The notes under the pieces are model-generated. The model was not told the DNA's origin. It worked only from the letters and a program-made list of their open reading frames with translations, and ran no database searches. From Gemmatimonadaceae bacterium (GTDB taxonomy: Bacteria; Gemmatimonadota; Gemmatimonadetes; Gemmatimonadales; Gemmatimonadaceae), in contig JACMME010000102.1 of NCBI GenBank assembly GCA_014379205.1, positions 1-36,506 on the forward strand: DNA of 36,506 nucleotides, read 5' to 3'. The position numbers and the translations under genes are program-made. Within the stretch, counting starts at the first letter, position 1. Each line of letters opens with the position of its first letter. Positions 1 to 36,506 of this stretch are shown piece after piece.

Positions 1-601
1 GCCCCAGGGCGGCAGGAAGCACCCCCAGCAGGAATACATTCAGATCAATACCACGGACATTCTTTTCATCTGCGGCGGTGCGTTCGACGGCCTCGAAAAA
101 ATCATTGAGGCCCGTACGGGACGCCGGCAGATCGGCTTCTCCAAGGAAGAGCTGAACAAGGGAAAGGACAAGAATATCGTAAAGAATCCTTTCGCCGAGG
201 TCGAGCCTGACGATCTGCTGCGCTACGGCCTGATTCCCGAGCTGGTAGGAAGGTTGCCGGTTTCAGTACCGCTCGAGACGCTCGACGAAGACTCGCTGGT
301 GAAAATCCTGAAGGAGCCGAAGAATGCTCTGGTAAAGCAGTACGCCAAACTCTTCGATCTGGAGGAAGTAAAGCTCACGTTCGAGGAGTCGGCGCTGCGT
401 GCGGTCGCTCGCAAGGCGCTCAAGCGAGGAACCGGCGCTCGCGGCCTGCGAGCTATCCTCGAAGACATCATGACGGAGATAATGTTCGATCTCCCTACCC
501 GCGACGACATCACGGAAGTGAAGATCACGGAGGCTTCCGTCCTCAACGGCACATCTCCAATGCTCGAAATCTCACCGAAGCGGAAGAAGAAGGAAGCGTA
601 A
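1..601 (+). CDS. clpX: ClpX, ATPase subunit of ClpXP protease (C-terminal part)
   Basis: This is the 3' part of clpX; its start lies left of the window and the reading frame is open from base 2. ClpX is the AAA+ unfoldase that recognises tagged proteins in the cytoplasm and feeds them to ClpP. The visible part begins in the large AAA domain ([16 protein letters not shown]) and runs through the family-typical stretch [12 protein letters not shown] into the small domain. That domain carries the sensor-2 motif [12 protein letters not shown], whose arginine senses bound nucleotide. The Walker A and B motifs and the zinc-binding N-domain are outside the window. A terminator follows 30 bases after the stop, so lon downstream is probably separately transcribed at least in part. 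ClpX identity is firm because the sensor-2 and [11 protein letters not shown]-like segments are diagnostic. Confidence 0.95.
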
Positions 602-603
602 GA

Positions 604-710
604 GCCGATTGCGGATTGCGGATTGCTGACTGGTCCCGGGTTACCGGGACCTTTTTGTTGCCCGCGCTGGATCGCAACAGCAGATCCGCAATCCGCAATC
701 CGCAATCGGC
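604..710. repeat. 21-bp perfect inverted repeat of heptamer units around a terminator
   Basis: The left arm (604-624) contains three head-to-tail heptamers of the type GATTGCG. The right arm (690-710) is its exact reverse complement, with three CCGCAAT units (686-706). The 65 bases between the arms contain the clpX terminator hairpin. Both arms lie in the clpX-lon gap, and the right arm ends 15 bases before the lon start codon. A transcript reading through the terminator could fold into a 21-bp stem just upstream of lon. Function is unknown. Confidence 0.85.
632..660 (+). terminator. Rho-independent terminator after clpX
   Basis: A perfect 8-bp stem, GGTCCCGG (632-639) and CCGGGACC (644-651), closes a 4-base loop and is followed directly by TTTTTGTT. 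It sits 30 bases after the clpX stop and in the right orientation to end the clpX transcript. Confidence 0.85.
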
Positions 711-725
711 GATTATCTTCCCCTC

Positions 726-3122
726 ATGTCTCTCTCCATAGCCCGCGACGAGGAATCGTTCACCATTGCCGACAGGCTTCCGGTGCTTCCACTCCGGGAT
801 GTCGTTGTTTTCCCATACGTGATCATCCCGCTTCTGGTGGGGCGAGCGGCTTCTCTCGCCGCGCTTGACGCTGCTTCCGAAGACCAATGGGTATTCCTCG
901 TCGCGCAGCGAAATGGCGAGGTGCAGGATCCCGCGTCCGGCGACCTTTTTCGGATCGGAGTCGTCGCGCGGATTCTTCAGCTTACGCGACTGCCAAACGG
1001 GACCAGCAAGGTTCTGGTGGAGGGCGTTGCTCGTGCTCGTGTGACGCGGTATTCAGCGACCGAACAGTATCTCCGCGCCGCGATTGCCCCAATGCCGCTC
1101 TCGTCCACGGCGCAGGAAAGCAACGATCGGGCGCGCGGACGGCGTGCCTTGTCGCTCTTCGAGGAGTACGCCGCATTGCACCGCCGCATTCCCGCAGAAG
1201 TCATAGGCATGGTGCAGGGACTCGAGTCCGAGGTTCAGCGCGCATATGCAATTGCGGCGCACGTCCTCGTCGGACTGGATCAACGCCAGGAGCTTCTCGA
1301 AAACTCTACCATCGCGGGGCTGGTAGAACGGGTGGCGGAACTGCTGCAGGGCGAAATTGAGATTCTTCGCCTCGAGCGAAAGATAGAGGACGACGTGCGG
1401 GGCACGCTTTTCCAGAATCAGCGGGAATTCTACCTGCAGGAGCAGCTGAAGGCGATTCACCGCGAGCTGGGTCAGGACGATGCCGATGATCTCGCCGAGC
1501 TCGCGGAGCTCATTGCCTCCAAACCGCTTCCAGACACGACCCGCGTGCGCGCAGAGCGTGAGCTGCGCAAGCTCAGACGCTCCTCCCCGCTCTCTCCGGA
1601 ATCGTCGGTTACCCGCAACTATCTGGAGTGGATGCTCGCGCTTCCGTGGAGCGAACGGTCCGACGACGTAATTGACGTCATGCACGCTCAGCACGTCCTG
1701 GACGAGGACCACTTCGGTCTTGAGGAAGTAAAGGACCGAATCCTGGACTACATCGCCACGCTTGCCGTCGTCGGCCGGCTGGAGGGGCCAATTCTCTGTC
1801 TGGTGGGTCCGCCGGGTGTCGGCAAGACGTCGCTCGGAAGATCCATCGCGCGCGCCCTCGGCAGACGGTTTGTTCGCATGTCGCTTGGTGGAGTGCGAGA
1901 TGAAGCGGAGATCCGTGGGCACCGCCGCACCTACATCGGTTCGATGCCGGGCCGGGTGCTCCAGGCAATGCGGCGCGCGGAGGTCATCAATCCCGTGCTC
2001 CTGCTCGACGAGGTGGACAAGATGGGACAGGACTGGCGTGGTGATCCCGCGGCGGCCCTTCTCGAGGTGCTTGACCCGGAACAAAACCGCACGTTCAGCG
2101 ATCATTATCTGGAAATGGACTACGACCTCTCGCAAGTGCTTTTCGTGACGACCGCGAACTCCCTGGCGACGATACCGGAGGCATTGCGTGACCGCATGGA
2201 AACCATCCGGCTTCCCGGATATCTGGATCACGAGAAACATGCAATCGCCAGGCAGTTTCTGATCCCGAAACAGTTCAAGCTGCACGGTATCGATCCCGCC
2301 CTCGTGACCCTGGATCAAGCTGCCTTAGCGGCTATCGTTCGCGGTTACACTCGCGAGGCGGGAGTCAGAGAGCTCGAGCGCCGAATTGCCCGAATCGCCC
2401 GAAAGCTTGCACGCCGCATGGCCTCCTCGCCTGGCTCGCCGCTCGACCTTACCAACATTGGCCCGAACGATCTGCACGGTTTGCTTGGTATAGTCCAGTA
2501 CGATCCGGATGACTGGTCTGTAGAGGATCGGGTCGGGGTGGCCAACGGACTTGCCTACACCCAGAGCGGTGGCGAGCTGCTTGAAATTGAAGTATCAAGT
2601 GTGCGCGGGCGCGGAAAACTTCAGCTTACCGGCACGCTCGGCGACGTGATGAAGGAGTCGGCCAGCGCCGCATTGAGCTTTACACGTGCACGAGCCCGGC
2701 ATCTGGGTGTTGATGCTGATTTTTACCGCACACGTGACATTCACGTGCACGTGCCGGCCGGAGCTACACCCAAGGACGGACCATCTGCCGGCATCGCAAT
2801 CGCTGTTGCTACCGTTAGCGCACTGACAGAAGTGCCAGTGCGCGGGGACATCGCCATGACCGGCGAGATCACGTTGCGCGGCCGCGTTCTGCCGATTGGC
2901 GGACTCAAGGAGAAGTCGGTGGCGGCGCTCAGATCCGGCGTGCGCGAAATCATCATGCCTGCCGCGAACGCCCGTGAGATAGAAGAGATGCCGGCTGAAG
3001 TACGCGCCTCTATGATTTTTCATCCGGTGTCGACGATGGATGAGGTGCTCGCCCTGGCACTCAGAATACCGGTTCCAGTGGAAGCCTCCGTTACCGCCGT
3101 TGCTGGAGCGCGAACGCATTGA
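726..3122 (+). CDS. lon: Lon ATP-dependent protease
   Basis: Lon is a homo-oligomeric cytoplasmic AAA+ serine protease that degrades misfolded and regulatory proteins. At 798 residues it is full length for LonA. The N-terminal substrate-binding domain starts near LPVLPLRDVVVFP (about residue 19). The AAA module has Walker A GPPGVGKT (361-368) and Walker B LLLDEVDK (425-432). The C-terminal protease domain has the catalytic serine in PKDGPSAG (S687) and the partner lysine in GGLKEK (K730), 43 residues apart as in E. coli Lon. The ATG at 726 has no obvious Shine-Dalgarno sequence, so translation may be leaderless or depend on structure in the repeat-containing leader. It overlaps engB by 4 bases. 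The clpX-lon-engB order resembles that of Bacillus. Confidence 0.97.
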   Translation: MSLSIARDEESFTIADRLPVLPLRDVVVFPYVIIPLLVGRAASLAALDAASEDQWVFLVAQRNGEVQDPASGDLFRIGVVARILQLTRLPNGTSKVLVEGVARARVTRYSATEQYLRAAIAPMPLSSTAQESNDRARGRRALSLFEEYAALHRRIPAEVIGMVQGLESEVQRAYAIAAHVLVGLDQRQELLENSTIAGLVERVAELLQGEIEILRLERKIEDDVRGTLFQNQREFYLQEQLKAIHRELGQDDADDLAELAELIASKPLPDTTRVRAERELRKLRRSSPLSPESSVTRNYLEWMLALPWSERSDDVIDVMHAQHVLDEDHFGLEEVKDRILDYIATLAVVGRLEGPILCLVGPPGVGKTSLGRSIARALGRRFVRMSLGGVRDEAEIRGHRRTYIGSMPGRVLQAMRRAEVINPVLLLDEVDKMGQDWRGDPAAALLEVLDPEQNRTFSDHYLEMDYDLSQVLFVTTANSLATIPEALRDRMETIRLPGYLDHEKHAIARQFLIPKQFKLHGIDPALVTLDQAALAAIVRGYTREAGVRELERRIARIARKLARRMASSPGSPLDLTNIGPNDLHGLLGIVQYDPDDWSVEDRVGVANGLAYTQSGGELLEIEVSSVRGRGKLQLTGTLGDVMKESASAALSFTRARARHLGVDADFYRTRDIHVHVPAGATPKDGPSAGIAIAVATVSALTEVPVRGDIAMTGEITLRGRVLPIGGLKEKSVAALRSGVREIIMPAANAREIEEMPAEVRASMIFHPVSTMDEVLALALRIPVPVEASVTAVAGARTH

Positions 3123-3751
3123 GCCTTGAAACGCATAGCGCCGACCCGCTTGTAATCCGGCGCCTGGAATTCCTCGGCGGCATGGCTTCGGCTGATGGCT
3201 GGCGGCCTGAGCCCGATTTGCCCGAGGTTGCTTTCGGAGGACGCTCGAACGTCGGTAAGTCTTCCCTCATCAATCGCCTGTTGCGCAGGAAGTCGTTCGC
3301 CCGAGTGAGCCAGTATCCCGGTAAGACCGCGGAGATCAATTTTTATCGGGTCAACGACGAGTTTCTGTTGACTGATCTGCCGGGCTATGGATACGCGCGC
3401 GTCTCCAAGGAGATGCGCTTACGTTGGGCCACTCTAATCGAGGGCTACCTCCGAACGAGCGCGATGTTGCGGGGCATCGTTCAACTCATCGACGCGCGGC
3501 ACCCCCCGTCCGACAGCGATCATGAGATGTTCGCATTTCTGGCAGACATTGGCTTGCCGACGATTGTTGCCCTCACGAAAGCGGACAAGGTCAAGAACGC
3601 CGACCTTTCAAAGCATGTCGTCGCGGCGGCACGCGACCTCGGACTGGATCAGGACCAGCTTATACCTTTCAGCGCAATCACAGGAACGGGCAGAGACGAG
3701 CTTGCCGAAGCGATCGTCGCCCTTCTCGCGCAACCATCCTGGAGAACATGA
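3119..3751 (+). CDS. engB: EngB/YsxC ribosome-biogenesis GTPase
   Basis: EngB is a small TRAFAC-class GTPase needed for late assembly of the large ribosomal subunit. The 210-residue protein shows G1 GRSNVGKSS (41-49), G2 threonine in PGKT (T70), G3 DLPGYGYA (86-93), G4 TKAD (153-156) and a serine-containing G5 (FSAITGTG). The start is a TTG inside a TTGA overlap with the lon stop. It is preferred over the ATG at 3182 because the family's N-terminal strand (IRRLEFLGGMAS) lies upstream of that ATG. Expression is therefore likely coupled to lon. The stop overlaps the next gene through ATGA. Confidence 0.95.
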   Translation: MSLETHSADPLVIRRLEFLGGMASADGWRPEPDLPEVAFGGRSNVGKSSLINRLLRRKSFARVSQYPGKTAEINFYRVNDEFLLTDLPGYGYARVSKEMRLRWATLIEGYLRTSAMLRGIVQLIDARHPPSDSDHEMFAFLADIGLPTIVALTKADKVKNADLSKHVVAAARDLGLDQDQLIPFSAITGTGRDELAEAIVALLAQPSWRT

Positions 3752-4416
3752 CCGTATACTATGGAATCATGGGTGCTGCGTTTGCCGCAGTGATTGCGGC
3801 ATGCGGTTCGGCACCGCAGCAGGGTGCTGATACGCCGCCACCAGCGCCATCGGCCGAGGGGAGGGCAACTCTCGATACAGCGACCTCCAACCTCGTTCCC
3901 CCGGGCTACGGTGCCCTGCGCCAGGATGAGATTGCGATCCGTTTCACCTTCCCGGCCATGCAGGTTCGCGTTCTGCCTCTGGACGAGTCAGTTATCCGGC
4001 TGCTCGCCCCTGACTCCTATCGCGCGCTCAGGGACCTTCACGAAGGACAAAAGGACGCCATAGCGGTCATGGCTCAGAGGCATAACCTGCGCCGGCCGAG
4101 CCTTTGGTACATTTCCTACTTTGGTCTGGAGCCGGAAGCGCGCTTCAGTCCCATGGAGGTTCTTATAACGGCTGGCGGCCGCGATTTCCGACCGCTGGAG
4201 CTCATTCCGCTCACGTCGGGGTTCGGCGAGCAACGGCTGCGCCAGCGTGAGACGCACAGCGCGATATTTGTTTTTGATGGGGCGATTGATGTATCGCAGC
4301 CGCTGACTGTGACCGTGGAGGGAGAACAGAATGGCAGTTGGGGCTCGACTCTCCGAAACATTGAGCGAGAGCGATCACGGGCCCGGTCGCGGGCTGCCGC
4401 GGAGGGAAAGCCTTAA
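3748..4416 (+). CDS. Predicted lipoprotein of unknown function
   Basis: I do not recognise this 222-residue protein. Its N-terminus is a short hydrophobic segment ending in IAAC (residues 16-19), which fits a lipobox with Cys19 as the lipidated residue; the usual basic residues before the hydrophobic core are missing. A proline-rich linker (about 27-36) follows, as is common after lipidation sites. The rest is a mixed alpha/beta-looking domain with an Arg-rich tail. The start ATG overlaps the engB stop (ATGA), so it is probably co-translated with engB. An alternative start at 3769 would shorten the signal peptide by 7 residues. Location is inferred to be an outer or inner membrane periplasmic face. 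Confidence 0.7.
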   Translation: MTVYYGIMGAAFAAVIAACGSAPQQGADTPPPAPSAEGRATLDTATSNLVPPGYGALRQDEIAIRFTFPAMQVRVLPLDESVIRLLAPDSYRALRDLHEGQKDAIAVMAQRHNLRRPSLWYISYFGLEPEARFSPMEVLITAGGRDFRPLELIPLTSGFGEQRLRQRETHSAIFVFDGAIDVSQPLTVTVEGEQNGSWGSTLRNIERERSRARSRAAAEGKP

Positions 4417-4507
4417 CTGGTCCGCTCCGCTAATACGCCAGCATTCAAGTCCGATGCATGCCGTCGAATCTCTTCGCAAATGCCTGTTCCGCCATCTCCG
4501 CAAGGCA

Positions 4508-4703
4508 AGCATCAATGACGAAGGGTTATACGTATGCTTCGGATGGGGCCGGATCAAACGGATCGTTCCGCGGGTGCGAAGAGCTACGTCACCGAAACGA
4601 GTTGATCCGATTAATCCGTTCCATCCGATGCATCCGGTCGAACCTTTGAACCTTGATGCTCGGTTGCGGCATTTCTCCGGGCCAGCATCGATGACGAAGG
4701 GTT
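4508..4703. repeat. Pair of 20-bp direct repeats (one mismatch)
   Basis: The repeat units are 4508-4527 and 4684-4703, both ending in ATGACGAAGGGTT. The preceding 20-25 bases also look related (TTCCGCCATCTCCG against TTGCGGCATTTCTCCG). The copies are 156 bases apart and flank the 9-base periodic stretch. Confidence 0.7.
4605..4658. repeat. Short degenerate array with a 9-base period
   Basis: Units begin at 4605, 4614, 4623, 4632, 4641 and 4650. The first four share ATCCG followed by four variable bases; the last two drift to AACCTTTGA and ACCTTGATG. No reading frame with gene-like features uses it. Confidence 0.65.
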
Positions 4704-4754
4704 TAATCGAGGAGTATCTCGCTTTCTCGGCCTATTCAGCTCTGGAGCAACAAA

Positions 4755-5597
4755 ATGGCTTTCCTCCCACTGCGCCAGCTCCCCCTTTCACCATCCGCGT
4801 CGGTCCTGGATGCCTGGCTGGAGAAGCTCGCCGATGCGCTTGCTGATAACACCGTCGACCGGTCATTGGTTTGCCGAACGACCCTTTGCGAGATCGCCTA
4901 TCCGGCATACGCTTCCAACTGGGAAACTGCGATCGAGGATAGCGGTCTTCCGCTCGGGACGCGCGTCGGCCTGCTAGCGCTTGACCCGCGCAACGTAACT
5001 TTGGAGCCGGAATATTACGCAGAGTGCGACGACGTTCGGTTTCAGAAAGTCAAGCCGCTCTTGTGGCTGTGGTATTCCTTCGACAGGACGGTAATGGGCG
5101 GACAGAATGTCGACGCAGGGGTTCGGCTGCGTCGAATGCTTGCTCCGCTGATCTTCAAGCGGTGCGGGCGCAACTTCAAGGCGTTCCAGCACGTCGAGTT
5201 CAGCTTCGGCTACAACCTCGAGGTTGGCGATGACGTCGTCATTCATCGCCACGTTCTCCTGGACGACCGCGGCGGGATACTGCTGGGTAACAAAGTCTCG
5301 GTGAGTGACTATGCCAATATCTACAGCCACACGCACAGCATTGTTGATCAGCGCGAAGTGACCAATGTGCAGACTGTCATCGAGGACGGCGTTCGGATAA
5401 CGTATCACGCTACCGTTCTCGCAGGGGTTCATGCCGGCACGCAGGGAATGATCGGCGCCATGGCCGTTGCGACCAAGAACGTGCGCCCGTACCACGTGAA
5501 CGTTGGTATTCCCGCAAAGAGCATCACCGTAAAGCCAAACGCGCCGACTCCAAGCGATATTTTATCGACGAGTCAGAGAGTAGCGCATGAAAAATGA
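4755..5597 (+). CDS. Left-handed beta-helix (hexapeptide) acyltransferase
   Basis: A 280-residue protein whose C-terminal half (about 140-260) has the imperfect hexapeptide periodicity of the LbH acyl/acetyltransferases, for example VGDDVVIHRHVLLD, LGNKVSVSDYANIYSHTHS and the closing NVGIPAKSITVKP. The histidines in YSHTHS are likely catalytic, transferring an acyl group from acyl-CoA to a hydroxyl of a sugar or similar acceptor. The N-terminal about 130 residues are not recognised; a WLWYSF segment could contact the membrane. The ATG at 4755 has GGAG about 8 bases upstream. The gene stands alone on this strand, next to repeats. Substrate is unknown; envelope or polysaccharide decoration is an inference from the genes further along. 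Confidence 0.8.
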   Translation: MAFLPLRQLPLSPSASVLDAWLEKLADALADNTVDRSLVCRTTLCEIAYPAYASNWETAIEDSGLPLGTRVGLLALDPRNVTLEPEYYAECDDVRFQKVKPLLWLWYSFDRTVMGGQNVDAGVRLRRMLAPLIFKRCGRNFKAFQHVEFSFGYNLEVGDDVVIHRHVLLDDRGGILLGNKVSVSDYANIYSHTHSIVDQREVTNVQTVIEDGVRITYHATVLAGVHAGTQGMIGAMAVATKNVRPYHVNVGIPAKSITVKPNAPTPSDILSTSQRVAHEK

Positions 5598-5721
5598 GTT
5601 CGCAGCTCGCAGTTCGTAGTTCGTAGTTCGCAGTTCGCAGTTCGTAGTTCGTAGTTCGCAGTTCGTAGTTCGCATTCGCAGTTCGCATTCGCAGTTCGTA
5701 GTTCGTAGTTCTCAGTTCGCA
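5598..5721. repeat. Degenerate heptamer tandem array filling a convergent intergenic gap
   Basis: The array has 18 units, 16 of seven bases and two shortened to six (TTCGCA). Nearly all are GTTCGCA or GTTCGTA; one is GCTCGCA and one GTTCTCA. It starts on the base after the acyltransferase stop. It ends at 5721, and a partial unit GTTA (5722-5725) supplies the stop codon of the converging Nudix gene. The two unit types are interspersed rather than grouped. The array leaves no room for a conventional terminator. Confidence 0.92.
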
Positions 5722-5722
5722 G

Positions 5723-6190
5723 TTACATGTCTACCCGCAAAACGTCCTCCACTACTCCAGCATCACCGGTACGCAGCAGAAATGCGATCTCCTCAAGGGC
5801 GACGCGTGAACGCGGCCAGTTGTATCTGCCGGTCGCATCTGGGACCGACAACCATTCCGAGGCTTTATGTTCGGGGCCAAGTGCCACGCTCGAGCTGCCC
5901 TCGACGACTGCCGCGAAAACAACTCCGAGCATGATCGTGGTGAGCTTGTGCAGGTAGAAGGGCTGTACGGTAATGGAGTACAATCGCTCAATCTCGAGAC
6001 CGGTCTCCTCGCGCACTTCGCGTCTCGCGGCGTCCTCGGGCCGCTCTCCCGTCTCCACCCGTCCATGCACCGTCTCCCAGGAATTTGTGCAGCGGGTGCC
6101 GGGCCCGCGCTGTAGAACCAGAACTTGCCAATCATCTCGCACGCGTCGCAGCACATAAACGTCCACTACGCCGGCGGAGACCGACGTCAC
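5723..6190 (-). CDS. Nudix hydrolase
   Basis: A 155-residue Nudix-fold pyrophosphohydrolase. The complete Nudix box is present: the glycine opening GRVETGE is followed by seven residues and then REVREETGL, matching G-x5-E-x7-REUxEExGU. The acidic residues of this box bind the Mg2+ that cleaves nucleoside diphosphate-X substrates. QRGPGTRCTNSWETVHG upstream of the box resembles NTP/dNTP pyrophosphatase members of the MutT/NudB type, but the substrate cannot be read from sequence. The start overlaps the stop of the upstream secretion ATPase (ATGA), so it is translationally coupled to it. Its stop codon is part of the heptamer array. Confidence 0.88.
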   Translation of the reverse strand: MTSVSAGVVDVYVLRRVRDDWQVLVLQRGPGTRCTNSWETVHGRVETGERPEDAARREVREETGLEIERLYSITVQPFYLHKLTTIMLGVVFAAVVEGSSSVALGPEHKASEWLSVPDATGRYNWPRSRVALEEIAFLLRTGDAGVVEDVLRVDM

Positions 6191-8403
6191 CGCCGCTGCA
6201 CCAGCGCTCGTATACGGGCAGTGAGTGCTCGAGCGCGAAAGGGCTTGGTTAGGTAGTCGTCCGCACCAGCTTCGAAGACCTTCACCTCGCTCTCCTCATC
6301 GCCTCGCGCAGTGAGCACGAGGACGCGCGTGGTCGCGGTCCCTGGACGCGCTCGCAGTCTGCGGAGCACCTCGTACCCATCGATATCTGGAAGATTCAGG
6401 TCGAGAACGACGAGATCCGGCGCGCTTCGGTCTATTTCCGCGAGGGCGTGTGCACCGTTGGCCGCCTCGAGAATGGTAAATCCTTCGCGCTCGAGCACGT
6501 CGCGGAGCACTCGACGAAGCGGCTCCTCATCCTCGACTAGCAGCACCGAGGGAAAGCCTTCTGCAGGCGTTTCTCCGGGCACCAGGTTTTCTATGAGCTC
6601 GAATGCCTGGCCCGTCGGCCTTGGAGCCAACTTGGGAAGGGCATCAACCTCCGGCGAGATTAGCTTTCGGGCCGGCGCTTTAGTGACGGAAGCGGGCTTA
6701 TCCGGCGCAGCCCGTCGGTCAATCGGGATGTCCAGAACGCGAAGCACTTCGTCCAGGCTCGTGTTGCCAATCAGAACGTGCCCGATCCCGGAATCCCACA
6801 GCGACTTCATCCCATTCGCGCGCGCAGCCTCGGCGATGCGCTCCGATGGCTCGCCTGCGCTAATGCGGCGCTCGACGTCGCGCGAGACCATAAGGATCTC
6901 AACCACCGCCACGCGTCCCCGATATCCCGTAGTCGCGCACTCAACGCACCCAACCGGACGGTAGTGCAACGAGCCTTCGGGAAGCCACTGCCGCAGGCGT
7001 TCCGGAATTTCGTCAGTCGCGGGCTCGCGACATGCTTGGCACAAGCGTCTTAAAAGCCGCTGTGCAATGATCCCCTTGAGAGCGGCAGCAATCTTGTACG
7101 CGTCCACGCCAATGTCGGAGAGCCGGGTAATGGAGCTAGCCGCGTCTATGGTATGGAGAGTGGAGAGAACCAGGTGACCGGTCAGCGAGGCCTGTACGGC
7201 TATCGATGCCGTATCACGATCGCGAATCTCACCGACCAGGACGACGTCCGGATCCTGCCGCAGGATGGACCGAAGTGCTGTAGCGAAAGTCAGGTTGGCT
7301 TTCTCATGCACCTGAACCTGGACGATACCGGCGATTCGATACTCGACCGGATCCTCGACTGTAATGATGTTCACACCTCTTGCCTGTATTGACTTGAGCG
7401 CCGAATACAGCGTGGTGGTTTTTCCCGAGCCCGTTGGCCCGGTAACCAGTATGAAGCCTTCGCGTGACTGCAGAAGCTCGTTGATCCGCTCCAGTTCCTC
7501 GGGATGCAGTCCCATTCGTTCAAGTGACAGGACCATCCCGCGCGAATCGAGGATTCGGATTACGATCTTCTCACCGTGGGCCGCAGGGAGAGTCGAGATT
7601 CTGAGGTCCACCGGCATCTGATTGATGGCGACTCGTGCACGCCCGTCCTGGGGGCGTAGCCTATCCGCGATGTCGAGGCCGGACATGATCTTGATGCGCG
7701 AAACCAGAGGCACGCCGATAGCGCGCGGGAAGGCCATTACCTGACGGAGGACGCCGTCAATACGGTACCGGATCGTGACTTCGTTCTCCTCGGTCTCGAT
7801 ATGGATGTCGCTCGCCCGCGTTGTGATTCCTTCGGCGAGTATGAAGTCCACGAGCCTCGTGATCGGTCGTTCGGATACGCTGTCCGCGGAGAGATCCAGT
7901 TCCGCCGCGTTGGCGCTCGCGTCCATGCTCTCAATTTCATAATCAGCGTTGACACCCTCGAGGATGCGCTCGACCACGTTCTCCGGCCGATAGAGCTCAT
8001 CGATTCGCTGCGTAAGCCGCGATGGCGCGGCGAGCTGCATTTTGAGGGTTCGGCCGGTCGCGAACGCGATTGCCCGTTCGGCGTCGAGATCATTGGGATT
8101 CGAGGCGGCAATCTCCAGAACCGTTTCTGTTGCCGAAAGCGGTACGATGCGATACTTCCGGGCGAGTTGCTCCGGCACAAGATCACGCGACTGCGCGGAC
8201 ACCGAGTCGAGATTGGCGATGCGCATGTTGAATTTGGCCGACAGGGTGGCCAGAATCTTGTCGTCGCTGATCAGGCCACGGCGAACAGCTTCCTCCCAGT
8301 AGCTATCGGGCGAGGCGTCCGTCAGCAGCGCCACATCCTCTCGTGGAATGAGAGCGCTGAGGGTGGGTAGTAGCCACTCGTCGCGGGGGCGTCTCTTGGC
8401 CAT
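6187..8403 (-). CDS. GspE/PilB-family secretion ATPase fused to a receiver domain
   Basis: A 738-residue protein. The N-terminal 30-140 region matches the GspE/MshE N-terminal domain. The ATPase core has Walker A GPTGSGKT (322-329), the Walker B region DVVLVGE (386-392) and the two CxxC pairs of the zinc-binding C-domain (C455/C458 and C486/C489). After a linker (about 565-617) a response-regulator receiver domain follows, with acidic residues 624-626, phospho-acceptor D668, T698 and K720 all conserved. Such ATPases power type II secretion or type IV pilus assembly at the inner membrane. The fused receiver suggests control by a histidine kinase. No other pilus or secretion gene is nearby, so the machine it serves is unknown. 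The ATG at 8403 opens a two-gene operon with the Nudix hydrolase. Confidence 0.9.
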   Translation of the reverse strand: MAKRRPRDEWLLPTLSALIPREDVALLTDASPDSYWEEAVRRGLISDDKILATLSAKFNMRIANLDSVSAQSRDLVPEQLARKYRIVPLSATETVLEIAASNPNDLDAERAIAFATGRTLKMQLAAPSRLTQRIDELYRPENVVERILEGVNADYEIESMDASANAAELDLSADSVSERPITRLVDFILAEGITTRASDIHIETEENEVTIRYRIDGVLRQVMAFPRAIGVPLVSRIKIMSGLDIADRLRPQDGRARVAINQMPVDLRISTLPAAHGEKIVIRILDSRGMVLSLERMGLHPEELERINELLQSREGFILVTGPTGSGKTTTLYSALKSIQARGVNIITVEDPVEYRIAGIVQVQVHEKANLTFATALRSILRQDPDVVLVGEIRDRDTASIAVQASLTGHLVLSTLHTIDAASSITRLSDIGVDAYKIAAALKGIIAQRLLRRLCQACREPATDEIPERLRQWLPEGSLHYRPVGCVECATTGYRGRVAVVEILMVSRDVERRISAGEPSERIAEAARANGMKSLWDSGIGHVLIGNTSLDEVLRVLDIPIDRRAAPDKPASVTKAPARKLISPEVDALPKLAPRPTGQAFELIENLVPGETPAEGFPSVLLVEDEEPLRRVLRDVLEREGFTILEAANGAHALAEIDRSAPDLVVLDLNLPDIDGYEVLRRLRARPGTATTRVLVLTARGDEESEVKVFEAGADDYLTKPFRARALTARIRALVQRR

Positions 8404-8496
8404 TTGATCTCGTTTAAGGTAGTGCGGTCAATCTGAGCGACGCGCCTGACGTGGGACAGTAACGACGAGCGCAATCGGTGCGTTTCCTTTCACTTG

Positions 8497-10578
8497 TCAC
8501 AGAATGCCCCAGAACTGTCGCTCTATATCTATTGAGAGTGACCACCTGCCCCTTCTGAGACCACGAGCCACGTCCAGTCGGATGAGATCGAAGAATAGTA
8601 GCAATCCTGCCCCAGCGGATGGATACACTCCTCTCGCATGTGGGTGACTTGAAGCACCTCCTGCGTATACAGCATGCATGAACGGGGCGAGCGTGGCAGA
8701 GCGGGGAGTTTTTCCGTAGCGACCGAGCGAAACTGCTGGAAATTCTATTGGGATGCGCCCCTCCAGGCGCTGGCTGGCCCCTACCGAACCGGCAAACAGA
8801 TGATAGGGGTATCCTGGCCCGCTGGTCGGTCCTCCGAAGAAGACAAGCTCCTGGGGAGGTACCCCAGGCTCCGCTGTGACAGCTCCGAACGCGGATTCCA
8901 GCACAATGCGATTTGGACCAACAGGACGCTCGACCCGGGCACTCAGGAAGGCCCGTCCAAGATACGGGCGGTTCCCTGCGATTATGGTATCTCGTCCCTT
9001 GAAGAGCGCGGCACTAATCTCGCCGGTGAATCGCATTTCGGTGCCTAACACGGCGAGCGCTGTTGGCCGGTCCAGCGTCAGGGATACTCGGCGAACTCGG
9101 ATCGGCCAGGCGGCGATCGTAGGCTCGTAGCGGCCAGAGTGAGGCACGGCATTCACGCTGAGCCTGCCCTGCGATTCGAGCGTGCTTTCCAAACGCGCGT
9201 GCACACCCAACTTCGCCCCGAACTCAACGGCGATACCCGCAAGCCGGACGTCATAGGGGTCGGTGTAGTCGCTGCCGAATTCCTGAGCCGCAATGCTGTT
9301 TCGAACAAGCGACGTCTCCATCACGTCGCCAGCGTCTCTGTAATACCGCTCCGCAAAAACGTGGACGCCCAGTCCGTTGGCCCGGCGTGCCGAGAATTGA
9401 ACGCGGCCTTTCGCCTCAGCGTCCTCGATACCATACCGCGCGCGCGCTGCGAAGCTCAGCCCCGAACCGAACCGGTGAACGAGACCGCCACCAAAGGCAA
9501 ACCCTTCAACTCGATTGACCCGCACAAAGTCGGAGATTCGCCGAGCCGAGAGCGAAGTACCTGTGCGGGTCTCGAGGGCCTGGGCGCGCACGAGCTCACG
9601 GGCCTCCGCCTGCACGCGTGCGACGTCTTCATCCGTAATCGTCCGGACGTCTGGCGGGAGAGAATCGAGAATGCCTCCTTTCCACTTGTAGCGCTCAAGA
9701 AGGCGCGGCGGTAGCTGCACGATCTCCGGCCCGGCAAAGAATCGAGGATCAAGCCCCGTATTCGTCTTGTAACAGCAGATCTCCCACCTCCCACGGATGA
9801 TCCCGCGCACAGGATAGTCGAGCCAGCTTCCGGTGCGCCTGATCTCGACCTCCTGCCTCCGTGGCAGCCAGAAGCGGCCCGATACCAGCGCGTTCTCGAG
9901 CACTATGAAGACGTCGTCGAGCTGTTGATCCAGTAGCGCGGAGCGTGTAAAGCTGAAAGCCATCCGAACGACCTCGCCGGACCCCTTATCGATATACACG
10001 GCGCCGATGATGCGCGGCTCACGGTCATTTCGTGGGCGCACGCGAACCTCGTATACATCTATCGTGCGGTCGGGCAGACGTATCGATAGTGAGTCGCGTA
10101 TAGAGAAATCGTATGTCTGCAGGCCGGTGTTGGAGAGCGGGTGTGGCACATCGCCGACTTCGTCACCATCACCCAGCCGGATGATGGCCGGAAAGTTGTT
10201 CTGAACGATCCCGAGGTGATCGCGGTGATAATTGATGTCCGTCGGAAGGAGCAGGGTATCCCGACGTCCGACAATGCGTTGCCGGCTCAGATTGGGGGCG
10301 CGCCAGAAAATCTCCAGAGCCAGCTCGTCAGCCTTGACTATTCGCGGAGGCTCGGTAAAGCCCTCTCCTATCTGAGCAAGAAAGGTCAGATAGCCGTGAG
10401 CTTCGGAGGTGTAATCCCTGAGCGTCGTATCAGCGAGCTGTTGCGCACGACGCTCAGTTGCCCGCTCGACGAGATCCAGTGTACGCCTGTCATTCCAGCC
10501 CTGAGCGTCCGCAGTAGCTCCATAACTTCCAGCAACAATGCAAATGGGTGTCACGACTGCGGTTGCGGTTGACTTCAT
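8497..10578 (-). CDS. Large outer-membrane beta-barrel-like protein
   Basis: A 693-residue protein with a plausible signal peptide (MKSTATAVVTP..., cleavage near ATADAQ). The N-terminal half is a soluble domain with repeated short strands and a basic, proline-containing stretch. The C-terminal half (about 350-693) has the alternating pattern and glycine/aromatic-rich turns of an outer-membrane barrel and ends in a strand with a C-terminal hydrophobic tail. Segments such as FFGGPTSGPGYPYH recall the Omp85/surface-antigen superfamily, where a similar glycine-rich loop precedes late strands. I cannot assign a transport or assembly role. It is divergent from the cyclase operon with 81 bases between the starts. 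The ATG at 10578 is used. Confidence 0.65.
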   Translation of the reverse strand: MKSTATAVVTPICIVAGSYGATADAQGWNDRRTLDLVERATERRAQQLADTTLRDYTSEAHGYLTFLAQIGEGFTEPPRIVKADELALEIFWRAPNLSRQRIVGRRDTLLLPTDINYHRDHLGIVQNNFPAIIRLGDGDEVGDVPHPLSNTGLQTYDFSIRDSLSIRLPDRTIDVYEVRVRPRNDREPRIIGAVYIDKGSGEVVRMAFSFTRSALLDQQLDDVFIVLENALVSGRFWLPRRQEVEIRRTGSWLDYPVRGIIRGRWEICCYKTNTGLDPRFFAGPEIVQLPPRLLERYKWKGGILDSLPPDVRTITDEDVARVQAEARELVRAQALETRTGTSLSARRISDFVRVNRVEGFAFGGGLVHRFGSGLSFAARARYGIEDAEAKGRVQFSARRANGLGVHVFAERYYRDAGDVMETSLVRNSIAAQEFGSDYTDPYDVRLAGIAVEFGAKLGVHARLESTLESQGRLSVNAVPHSGRYEPTIAAWPIRVRRVSLTLDRPTALAVLGTEMRFTGEISAALFKGRDTIIAGNRPYLGRAFLSARVERPVGPNRIVLESAFGAVTAEPGVPPQELVFFGGPTSGPGYPYHLFAGSVGASQRLEGRIPIEFPAVSLGRYGKTPRSATLAPFMHAVYAGGASSHPHARGVYPSAGAGLLLFFDLIRLDVARGLRRGRWSLSIDIERQFWGIL

Positions 10579-10659
10579 GCGCGGAATCTCGCGGGGTCGC
10601 AGATCACGGGCAAGCTGCCGCTGACGACTTGGCTAGCGGCCAGATGCGAGATCGCCATA

Positions 10660-12264
10660 TTGATGCAGATGCCTTACAAGCTTATTGGAAAGCAGGGTGC
10701 TGAGGGTTTTCAGCTACCGCCCGGCGCATCGCTCGTGGTCGGACGAGCTATCGGCTGCGACATTCCGGTTGTAGACCAGACCGTCTCGCGGAGACACGCG
10801 GAGATCACGCTGGATGCGGCTGGCGTTCGAGTCCGTGACATGGGATCGAGCAACGGCACCTTCCTCAATGGCGCCCGCATTGCGTCCGCCGCAATATCGG
10901 TTGGGGATGTCATTTCCTTCGGTGCCATGGCGTTTCGTCTCGAGCAGACAGATTCCCCCTCGCCCGCAGATTCAGCGCTGAGTGATGAAGTATCGACGGT
11001 CGCAGCGTTTGCGGCGCCCAGCACGTTGCGCGAGATGCCGGTCGACGGCGTGGGTACACGATTCGACTTCGATATTCCCGCCGGACGGCCGCGCTCCGAA
11101 CCGGAGGATGATCGGGACCTCAACGCGCGCAAGCTCGCGACCCTGCTGGAGGTATCAAAGGGGCTGACACGCGCCGTGCACATCGATCATCTGCTCGACA
11201 AGGTCGCGCGTTACGTCTTCCAGATCATGGATGTGGATAGGGTATCGATAATGCTGACCGAAGATGACGGCACGCTGGTCAGCAAGGTTTCTCGCGATCG
11301 GCAGGGCACCGATGCCGGTCGAGCGGTGCCACAGTCGATTGCGCGAAAGGTGGTTGACGGTCGCGTAGCCATTGTCTCGGACAATGCGCCGGAGGATGGG
11401 CGATTCGGCGGCTCGTCCATCATCGCGCAGCGAGTGCGGTCGGCGATGTGCGCTCCCCTTATCGGCAGCGAAGACCGTGTACTAGGCGTCCTGTACGTTG
11501 ACAATCTGACGACAACGCACCGCTTCACCGACGGAGATCTGGAATATCTCATAGCGTTCGCCGGAATCGCGGCGGTTTCCATCGAAAACAGCTCCTTCGC
11601 CGAACGCATCAGGCGTGAAGCGCTGGTGAGAGGCAATTATGAGCGTTACTTCGCTCCAGCGCTCGCCGCCCGGATCGCGGAGTCGCCTGGAGCGGTTCGC
11701 TTGGGCGGTACCCAGACGGTGGTCGTCGTTTTGTTCAGTGACATTCGGGATTTCACCGCACTCTCGGCGGCCATGGCGCCGGATGATACAGCGCTACAAT
11801 TGAGCGAGTATCTGTCGGCTATGGTCGACTGTGTCTTCGAGCAGGGAGGAATGCTGGACAAGTTCATCGGGGATTCAGTCATGGCGCAGTGGGGAGCCCC
11901 GATCTCGGGAATTGATGATGCTGACCGCGCCGTAAAAGCCGCATTGAACATGTTGAAAGAGCTTGAACGCCTGAATGCGAAATGGCGGAATGAGGGACGT
12001 CCGACGCTGCAGGTCGGAATTGGCATTGACAGTGGAAAAGTGTTCGCCGGGAATATCGGGTCGGAGCGGCGGCTTGAGTTCACTGTTATTGGTGACGCGG
12101 TGAATACCGCCGCTCGCCTGTGCGCAGTCGCCAACGGCGGCGATATCCTCGTCACCAGTGCGGTACGAAACAAGCTGCGCTCTCCTGTTGAGGTGCAGGA
12201 GTGCCCGCCTCTCGCTCTGAAAGGAACCGACGATCGCGTTCCTGTCCATCGCATCACGGCATGA
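10660..12264 (+). CDS. FHA-GAF-class III adenylate cyclase
   Basis: A 534-residue signalling enzyme expected to make cAMP from ATP. The N-terminal FHA domain, which binds phosphothreonine, has VGR (27-29), SRRH (43-46) and SSNGT (63-67). A GAF sensor domain follows (about 165-315), then a class III cyclase domain (about 352-500). In that domain the metal-binding aspartates are D361 (FSDIRDF) and D405 (KFIGD). The purine-selecting pair is K401 and T475, the arrangement of class IIIb adenylate cyclases, and the transition-state residues are N482 and R486. All key residues are present, so it should be active. Start is uncertain: TTG 10660, ATG 10663 or ATG 10669; numbering uses the first. No membrane segment is seen. 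It overlaps kdkA through ATGA. Confidence 0.92.
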   Translation: MMQMPYKLIGKQGAEGFQLPPGASLVVGRAIGCDIPVVDQTVSRRHAEITLDAAGVRVRDMGSSNGTFLNGARIASAAISVGDVISFGAMAFRLEQTDSPSPADSALSDEVSTVAAFAAPSTLREMPVDGVGTRFDFDIPAGRPRSEPEDDRDLNARKLATLLEVSKGLTRAVHIDHLLDKVARYVFQIMDVDRVSIMLTEDDGTLVSKVSRDRQGTDAGRAVPQSIARKVVDGRVAIVSDNAPEDGRFGGSSIIAQRVRSAMCAPLIGSEDRVLGVLYVDNLTTTHRFTDGDLEYLIAFAGIAAVSIENSSFAERIRREALVRGNYERYFAPALAARIAESPGAVRLGGTQTVVVVLFSDIRDFTALSAAMAPDDTALQLSEYLSAMVDCVFEQGGMLDKFIGDSVMAQWGAPISGIDDADRAVKAALNMLKELERLNAKWRNEGRPTLQVGIGIDSGKVFAGNIGSERRLEFTVIGDAVNTAARLCAVANGGDILVTSAVRNKLRSPVEVQECPPLALKGTDDRVPVHRITA

Positions 12265-13040
12265 CGCTGCATGCCAACGAAATACCGCCAGGGTACGTAG
12301 AAATCCATGAAGGGAACGCCGACCTTGTAGTGCTCAGGACGATGGCGCGCCCAGTGCGTGAGGCGCTCCTGAGCGGCTCCCTGTACGAATATGCGACTCA
12401 TCACCCGAACGCCCGCAGATACGAAGGCCGCGGTGCAGTGTACGGCGTTCCGCTTCCGAGTGGCGATACACGCGTCGTTATCCGAAGATCGCGCCATGGC
12501 GGTCTTTTTCGCGGGATCACCGGTGAGAGGTTCCTCGCCACGACCCGCGCGCCCCGAGAACTGGCCGCAGCTGTCCGGCTGAGGAAGGAAGGTATTCCGA
12601 CTCCGGAAGTCGTCGCTTACGCCACCTATCGCGCCGGCGGCCCGTTCAGGCGTGCGGACGTCGCCACGCGCGAGGTAGCAAGTGCGAGTGACCTGGGCGC
12701 TGTTCTGACCAAAGCGCGGGACGCAGCCGGGAAGCAAGCACTCCTGCAGACCGTTGTGTCCCTGCTGGTCCAACTCACTTACGCTGGAGCGCGTCATCCC
12801 GATCTGAACGTGCAGAATATCCTCATCGTGACAGGGGAGAACGATGTGCTCGAAGCGTGGCTACTCGACGTCGACCGCGTCTGGTTTGATGTGCCAGGGA
12901 GGCGCAGGGTGGCTGAAGCGAATGTGCGGCGCCTGACGCGATCGCTCCACAAGTGGCGAAAGACGTACGCCATCCCGGTCGACGAGAGGGACATCGGGTG
13001 GCTCGTCAGCCGCGTTCACGATGCTTTGGTGCAGCGATGA
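12261..13040 (+). CDS. kdkA: 3-deoxy-D-manno-octulosonic acid (Kdo) kinase
   Basis: A 259-residue kinase of the KdkA/WaaP family, which phosphorylates Kdo of the LPS inner core at the inner membrane cytoplasmic face. The protein has the glycine-rich segment RHGGLFRGITGERF (79-92), the catalytic loop HPDLNVQN (H179, D181, N186) and the metal-binding LLDVDR (D203, D205), replacing the usual DFG. The ATG at 12261 sits in an ATGA overlap with the cyclase stop, so the longer frame starting at 12201 is not used. It overlaps the following GT9 gene in the same way. KdkA normally acts where the inner core has a single Kdo, so its presence is an argument that this organism makes Kdo-containing LPS. Confidence 0.85.
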   Translation: MTLHANEIPPGYVEIHEGNADLVVLRTMARPVREALLSGSLYEYATHHPNARRYEGRGAVYGVPLPSGDTRVVIRRSRHGGLFRGITGERFLATTRAPRELAAAVRLRKEGIPTPEVVAYATYRAGGPFRRADVATREVASASDLGAVLTKARDAAGKQALLQTVVSLLVQLTYAGARHPDLNVQNILIVTGENDVLEAWLLDVDRVWFDVPGRRRVAEANVRRLTRSLHKWRKTYAIPVDERDIGWLVSRVHDALVQR

Positions 13041-14092
13041 TCGCGGCTTCCCTCCATCGCGTCGGTATCGTCATGCTGACAGCCATCGGCGATGCCGTGC
13101 ACGTCCTTCCCGTAATTACCGCCCTCAAGCGCCACAACCCGAACAGCCACATCACCTGGGTTCTTCAACCAGGTCCGGCGTCACTGGTCCGGGGCCATCC
13201 GGACGTCGATGAGTTGGTGGTCTTCCAGAAAAAGCGCGGGATGCGGGCTTATCTGGAAATGCGGCGTGAGCTGGCGTCACGACCGTTTGACGTCGTGCTC
13301 GACCTCCAGGTTTACCTGAAAGCCGGAATTCTCACGTGGCTCACGCGTTCACCAATCAAGCTCGGCTTCGACCGCGAGCGTACGCGCGACGTGAACTACT
13401 TATTCACAACACATCGGATCCCACCGCATCCCCAACAACACGTACAGGATCAGTATTTCGAGTTCCTGGACGCTCTGGGAGTACCTCACGATCCCGTGGT
13501 GTGGAATCTTGGTCCATTTCCCAATGAACGCGCTCGGCAGCGCGAGTTCTTCGCGAGAATCGAGCGTCCCATTGTGTCCCTCGTCATCGGTACGAGCAAT
13601 CCGCACAAGGACTGGCTACCGGAAAGGTGGGCGGAAGTTTCGGACTCTCTGTACGAAGATCATGGCTTTCAACCTGTGCTCGCGGGCGGGCAGTCAATGC
13701 GCGAGCTCGAGACCGAACGAGTCATCATGTCGCTGGCACGTCATCCGCCCGTTTCATCTCTCGGCGTACCGCTTCGAGACCTCGTCGGCATCCTTGACGG
13801 TTCCGAGCTTGTCATCTCGCTGGACACAGGCCCGCTGCACATGGCTGTGGCACTCGATAAGCCCGTAATCAGTCTCATGGGCTACAACAATCCCAGGCGC
13901 GTTGGTCCTTACCGTCGCTTCCAGAATTTGATTGTTGACGCATATGGCGATCCGGGAGAAGACTATCCTGTTACTCCCGCCCACCGCTTCGACCGCATGA
14001 AGCGCATTCAGGTTGGCGACGTTCTCGCCAAGGTCGCGGTAGCGCGGGAGTTCTACACAGGTCGCGCGGGGGCGGATAGCACGCGCTCGTAA
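13037..14092 (+). CDS. Glycosyltransferase family 9 (heptosyltransferase-like)
   Basis: A 351-residue GT-B fold enzyme of the ADP-heptose:LPS heptosyltransferase family. The N-terminus has the acceptor-side signature VGIVMLTAIGDAVHVLPV. The donor-binding part contains VIGTSNPHKDWLPERWAEV and the family motif SLDTGPLHMAVALDKPVISLMG. These enzymes add heptose or another sugar to the LPS core in the cytoplasm, without a membrane span. The start (ATG 13037) lies in an ATGA overlap with kdkA, so the two should be made together; the partnership makes inner-core LPS assembly the best guess. Its last 40 bases overlap the 3' end of the converging GT4 gene. Sugar specificity cannot be read from sequence. 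Confidence 0.88.
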   Translation: MIAASLHRVGIVMLTAIGDAVHVLPVITALKRHNPNSHITWVLQPGPASLVRGHPDVDELVVFQKKRGMRAYLEMRRELASRPFDVVLDLQVYLKAGILTWLTRSPIKLGFDRERTRDVNYLFTTHRIPPHPQQHVQDQYFEFLDALGVPHDPVVWNLGPFPNERARQREFFARIERPIVSLVIGTSNPHKDWLPERWAEVSDSLYEDHGFQPVLAGGQSMRELETERVIMSLARHPPVSSLGVPLRDLVGILDGSELVISLDTGPLHMAVALDKPVISLMGYNNPRRVGPYRRFQNLIVDAYGDPGEDYPVTPAHRFDRMKRIQVGDVLAKVAVAREFYTGRAGADSTRS

Positions 14093-15171
14093 ACGGCGGC
14101 GGTTCGCTCGGCGGTCCGTTCAATGGAAAACTGACGAGCCTGTTCGCGTCCCCCCTTTATGAGTTGGGCCGCAAGAGCCGGATCGCGCAGAATGCGCACA
14201 AAAGCCATTCCCAGTGCCTCCGCCCCACCAACAGGGGCCAGCAGCCCACAGCTTCCATGACAGATGATTTCGGGAATGCCCCCCGCCGCGGTCGCAGCCA
14301 CCGGGCGTCCGAGCACGAGCGCATCCATCAGCACTGTCCCCAACCCCTCTTCCTTCGAGCTCAACGCGACAATGTCCGCCGCGGCGAGGAGCGCATCGGC
14401 GTCCTCGCGGAAACCCGCGAAATGAACGGCATCGTCGAGCTGATTGTCTGTTACGGCTCTCTCGACTTCGCTCCGCAGCGGGCCGTCCCCCACTATCAAG
14501 GCGTGCAGAGATGGGACTTCCCTGCGAGCGGCGAAAACCGCGCGAACGAAGGTGACCGGATCCTTGTGCGGCACCAGCGCCGCGACGAGGATCACGAATG
14601 GCGCATCATTGGGAATGCCGAGAGCCGCCAAGGAATCCCGGCTGGCCGGCTCGATGGCACGATTCAAATCCACCCCGCTAGGCACGACATCGATTCGCGA
14701 GCGGTCAATTCCGCTTTTGACCAGCACGTCCGCTACGGCGCGAGAGATAGCGATGATTCCATCCGCACGGCCGTATTTCCAAAGGGTTCCGATGTTCCTG
14801 CGCAAGGGGAAATCGACCCTGCGCGTCAGCACCATTTTCGCCGGCGTCAGCAGGATGGTGAGCGAAGCAAGAGCCACCGCGTGGGCCGTGTGCGCGTGCA
14901 CTATCTGCACCCCTTCCTTGATAACCGTACGGCGCAGCATGAACGCTGCCAAAGCGTCGGCCTCGGAAACGGGTGCGCAAGGAATCACCGTGAGGCCATT
15001 CTCCTCCGCGCGAGTCGCCAATGGATCGCCAGGACGCGCCGCCACCAGCGAGCGGTGTCCGATGCGCTCGAGTCCCGTCGCGAGCCAGAGAGCCTGCCGT
15101 TCCCCTCCACGCCAGCCGCGCTCGGTGTCGATGTGCAGCACGGTAAGTGGAGCGCTGGTGCCAGCCGTCAC
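14053..15171 (-). CDS. Glycosyltransferase family 4
   Basis: A 372-residue GT-B glycosyltransferase. The N-terminal acceptor domain starts VLHIDTERGWRGGERQA, a common GT4 opening. The donor domain has VPSGVDLNR, the VGDGPLRSEVE loop and the retaining-enzyme E-x7-E region KEEGLGTVLMDALVLGRPV. It likely transfers a sugar from a nucleotide-sugar to an envelope glycan at the inner face of the cytoplasmic membrane. The GTG start at 15171 lies in a GTGA overlap with the upstream DUF4254-C-like gene, so it is the last gene of a four-gene operon. The 3' end overlaps the converging GT9 by 40 bases. Sugar and acceptor are unknown. Confidence 0.9.
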   Translation of the reverse strand: MTAGTSAPLTVLHIDTERGWRGGERQALWLATGLERIGHRSLVAARPGDPLATRAEENGLTVIPCAPVSEADALAAFMLRRTVIKEGVQIVHAHTAHAVALASLTILLTPAKMVLTRRVDFPLRRNIGTLWKYGRADGIIAISRAVADVLVKSGIDRSRIDVVPSGVDLNRAIEPASRDSLAALGIPNDAPFVILVAALVPHKDPVTFVRAVFAARREVPSLHALIVGDGPLRSEVERAVTDNQLDDAVHFAGFREDADALLAAADIVALSSKEEGLGTVLMDALVLGRPVAATAAGGIPEIICHGSCGLLAPVGGAEALGMAFVRILRDPALAAQLIKGGREQARQFSIERTAERTAAVYERVLSAPARPV

Positions 15172-15458
15172 GCGGCAGGCACTCCCGAGTCGCTTCCGGG
15201 TCGATATTTGGGATCGTTGTACATCTTGAACTGCCGGTACACTTTCGGCACGACTCGATTGGCAGCGATATCTCCTACAAGCTGGGTCAGTTCCGCTGCG
15301 AGATCGTCGCGCTGCAGTCGCATGACTGCGACTCGCACCTCACAATGCAAGCGAAACTCCGGAGTCGCGTCCGGCCGCTCAGCCTGCTCTCGCATGTGAA
15401 AGATCTTGAGCTCGATGATGCTGAGCTTGTCCACCAGCCATCCGACTGTTTCAGCCAT
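15168..15458 (-). CDS. Small protein matching the C-terminal half of DUF4254
   Basis: A 96-residue protein of unknown function. Its opening [20 protein letters not shown] (4-23), a central RDDL (50-53) and the closing [12 protein letters not shown] (72-83) match my recollection of the second half of DUF4254 (Pfam PF14063). It is predicted to be mostly helical. Aligned without gaps to its upstream neighbour, it shares G6, L8, L12 and H21, so the two halves look like duplicated copies of one motif. It overlaps the preceding gene by 8 bases (ATGGCTGA) and the GT4 by GTGA. DUF4254 commonly sits beside glycosyltransferases, but its activity is not known to me. Confidence 0.75.
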
Positions 15459-15672
15459 GCGGCGCGGCAGCTTGCGCTGAACGAGCCGCGGCCAGCACGG
15501 CTTCGTCGATCCGCTCTATGAGATCATTCCGCTTCTGATTGAGCTTGTCCACACTCCGCTTGGCTTCTGCCACCTGATGGTCGTCTTCCACTCTCGCCTT
15601 GTCTTCTTCATGCCATAACTCAATGTTCGTTTGCGCCAGACGCGCAATCAGCTGTCCTATCGAATCGTTCAT
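15451..15672 (-). CDS. Small protein matching the N-terminal half of DUF4254
   Basis: A 73-residue, probably helical protein. Its IELWHEED (17-24) and [15 protein letters not shown] (43-57) match the first half of DUF4254 as I remember it (WHLED and LNQ-R-DLVE-ID). The leading strand-helix [14 protein letters not shown] (4-17) parallels the neighbour's [14 protein letters not shown]. The ATG at 15672 is one base after the GT9 stop, with GGGA as a possible ribosome-binding site inside the GT9 end. It ends in an alanine-rich tail. The usual family member is one chain of about 200 residues; here the halves are separate but tightly coupled genes, which suggests that the products assemble together. 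Confidence 0.72.
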
Positions 15673-15673
15673 G

Positions 15674-16705
15674 TCAGCGTCCCGTGTTCATGATTGATGC
15701 CTGGTGACTTGCTCGTAGCAAACCGCGAACGTTTTCCAACACGGTTGCGGAGGACACGCCAGTGATCCCCGCATGCTCACCCGCACTGGCCCAGTCCTTC
15801 GTGCGCATTATCGAAGCGGCAGGATCACGTACGATTATGGTTGTCGGAAGGCCCGGGTTCCAGGCGTCCGGATCCGTTGGTCCGTAGATAGTCACTCGTG
15901 GGACACCCAGCGCTGTCGCCATGTGCGCTGGCCCCGTGTCACCGGAGACGAAGACGCTGCACGAAGCGATTGTCGCCATTAACGTGCGAAGATCGGCTGT
16001 CGGTACGATCGCCACGGAAGGACAGAGTGACCGTAACCGGGCCACCACCGGCGCATCCCCAGGATTCTGCATAACAAGTGGAACAACTCCTTCCAGAGCG
16101 AGCGCAGCCGCGAGCTCACCGAAGCGCTCGACAGGCCATTGGCGTACAGGCTCAGTCACTGACAGCACCATTCCGACACGGGGAACGTCCAATGGTACCT
16201 GCGCTGCGGCGATTAACTCCTCGGCGCGCGATCGTTCTTGGTCGGTAATTTCGAGGCGCGTGGTCGGGCTGCCGACCGGAACGTTTAGAAGCTCGAGAAA
16301 GCGTTGCCGCTCGCGCAGCACGTAAACGGTTCTTCCCCCAGAACGCGGAAGGGTGTGTGTGTAGACCCAACTCCAGAATCCGATGTCCCACCCAGCTCGC
16401 ACTTGCGCACCAGAAGCGCCCGTAAGGACCGCCGTTCTGGGATTTGACTGGACGTCGATGACCCAGTCATACTGCCGGCCGCGGATGTCGCGGATCATCC
16501 GAATGGGGTGCCGCTTGTCATACGCAATGAGCCTGGAGATCTGCGAATGTTGTCGAAGCAGCGGTTCGGCGGAGGCGCTGGTAAGAAAGTCTACTTCCCA
16601 ATGTGAATGCGCCCGGCGAATGTCGCTGAGCAAACCGGCGGTGAGAATGACGTCACCCAACCTTCGGAGCTGGATGAGCAGAATGCGCTTTGGTTGCCCG
16701 CCCAC
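15674..16705 (-). CDS. Glycosyltransferase family 9 (heptosyltransferase-like)
   Basis: A 343-residue GT9 enzyme, first gene of the GT9-DUF4254 halves-GT4 operon. The signature [19 protein letters not shown] begins 7 residues after the chosen start. The donor region has [18 protein letters not shown] and [18 protein letters not shown]. The open frame extends upstream to 17479, but that extension lies antisense to the neighbouring GT9 and does not look like protein, so I place the start at the GTG ending at 16705. It has AAAGG 4 bases upstream and gives a normal family length. A role in LPS core or related glycan assembly is inferred from family and context; the sugar is unknown. Confidence 0.88.
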
Positions 16706-16843
16706 GTCGCCTTTTAGCGAATCGGGGAGCAGCTCGAGCGCCGGAAAAAGCCAGTTAACTTTCCGCGGCAATGCGAATCGACATGTCCGTTGGTCTCGAT
16801 CATTCCCCGGGAAGCTACGTACTCCAGCCGCCTGCGGCAAAAC
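16706..16843. promoter_or_regulatory. Divergent intergenic region between two GT9 genes
   Basis: This 138-base gap separates two divergent start codons, so it should hold promoters for both directions. I could not pick out convincing -35/-10 elements on either strand. An AT-richer stretch at about 16750-16765 (AGTTAACTTT) is the likeliest melting region. Confidence 0.35.
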
Positions 16844-17824
16844 ATGCAACCTGAGCGTATCCTGATTGTCAGTCTCGATAACCTGGGCGACCTGGTATTC
16901 GCGTCGGCGCTGTTGCCGCCAATCAAGGAACGCTTTCCGAATGCACTCGTGACGGTTTGGTGCAAGGCCTACACCGCGGACATTGGCCCCCTTCTTCCCG
17001 GAGTTCATAAGGTGGTGGCGTCGGATCCCTTTTGGGATCGCGCGCCGGGTCGTGGAAAAGGTGCGCTCGGTACCTTTACGCGCGCTGCGCTCGGTTTGCG
17101 AAGGGAGCGCTTCGATGTTGCCGTGCTCGCTGCTGCTCCGTGGCGAACCGCCGCGGCGGTTGCTGCTCTCGGGATACCGGTTAGAATCGGACTCCTTCGC
17201 GCCCGGAATCGACGTTTTCTTACGCATCCACTGGCGCCGGAGGACCGCAATCGGCCCGTACTCGAAGAGATCGGGCGGCTGCTGCAACCACTTGGAATTG
17301 AAACCCAGGCGCTTCGATACCGACTTGACGGTGCCAGGCTCGAACAACGCCGAAAAGCCCTTTCTCAGCGGCTGGGCAACGGGCCACTCATTGTCCTCCA
17401 CGCTTTTGCAAGCAAGCGAAACAGGTGCGTTAATCCGAGCGCGTGGATTGCCGTCGCAGAGACACTGGAAGCTCGACACGGCCGTCCGGTGTGGCTGGGA
17501 AGCTCTGCAGAGCTTACAGAACTTCGCGAGCTGGCGGGCGCCCGCTCCGGCTGGCTGTACAGCGATATTGCATTCAGCGGCTCGCTACTGGATGCGGCCG
17601 CCGCAGTTTCAATGGCCCGCGTCTTTGTCGGTCATGATTCGGGGCCCATGCATATAGCGTCGGCGCTTGGCGTGCCAACCGTCGGAATCTTCGCACCAGG
17701 CGAACCAAACAGAACATTTCCTCAAGGAGTGGGGCCCTTTCGGGTTCTCTCTCGCGACTCGCCGCACGGGATTACCAGGGAAGCCATTCTTGCTGAAGTA
17801 GATACGATACTTGCGGCGCTCTAG
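16844..17824 (+). CDS. Glycosyltransferase family 9
   Basis: A 326-residue GT9 enzyme standing alone on the plus strand between two minus-strand glycan operons. It opens with ILIVSLDNLGDLVFASALL and has the late family motif GHDSGPMHIASALGVPTVG followed by FAPGEPNRTFP, as in heptosyltransferases. The start is set at ATG 16844, just before the first conserved strand; the frame could extend to a TTG at 16790. The last residue codon is 154 bases from the converging end of the next GT9 gene. It probably adds heptose or a similar sugar to an envelope glycan; the precise substrate is unknown. Confidence 0.87.
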   Translation: MQPERILIVSLDNLGDLVFASALLPPIKERFPNALVTVWCKAYTADIGPLLPGVHKVVASDPFWDRAPGRGKGALGTFTRAALGLRRERFDVAVLAAAPWRTAAAVAALGIPVRIGLLRARNRRFLTHPLAPEDRNRPVLEEIGRLLQPLGIETQALRYRLDGARLEQRRKALSQRLGNGPLIVLHAFASKRNRCVNPSAWIAVAETLEARHGRPVWLGSSAELTELRELAGARSGWLYSDIAFSGSLLDAAAAVSMARVFVGHDSGPMHIASALGVPTVGIFAPGEPNRTFPQGVGPFRVLSRDSPHGITREAILAEVDTILAAL

Positions 17825-17978
17825 CACGCGCGCTTCGAATTGCAACTAGTGTGGTGCGCGCTGCCAGGTCCCGGTTCGTTGCACGGTGCCAGAGTCGATG
17901 CGAGGAGGCGGCTAGGGTGACGTCAACCGCCAGGTATCAGGGTGGAGATGACAACCGTTTAGTAGTCGGCGCCTACAT

Positions 17979-19073
17979 CTAAATGACTGGCTCTAGACCC
18001 TGTAAGGCCGACTCGAGCGCCTCGCTCACCTGACCGGCCTGGATCTCCGACAACGTAGCACCCTCGGCCCATACCAACCGTCCGGAAAGTCTGTACGGAG
18101 CGAACATCGCCATTCTCCGTCGCAGCATGACTACTGCCGGGCGCCGGAAGGCTGATGCGGCGTGCGCAATGCTCGTATCGGGCGTGAGAATGAGATCGGC
18201 TGTCGCAACCATCGCGAGAACGGCCCGAAGGTCCATAACAATGGCCTCGCCACCGCAACTCTCCGCGACTAACCGAATCGAGCGCGACTCTTCAGGTATA
18301 CCCGTCACGACTATTCGCAGCGATTGGTCGCGAGCGCGGGCATGCGCTAACACCTCTACGAAGCGGTCATCCGGCCAGCGCCTTGCCGAGTGCGTGGCCG
18401 AGAGATTCACCAAAAGCCGGCGACTCTGCTCCGCGATTCCTGCGGGCCCGGGAAGGCTGATCCATTTAGCCTCTGCCTTGCCTCGCTCCTCCCGAGAGAG
18501 GAAGAGTTCGGAACGCCAATCTGTCGCGTGCGGATCGATTCCGAATGGGATTGCCGTACGACCCGAGCGTTCCGCCACAGGCAATGCCTCGTCTCCCGGC
18601 GGTACGGCATGCGTGTAAATGAAATCGTTGCTTCGTCCTCCCACCCCGATTCGGTACTTTGCGCCTGTGGCGAGCATCAGGAGAGCGGTTGTGAGCGACG
18701 GTGCTAACACCATGCCATCGACGACGGCGTCGTATCGGGCGCTTCGAAGCTGTTTGAACAGCGCACGCCAGGTGGAGCGTCGGCGCTTCTCGAAGATGAG
18801 CACGGAGCCAACATGCGGATTTCCATCGAGAATAGGGGCGTTTCCTGGCGACGCCAACACGTCAAGCGTGATAGTCGAAGAGGAAGTCGCGATCGCGCGA
18901 ATGAGACCGGTCGCCAGTATCATGTCGCCGATGCGATCGTACCGAAGGTACAGTACGCGATGCGGACGAGCGCTCCAGTCGGGCGTGACTCCGCGCTGAG
19001 TTCTGGGCATTAGCGCCGCCAGCGCGCGTATACAAATCGCCTTCCACCAAGCCTCCAGCCGCTTGAGCCTCAC
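17979..19073 (-). CDS. Glycosyltransferase family 9, second of a tandem pair
   Basis: A 364-residue GT9. It resembles the gene just upstream along its whole length: both have DWxxRxxRVLYxRxDxIGDMILATG at the start of the fold, GGRxNDFIYT mid-protein and TPxTSxxHAAxAxxxPxVVxL near the end, so they look like a tandem duplication. The open frame runs to 19334, but the start is placed at GTG 19073, where GTGA overlaps the upstream stop and the length matches the paralogue; ATG 19106 is the alternative. The usual GD/DTGP motif is DTSIAH here, a variation also seen in the paralogue (ETSLGH), which may mark a different acceptor or donor. Confidence 0.85.
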   Translation of the reverse strand: MRLKRLEAWWKAICIRALAALMPRTQRGVTPDWSARPHRVLYLRYDRIGDMILATGLIRAIATSSSTITLDVLASPGNAPILDGNPHVGSVLIFEKRRRSTWRALFKQLRSARYDAVVDGMVLAPSLTTALLMLATGAKYRIGVGGRSNDFIYTHAVPPGDEALPVAERSGRTAIPFGIDPHATDWRSELFLSREERGKAEAKWISLPGPAGIAEQSRRLLVNLSATHSARRWPDDRFVEVLAHARARDQSLRIVVTGIPEESRSIRLVAESCGGEAIVMDLRAVLAMVATADLILTPDTSIAHAASAFRRPAVVMLRRRMAMFAPYRLSGRLVWAEGATLSEIQAGQVSEALESALQGLEPVI

Positions 19074-20179
19074 GCGAGAGCGTCCATGACCTCGTCGAGC
19101 GCGCATGTGGCGGATTCCGCGGACACCGAACCAATGGTCCCATCCGCTCCAAAAAGATTCCTTCCGGTCGCTTGATACGGCACGAGCATCTCGTGACCAG
19201 CCGGCAGCAGAACGACGACCGGTGTTCCAAGAGCGGCCGCTGCGTGCCCGAGACTTGTCTCCGGCGTGAGAAGCACGTCCGCCGTGGCGACAAGTGCGAA
19301 TGCTTCGCGAAGGCCAGGTACGTGGGCGGTGCACCGTGATGCGCTCGCCACGCTAAGGATGTCCGCCTCCTCGCCTGGCGCGCCAATCACGACCACAACG
19401 GCACCGAGCTTACGCGCCAGAACATGCTGAATCACAGAGATGTAGCGATCCAGGGGCCAGCGTCTGCGCTCATTGGCCGCTGATACATTCACCAATAGCC
19501 GCGCTTTCTGTTTTGAAACCTGTATCTCCTTCCAGAAGGCTTCGGCGCTCTGCCGCTCCGCGTCGCTGATGTGGAGCTCGCAATCAAGGTTTACGCGCGC
19601 CGGATTCACGCCGAACGGCACAGCGACCGCCGCACAGTACTCCGCATGGTGCACACTAAGCTCGGAAGGAGGAATCACGGCGTTGGTGTATATGAAATCG
19701 TTGGGACGCCCTCCCATGCCAATGCGATGCGGCGCACCACTTATGGCCATGAGCCAGACTGTGCTGCTCTTCACCCGGGGCCGCTGCACTGCGCCATCTA
19801 CAAACCGCCGCATCATTCCATCGACAACGACGTCGTAGCGCCTGCGGCGGATACTTCGCAGCACGGAGGTGGGATATGCGAGGCGCCGCCCAGGTTTGAA
19901 AGCGATCACGTGATCCAGGTAAGGGTTCCCCTGCAGCATGTCAGCTGTTTTCGTGTGCGTCAAAACGTCGAGCTTCAGGGTGGGATGAGAACGCGCGATT
20001 GCGCGGATAGTTCCAGTCGCCAGAATCATGTCCCCAATTCCGTCGTGACGAACGTACAGCACGCGGTACTGCCTGGACCTCCAGTCTGGCAGCGCACGGG
20101 GCCGCGACAGGAACGCGGACACAAGACCTAACAGGAGCGTCTTTCCGGCGGACTCCAGGCTCTTTGCGACTGATCTCAC
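19070..20179 (-). CDS. Glycosyltransferase family 9, first of a tandem pair
   Basis: A 369-residue GT9, paralogue of the downstream gene. The N-terminal about 35 residues contain a hydrophobic patch (LLLGLVSAFL) that could form an amphipathic or membrane-contacting helix before the Rossmann strand RVLYVRHDGIGDMILA. The donor-side region has NVSAANERRRWPLDRY and TPETSLGHAAAALGTP. The GTG start at 20179 forms a GTGA overlap with the maf stop, and its own stop overlaps the next GT9 in the same way. It belongs to the dtd-GT4-maf-GT9-GT9 run. Heptosyltransferase-like chemistry is expected; the acceptor is unknown. Confidence 0.88.
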   Translation of the reverse strand: MRSVAKSLESAGKTLLLGLVSAFLSRPRALPDWRSRQYRVLYVRHDGIGDMILATGTIRAIARSHPTLKLDVLTHTKTADMLQGNPYLDHVIAFKPGRRLAYPTSVLRSIRRRRYDVVVDGMMRRFVDGAVQRPRVKSSTVWLMAISGAPHRIGMGGRPNDFIYTNAVIPPSELSVHHAEYCAAVAVPFGVNPARVNLDCELHISDAERQSAEAFWKEIQVSKQKARLLVNVSAANERRRWPLDRYISVIQHVLARKLGAVVVVIGAPGEEADILSVASASRCTAHVPGLREAFALVATADVLLTPETSLGHAAAALGTPVVVLLPAGHEMLVPYQATGRNLFGADGTIGSVSAESATCALDEVMDALA

Positions 20180-20775
20180 GCGCCATTCCCTGCATCGCGA
20201 GCCGAAGGAAACTCATACTTCACGCCTACTCGCTGCATCAGCTCGGTCAGCCGGTATAGAGATAACCCCATGACCGCGAAGAAATCCCCCTCGATGCGTT
20301 CAACCAGAGTCGCGCCGTACCCCTGAATGCCATACGCTCCCGCCTTGTCCGCCGGCTCGCCAGTGCCGATGTACTTCATGATGTCGTCGTGGGTGAGCTC
20401 CCGAAACTTCACATCCACGATGTCTACTGCCGACTCCAGCCGACCCGACAACGCAATCGCGGTCGCTGTTCGGACCTGGTGTATCCGTCCGCTGAGCAGC
20501 CGAAGCATTCTTGCGGCATCGGAAACATCGCGCGGCTTGCCAAGCACCAGTCCGTCTACAACGACGATCGTGTCGGCTGCGATAATCAGCGCGGAAGGTT
20601 CACGTGCAGCGACCCAGGCGCCCTTGTCGCGAGCTACGCGCTCAGCGTAGACACCTGGCTCCTCGCCAGCTAGATGGGTCTCATCCACATCTGCCGGCAT
20701 TACCTCATGCGCAATTCCGGCCATTGTAAGCAAGTCGTGACGGCGCGGCGAGCTCGAAGCTAGTATGATGCGCAC
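20176..20775 (-). CDS. maf: Maf/YhdE family nucleoside triphosphate pyrophosphatase
   Basis: Maf proteins hydrolyse non-canonical or excess NTPs (dTTP, UTP, CTP and modified forms) and have been tied to septum control. The 199-residue protein shows the N-terminal ILASSSPRR (4-12), AADTIVVVDG with the catalytic aspartate, and the C-terminal GEPADKAGAYGIQG. The start is set at GTG 20775, so the protein begins MRIILASSSPRR as usual for the family; the frame is open to 20865, and GTG 20817 would overlap the GT4 by 11 bases. No strong ribosome-binding site favours either. It lies within a glycosyltransferase operon, which may only reflect operon packing. Confidence 0.92.
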   Translation of the reverse strand: MRIILASSSPRRHDLLTMAGIAHEVMPADVDETHLAGEEPGVYAERVARDKGAWVAAREPSALIIAADTIVVVDGLVLGKPRDVSDAARMLRLLSGRIHQVRTATAIALSGRLESAVDIVDVKFRELTHDDIMKYIGTGEPADKAGAYGIQGYGATLVERIEGDFFAVMGLSLYRLTELMQRVGVKYEFPSARDAGNGA

Positions 20776-20806
20776 GCTGCTGAGGGTAACCGCGGCGGCG
20801 TTCGCC

Positions 20807-21955
20807 TCAGCCGACACGCGCGCCCGCGGGAGCGAGAATTTCATCATACAGCGCCTTGATCGCATTGATTTGCCGCTCGAAAGTGAATTCCTTTGAGCGT
20901 TTCAGTGCCGCCGAGGCCAGTTCGTGGCGAAAAGAGGAATCGGTAGCGATCCGCAGAATCGCGCTCGCCAATCCGTCGATATCGCCTGGTTCGACCAACA
21001 GGCCCTCACTGCCATCACGAACGATCTCCGAGATGCCCCCGTCCCGGTAGCCGACCACGGGTGTCCCTGCGAACATGGATTCGGCAACCGCGCCACCGAA
21101 GGCTTCGCGCCGGAAGGGCGCGGCGGTGACGTCACACGCGGACATAAGGACAGGCGCATCTTCCCGGAAGCCCAGAAAGTTGACGCGATCTCCAATCCCC
21201 ATCTGTAGAGCCAGATCCCGCAGATACCCCTCGTACGATTGATCAGGCTCCCAGTCCTCTCCTGCGAGAAGGTACCGCAGCGGCACGTCGGCGAGCATCC
21301 GATGACCTGCCGCTCGGAGAAGGTCTTGCTGTCCCTTGCGCGGGTGTAGTCTGGCGAACATGCCTACGACAATGTCGGCTTCAGATATGCCGAGCCCTTC
21401 ACGTGTTTTTGCGCGCAGCTTCGGCGCTGAACCGAACTTGCTCGCGTCAATGCCGCGATAAATGACACGCAGGATTTCCGGCTTCACACCATGGCTGAGG
21501 GCGAATGAGCCAACGGCCTCGTTCACGGCGACCACCGCGGCCGTACGGTTGACGAACTTGAGGTTGCGTCGGGAAAACCAGCCGCCGTCCATGTCCGTTA
21601 TGTGGGACACCACTGGAATTCCGAGCGGTTCCGTCGCGCGTACAAACGGCTCGATTGACCGGTTGTCGTTAGTGTGAACGAGGTTTATTGCACGCGATCG
21701 TAGTAGTGAGCGCATCGCGCGCGGCGCGGCGACATAGTAGCGGAGGTACCCTTCCCTCCGCAGAAAATAGCTCGGAGGAAAAATGTGGCTTTCCACCCCA
21801 GCCGCTCTGAAGCGGCTTGCCAGAGCCCCCTCAGAGCTCGTAACGAGAAACGGCGTGTACCCCTCGGCCGCCAAACTTACCGAAATCTCGAGAAGCCGCG
21901 CTTCTGCGCCTCCTCCCCAGGATGAAGGTCTGTTAGCGAAAAGAATCCGGTACAT
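20807..21955 (-). CDS. Glycosyltransferase family 4
   Basis: A 382-residue GT-B retaining glycosyltransferase. It opens with ILFANRPSSWGGGAEARLLE and has the hinge VIYRGIDASKF. The donor-site region includes ARLHPRKGQQDLLRA and the E-x7-E segment REAFGGAVAESMFAGTPVV. ATG 21955 is chosen because the first conserved strand follows directly; a GTG at 21991 would add 12 residues. It follows dtd by 52 bases and precedes maf by 31. Cytoplasmic transfer of a sugar to an envelope or cell-surface glycan is inferred. Its specificity cannot be deduced. Confidence 0.9.
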   Translation of the reverse strand: MYRILFANRPSSWGGGAEARLLEISVSLAAEGYTPFLVTSSEGALASRFRAAGVESHIFPPSYFLRREGYLRYYVAAPRAMRSLLRSRAINLVHTNDNRSIEPFVRATEPLGIPVVSHITDMDGGWFSRRNLKFVNRTAAVVAVNEAVGSFALSHGVKPEILRVIYRGIDASKFGSAPKLRAKTREGLGISEADIVVGMFARLHPRKGQQDLLRAAGHRMLADVPLRYLLAGEDWEPDQSYEGYLRDLALQMGIGDRVNFLGFREDAPVLMSACDVTAAPFRREAFGGAVAESMFAGTPVVGYRDGGISEIVRDGSEGLLVEPGDIDGLASAILRIATDSSFRHELASAALKRSKEFTFERQINAIKALYDEILAPAGARVG

Positions 21956-22007
21956 GTGATGGGCGGAAGGTGTGAAGTGCAACCGTGTCACACAAGCCGG
22001 GTCAAGT

Positions 22008-22460
22008 TTACCGCTCGAGCCAAAGTGTCACAGGCCCGTCGTTCACCAAATCCACATGCATCATCGCACCAAACCGTCCAGTCTCCGTCCTGATGCCTCG
22101 CTCGCGCAGCAGGGTAATGAATTTTTCATACAAGAGCTGCGCCTGTTGCGGGGGGGCTGAATCCAGAAAGCTGGGCCGTCTCCCCTTTTGCGCATCTCCA
22201 TAAAGCGTGAATTGCGACACGACGAGCAGTGAACCGTCCACATCCTCGAGCGCGAGGTTCATTTTCTGCTCGGGATCAGCGAATAAGCGGAGTCCGATAA
22301 CCTTGTCCGCCATCCAGGCTAGCTGCTCTTCCCCATCGCTGTGGGTAAATCCGACAAGGAGGAGGAAGCCACGTCCGATCCGACCCGTCACGAACGGATC
22401 CTCATTCGGGACGGGCACGCGCACTTCCGCGCGAGCTACTCTCTGAAGGAGAATTCGCAT
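22008..22460 (-). CDS. dtd: D-aminoacyl-tRNA deacylase
   Basis: DTD removes D-amino acids (and glycine from tRNA-Ala) from mischarged tRNAs in the cytoplasm. The 150-residue length is standard. The two active-site motifs are present: SQFTLYGD (82-89) and the Gly-cisPro motif in NDGPVT (140-145), which enforces chirality. KGRRPSF (92-98) is another conserved segment. The ATG at 22460 starts at the conserved MRILLQRV; the frame could extend 10 residues further. It is the first gene of the minus-strand run toward the GT4 and maf, and lies beyond the glmS terminator, so it likely has its own promoter within 22461-22631. Confidence 0.95.
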   Translation of the reverse strand: MRILLQRVARAEVRVPVPNEDPFVTGRIGRGFLLLVGFTHSDGEEQLAWMADKVIGLRLFADPEQKMNLALEDVDGSLLVVSQFTLYGDAQKGRRPSFLDSAPPQQAQLLYEKFITLLRERGIRTETGRFGAMMHVDLVNDGPVTLWLER

Positions 22461-22631
22461 CCGAAGATAAGCTAGCGGACCGTCATTCAATCACCAGGCA
22501 AAGATCACAACGCTTGCGGATGAAGAGGGGCCGAATCAGACCAGCAGCTTGTTATTGACGAGCGAGGAGGTGACACGAGCCTCGGTTGATACAGATGCCG
22601 CTCACGATGAGTTACTCTGCGGTGGAAAGGC

Positions 22632-22663
22632 AAAAAACAACCCGGGCAGCAGCGCTCCCGGGT
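22632..22663 (-). terminator. Rho-independent terminator after glmS
   Basis: On the minus strand a 7-bp stem, ACCCGGG (22657-22663) with CCCGGGT (22640-22646), closes a 10-base loop and is followed by TTGTTTTTT (22632-22639 region). It lies about 40 bases past the glmS stop and separates the glmM-glmS operon from dtd. Confidence 0.88.
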
Positions 22664-22703
22664 CATTTCCGATCAAGTCCGCCAACGTCTTCCGGTCGCC
22701 GGA

Positions 22704-24530
22704 CTACTCCACCGTAACCGACTTGGCGAGGTTACGCGGCTGATCCACATCAGCACCCCGTTTTACGGCGATGTAATACGCCAGCAGCTGAAGGGGGATG
22801 GATGCCAACACCGGAGTGAACATGTCAATCGTATGCGGAATCCGAATCTCGTAATCGAGCTTGCCCACGAGCGCCGGTTCGTCCATGCTCGTCAATGCGA
22901 TAACGCGTCCACCACGTGCCTTCACTTCCGCGATATTCGACACAATCTTCTCGAATACCGAGTCGTGCGGAGCGATAAACACGACCGGCATGTTCTCGTC
23001 AATGAGCGCGATAGGGCCATGCTTCATCTCCGCCGCCGGATAGCCCTCGGCATGTATGTAGCTGATCTCCTTGAGCTTGAGCGCTCCCTCAAGCGCGGCG
23101 GGAAAATTGAACCCGCGGCCGAGATACAGGAAATTGCTGGCGCTCTTGAATTCCTCTGCGATGACTTCGATCGCGGGAGCGTTATCGAGGATCTGCTGGA
23201 TCTGCCCCGGCAGAGCGTGCATCGCCTTGACGATCTCCCGACCGCGCTCTGACGAAAGATTGCGAAGCCGGGCAAGACGGAGCGTGAAGAGTGCCAGCGC
23301 ACAGACCTGGCTCGTAAAGGCCTTGGTCGACGCTACTCCAATCTCCGGGCCGGCGTGAATGTAGATACCGCCATCCGATTCCCGGGCAATGGTAGAGCCA
23401 ACCACGTTCACAATACCAAGGGCACGGGCTCCCCGTCTCTGGGCTTCCCGCATCGCTGCGAGTGTGTCCGCAGTCTCACCCGATTGCGATATAACGATGC
23501 AGAGTGTCCGATCGCTGACGATGGGATTTCTATACCGGAACTCCGAAGCGTACTCCACATCGACCGGAATTCTCGCCAACTCTTCCAGCATGTGTTCGGC
23601 GATGAGCGCGGAGTGCCAGCTCGTACCGCAGGCCGTAATGACGATGTTCTCGAACTTGAGCAGCTCGTCGTCCGTGAGATTGAGACCACCCAGCTTCGCC
23701 AGACCGTCTTCGTCCAAAAGGCGGCCGCGCATGGTGTTCTCAATGCTCTTTGGCTGCTCGAAAATCTCCTTGAGCATGAAGTGGGCAAAGCCACCGCGCT
23801 CGATCTGCTCGAGATCCCAGTCTATCCGGCTTACCGTCTTCGTGAGAGTGGCGGCGTTCAAATCGAGAACGCGATAACCTGTGCGCTCGAGCACCGCCAG
23901 ATCGCCATCGTCGAGGTAGATCACCTGACGCGTGTGCGCCAGGATGGCGGATACGTCGCTTGCGACGTAATACTCCTCATCGCCAAGTCCAACGAGCAGG
24001 GGACTGCCTTTGCGGGCCGCTACGATCTTGTCTCGATCGGAACTGGAGACAACCGCGATGCCATACGTTCCATCCACCTTCTCGAGGGCAGCCATGACAG
24101 CTTCCTCGAGGTTACCGCTGAAAAATTCCTCAATAAGGTGGGCCAGCACTTCAGTGTCGGTTTCAGAGCGGAAGACATGACCCGCTTCCTCGAGCGCCTG
24201 CCGCAATGCAGTGGCGTTCTCGATTATCCCGTTGTGGACTACGGCGATTGACTCGTCGCAGGAAGTGTGCGGATGGGCGTTTACGTGAGTGGGGGCGCCA
24301 TGCGTCGCCCAGCGTGTGTGAGCGATACCGAGAGTGCCATGCACAGGGTCACAGGCCACCTCGGATTCGAGGATTGCAATCTTTCCGGCAGCCTTGCGAG
24401 TCTCAACACCCTTGCCATTCATGATCGCGACGCCAGCGGAATCGTACCCGCGGTACTCCAGGCGTTTTAACCCCTCGATCAACAATGGCGCGGCGACCCG
24501 CGACCCGACGTATCCAACGATTCCGCACAT
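22704..24530 (-). CDS. glmS: Glutamine--fructose-6-phosphate aminotransferase
   Basis: GlmS converts fructose-6-phosphate and glutamine to glucosamine-6-phosphate, the first step to UDP-GlcNAc for peptidoglycan and lipid A. The 608-residue protein is full length. Cys2 in MCGIVGYVG is the glutaminase nucleophile after Met removal. The glutaminase domain (about 1-240) also has LEYRGYDSAGVA and HTRWATHG. Two SIS sugar-isomerase domains follow (SQSGETADT in the first, EGYPAAEMKHGP later), and the C-terminus DQPRNLAKSVTVE is the conserved tail. It starts 35 bases after the glmM stop with an AGGGG-like site upstream, so the two form one operon, with the terminator after glmS. Confidence 0.98.
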   Translation of the reverse strand: MCGIVGYVGSRVAAPLLIEGLKRLEYRGYDSAGVAIMNGKGVETRKAAGKIAILESEVACDPVHGTLGIAHTRWATHGAPTHVNAHPHTSCDESIAVVHNGIIENATALRQALEEAGHVFRSETDTEVLAHLIEEFFSGNLEEAVMAALEKVDGTYGIAVVSSSDRDKIVAARKGSPLLVGLGDEEYYVASDVSAILAHTRQVIYLDDGDLAVLERTGYRVLDLNAATLTKTVSRIDWDLEQIERGGFAHFMLKEIFEQPKSIENTMRGRLLDEDGLAKLGGLNLTDDELLKFENIVITACGTSWHSALIAEHMLEELARIPVDVEYASEFRYRNPIVSDRTLCIVISQSGETADTLAAMREAQRRGARALGIVNVVGSTIARESDGGIYIHAGPEIGVASTKAFTSQVCALALFTLRLARLRNLSSERGREIVKAMHALPGQIQQILDNAPAIEVIAEEFKSASNFLYLGRGFNFPAALEGALKLKEISYIHAEGYPAAEMKHGPIALIDENMPVVFIAPHDSVFEKIVSNIAEVKARGGRVIALTSMDEPALVGKLDYEIRIPHTIDMFTPVLASIPLQLLAYYIAVKRGADVDQPRNLAKSVTVE

Positions 24531-24565
24531 TTCTTGACGGCCCCTGCGAACGGTTGATTGCGCTT

Positions 24566-25933
24566 TTACCCGAGAGCGTCGAGCGGCTTGCGCGAATGAG
24601 AAATCAGATCCCGCGCTTCGGCCAGTGTCGGCGCCTCAGCAATTACACGTACTATCGGTTCGGTCCCAGACGGACGAACGTGTACCCACCGATCACTCCA
24701 CGAAAGTCGAAGTCCGTCCTGCGTATCTACTTCTGCTTCAGGAAACTCTCGTCTTAATGTCGCGTAAACGGCATCCAGCGACCCAGTGGGTCGATCCAGC
24801 TTGTCCTTCACGATGCTATATCGTGGATACCGTGCAACGACTTCAGAAAGAGAAGTATCCGAATCGAGCAACATCTGTAGTATCAACGCCACACCTACCG
24901 GTGCATCCCGGCCAAGGTGAAGCTCAGTCAGGATTACGCCACCATTTCCTTCCCCGCCAATCGCGGCACCCTCAGCGCGCATCCTTGTTGCCACATTCAC
25001 TTCACCTACCGGCGCTCTGATAACCTGCGCGCCCGCCTCATTCGCAACATCATCCAGTATTCGGCTGGTGGACAGGTTAGTAACTACCGGACCAACACGC
25101 AGTTTAAGAACCGCCCTGGCCGCGAGCGCGAGAGTGTAGTCTTCACCGATCGCTCGTCCGACCTCCGACACCAGAGCTAACCGGTCAACATCGGGATCAG
25201 TCGCGAAGCCGATTTCAGAACCACTATTCAGCACAAGGCGTTCCAGTTCGCCGAGGTTCTCCGCTACCGGTTCCGGCGCGCGCGGAAAGCGGCCATCAGG
25301 CTCGAGATTAATGGCGGAAATGTGACAACCAAGTTGCGTAAGCAGATCCATCATTATTGCGCCGCCGGCACCGCGGACACAATCAAGCGCTACCCTGAAC
25401 GCCCGACGCCGGATACCGGCAACGTCCACATATGGCAACGCCAGAACCTGTTGTATATGACGCTCGACTGCCCCGTCATCGGCGCTGATGCCGCCGATCT
25501 CGTCCCATGTGGCGCGAGGTATGTCACCATCGACCATTCTTCGCATATCTGCGCTTTCCGAACCGTCCAAAAACAACCCACTCGGGCCAATGAACTTGAG
25601 TGCGTTCCATTCTATCGGGTTGTGACTGGCGGTGATTGCGAGCCCTCCGGCTGCGTGATGATGCTCGACTGCCAGCTGTACGGTCGGCGTTCCGGTAACT
25701 CCTACGTCGATAACGTGACACCCGACTGATTGAAGGGCAGCAAGCGCAGCTCTATGAAACATTGGTCCGGAGACGCGCGAGTCGCGTCCCACGACAATCT
25801 TGCGAGTGCCGCCACGGTGAACCGCCCACGCCCCGAAACCGGCCGCAAACTTCGCCACAACTTCCGGTGTGAGCGCATCTCCAACCCGTCCGCGCAATCC
25901 GGACACGCTGATCATCAAGCCGTCGTAGTTCAT
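24566..25933 (-). CDS. glmM: Phosphoglucosamine mutase (alpha-D-phosphohexomutase, archaeal-like type)
   Basis: A 455-residue phosphohexomutase. Catalytic serine S103 is in TASHNPIEWN (101-110), the metal loop is DPDVDR (246-251), sugar binding GGEGNGG (326-332) and phosphate binding RPSGTEP (420-426). The TASHNP-EWN form resembles archaeal-type phosphoglucosamine/phosphomannomutases more than the classic bacterial GlmM. Coupling to glmS supports conversion of glucosamine-6-phosphate to glucosamine-1-phosphate, but phosphomanno- or phosphoglucomutase activity is possible. ATG 25933 is chosen because AAGGAGAGA immediately precedes it; the frame continues upstream to 25999. Confidence 0.85.
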   Translation of the reverse strand: MNYDGLMISVSGLRGRVGDALTPEVVAKFAAGFGAWAVHRGGTRKIVVGRDSRVSGPMFHRAALAALQSVGCHVIDVGVTGTPTVQLAVEHHHAAGGLAITASHNPIEWNALKFIGPSGLFLDGSESADMRRMVDGDIPRATWDEIGGISADDGAVERHIQQVLALPYVDVAGIRRRAFRVALDCVRGAGGAIMMDLLTQLGCHISAINLEPDGRFPRAPEPVAENLGELERLVLNSGSEIGFATDPDVDRLALVSEVGRAIGEDYTLALAARAVLKLRVGPVVTNLSTSRILDDVANEAGAQVIRAPVGEVNVATRMRAEGAAIGGEGNGGVILTELHLGRDAPVGVALILQMLLDSDTSLSEVVARYPRYSIVKDKLDRPTGSLDAVYATLRREFPEAEVDTQDGLRLSWSDRWVHVRPSGTEPIVRVIAEAPTLAEARDLISHSRKPLDALG

Positions 25934-26345
25934 TCTCTCCTTGTACAAGTCCGGAGCGGCAGTCCCGAGCACTCGCGCTACGTGCAGTCCGACCGGCATA
26001 CCCCACAGGCTACGATAGAGACCGTCGAGCGAATAAAATGTTTCCCCGGTGCAGCGTCTCCGTGATTCAGGTCACACGTTTTGACTCAAGAAGGGGTGCC
26101 GCGAAGGTTTTCCGAACTGCCAGTGGTTTTATACCAACAAGCCCTTTCCTGGTGTCTCTTCATTATGATTCGTGATCTCGAAGCTTGGGTACGCATCAAT
26201 TGGTAGCTCCCGGATCATAAATACGGTATCGCATTTGATCGACGGCGCATTGTCGGGGGACGAACGGCTGGTGGTCGATGGGATTACCGGCCAGGGATCG
26301 CTCGCGCTGAACGCTCGGGGCTACAGAATTCCCAGGATCAAAGGC
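25934..26345. other. 412-bp spacer upstream of glmM, no supported gene
   Basis: This region lies between the glmM start and the stop of the receiver/HD-GYP gene, both on the minus strand. It should hold the glmM promoter. A plus-strand frame of 60 codons from GTG 26172 is open, but has no ribosome-binding site or recognisable motif. On the minus strand, a TATAAAA stretch (about 26126-26132) is a possible -10-like element without a clear -35 partner. Small hairpins are possible, including CGTG/CACG near 26060-26078, but no known riboswitch was recognised. Confidence 0.5.
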
Positions 26346-27437
26346 TCAGCGTAGCGCCCACTCCACTGCCGGACTCACCGCGATCGGCTGCTGCATGCAC
26401 GCTTCGATCTCACCACGCTCGAATGCCGCGAGAAACGCGTGAACGACCTCAGGATCGAATTGACTGCCTGCATGTTTGTTCAGCTCTGAGACGGCATCGG
26501 CGATTGACATTGTTTGACGGTACGGTCGTACGCTCATCATCGCGTCAAAGGCGTCTGCTACTGCGCAGATGCGAGCTTCAGGGGGGATATCCACGCCGCT
26601 GAGCTTATCAGGTACTCCGCGCCCGTCATAACGCTCATGGTGCGATCGGACGATGTGTAGCGCGACTTCGGCATCTGCCATTAGCGGTCGAAGTATTCGC
26701 CATCCGAGCACGGGGTGCGTCATGATATGCGCATATTCCTCGGCCGTTAGCGGACCTTCCTTGTTGAGCACCGCCTCACGAACACCGATCTTGCCGACAT
26801 CGTGCAAGTGGCCACCGAGCTCCAGCTGCCGCACCATGTCATTGTCGAGGTCAAGACCACGGCCAATGACAACCATGTACCGGCTCACACGCTCCGAGTG
26901 GCCCTTGGTATATGGATCCTTGAGCTCAAGAGCTTCAGCGAGGGACTGTATGCTGGCGAGAAAAAGCTGTTCCAGGCGCTGGGCCTGCTCTTCCACTCGC
27001 TCCTCCAGACGTTCCTGATACTCCCGGTTCTCCACGATCAGTCGGCGCTTTTCCAGCACCTGCGCGACTCGAACCCGCACCTCCTCGAGCACGAACGGCT
27101 TTGTGAGGTAATCCATGGCGCCCATGCCGATGCAATCGACGGCAACCTGGACATCAGCGACAGCGGTTATCATCACGACAGCGATATCGGGAAAACGCTG
27201 GCGGATATTGCGCAGAAGCTCGGCTCCGTCCATCAGCGGCATGCGCATGTCCGACAAGACAAGCGTCACGGATTCTCGATCGAGAATCTTGAGCGCATCC
27301 ACTCCATTGCCAGCCTCGAAGCAAATAAATCCGTCGCTCTGCAACAGTCGCATGAGCGCCTGGCGAAGTCTCGGCTCGTCGTCGACGACGAGGCAGCGAA
27401 TAGGTTGACGCGCGGCTGAAGCCGCCGACGCGGTCAA
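26346..27437 (-). CDS. Response regulator with HD-GYP-type phosphodiesterase domain
   Basis: A 363-residue two-domain regulator. The receiver (about 12-125) has phospho-acceptor D63, T91 and K113. A helical, probably coiled-coil linker (128-160) leads to an HD-GYP domain with H180, the metal pair in HLHDVGKIGV (H212/D213) and HHERYDGRGVP (266-276). HD-GYP enzymes hydrolyse cyclic di-GMP, so phosphorylation may control its turnover. The GYP tripeptide is GVP here; metal ligands are intact, so activity is plausible but not certain. The TTG start at 27437 is the only candidate near the domain. No histidine kinase lies nearby. It is divergent from the trans-sulfuration gene. Confidence 0.9.
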   Translation of the reverse strand: MTASAASAARQPIRCLVVDDEPRLRQALMRLLQSDGFICFEAGNGVDALKILDRESVTLVLSDMRMPLMDGAELLRNIRQRFPDIAVVMITAVADVQVAVDCIGMGAMDYLTKPFVLEEVRVRVAQVLEKRRLIVENREYQERLEERVEEQAQRLEQLFLASIQSLAEALELKDPYTKGHSERVSRYMVVIGRGLDLDNDMVRQLELGGHLHDVGKIGVREAVLNKEGPLTAEEYAHIMTHPVLGWRILRPLMADAEVALHIVRSHHERYDGRGVPDKLSGVDIPPEARICAVADAFDAMMSVRPYRQTMSIADAVSELNKHAGSQFDPEVVHAFLAAFERGEIEACMQQPIAVSPAVEWALR

Positions 27438-27467
27438 GCGGCTACCGCAGCGGCGCCTGCATGTCGA

Positions 27468-27484
27468 CGAATTCGAACAATTCG
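27468..27484. promoter_or_regulatory. Small palindrome in a divergent promoter region
   Basis: CGAATT (27468-27473) and AATTCG (27479-27484) form a perfect 6-bp inverted repeat around 5 bases. It lies between the divergent starts of the HD-GYP regulator and the trans-sulfuration gene and could be an operator. The evidence is only position and symmetry. Confidence 0.3.
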
Positions 27485-27538
27485 CCGCTCCGCGCCGCCC
27501 CGGTTAACTTGCCCTGAACCAAACACACTGGCCTCCGC

Positions 27539-28702
27539 ATGACACGCATTTTCGATAATGATCTGGATACCAGCTTCGGTACCCGCGCCATTCACGCCGG
27601 CCAGCGTCCGGAGCCCTTGGCGGGCGCCATAATGACGCCGGTGTACCTGACATCAACCTATGTCCACGATGCATTCGGCCAACACAAGGGTTATGAATAC
27701 GCCCGGAGCAAGAATCCTACACGTGAAGCGCTGGAGCGCAACGTAGCCGCACTCGAGGGTGCCCGGCACGGCTTCGCGTTTGCAAGCGGTACGGCGTGCG
27801 TTGACTCCATGATGAAGCTCTTCAAGGCGGGTGATCATGTAATCTGCGGCGAAAATGTGTATGGCGGAACGTTTCGGCTGTTTGACCGCCTGTTGAAGAA
27901 CCTTGGCCTGTGCTTCTCCTACGTCGACACGCGCGATCCGGAGCGCATCGCCGAAGCCTGGATGCCCAACACCGTCGCGCTGCTCGCCGAAACGCCGACG
28001 AATCCACTCATGCGCCTCACCGACATTGCCGCCGCCGCTGAGATCGCTCATGGTCACAATGCGCTCCTCATCTTCGATAACACCTTCGCAACCCCGTTCT
28101 TCCAGCGACCCTTCGAATTCGGGGCGGACATTGTCTTTCACTCCACGACGAAGTATCTGAACGGACATAGTGACATGATCGGCGGAATAGCGCTCGTGCA
28201 GGACGATGCCCTCGCGGAGCGCCTTCAGTTCATTCAGAATGCCGCCGGCGCAGTACCGGGGCCATTCGACTGCTGGCTCGCACTGAGAGGCACCAAGACG
28301 CTACATCTGCGTATGCCCCGGCACGATTCCAACGGCAGGCGCGTTGCAACCTTCCTTGCGGAGTTGGTTGGAGAGGAGAATGTCATTTATCCCGGTCTGG
28401 AATCCCACCCGCAACACGAGCTCGCGAAGCGGCAGATGACCGGTTTCGGCGGCATGATCTCCGTGGAGCTGGGAACCAGGGAGCGCGCTGGCGAGGTACT
28501 CAATCGCACGCGAATCTTTTCACTGGCGGAATCGTTAGGAGGGGTTGAAAGCCTGATCAGTCACCCGGCTTCCATGACGCACGCATCGGTGCCTCCGGAG
28601 CGGCGCGCACAGCTGGGCATTACCGAAGGACTCATTCGCCTGTCGTGTGGCGTGGAGGATGTGGAAGATTTGCTGGCGGATGTTCAACAAGCATTTTCCT
28701 AG
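27539..28702 (+). CDS. Trans-sulfuration PLP enzyme (cystathionine synthase/lyase family)
   Basis: A 387-residue Cys/Met-metabolism PLP enzyme of fold type I. The PLP lysine is K205 in HSTTKYLNGHSD, and D180 in LLIFDNTF pairs with the PLP ring nitrogen. TRAIHAGQRPEP, YEYARSKNPTREALE and SLGGVESLISHPASMTHAS are conserved in cystathionine gamma-synthase, gamma-lyase, beta-lyase and O-acetylhomoserine sulfhydrylase. Motifs alone do not separate these, so metB, metC or mccB function remains open; cystathionine gamma-synthase or lyase fits best. The ATG at 27539 is used. The M48 protease gene follows after 23 bases. No SAM or other riboswitch was seen in the 101-base leader. Confidence 0.9.
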   Translation: MTRIFDNDLDTSFGTRAIHAGQRPEPLAGAIMTPVYLTSTYVHDAFGQHKGYEYARSKNPTREALERNVAALEGARHGFAFASGTACVDSMMKLFKAGDHVICGENVYGGTFRLFDRLLKNLGLCFSYVDTRDPERIAEAWMPNTVALLAETPTNPLMRLTDIAAAAEIAHGHNALLIFDNTFATPFFQRPFEFGADIVFHSTTKYLNGHSDMIGGIALVQDDALAERLQFIQNAAGAVPGPFDCWLALRGTKTLHLRMPRHDSNGRRVATFLAELVGEENVIYPGLESHPQHELAKRQMTGFGGMISVELGTRERAGEVLNRTRIFSLAESLGGVESLISHPASMTHASVPPERRAQLGITEGLIRLSCGVEDVEDLLADVQQAFS

Positions 28703-28725
28703 ACGAGTCTCTGGAGCTACCTCAA

Positions 28726-29724
28726 ATGCCCGAACGCAAAGTCCTGACCCAGATATCCCCCGTCGCGTGGGAGCATCCCGCGGACCGCGCCGCGCTCAAC
28801 ACCATGCGCTCAATTCCCGGCTTCGATGAAGTCGTGCGCAAGGTGGCCGGATTCTTTGGTGAACGCGCGATAAGGCACCTGTTCGCCGGCAGCGCTGTTC
28901 GAGTGGGACCGCGTCAGCGGCCCAAGCTGAACGATTTGTATTCCGAGGTTCTCGAAACCATGGACTGGCCAACCCGGCCTGACCTGTACGTCACACAGAC
29001 CTCAGCGGTCAACGCGGGAGCCGTTGGATTCCAGAATCCGTTCATCGTCATCAATTCCGGAATGCTCGGCCTGCTGGATCGTGAAGAACGGCGCACTATC
29101 CTCGGGCACGAGCTCGGCCACGTCATCAGCGGGCACGCAACGTATCGCACAATCGCGCTCATTCTGCTCACAATTGGACTGCGCAATCTTCCCTTTCTCG
29201 CCGGCATGGTGTTGCTACCCATCGAGCTGGCGCTGTTCGAGTGGTTTCGCAAAAGCGAGCTGTCCAGCGACCGCGCAGGCCTCCTGTCAGGCCAGGACCC
29301 TAATGTCGCGATGAGTGCGTTCTTTCACATGGCTGGTGGACGGCCCGGTTGGAAGGATGAAGCTGGCACGGACGACAATGATGAGGTAAGCCTTGAAGAG
29401 TTCCTGGCGCAGGCCGAGGAGTATGAAACAGGTGGTACGGCAATCGACAGTGTCTTCAAGTATCTCAACGTCGCGTTCCAGACGCACCCATTTCATACTG
29501 TCCGCGTTGCGGAATTGCACCGCTGGGTTCGTTCGGGGGACTACTATCGGATCATTGGCGGAGATTATCCAAGACGCGGCGATGAGCGTCCGCTTTCGGC
29601 CGACTATTCTGACGCTGCGGATTATTACGGAGACGTCGCGCGAGGCGCCGCCAATCAGGTCGGAGAGCTGGTTCGCAATGCGCGTGACGCGTTCACTCAG
29701 GCGATGCGCAATCCGCGGAAGTGA
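28726..29724 (+). CDS. M48-family membrane zinc metalloprotease
   Basis: A 332-residue peptidase of the HtpX/Ste24 (M48) group. The zinc-binding HExxH motif is HELGH (128-132), and E178 in SELSSDRAGL is the probable third ligand. A hydrophobic stretch (about 143-172) right after the active site could form one or two membrane segments, as in HtpX, suggesting an inner-membrane protease for damaged membrane proteins. HtpX itself has additional N-terminal membrane spans that are missing here, so this is a shorter relative. The start is ATG 28726, with GGAG 10 bases upstream; the frame is open to 28645 inside the preceding gene. Its stop overlaps purD through GTGA. Confidence 0.87.
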   Translation: MPERKVLTQISPVAWEHPADRAALNTMRSIPGFDEVVRKVAGFFGERAIRHLFAGSAVRVGPRQRPKLNDLYSEVLETMDWPTRPDLYVTQTSAVNAGAVGFQNPFIVINSGMLGLLDREERRTILGHELGHVISGHATYRTIALILLTIGLRNLPFLAGMVLLPIELALFEWFRKSELSSDRAGLLSGQDPNVAMSAFFHMAGGRPGWKDEAGTDDNDEVSLEEFLAQAEEYETGGTAIDSVFKYLNVAFQTHPFHTVRVAELHRWVRSGDYYRIIGGDYPRRGDERPLSADYSDAADYYGDVARGAANQVGELVRNARDAFTQAMRNPRK

Positions 29725-31001
29725 AGGCGCTGCTCGTCGGCAGCGGGGGACGTGAGCACGCGCTGGCCTGGAAGCTTCTCCGCGATTGCCCTGCTCTCGA
29801 TCTTATCGCTGCACCCGGAAATCCAGGCATCGCCGAGCTCGCGCGTTGTAGCCCGGTAAGCGTCACGGATGTAGCTGGCCTGCTTGCCCTTGCGCGTTCA
29901 GAGTCTCCGGACGTGACGATCGTCGGTCCCGAAATGCCTCTCGCGCTGGGAATCGCTGACTGTTTTCGCGACGCCCGCCTCCCCGTTTTCGGGCCGTCGG
30001 CTCGAGCGGCGGAAATCGAGTCCTCCAAGGTTTTTGCAAAGGCTTTGATGCACGAGGCCGGAGTTCCAACCGCGCGTGCGGAGCACCACACGCACGCGAA
30101 TGCCGCGAAGAGCTGTGCACGAACGTTTGGCGCGCCGGTCGTCATTAAGGCCTCCGGACTCGCCGGCGGAAAAGGCGCCATCGTGTGTGATACCCTCGAC
30201 GAGGCGAATCGAGCGATCGACGACATGCTCGTGGGCGGACTGTTCGGACAGGCTGGCGCTGAGATTCTAGTCGAGGAGTTTATGGAGGGGGAGGAAGCAT
30301 CGATATTTGGATTGACTGACGGCATCGCTGTTCTACCAATGCTTCCCGCGCAAGATCACAAACGTTTGAGCGACGGTGACCGCGGCCCGAACACCGGCGG
30401 AATGGGGTCTTACGCTCCTGTCTCTATCGTGGATTCCCAGATGCTGGACGATATTCTGGAGCGAGTATTCATTCCTGCGCTCACAGCTCTTCGGAAGGAT
30501 GACCGCCCATTCACGGGCGTGTTGTACGCAGGTCTGATGCTCACCAGAGACGGGCCGCGAGTCATTGAGTTCAACTGCCGTTTCGGCGATCCCGAAACTG
30601 AAGCAGTTCTGCCACTCCTGGAGTCCAACCTCTTCGATGTGATGCTGGCGATTGCTAGAGGTGAATCGGTGATCGGTCACAAACTCGAGTGGAGCCCTCG
30701 CTCCACCGTTACCACGGTGGTCGCGGCAAGCGGATACCCGGACGAGCCGCGCAAGGGCGACGAAATTACACTTCCACGCTCCGCTGCCGACGTTCACATT
30801 TTTCACTCGGGCACCGCGATGTCCCACGCCGGCAAGCTTGTCACAGCGGGCGGGCGCGTCCTCGCTGTAACCGCAGTGGCGGACACGATCGTCGAAGCCC
30901 AACGCCTCAGCGGCGAGGCTGCCGGCCAGGTGCGGCTCTCGGGTAAGCAGTTCCGCAAGGATATTGGCTGGCGCGAGATCGACCGGTTCTCCAACCGTTA
31001 A
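29721..31001 (+). CDS. purD: Phosphoribosylamine--glycine ligase
   Basis: PurD (GARS) joins glycine to phosphoribosylamine with ATP in the second step of purine synthesis. The 426-residue protein has typical length. KALLVGSGGREHALAWKL is the N-terminal signature. The ATP-grasp domain includes VVIKASGLAGGKGA and EEFMEGEEASIFGLTDG, and the conserved HKRLSDGDRGPNTGGMGSY-type loop and FNCRFGDPETE follow. The GTG start lies in a GTGA overlap with the M48 gene, so translation is coupled. mutM starts 8 bases after the stop. No other purine gene is nearby. Confidence 0.97.
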   Translation: MKALLVGSGGREHALAWKLLRDCPALDLIAAPGNPGIAELARCSPVSVTDVAGLLALARSESPDVTIVGPEMPLALGIADCFRDARLPVFGPSARAAEIESSKVFAKALMHEAGVPTARAEHHTHANAAKSCARTFGAPVVIKASGLAGGKGAIVCDTLDEANRAIDDMLVGGLFGQAGAEILVEEFMEGEEASIFGLTDGIAVLPMLPAQDHKRLSDGDRGPNTGGMGSYAPVSIVDSQMLDDILERVFIPALTALRKDDRPFTGVLYAGLMLTRDGPRVIEFNCRFGDPETEAVLPLLESNLFDVMLAIARGESVIGHKLEWSPRSTVTTVVAASGYPDEPRKGDEITLPRSAADVHIFHSGTAMSHAGKLVTAGGRVLAVTAVADTIVEAQRLSGEAAGQVRLSGKQFRKDIGWREIDRFSNR

Positions 31002-31009
31002 TAGCGCCA

Positions 31010-31837
31010 GTGCCCGAGCTACCGGAAACCGAGACCATGGCGCGCGATCTGGATCGATTCGTGTCAGGCAGCAGAATAACCTCGATGAAGGTTACGCGCC
31101 CCGATGTGCTTCGCGAGGTAACCAAAGCCACCTTTCAGCGGCGCGTAGCTGGCGCCACGATCGAGCACTGTTGGCGGCGCGCAAAGCTCGTCGTTCTGGA
31201 TCTATCTACCGGTGATCGGATCGCGGTGCAACCGCGCTTCACTGGTGCGTTGTTGATTGATGCGGGGCAACTCGCCGAAGAGCAGCGGCGATATTCTACC
31301 GTCGCGTTTCTACTGGCCGACGGGCGCAAACTGCATTACCGCGACGTCCGGAGGCTCGGCACCGTGTCGCTGATGTCCCCCAAGCGCTGGCAGGAGTACA
31401 GCGGAGCGCTGGGAATCGAACCGCTTGACCCAGCCTTTGATGCGGCCTATCTATCGGGACTTGTTCGGGAGTCGCGTCAGGCGATAAAGAAGCTGATAAT
31501 GGACCAGCGACAGCTGGTAGGAGTGGGTAACATCTACGCAAACGAAGCGCTCTGGGATGCCAGGATCGACCCGTCCCGCTCCGCAAAGGCCCTCAAGCCT
31601 GCTGAAATCGCGACTTTGAGGGACGCGATTGTGAGAGTGCTTCACCGCGCCGTGAAGGCGCGTGGTACGAGCATTCGCGACTACGTCGATTCTTCCGGAG
31701 AGCGAGGTGGCTTCGGACCTCATCTGTCAGCTTACGGAAGAGAAGGTCTGCCGTGTGAACGCTGTGGCGCCCGGCTTGTTGGAACTCACGCAATCGACGG
31801 ACGGGCCACCGTTTTGTGCGTGCGCTGCCAGTCCTGA
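31010..31837 (+). CDS. mutM: Formamidopyrimidine-DNA glycosylase
   Basis: MutM/Fpg removes 8-oxoguanine and formamidopyrimidines and cuts the abasic site by beta/delta elimination. The 275-residue protein has N-terminal Pro2-Glu3 in MPELPE, the catalytic residues, and K59 in RRAKLVVLDL. The helix-two-turn-helix segment QRQLVGVGNIYANEALW (about 163-179) contacts DNA. The C-terminal zinc finger uses C249, C252, C270 and C273 with R265 between the pairs. The start is GTG 31010, giving the exact family N-terminus. It is the fourth gene of the run from the trans-sulfuration enzyme and is followed by another repair-like gene. Confidence 0.97.
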   Translation: MPELPETETMARDLDRFVSGSRITSMKVTRPDVLREVTKATFQRRVAGATIEHCWRRAKLVVLDLSTGDRIAVQPRFTGALLIDAGQLAEEQRRYSTVAFLLADGRKLHYRDVRRLGTVSLMSPKRWQEYSGALGIEPLDPAFDAAYLSGLVRESRQAIKKLIMDQRQLVGVGNIYANEALWDARIDPSRSAKALKPAEIATLRDAIVRVLHRAVKARGTSIRDYVDSSGERGGFGPHLSAYGREGLPCERCGARLVGTHAIDGRATVLCVRCQS

Positions 31838-31878
31838 AGGTGCGCGCCGCGTCACGCCGGTCCGCGGCGGAAGATCAA

Positions 31879-32961
31879 GTGCTGGTGATGAAACGGTGCG
31901 TTACATCGGGCTGCATGGACCGTCCGGGTGTGTATCGCATGCTGTCGCGCGATGGTGAGGTGCTGTACGTCGGAAAATCCAAGCGGGTCCGATCCAGACT
32001 GCTGAGCTATTTCCGGTGCGCCTTTCCCGCCGACAAGGGTGCCCGGCTCCTTCGCGAAGCCCACCAGATTGAATGGGAGTACGTACCGAGTGAGTTCGCC
32101 GCGCTCCTGCGCGAGCTTCGCCTCATTAAAACACTGCGTCCTCGCTTCAACGTCGCTCTCAAGCGGGATGCACGCCATTTCGCATTTATCAAGGTTACGG
32201 CCGGACCTGCTTCCAAGCTTCTGGTGGTGCGTGGCGCGAGTGATGATACGGCTGCAGTGTACTACGGACCATTCTTCGGCGCGCAGCAACTCGAGGAGGC
32301 TGTCCGTGAACTAAGCGATGTCCTTGGGTTGCGCGACTGCGCGCTCACTACGCACATGCACTTTGCGGATCAGCAGGAGCTCTTCCAGCTATATCCGCGC
32401 ACGCCTGGTTGCATTCGTCACGAAATCCACAAGTGTCTTGGTCCCTGCGTCGGCGGATGCTCTGTGACTCAGTACACGGAGCGAGTCGCGCTGGCGAAAG
32501 CATTTCTGGACGGCTCCAACGACGGGCCGATCGCGATACTGCGCGCACGCATGGTGGAAAGCAGCGAGCATCTCGAGTTCGAGCGAGCTGGCATCCTGCG
32601 CGATAAGGTTCAGCGACTCGAATCGCTGCGCACGCAATTTCTCCGCTTTCGCTTCGCTGTAGAGTCACTATCGTTCATATACGCTGTGCCCGGTCACGAC
32701 GGCGATGACCGCGTTTACTTCATCAGACGCGGGCGGGTGCGCGCGGAGCAGCCAGCGCCACGCTCCGCGCACGCACGCGCGGAAGTAAACGCGCTCGCGG
32801 AAGAGATCTTTGGTAGCGGTGAGCGAAGTGGCGCCCAGGTACCAACTCACGAAATAGACGAGCTGCTATTGACGACGTCGTGGTTCCGTCGTTTCCCTGA
32901 CGAGCTGGGTCGCACCAGCGAATTTTCTCCCAGGGGCGCGCCTCCGAAAACCAGGATTTAG
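31879..32961 (+). CDS. Half-length UvrC-like GIY-YIG endonuclease
   Basis: A 360-residue relative of the N-terminal half of UvrC. The GIY-YIG domain is seen as GVYRML...VLYVGKSKRVRSRL, and the metal-binding glutamate lies in ALLRELRLIKTLRPRFN. A cysteine cluster follows (GCIRHEIHKCLGPCVGGC), equivalent to the UvrC cysteine region, and then a UVR-like helical pair (ARMVESSEHLEFERAGILRD). The RNase H-like second nuclease and the helix-hairpin-helix of full UvrC are missing; the tail resembles the end of DnaQ-UvrC fusion proteins. It may make a single incision, as E. coli Cho does. GTG 31879 is chosen for GGCGGAAG 5 bases upstream; ATG 31888 and an upstream start at 31816 are alternatives. Confidence 0.8.
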   Translation: MLVMKRCVTSGCMDRPGVYRMLSRDGEVLYVGKSKRVRSRLLSYFRCAFPADKGARLLREAHQIEWEYVPSEFAALLRELRLIKTLRPRFNVALKRDARHFAFIKVTAGPASKLLVVRGASDDTAAVYYGPFFGAQQLEEAVRELSDVLGLRDCALTTHMHFADQQELFQLYPRTPGCIRHEIHKCLGPCVGGCSVTQYTERVALAKAFLDGSNDGPIAILRARMVESSEHLEFERAGILRDKVQRLESLRTQFLRFRFAVESLSFIYAVPGHDGDDRVYFIRRGRVRAEQPAPRSAHARAEVNALAEEIFGSGERSGAQVPTHEIDELLLTTSWFRRFPDELGRTSEFSPRGAPPKTRI

Positions 32962-32980
32962 ACAGCCCCCGAGGCACCGA

Positions 32981-32997
32981 AGCGGCTTGCGGCCGCT
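32981..32997. terminator. Small hairpin between convergent genes
   Basis: AGCGGC (32981-32986) and GCCGCT (32992-32997) form a perfect 6-bp stem over a 5-base loop in the 46-base gap between the UvrC-like and phosphoesterase gene ends. There is no T-tract on either side, so its action as a terminator is doubtful. Confidence 0.3.
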
Positions 32998-33007
32998 GTG
33001 CGATAGC

Positions 33008-33505
33008 CTATTCACCGCCAAGGGGAATTACCTGCGCATCGACGCTTCGATCGCGAATCGCGAGCTTCGCCACGCTGGGAGACAGTTTGAAGCGCCTCTG
33101 CCCGGCCGCTCCCGGATTGATCACCGTACGGCCGCCTGCCCGCACCACAAGCTGTTTATGCGTGTGTCCGTAGATGAGCACTTCCGCCGAGTATGCCGCT
33201 AGAAGCTTCTCGGGCGTCGGCACTCCAAGTTCATGACCGTGGCTCACATGAATGCGTAGTCCTCCGAACTGGCGCTCGATCGCGCCCGCAAGTCGGTGAT
33301 CATCGGGTGGATCCGTGTTGCCAAACACAGCAAAGGTAGGAGCGATCTCGCCGAGCGCGTCCAAAATGTCGTCGCCCCCGACATCACCAGCGTGGAATAT
33401 GACGTGCACTCCGTCCAGGGCCGCAAAAACTTCGGGTCGCAGCAGCCCATGCGTGTCAGATATGAGCCCGATCAGGTGGATCGGGGAGTCAATCTCCTTC
33501 GGCAT
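33008..33505 (-). CDS. YfcE/MJ0936-type metallophosphoesterase
   Basis: A 165-residue calcineurin-like phosphoesterase of the small YfcE group. All metal-binding motifs are present: DTHG (17-20), GD in HAGDVGG (D41), GN in FGNTD (N63), H89/H91 in SHGHE and GHTH (113-116). These enzymes hydrolyse phosphodiesters such as cyclic nucleotides in vitro; the natural substrate is generally unknown. The ATG at 33505 overlaps the end of ubiX by 17 bases and has a GGCGAGG site beside it; the frame continues far upstream, but only as an antisense-like shadow of ubiX. It is last in the ubiD-ubiA-ubiX run. Confidence 0.9.
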   Translation of the reverse strand: MPKEIDSPIHLIGLISDTHGLLRPEVFAALDGVHVIFHAGDVGGDDILDALGEIAPTFAVFGNTDPPDDHRLAGAIERQFGGLRIHVSHGHELGVPTPEKLLAAYSAEVLIYGHTHKQLVVRAGGRTVINPGAAGQRRFKLSPSVAKLAIRDRSVDAQVIPLGGE

Positions 33506-34103
33506 CCTCGCCTGCGTTCCATCGCCGGCCAAGTTGATGATCGACGCCAAGGTGGTCCAGCACGCGCGCCACGACGAAATCCACGAGCTGTGTGATTTCT
33601 GAAGGGCGATGATAGAAGCCGGGTGCCGCGGGGAGAACAGTAGCGCCGGCACGCGTGACCCGGAGCATGTTCTCGAGATGAATCGCGCTGAGGGGCGTTT
33701 CTCGTGGGACGAGTATGAGCCGGCGCCGCTCCTTGAGCGCAACGTCAGCAGCCCGCTCAACCAGCGATCGCGATGCGCCCGTGCTGATCGCGGCAAGCGT
33801 TCCCATCGAACACGGACAGATGACCATTCCGGCGTTGAGAGCGGAGCCCGACGCCGGCGTAGCGCCACGATCTGCATCATCGAACACGGTCACCAGATTG
33901 TCCCAGTTCGCGCTGCCCAGTTGCTCGCGAAGCTCGGACACGTCGCGAATGTCGCTCTCCACCTCCAGCAGCCGCCAGCCGTGCGATGAAATCACCAACC
34001 ATACCATGCGCTGAGCGGCAAGGAGCGCTTCGAGAAGTCGGACCGCGTATGGCGCGCCCGACGCCCCGGTCACCGCGACTATCACTGGGAGTGCGGCGCT
34101 CAC
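33489..34103 (-). CDS. ubiX: Flavin prenyltransferase UbiX
   Basis: UbiX attaches a dimethylallyl unit to FMN, making the prenylated FMN cofactor used by UbiD. The 204-residue protein shows the FMN-binding VAVTGASGAPYAVRLLEAL (9-27), SSHG, and the conserved late segment LVPRETPLSAIHLENML with CPCSMGTLAAIS near the active site. The GTG start forms a GTGA overlap with ubiA, so the enzymes should be made together. Co-occurrence with UbiD in the same operon fits the cofactor partnership. In an organism with the futalosine route it could equally be named MqnM; the sequence does not decide. Confidence 0.93.
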   Translation of the reverse strand: MSAALPVIVAVTGASGAPYAVRLLEALLAAQRMVWLVISSHGWRLLEVESDIRDVSELREQLGSANWDNLVTVFDDADRGATPASGSALNAGMVICPCSMGTLAAISTGASRSLVERAADVALKERRRLILVPRETPLSAIHLENMLRVTRAGATVLPAAPGFYHRPSEITQLVDFVVARVLDHLGVDHQLGRRWNAGEDAEGD

Positions 34104-35038
34104 CTCGCCAACCTCTCCACCAGCACGAAGGTAAAGAATGCGATACTGATGATTCCGTTCATGGTAAAGAATGCCGCATTCAGCCGCGCCAGATTATCGG
34201 GAGCCACAAGGGTATGCTCGTAAAGCAGCAGCGCGGCGACAGTAGCTACGCCGGCCAGGTAGAGCCACCCAGCCGGAGTTGCTGCTCCCACGGCAGCAAG
34301 CGCAGCAACTGTAAGTGCGTGCAACCATCTCGCAAGCTTTATCGCTCGCGCTTCGCCGATAGCGGCTGGAATGGAGTAAAGCGAGTGCTTTCGGTCGAAC
34401 GCTACATCCTGCAGTGCGTAAAGGATGTCAAAGCCTGCTACCCAACTCATTACAGCCGCTGCCAGCATGATGAGCATCCACCATGGAGAGCTCCACTCCC
34501 CGGTTATTGCCAGATATCCACCAACCGGCGCTATCGCAAGGCCAAACCCAAGCACCAGGTGAGCCCATTGTGTGAAGCGTTTTGTCGAGCTATACCAGAG
34601 GATCCAGGCGAGCGCCAAGGGCGAGAGCGCGAGACAAAGCGTATTGAGGCGCGAGGCCGCAAGAATAAAGACAAGCGATGTGAGCACAACAGCTACTCCC
34701 GCTCGCCTGGGAGTGATAATTCCAAGCGGGATCTCGCGGGTTGCTGTGCGGGGATTCATCGCGTCCACATCGCGATCGGCAATTCTGTTGAACGCCATCG
34801 CTGCGAAACGAGCGGAAGTGAACGCGATGACAACCCAAACGGCATCCGCGAAAGTTACAGGTGTGACATAACTGGCGAGCACCACCCCAACAAGCGCAAA
34901 CGGCAGCGCGAAGATCGTATGCGGCAGCTTGACCAGATTCGCGTAATGGACCAGTGCGGACCGGCCACTATAGGTTTGCCATTCGCGTGCTCCTTTCGCG
35001 CTCGGTGCGCTACTGTCCGAAGGCGCGCCTCGCCTCAT
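34100..35038 (-). CDS. ubiA: UbiA-family aromatic prenyltransferase
   Basis: A 312-residue integral membrane prenyltransferase that attaches a polyprenyl chain to an aromatic quinone precursor. The first prenyl-diphosphate motif is NRIADRDVD (N84, D88, D92) and the second YALQDVAFD (Y207, D211, D215). Eight or nine hydrophobic segments are visible from residue 40 onward, as expected. An about 25-residue polar N-terminus precedes them. The substrate could be 4-hydroxybenzoate (ubiquinone) or a futalosine-route naphthoate (menaquinone, MqnP); placement between ubiD and ubiX fits both. The ATG at 35038 follows the ubiD stop by 19 bases. Confidence 0.92.
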   Translation of the reverse strand: MRRGAPSDSSAPSAKGAREWQTYSGRSALVHYANLVKLPHTIFALPFALVGVVLASYVTPVTFADAVWVVIAFTSARFAAMAFNRIADRDVDAMNPRTATREIPLGIITPRRAGVAVVLTSLVFILAASRLNTLCLALSPLALAWILWYSSTKRFTQWAHLVLGFGLAIAPVGGYLAITGEWSSPWWMLIMLAAAVMSWVAGFDILYALQDVAFDRKHSLYSIPAAIGEARAIKLARWLHALTVAALAAVGAATPAGWLYLAGVATVAALLLYEHTLVAPDNLARLNAAFFTMNGIISIAFFTFVLVERLAR

Positions 35039-35057
35039 TCTGAAGTACCGAGCCGCT

Positions 35058-36506
35058 TCATTCTATCCCCAATGTCTGCCACATCCCGTCCACTCGCCGC
35101 CTGGTGCCTTCATCCATGACAATCAGCTTGGGCCACTCGCGATCGAATCCTTCTTCAGGCCATTTCCGCGTCGCGTCTATTCCCATTTTGGAACCATACG
35201 TAAAGGCCCTGCTGGAATGATCCAGTACGTCCATTGGTCCCATGGTGAAGCGTGTGTCGCGCTCCGGATCGATGTTGTTGAGCGCAACCCACCAGGCCTC
35301 TTTCGGATCTCGCACATTCACTTCCTTGTCCACCACTATCAGAACCTTCGCCAGTGACATTAGTCCCTGTCCCCAAAGGGCGTTCATGACCTTGTAGGCC
35401 TGCCCCGGATACTGTTTGTCTATGGAAACAAAAACGAGATTGTGAAAGATGCCCTCCGCGGGCATGTGATAGTCCACGATCTCGGGAATGGTCAGCTTCA
35501 GGAGCGGCAAAAAGATGCGCTCAGTAGCGTGACCGAGGTAAAAATCCTCCATGGGCGGCCGCCCAACTATCGTTGTTGCGTAGATCGGGTCTTTCTTCAT
35601 TGTAAGCGCTGTCACGTGCACCTGCGGATACAGATCCGCGAGAGAGTAGAATCCCGTGTGATCCCCGAACGGGCCTTCGGTGACAAGCGGTTCGCGCGGA
35701 TCTATGTATCCCTCGATGACGAAATCGGCATCCGCCGGAACCTCGAGGTCGCAAGTCAGCGCCTTGACGAGGCGCACAGGGGACTTGCGAAGAAAGCCGG
35801 CAAAGAGGAACTCATCGACAGTTGGCGGAAGCGGGGCGGATGCCGAGTAGATCGATGCCGGATCTCCGCCAATTGCGATGCAAACCGGCATCGTCTCACC
35901 GCGCTCCGCCATCTCGCGCCAATGCGCTGCTCCGACCTTATGCCGCTGCCAGTGCATGGCCAGTGTACGTTGACCGGTCAGTTGAACCCTGTACATGCCC
36001 ACATTCCGGATTCCGCGCTTGGGATCCTTTGAAATGACCATGGGCAAGGTGATGTATGGCCCACCGTCCTCAGGCCAGCATTTGATTATTGGCAGTGCCC
36101 GCAGGTCCACGTCCTCATCCCGCAGGACTATCTGCTGGCATGCGGCTTTTCCGCCGACTCGCGGCGGGAATTTTCCCACTTCCAGCAGCTTTGGTATGAG
36201 CGAGAGCTTCGCTATCAGCCCATCTGGCACTTTGAGCTCGAGCAATTCGGTTATGCCCTTCCCAATGTCATCGAGATTCGAGACCCCGAGGGCCATCGAC
36301 ATGCGCCGGTACGAGCCATACAGATTGATCGCGACCGGATACTTCGAGCGGCCGCCGTGTATGAGCGTCACATTCTCGAACAGCAGAGCCTTTCCGCCAC
36401 CCGCACTTTTCATGACCCGGTCGGCTATCTCGCACAATTCCAGATTCGCGGATACAGGCTGCGCTATGCGCAGCAGTTCCCCTGCGCCCTCCAAATGATC
36501 GACAAA
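35058..36506 (-). CDS. ubiD: UbiD-family decarboxylase (5' end outside window)
   Basis: UbiD decarboxylates the prenylated aromatic acid using prenyl-FMN made by UbiX. At least 482 residues are visible. The frame is open to the window edge (the last codons read FVDHLEGAGELLRI), and UbiD proteins usually have several more residues before this segment, so the gene is cut. Conserved features include RNVGMYRVQ in the prFMN site, VIEGYIDP and the acidic cluster EGPFGDHTGFY carrying catalytic glutamates. The product may be ubiquinone-pathway UbiD or menaquinone-pathway MqnL. It is the first visible gene of the ubiD-ubiA-ubiX-phosphoesterase operon; its promoter and any upstream gene lie outside. 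Confidence 0.94.
   Translation of the reverse strand, partial: FVDHLEGAGELLRIAQPVSANLELCEIADRVMKSAGGGKALLFENVTLIHGGRSKYPVAINLYGSYRRMSMALGVSNLDDIGKGITELLELKVPDGLIAKLSLIPKLLEVGKFPPRVGGKAACQQIVLRDEDVDLRALPIIKCWPEDGGPYITLPMVISKDPKRGIRNVGMYRVQLTGQRTLAMHWQRHKVGAAHWREMAERGETMPVCIAIGGDPASIYSASAPLPPTVDEFLFAGFLRKSPVRLVKALTCDLEVPADADFVIEGYIDPREPLVTEGPFGDHTGFYSLADLYPQVHVTALTMKKDPIYATTIVGRPPMEDFYLGHATERIFLPLLKLTIPEIVDYHMPAEGIFHNLVFVSIDKQYPGQAYKVMNALWGQGLMSLAKVLIVVDKEVNVRDPKEAWWVALNNIDPERDTRFTMGPMDVLDHSSRAFTYGSKMGIDATRKWPEEGFDREWPKLIVMDEGTRRRVDGMWQTLGIE

Follow-up and report, generated by a model that had tools for sequence, protein, structure and literature searches.

The window analysed here is a stretch of 36,506 nucleotides from contig JACMME010000102.1 of a Gemmatimonadaceae bacterium, whose genome is termed G000 below. 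It contains two convergent genes, encoding an acyltransferase-like protein and a Nudix hydrolase, and the space between them is filled by tandem heptamers (Table 1). The acyltransferase-like protein has orthologues at 66-75% identity in many Gemmatimonadaceae, and its C-terminal half is hexapeptide-like by eye; a Pfam search with this protein gave zero matches. The space preceding its gene (4417-4754) has imperfect direct repeats, GCATCAATGACGAAGGGTT near 4509 and GCATCGATGACGAAGGGTTT near 4684, as well as GGATC/GATCC-rich 9-bp repeats resembling a decayed inverted bracket.

Table 1. Genes, repeat arms and other features of the two intergenic spaces discussed (positions in the window).
Feature	Position	Strand	Basis
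Left arm (GATTGCG)2.9, B family, after the clpX-like stop	607..626	+	TRF, pair listing
Intrinsic terminator GGTCCCGGGTTACCGGGACC-TTTTT, in the core between the B arms	632..656	+	Sequence; relatives' cores
Right arm (ATCCGCA)3.4, complementary to the left arm, before the lon start	684..707	+	TRF, pair listing
Acyltransferase-like gene, 280 aa, TGA abuts the array	4755..5597	+	ORF list, orthologues
18-unit heptamer array, GTTCG[CT]A type, A family, right-arm orientation	5598..5721	+	Sequence, TRF
Partial unit GTTA, holding the reverse complement (TTA) of the Nudix TAA stop	5722..5725	+	Sequence, ORF list
Nudix hydrolase gene, convergent with the acyltransferase-like gene	5723..6190	-	Pfam PF00293 (E=8.3e-19), orthologues in relatives

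The first-pass annotation described eighteen units of GTTCGCA/GTTCGTA type between the two stop codons, without a spare base on the left (the TGA ends at 5597 and the first unit begins at 5598) and with a partial unit that provides the TAA of the Nudix gene; all of this can be read in the sequence. Direct reading gives units 1-9 as GTTCGCA, GCTCGCA, GTTCGTA twice, GTTCGCA twice, GTTCGTA twice and GTTCGCA, and units 10-18 as GTTCGTA, GTTCGCA, TTCGCA, GTTCGCA, TTCGCA, GTTCGTA twice, GTTCTCA and GTTCGCA. Exact GTTCG[CT]A units account for 14 of the 18 (seven with C and seven with T), the others being two 6-mers that lack the G and two point variants. TRF reports the array with period 7, 18.6 copies and a score of 179. 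Neither an intrinsic terminator (GC-rich hairpin and T-tract) nor a sigma-70 promoter was found within 5400-5900, in line with the initial statement that an ordinary terminator is absent. A LexA-type GTTC-N7-GTTC box would require period 11, whereas the period is 7 here, and we set this reading of the array aside. The array lies between two stop codons, so it does not have the start-codon placement of TAACTGA-type translational control repeats.

The same two genes are convergent in several relatives, and in most of these cases the gap is -4, 3, 13, 20 or 34 bp. Longer spaces were found in genomes G003, G014 and G015, while the orthologous space of genome G033 is 72 bp long and holds an inverted pair of another heptamer (AACGAGG type). 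With only -4 to 34 bp at this site in most relatives and another heptamer pair in G033, the array is specific to this lineage, and the unit occupying the site turns over. The convergent space of G003 (L196 2326-2526) has an imperfect inverted repeat of ~27 bp at its boundaries (GCAACTGAACTGGCGGGAGGCGTCAGA / TCTGGCGCCTCCCGCCCGTTCAGTTGC) and no tandem units.

Such arrays are plentiful elsewhere in G000. Three consecutive copies of GTTCGYA were matched 96 times genome-wide, at ~40 sites, and the backwards control gave 0 matches; the possibility, considered in the first-pass annotation, that arrays of this kind are absent elsewhere can therefore be discarded. The suggested spread of the repeat within the genome, together with point change, is supported by these ~40 sites, the intermixed C and T variants, and the 6-mer slips. 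We sampled 474 kb of the genome around GTTCGYA sites and called genes with a simple codon-usage script. Exact tandem arrays with at least three copies numbered 98 for period 7, seven for period 4 and zero for the other periods from 5 to 15, frequencies that are those of the sample and not genome-wide rates. Second-order Markov controls produced zero arrays of period 6-15 with at least three copies, which together with the backwards control excludes chance as the origin of the array. Heptamers outside the sample selection were also common in the 474 kb, e.g., GATTGCG (14 arrays) and GGGAATC (12 arrays). A looser threshold gave 165 arrays; 145 of them (88%) were non-coding by our gene calls, in a sample of which 86% is coding DNA. 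The arrays lie mostly near gene 3' ends.

Arrays are often paired: a unit occupies the left edge of the intergenic space, the right edge carries the reverse complement of that unit, and the enclosed core is mostly ~30-150 bp long. Inverted pairs of one unit within 300 bp occurred 27 times against 6.4 expected, and direct pairs four times. The polarity of the pairs is fixed: the A family had 17 pairs of the form GCGAACT...AGTTCGC and 0 reversed, and the B and C families had five pairs each, in one form. This polarity follows the edge of the intergenic space, not the gene strand. Left arms matched one another 126 times in the same orientation and 12 times in the opposite one in G000 (92 and 0 times, respectively, in G033). 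Scarce units such as AACCAGG, AAACGGG and ATCCCCC were each common to both arms of one site. A heptamer-independent test found complementary edges in 19% of the spaces of G000 and 34% of those of G033, compared with 3-5% when edges were swapped; these percentages apply to loci picked, in both genomes, for carrying an array and not to the genomes as wholes. In 5000 permutations, swapped partners never matched as well as own partners. The cores are not shared in this way, as all-against-all BLAST of the cores gave residual heptamers only, except for one pair of long, doubtful spaces. Different units can be layered in G000, e.g., at L147 4082-4179, L155 5071-5123 and L164 996-1189; B units (GGATTGC) tend to lie outside, by the gene, and A units (GAACTGC) inside, by the core. 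In OFX_bin.8 (L050 2226-2367), arms of more than 40 bp carry the variants GGGGTCA, GGAGTCA, GGAGTCA and GGGRTCA in the same order on both sides, as though either arm were a copy of its partner.

The gene context of the paired spaces bears on the earlier proposal that the array is a bidirectional barrier, halting the transcripts of both convergent genes. Spaces with complementary edges are concentrated between convergent genes, both in G000 (15 of 31 convergent and 1 of 35 divergent spaces, Fisher p ~2e-5) and in G033 (14 of 15 and 1 of 19, Fisher p ~2e-7). They also fold far better than shuffles, with a median z of about -5 to -12. Enrichment and strong folding, like the convergent placement of the array itself, are what a barrier would predict, but mere tolerance would equally produce convergent enrichment. 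The window array, moreover, consists of one arm only, oriented as a right arm and extending over the entire gap between the two stop codons; the left edge of this gap has no partner arm, and the array folds worse than shuffles on both strands (z of +3.4 and +2.2, or +3.8 and +2.6 for the array alone). It has no terminator, and it is missing from the orthologous gene pairs. A conserved barrier function of the window array is thus not supported, and we consider the barrier quite unlikely.

The window also provides a paired example, in the space between the clpX-like gene and lon, where two complementary arms of the B family flank a terminator (Table 1). This space (602-725) folds with a z of -10.5. 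In other genera the same space often has a terminator-like hairpin, including a hairpin-T-run core in several relatives, with different arms or none; this suggests the addition of arms to native cores and not the insertion of complete elements. The arms found at clpX-lon in relatives were GGGTAGTG, the period-8 GGACGGTA, CCACGCT and GAGATTGCTT, or were absent.

The distribution of these units beyond G000 is patchy. Among 59 genomes of the same family or order, three copies of GTTCGCA were found only in G033 (184 matches) and G002 (one match), and samples of 20 kb (one contig each) from 18 relatives had few heptamer arrays. The 28-mer made of four copies of GTTCGCA also occurs in scattered genomes of Acidobacteria, Synergistaceae, Chloroflexaceae, Verrucomicrobia and others, and in one viral contig among 2.9 million. 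Arrays of the AACTGCG class in Acidobacteria PL23a (L116 2514) and Chthoniobacterales (L033 1945-2357) appear to form pairs with a polarity opposite to that of Gemmatimonadaceae, with one example each.

We favour, with a probability of about 0.7, the view that the array grew in place, is particular to this lineage and belongs to a genome-wide class of non-coding heptamer tandem repeats; the route of growth is the inferred part. A short seed at the edge of the intergenic space would gain length 7 bp at a time through replication slippage or unequal recombination, and point changes would arise in units and then be amplified. In paired sites, template switching at a quasi-palindrome (hairpin-templated correction) could maintain the complementarity of the arms, and selection favouring a long hairpin at the 3' end may contribute. 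The matching of the arms could alternatively stem from selection acting on hairpins in RNA or DNA, without templated copying. In the window, an arm without a partner may have kept growing until it took up all the room between the two stop codons. Most likely the array is simply tolerated in a convergent space and has no further function.

Plain slippage alone does not account for the exclusivity of period 7 or for the fixed polarity. Rehm et al. relay a proposal that a heptamer corresponds in length to the DNA that a polymerase holds at its active site (PMC4692102). A bolder and rather unlikely possibility is that an active, unit-independent process, working in several unrelated phyla, writes 7-bp repeats at intergenic edges with fixed polarity and keeps the edges complementary, the window array being a one-armed product of it.

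Other explanations fare worse. The units might be binding sites of a DNA- or RNA-binding regulator, as proposed for the TAACTGA repeats of Beggiatoaceae (PMC4679880), which would fit their regular spacing, the single dominant unit per genome and the fixed polarity. Yet several distinct units act alike within one genome, and orthologous sites carry different units. Most arrays are located close to the 3' ends of genes, and few paired forms occur in divergent spaces, which are where promoters are found; we regard regulator sites as very unlikely. The chances are slimmer still for a mobile element of the REPIN or MITE type, with a transposase acting in trans. Dispersed intergenic inverted arms of fixed polarity do recall REP doublets (PMC3116915), but Y1_Tnp/RAYT (PF01797) had 0 matches in G000, a provisional absence as this draft is ~92% complete. 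The cores are largely unrelated among copies, several relatives have terminator-like cores at clpX-lon with differing arms, and the 28-mer was seen in a single viral contig of 2.9 million. A template-carrying polymerase (a telomerase-like reverse transcriptase) adding 7-nt units to 3' ends would explain period-7 exclusivity and fixed polarity, and RVT_1 genes are present in G000, but the idea is hardly credible given that the array-rich G033, estimated as 100% complete, has no RVT_1 match. We also rejected viral spread (one viral contig only), an element with a conserved core or cargo (cores largely unrelated), and a permissive loss of the hairpin nuclease SbcCD, because 59 of the 59 relatives as well as G000 have SbcD-like matches, mostly below the curated cut-off.

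The closest known parallels to this heptamer class are the GGGAATC and GGGGA(C/T)T repeats of Xanthomonas and Nostoc, which Rehm et al. (2015) read through G-quadruplexes (PMC4692102). Those of xanthomonads are ~90% intergenic, variable in length, and lie near the ORF on their 5' side whatever its strand; convergent inverted pairs number 70-75 cases per Xanthomonas genome and are rare between divergent genes (PMC4692102). The arrays of G000 likewise have a heptamer period, are dispersed, mostly intergenic and near the left-hand ORF, and form convergent inverted pairs of fixed polarity that are scarce between divergent genes. Even the unit GGGAATC is there, as the C family. In contrast, the dominant units of G000 (GCGAACT/GTTCGCA and GATTGCG) have no runs of three Gs and should not form G-quadruplexes, several families of units coexist, units turn over at an orthologous site, and the window array is one long arm in right-arm orientation. 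Both strands of GTTCGCA and GTTCGTA lack G-tracts, which places the window array outside the GGGNATC subtype (Rehm 2015).

TAACTGA direct repeats, described by MacGregor (2015) in Beggiatoaceae, Cyanobacteria and Bacteroidetes (PMC4679880), are also heptamer arrays located between genes, and their occurrence across distant phyla is likewise patchy. In Beggiatoaceae they lie mostly just upstream of start codons (PMC4679880), unlike the paired inverted arms of G000, which favour convergent spaces. The REPINs of Bertels and Rainey (2011) are extragenic inverted doublets around a spacer, capable of forming hairpins (PMC3116915). This also describes the inverted arms of G000, except that these are heptamer arrays of variable copy number, with cores that are largely unrelated and no RAYT/Y1 transposase found. 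Short tandemly repeated repetitive (STRR) heptamers were reportedly described in cyanobacteria by Mazel et al. in 1990. They are heptanucleotide tandem repeats dispersed in the genome, as here, with different units. The Calothrix heptamers are mentioned in PMC4692102.

What is new here is that units not expected to form G-quadruplexes obey Rehm-type placement rules, and that units turn over at orthologous sites. The over-representation of heptamers in bacteria has long been reported without an agreed mechanism, and its best-studied case was interpreted through G-quadruplexes. Because units that should not form quadruplexes are placed, oriented and paired in the same way, quadruplexes are unlikely to explain heptamer arrays in general. 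If the unit-independent writing process were real, gene ends would be bracketed by renewable long hairpins whose architecture is conserved while their sequence is not. The different units found at one orthologous site in two related genomes make the growth and turnover of these arrays directly testable.
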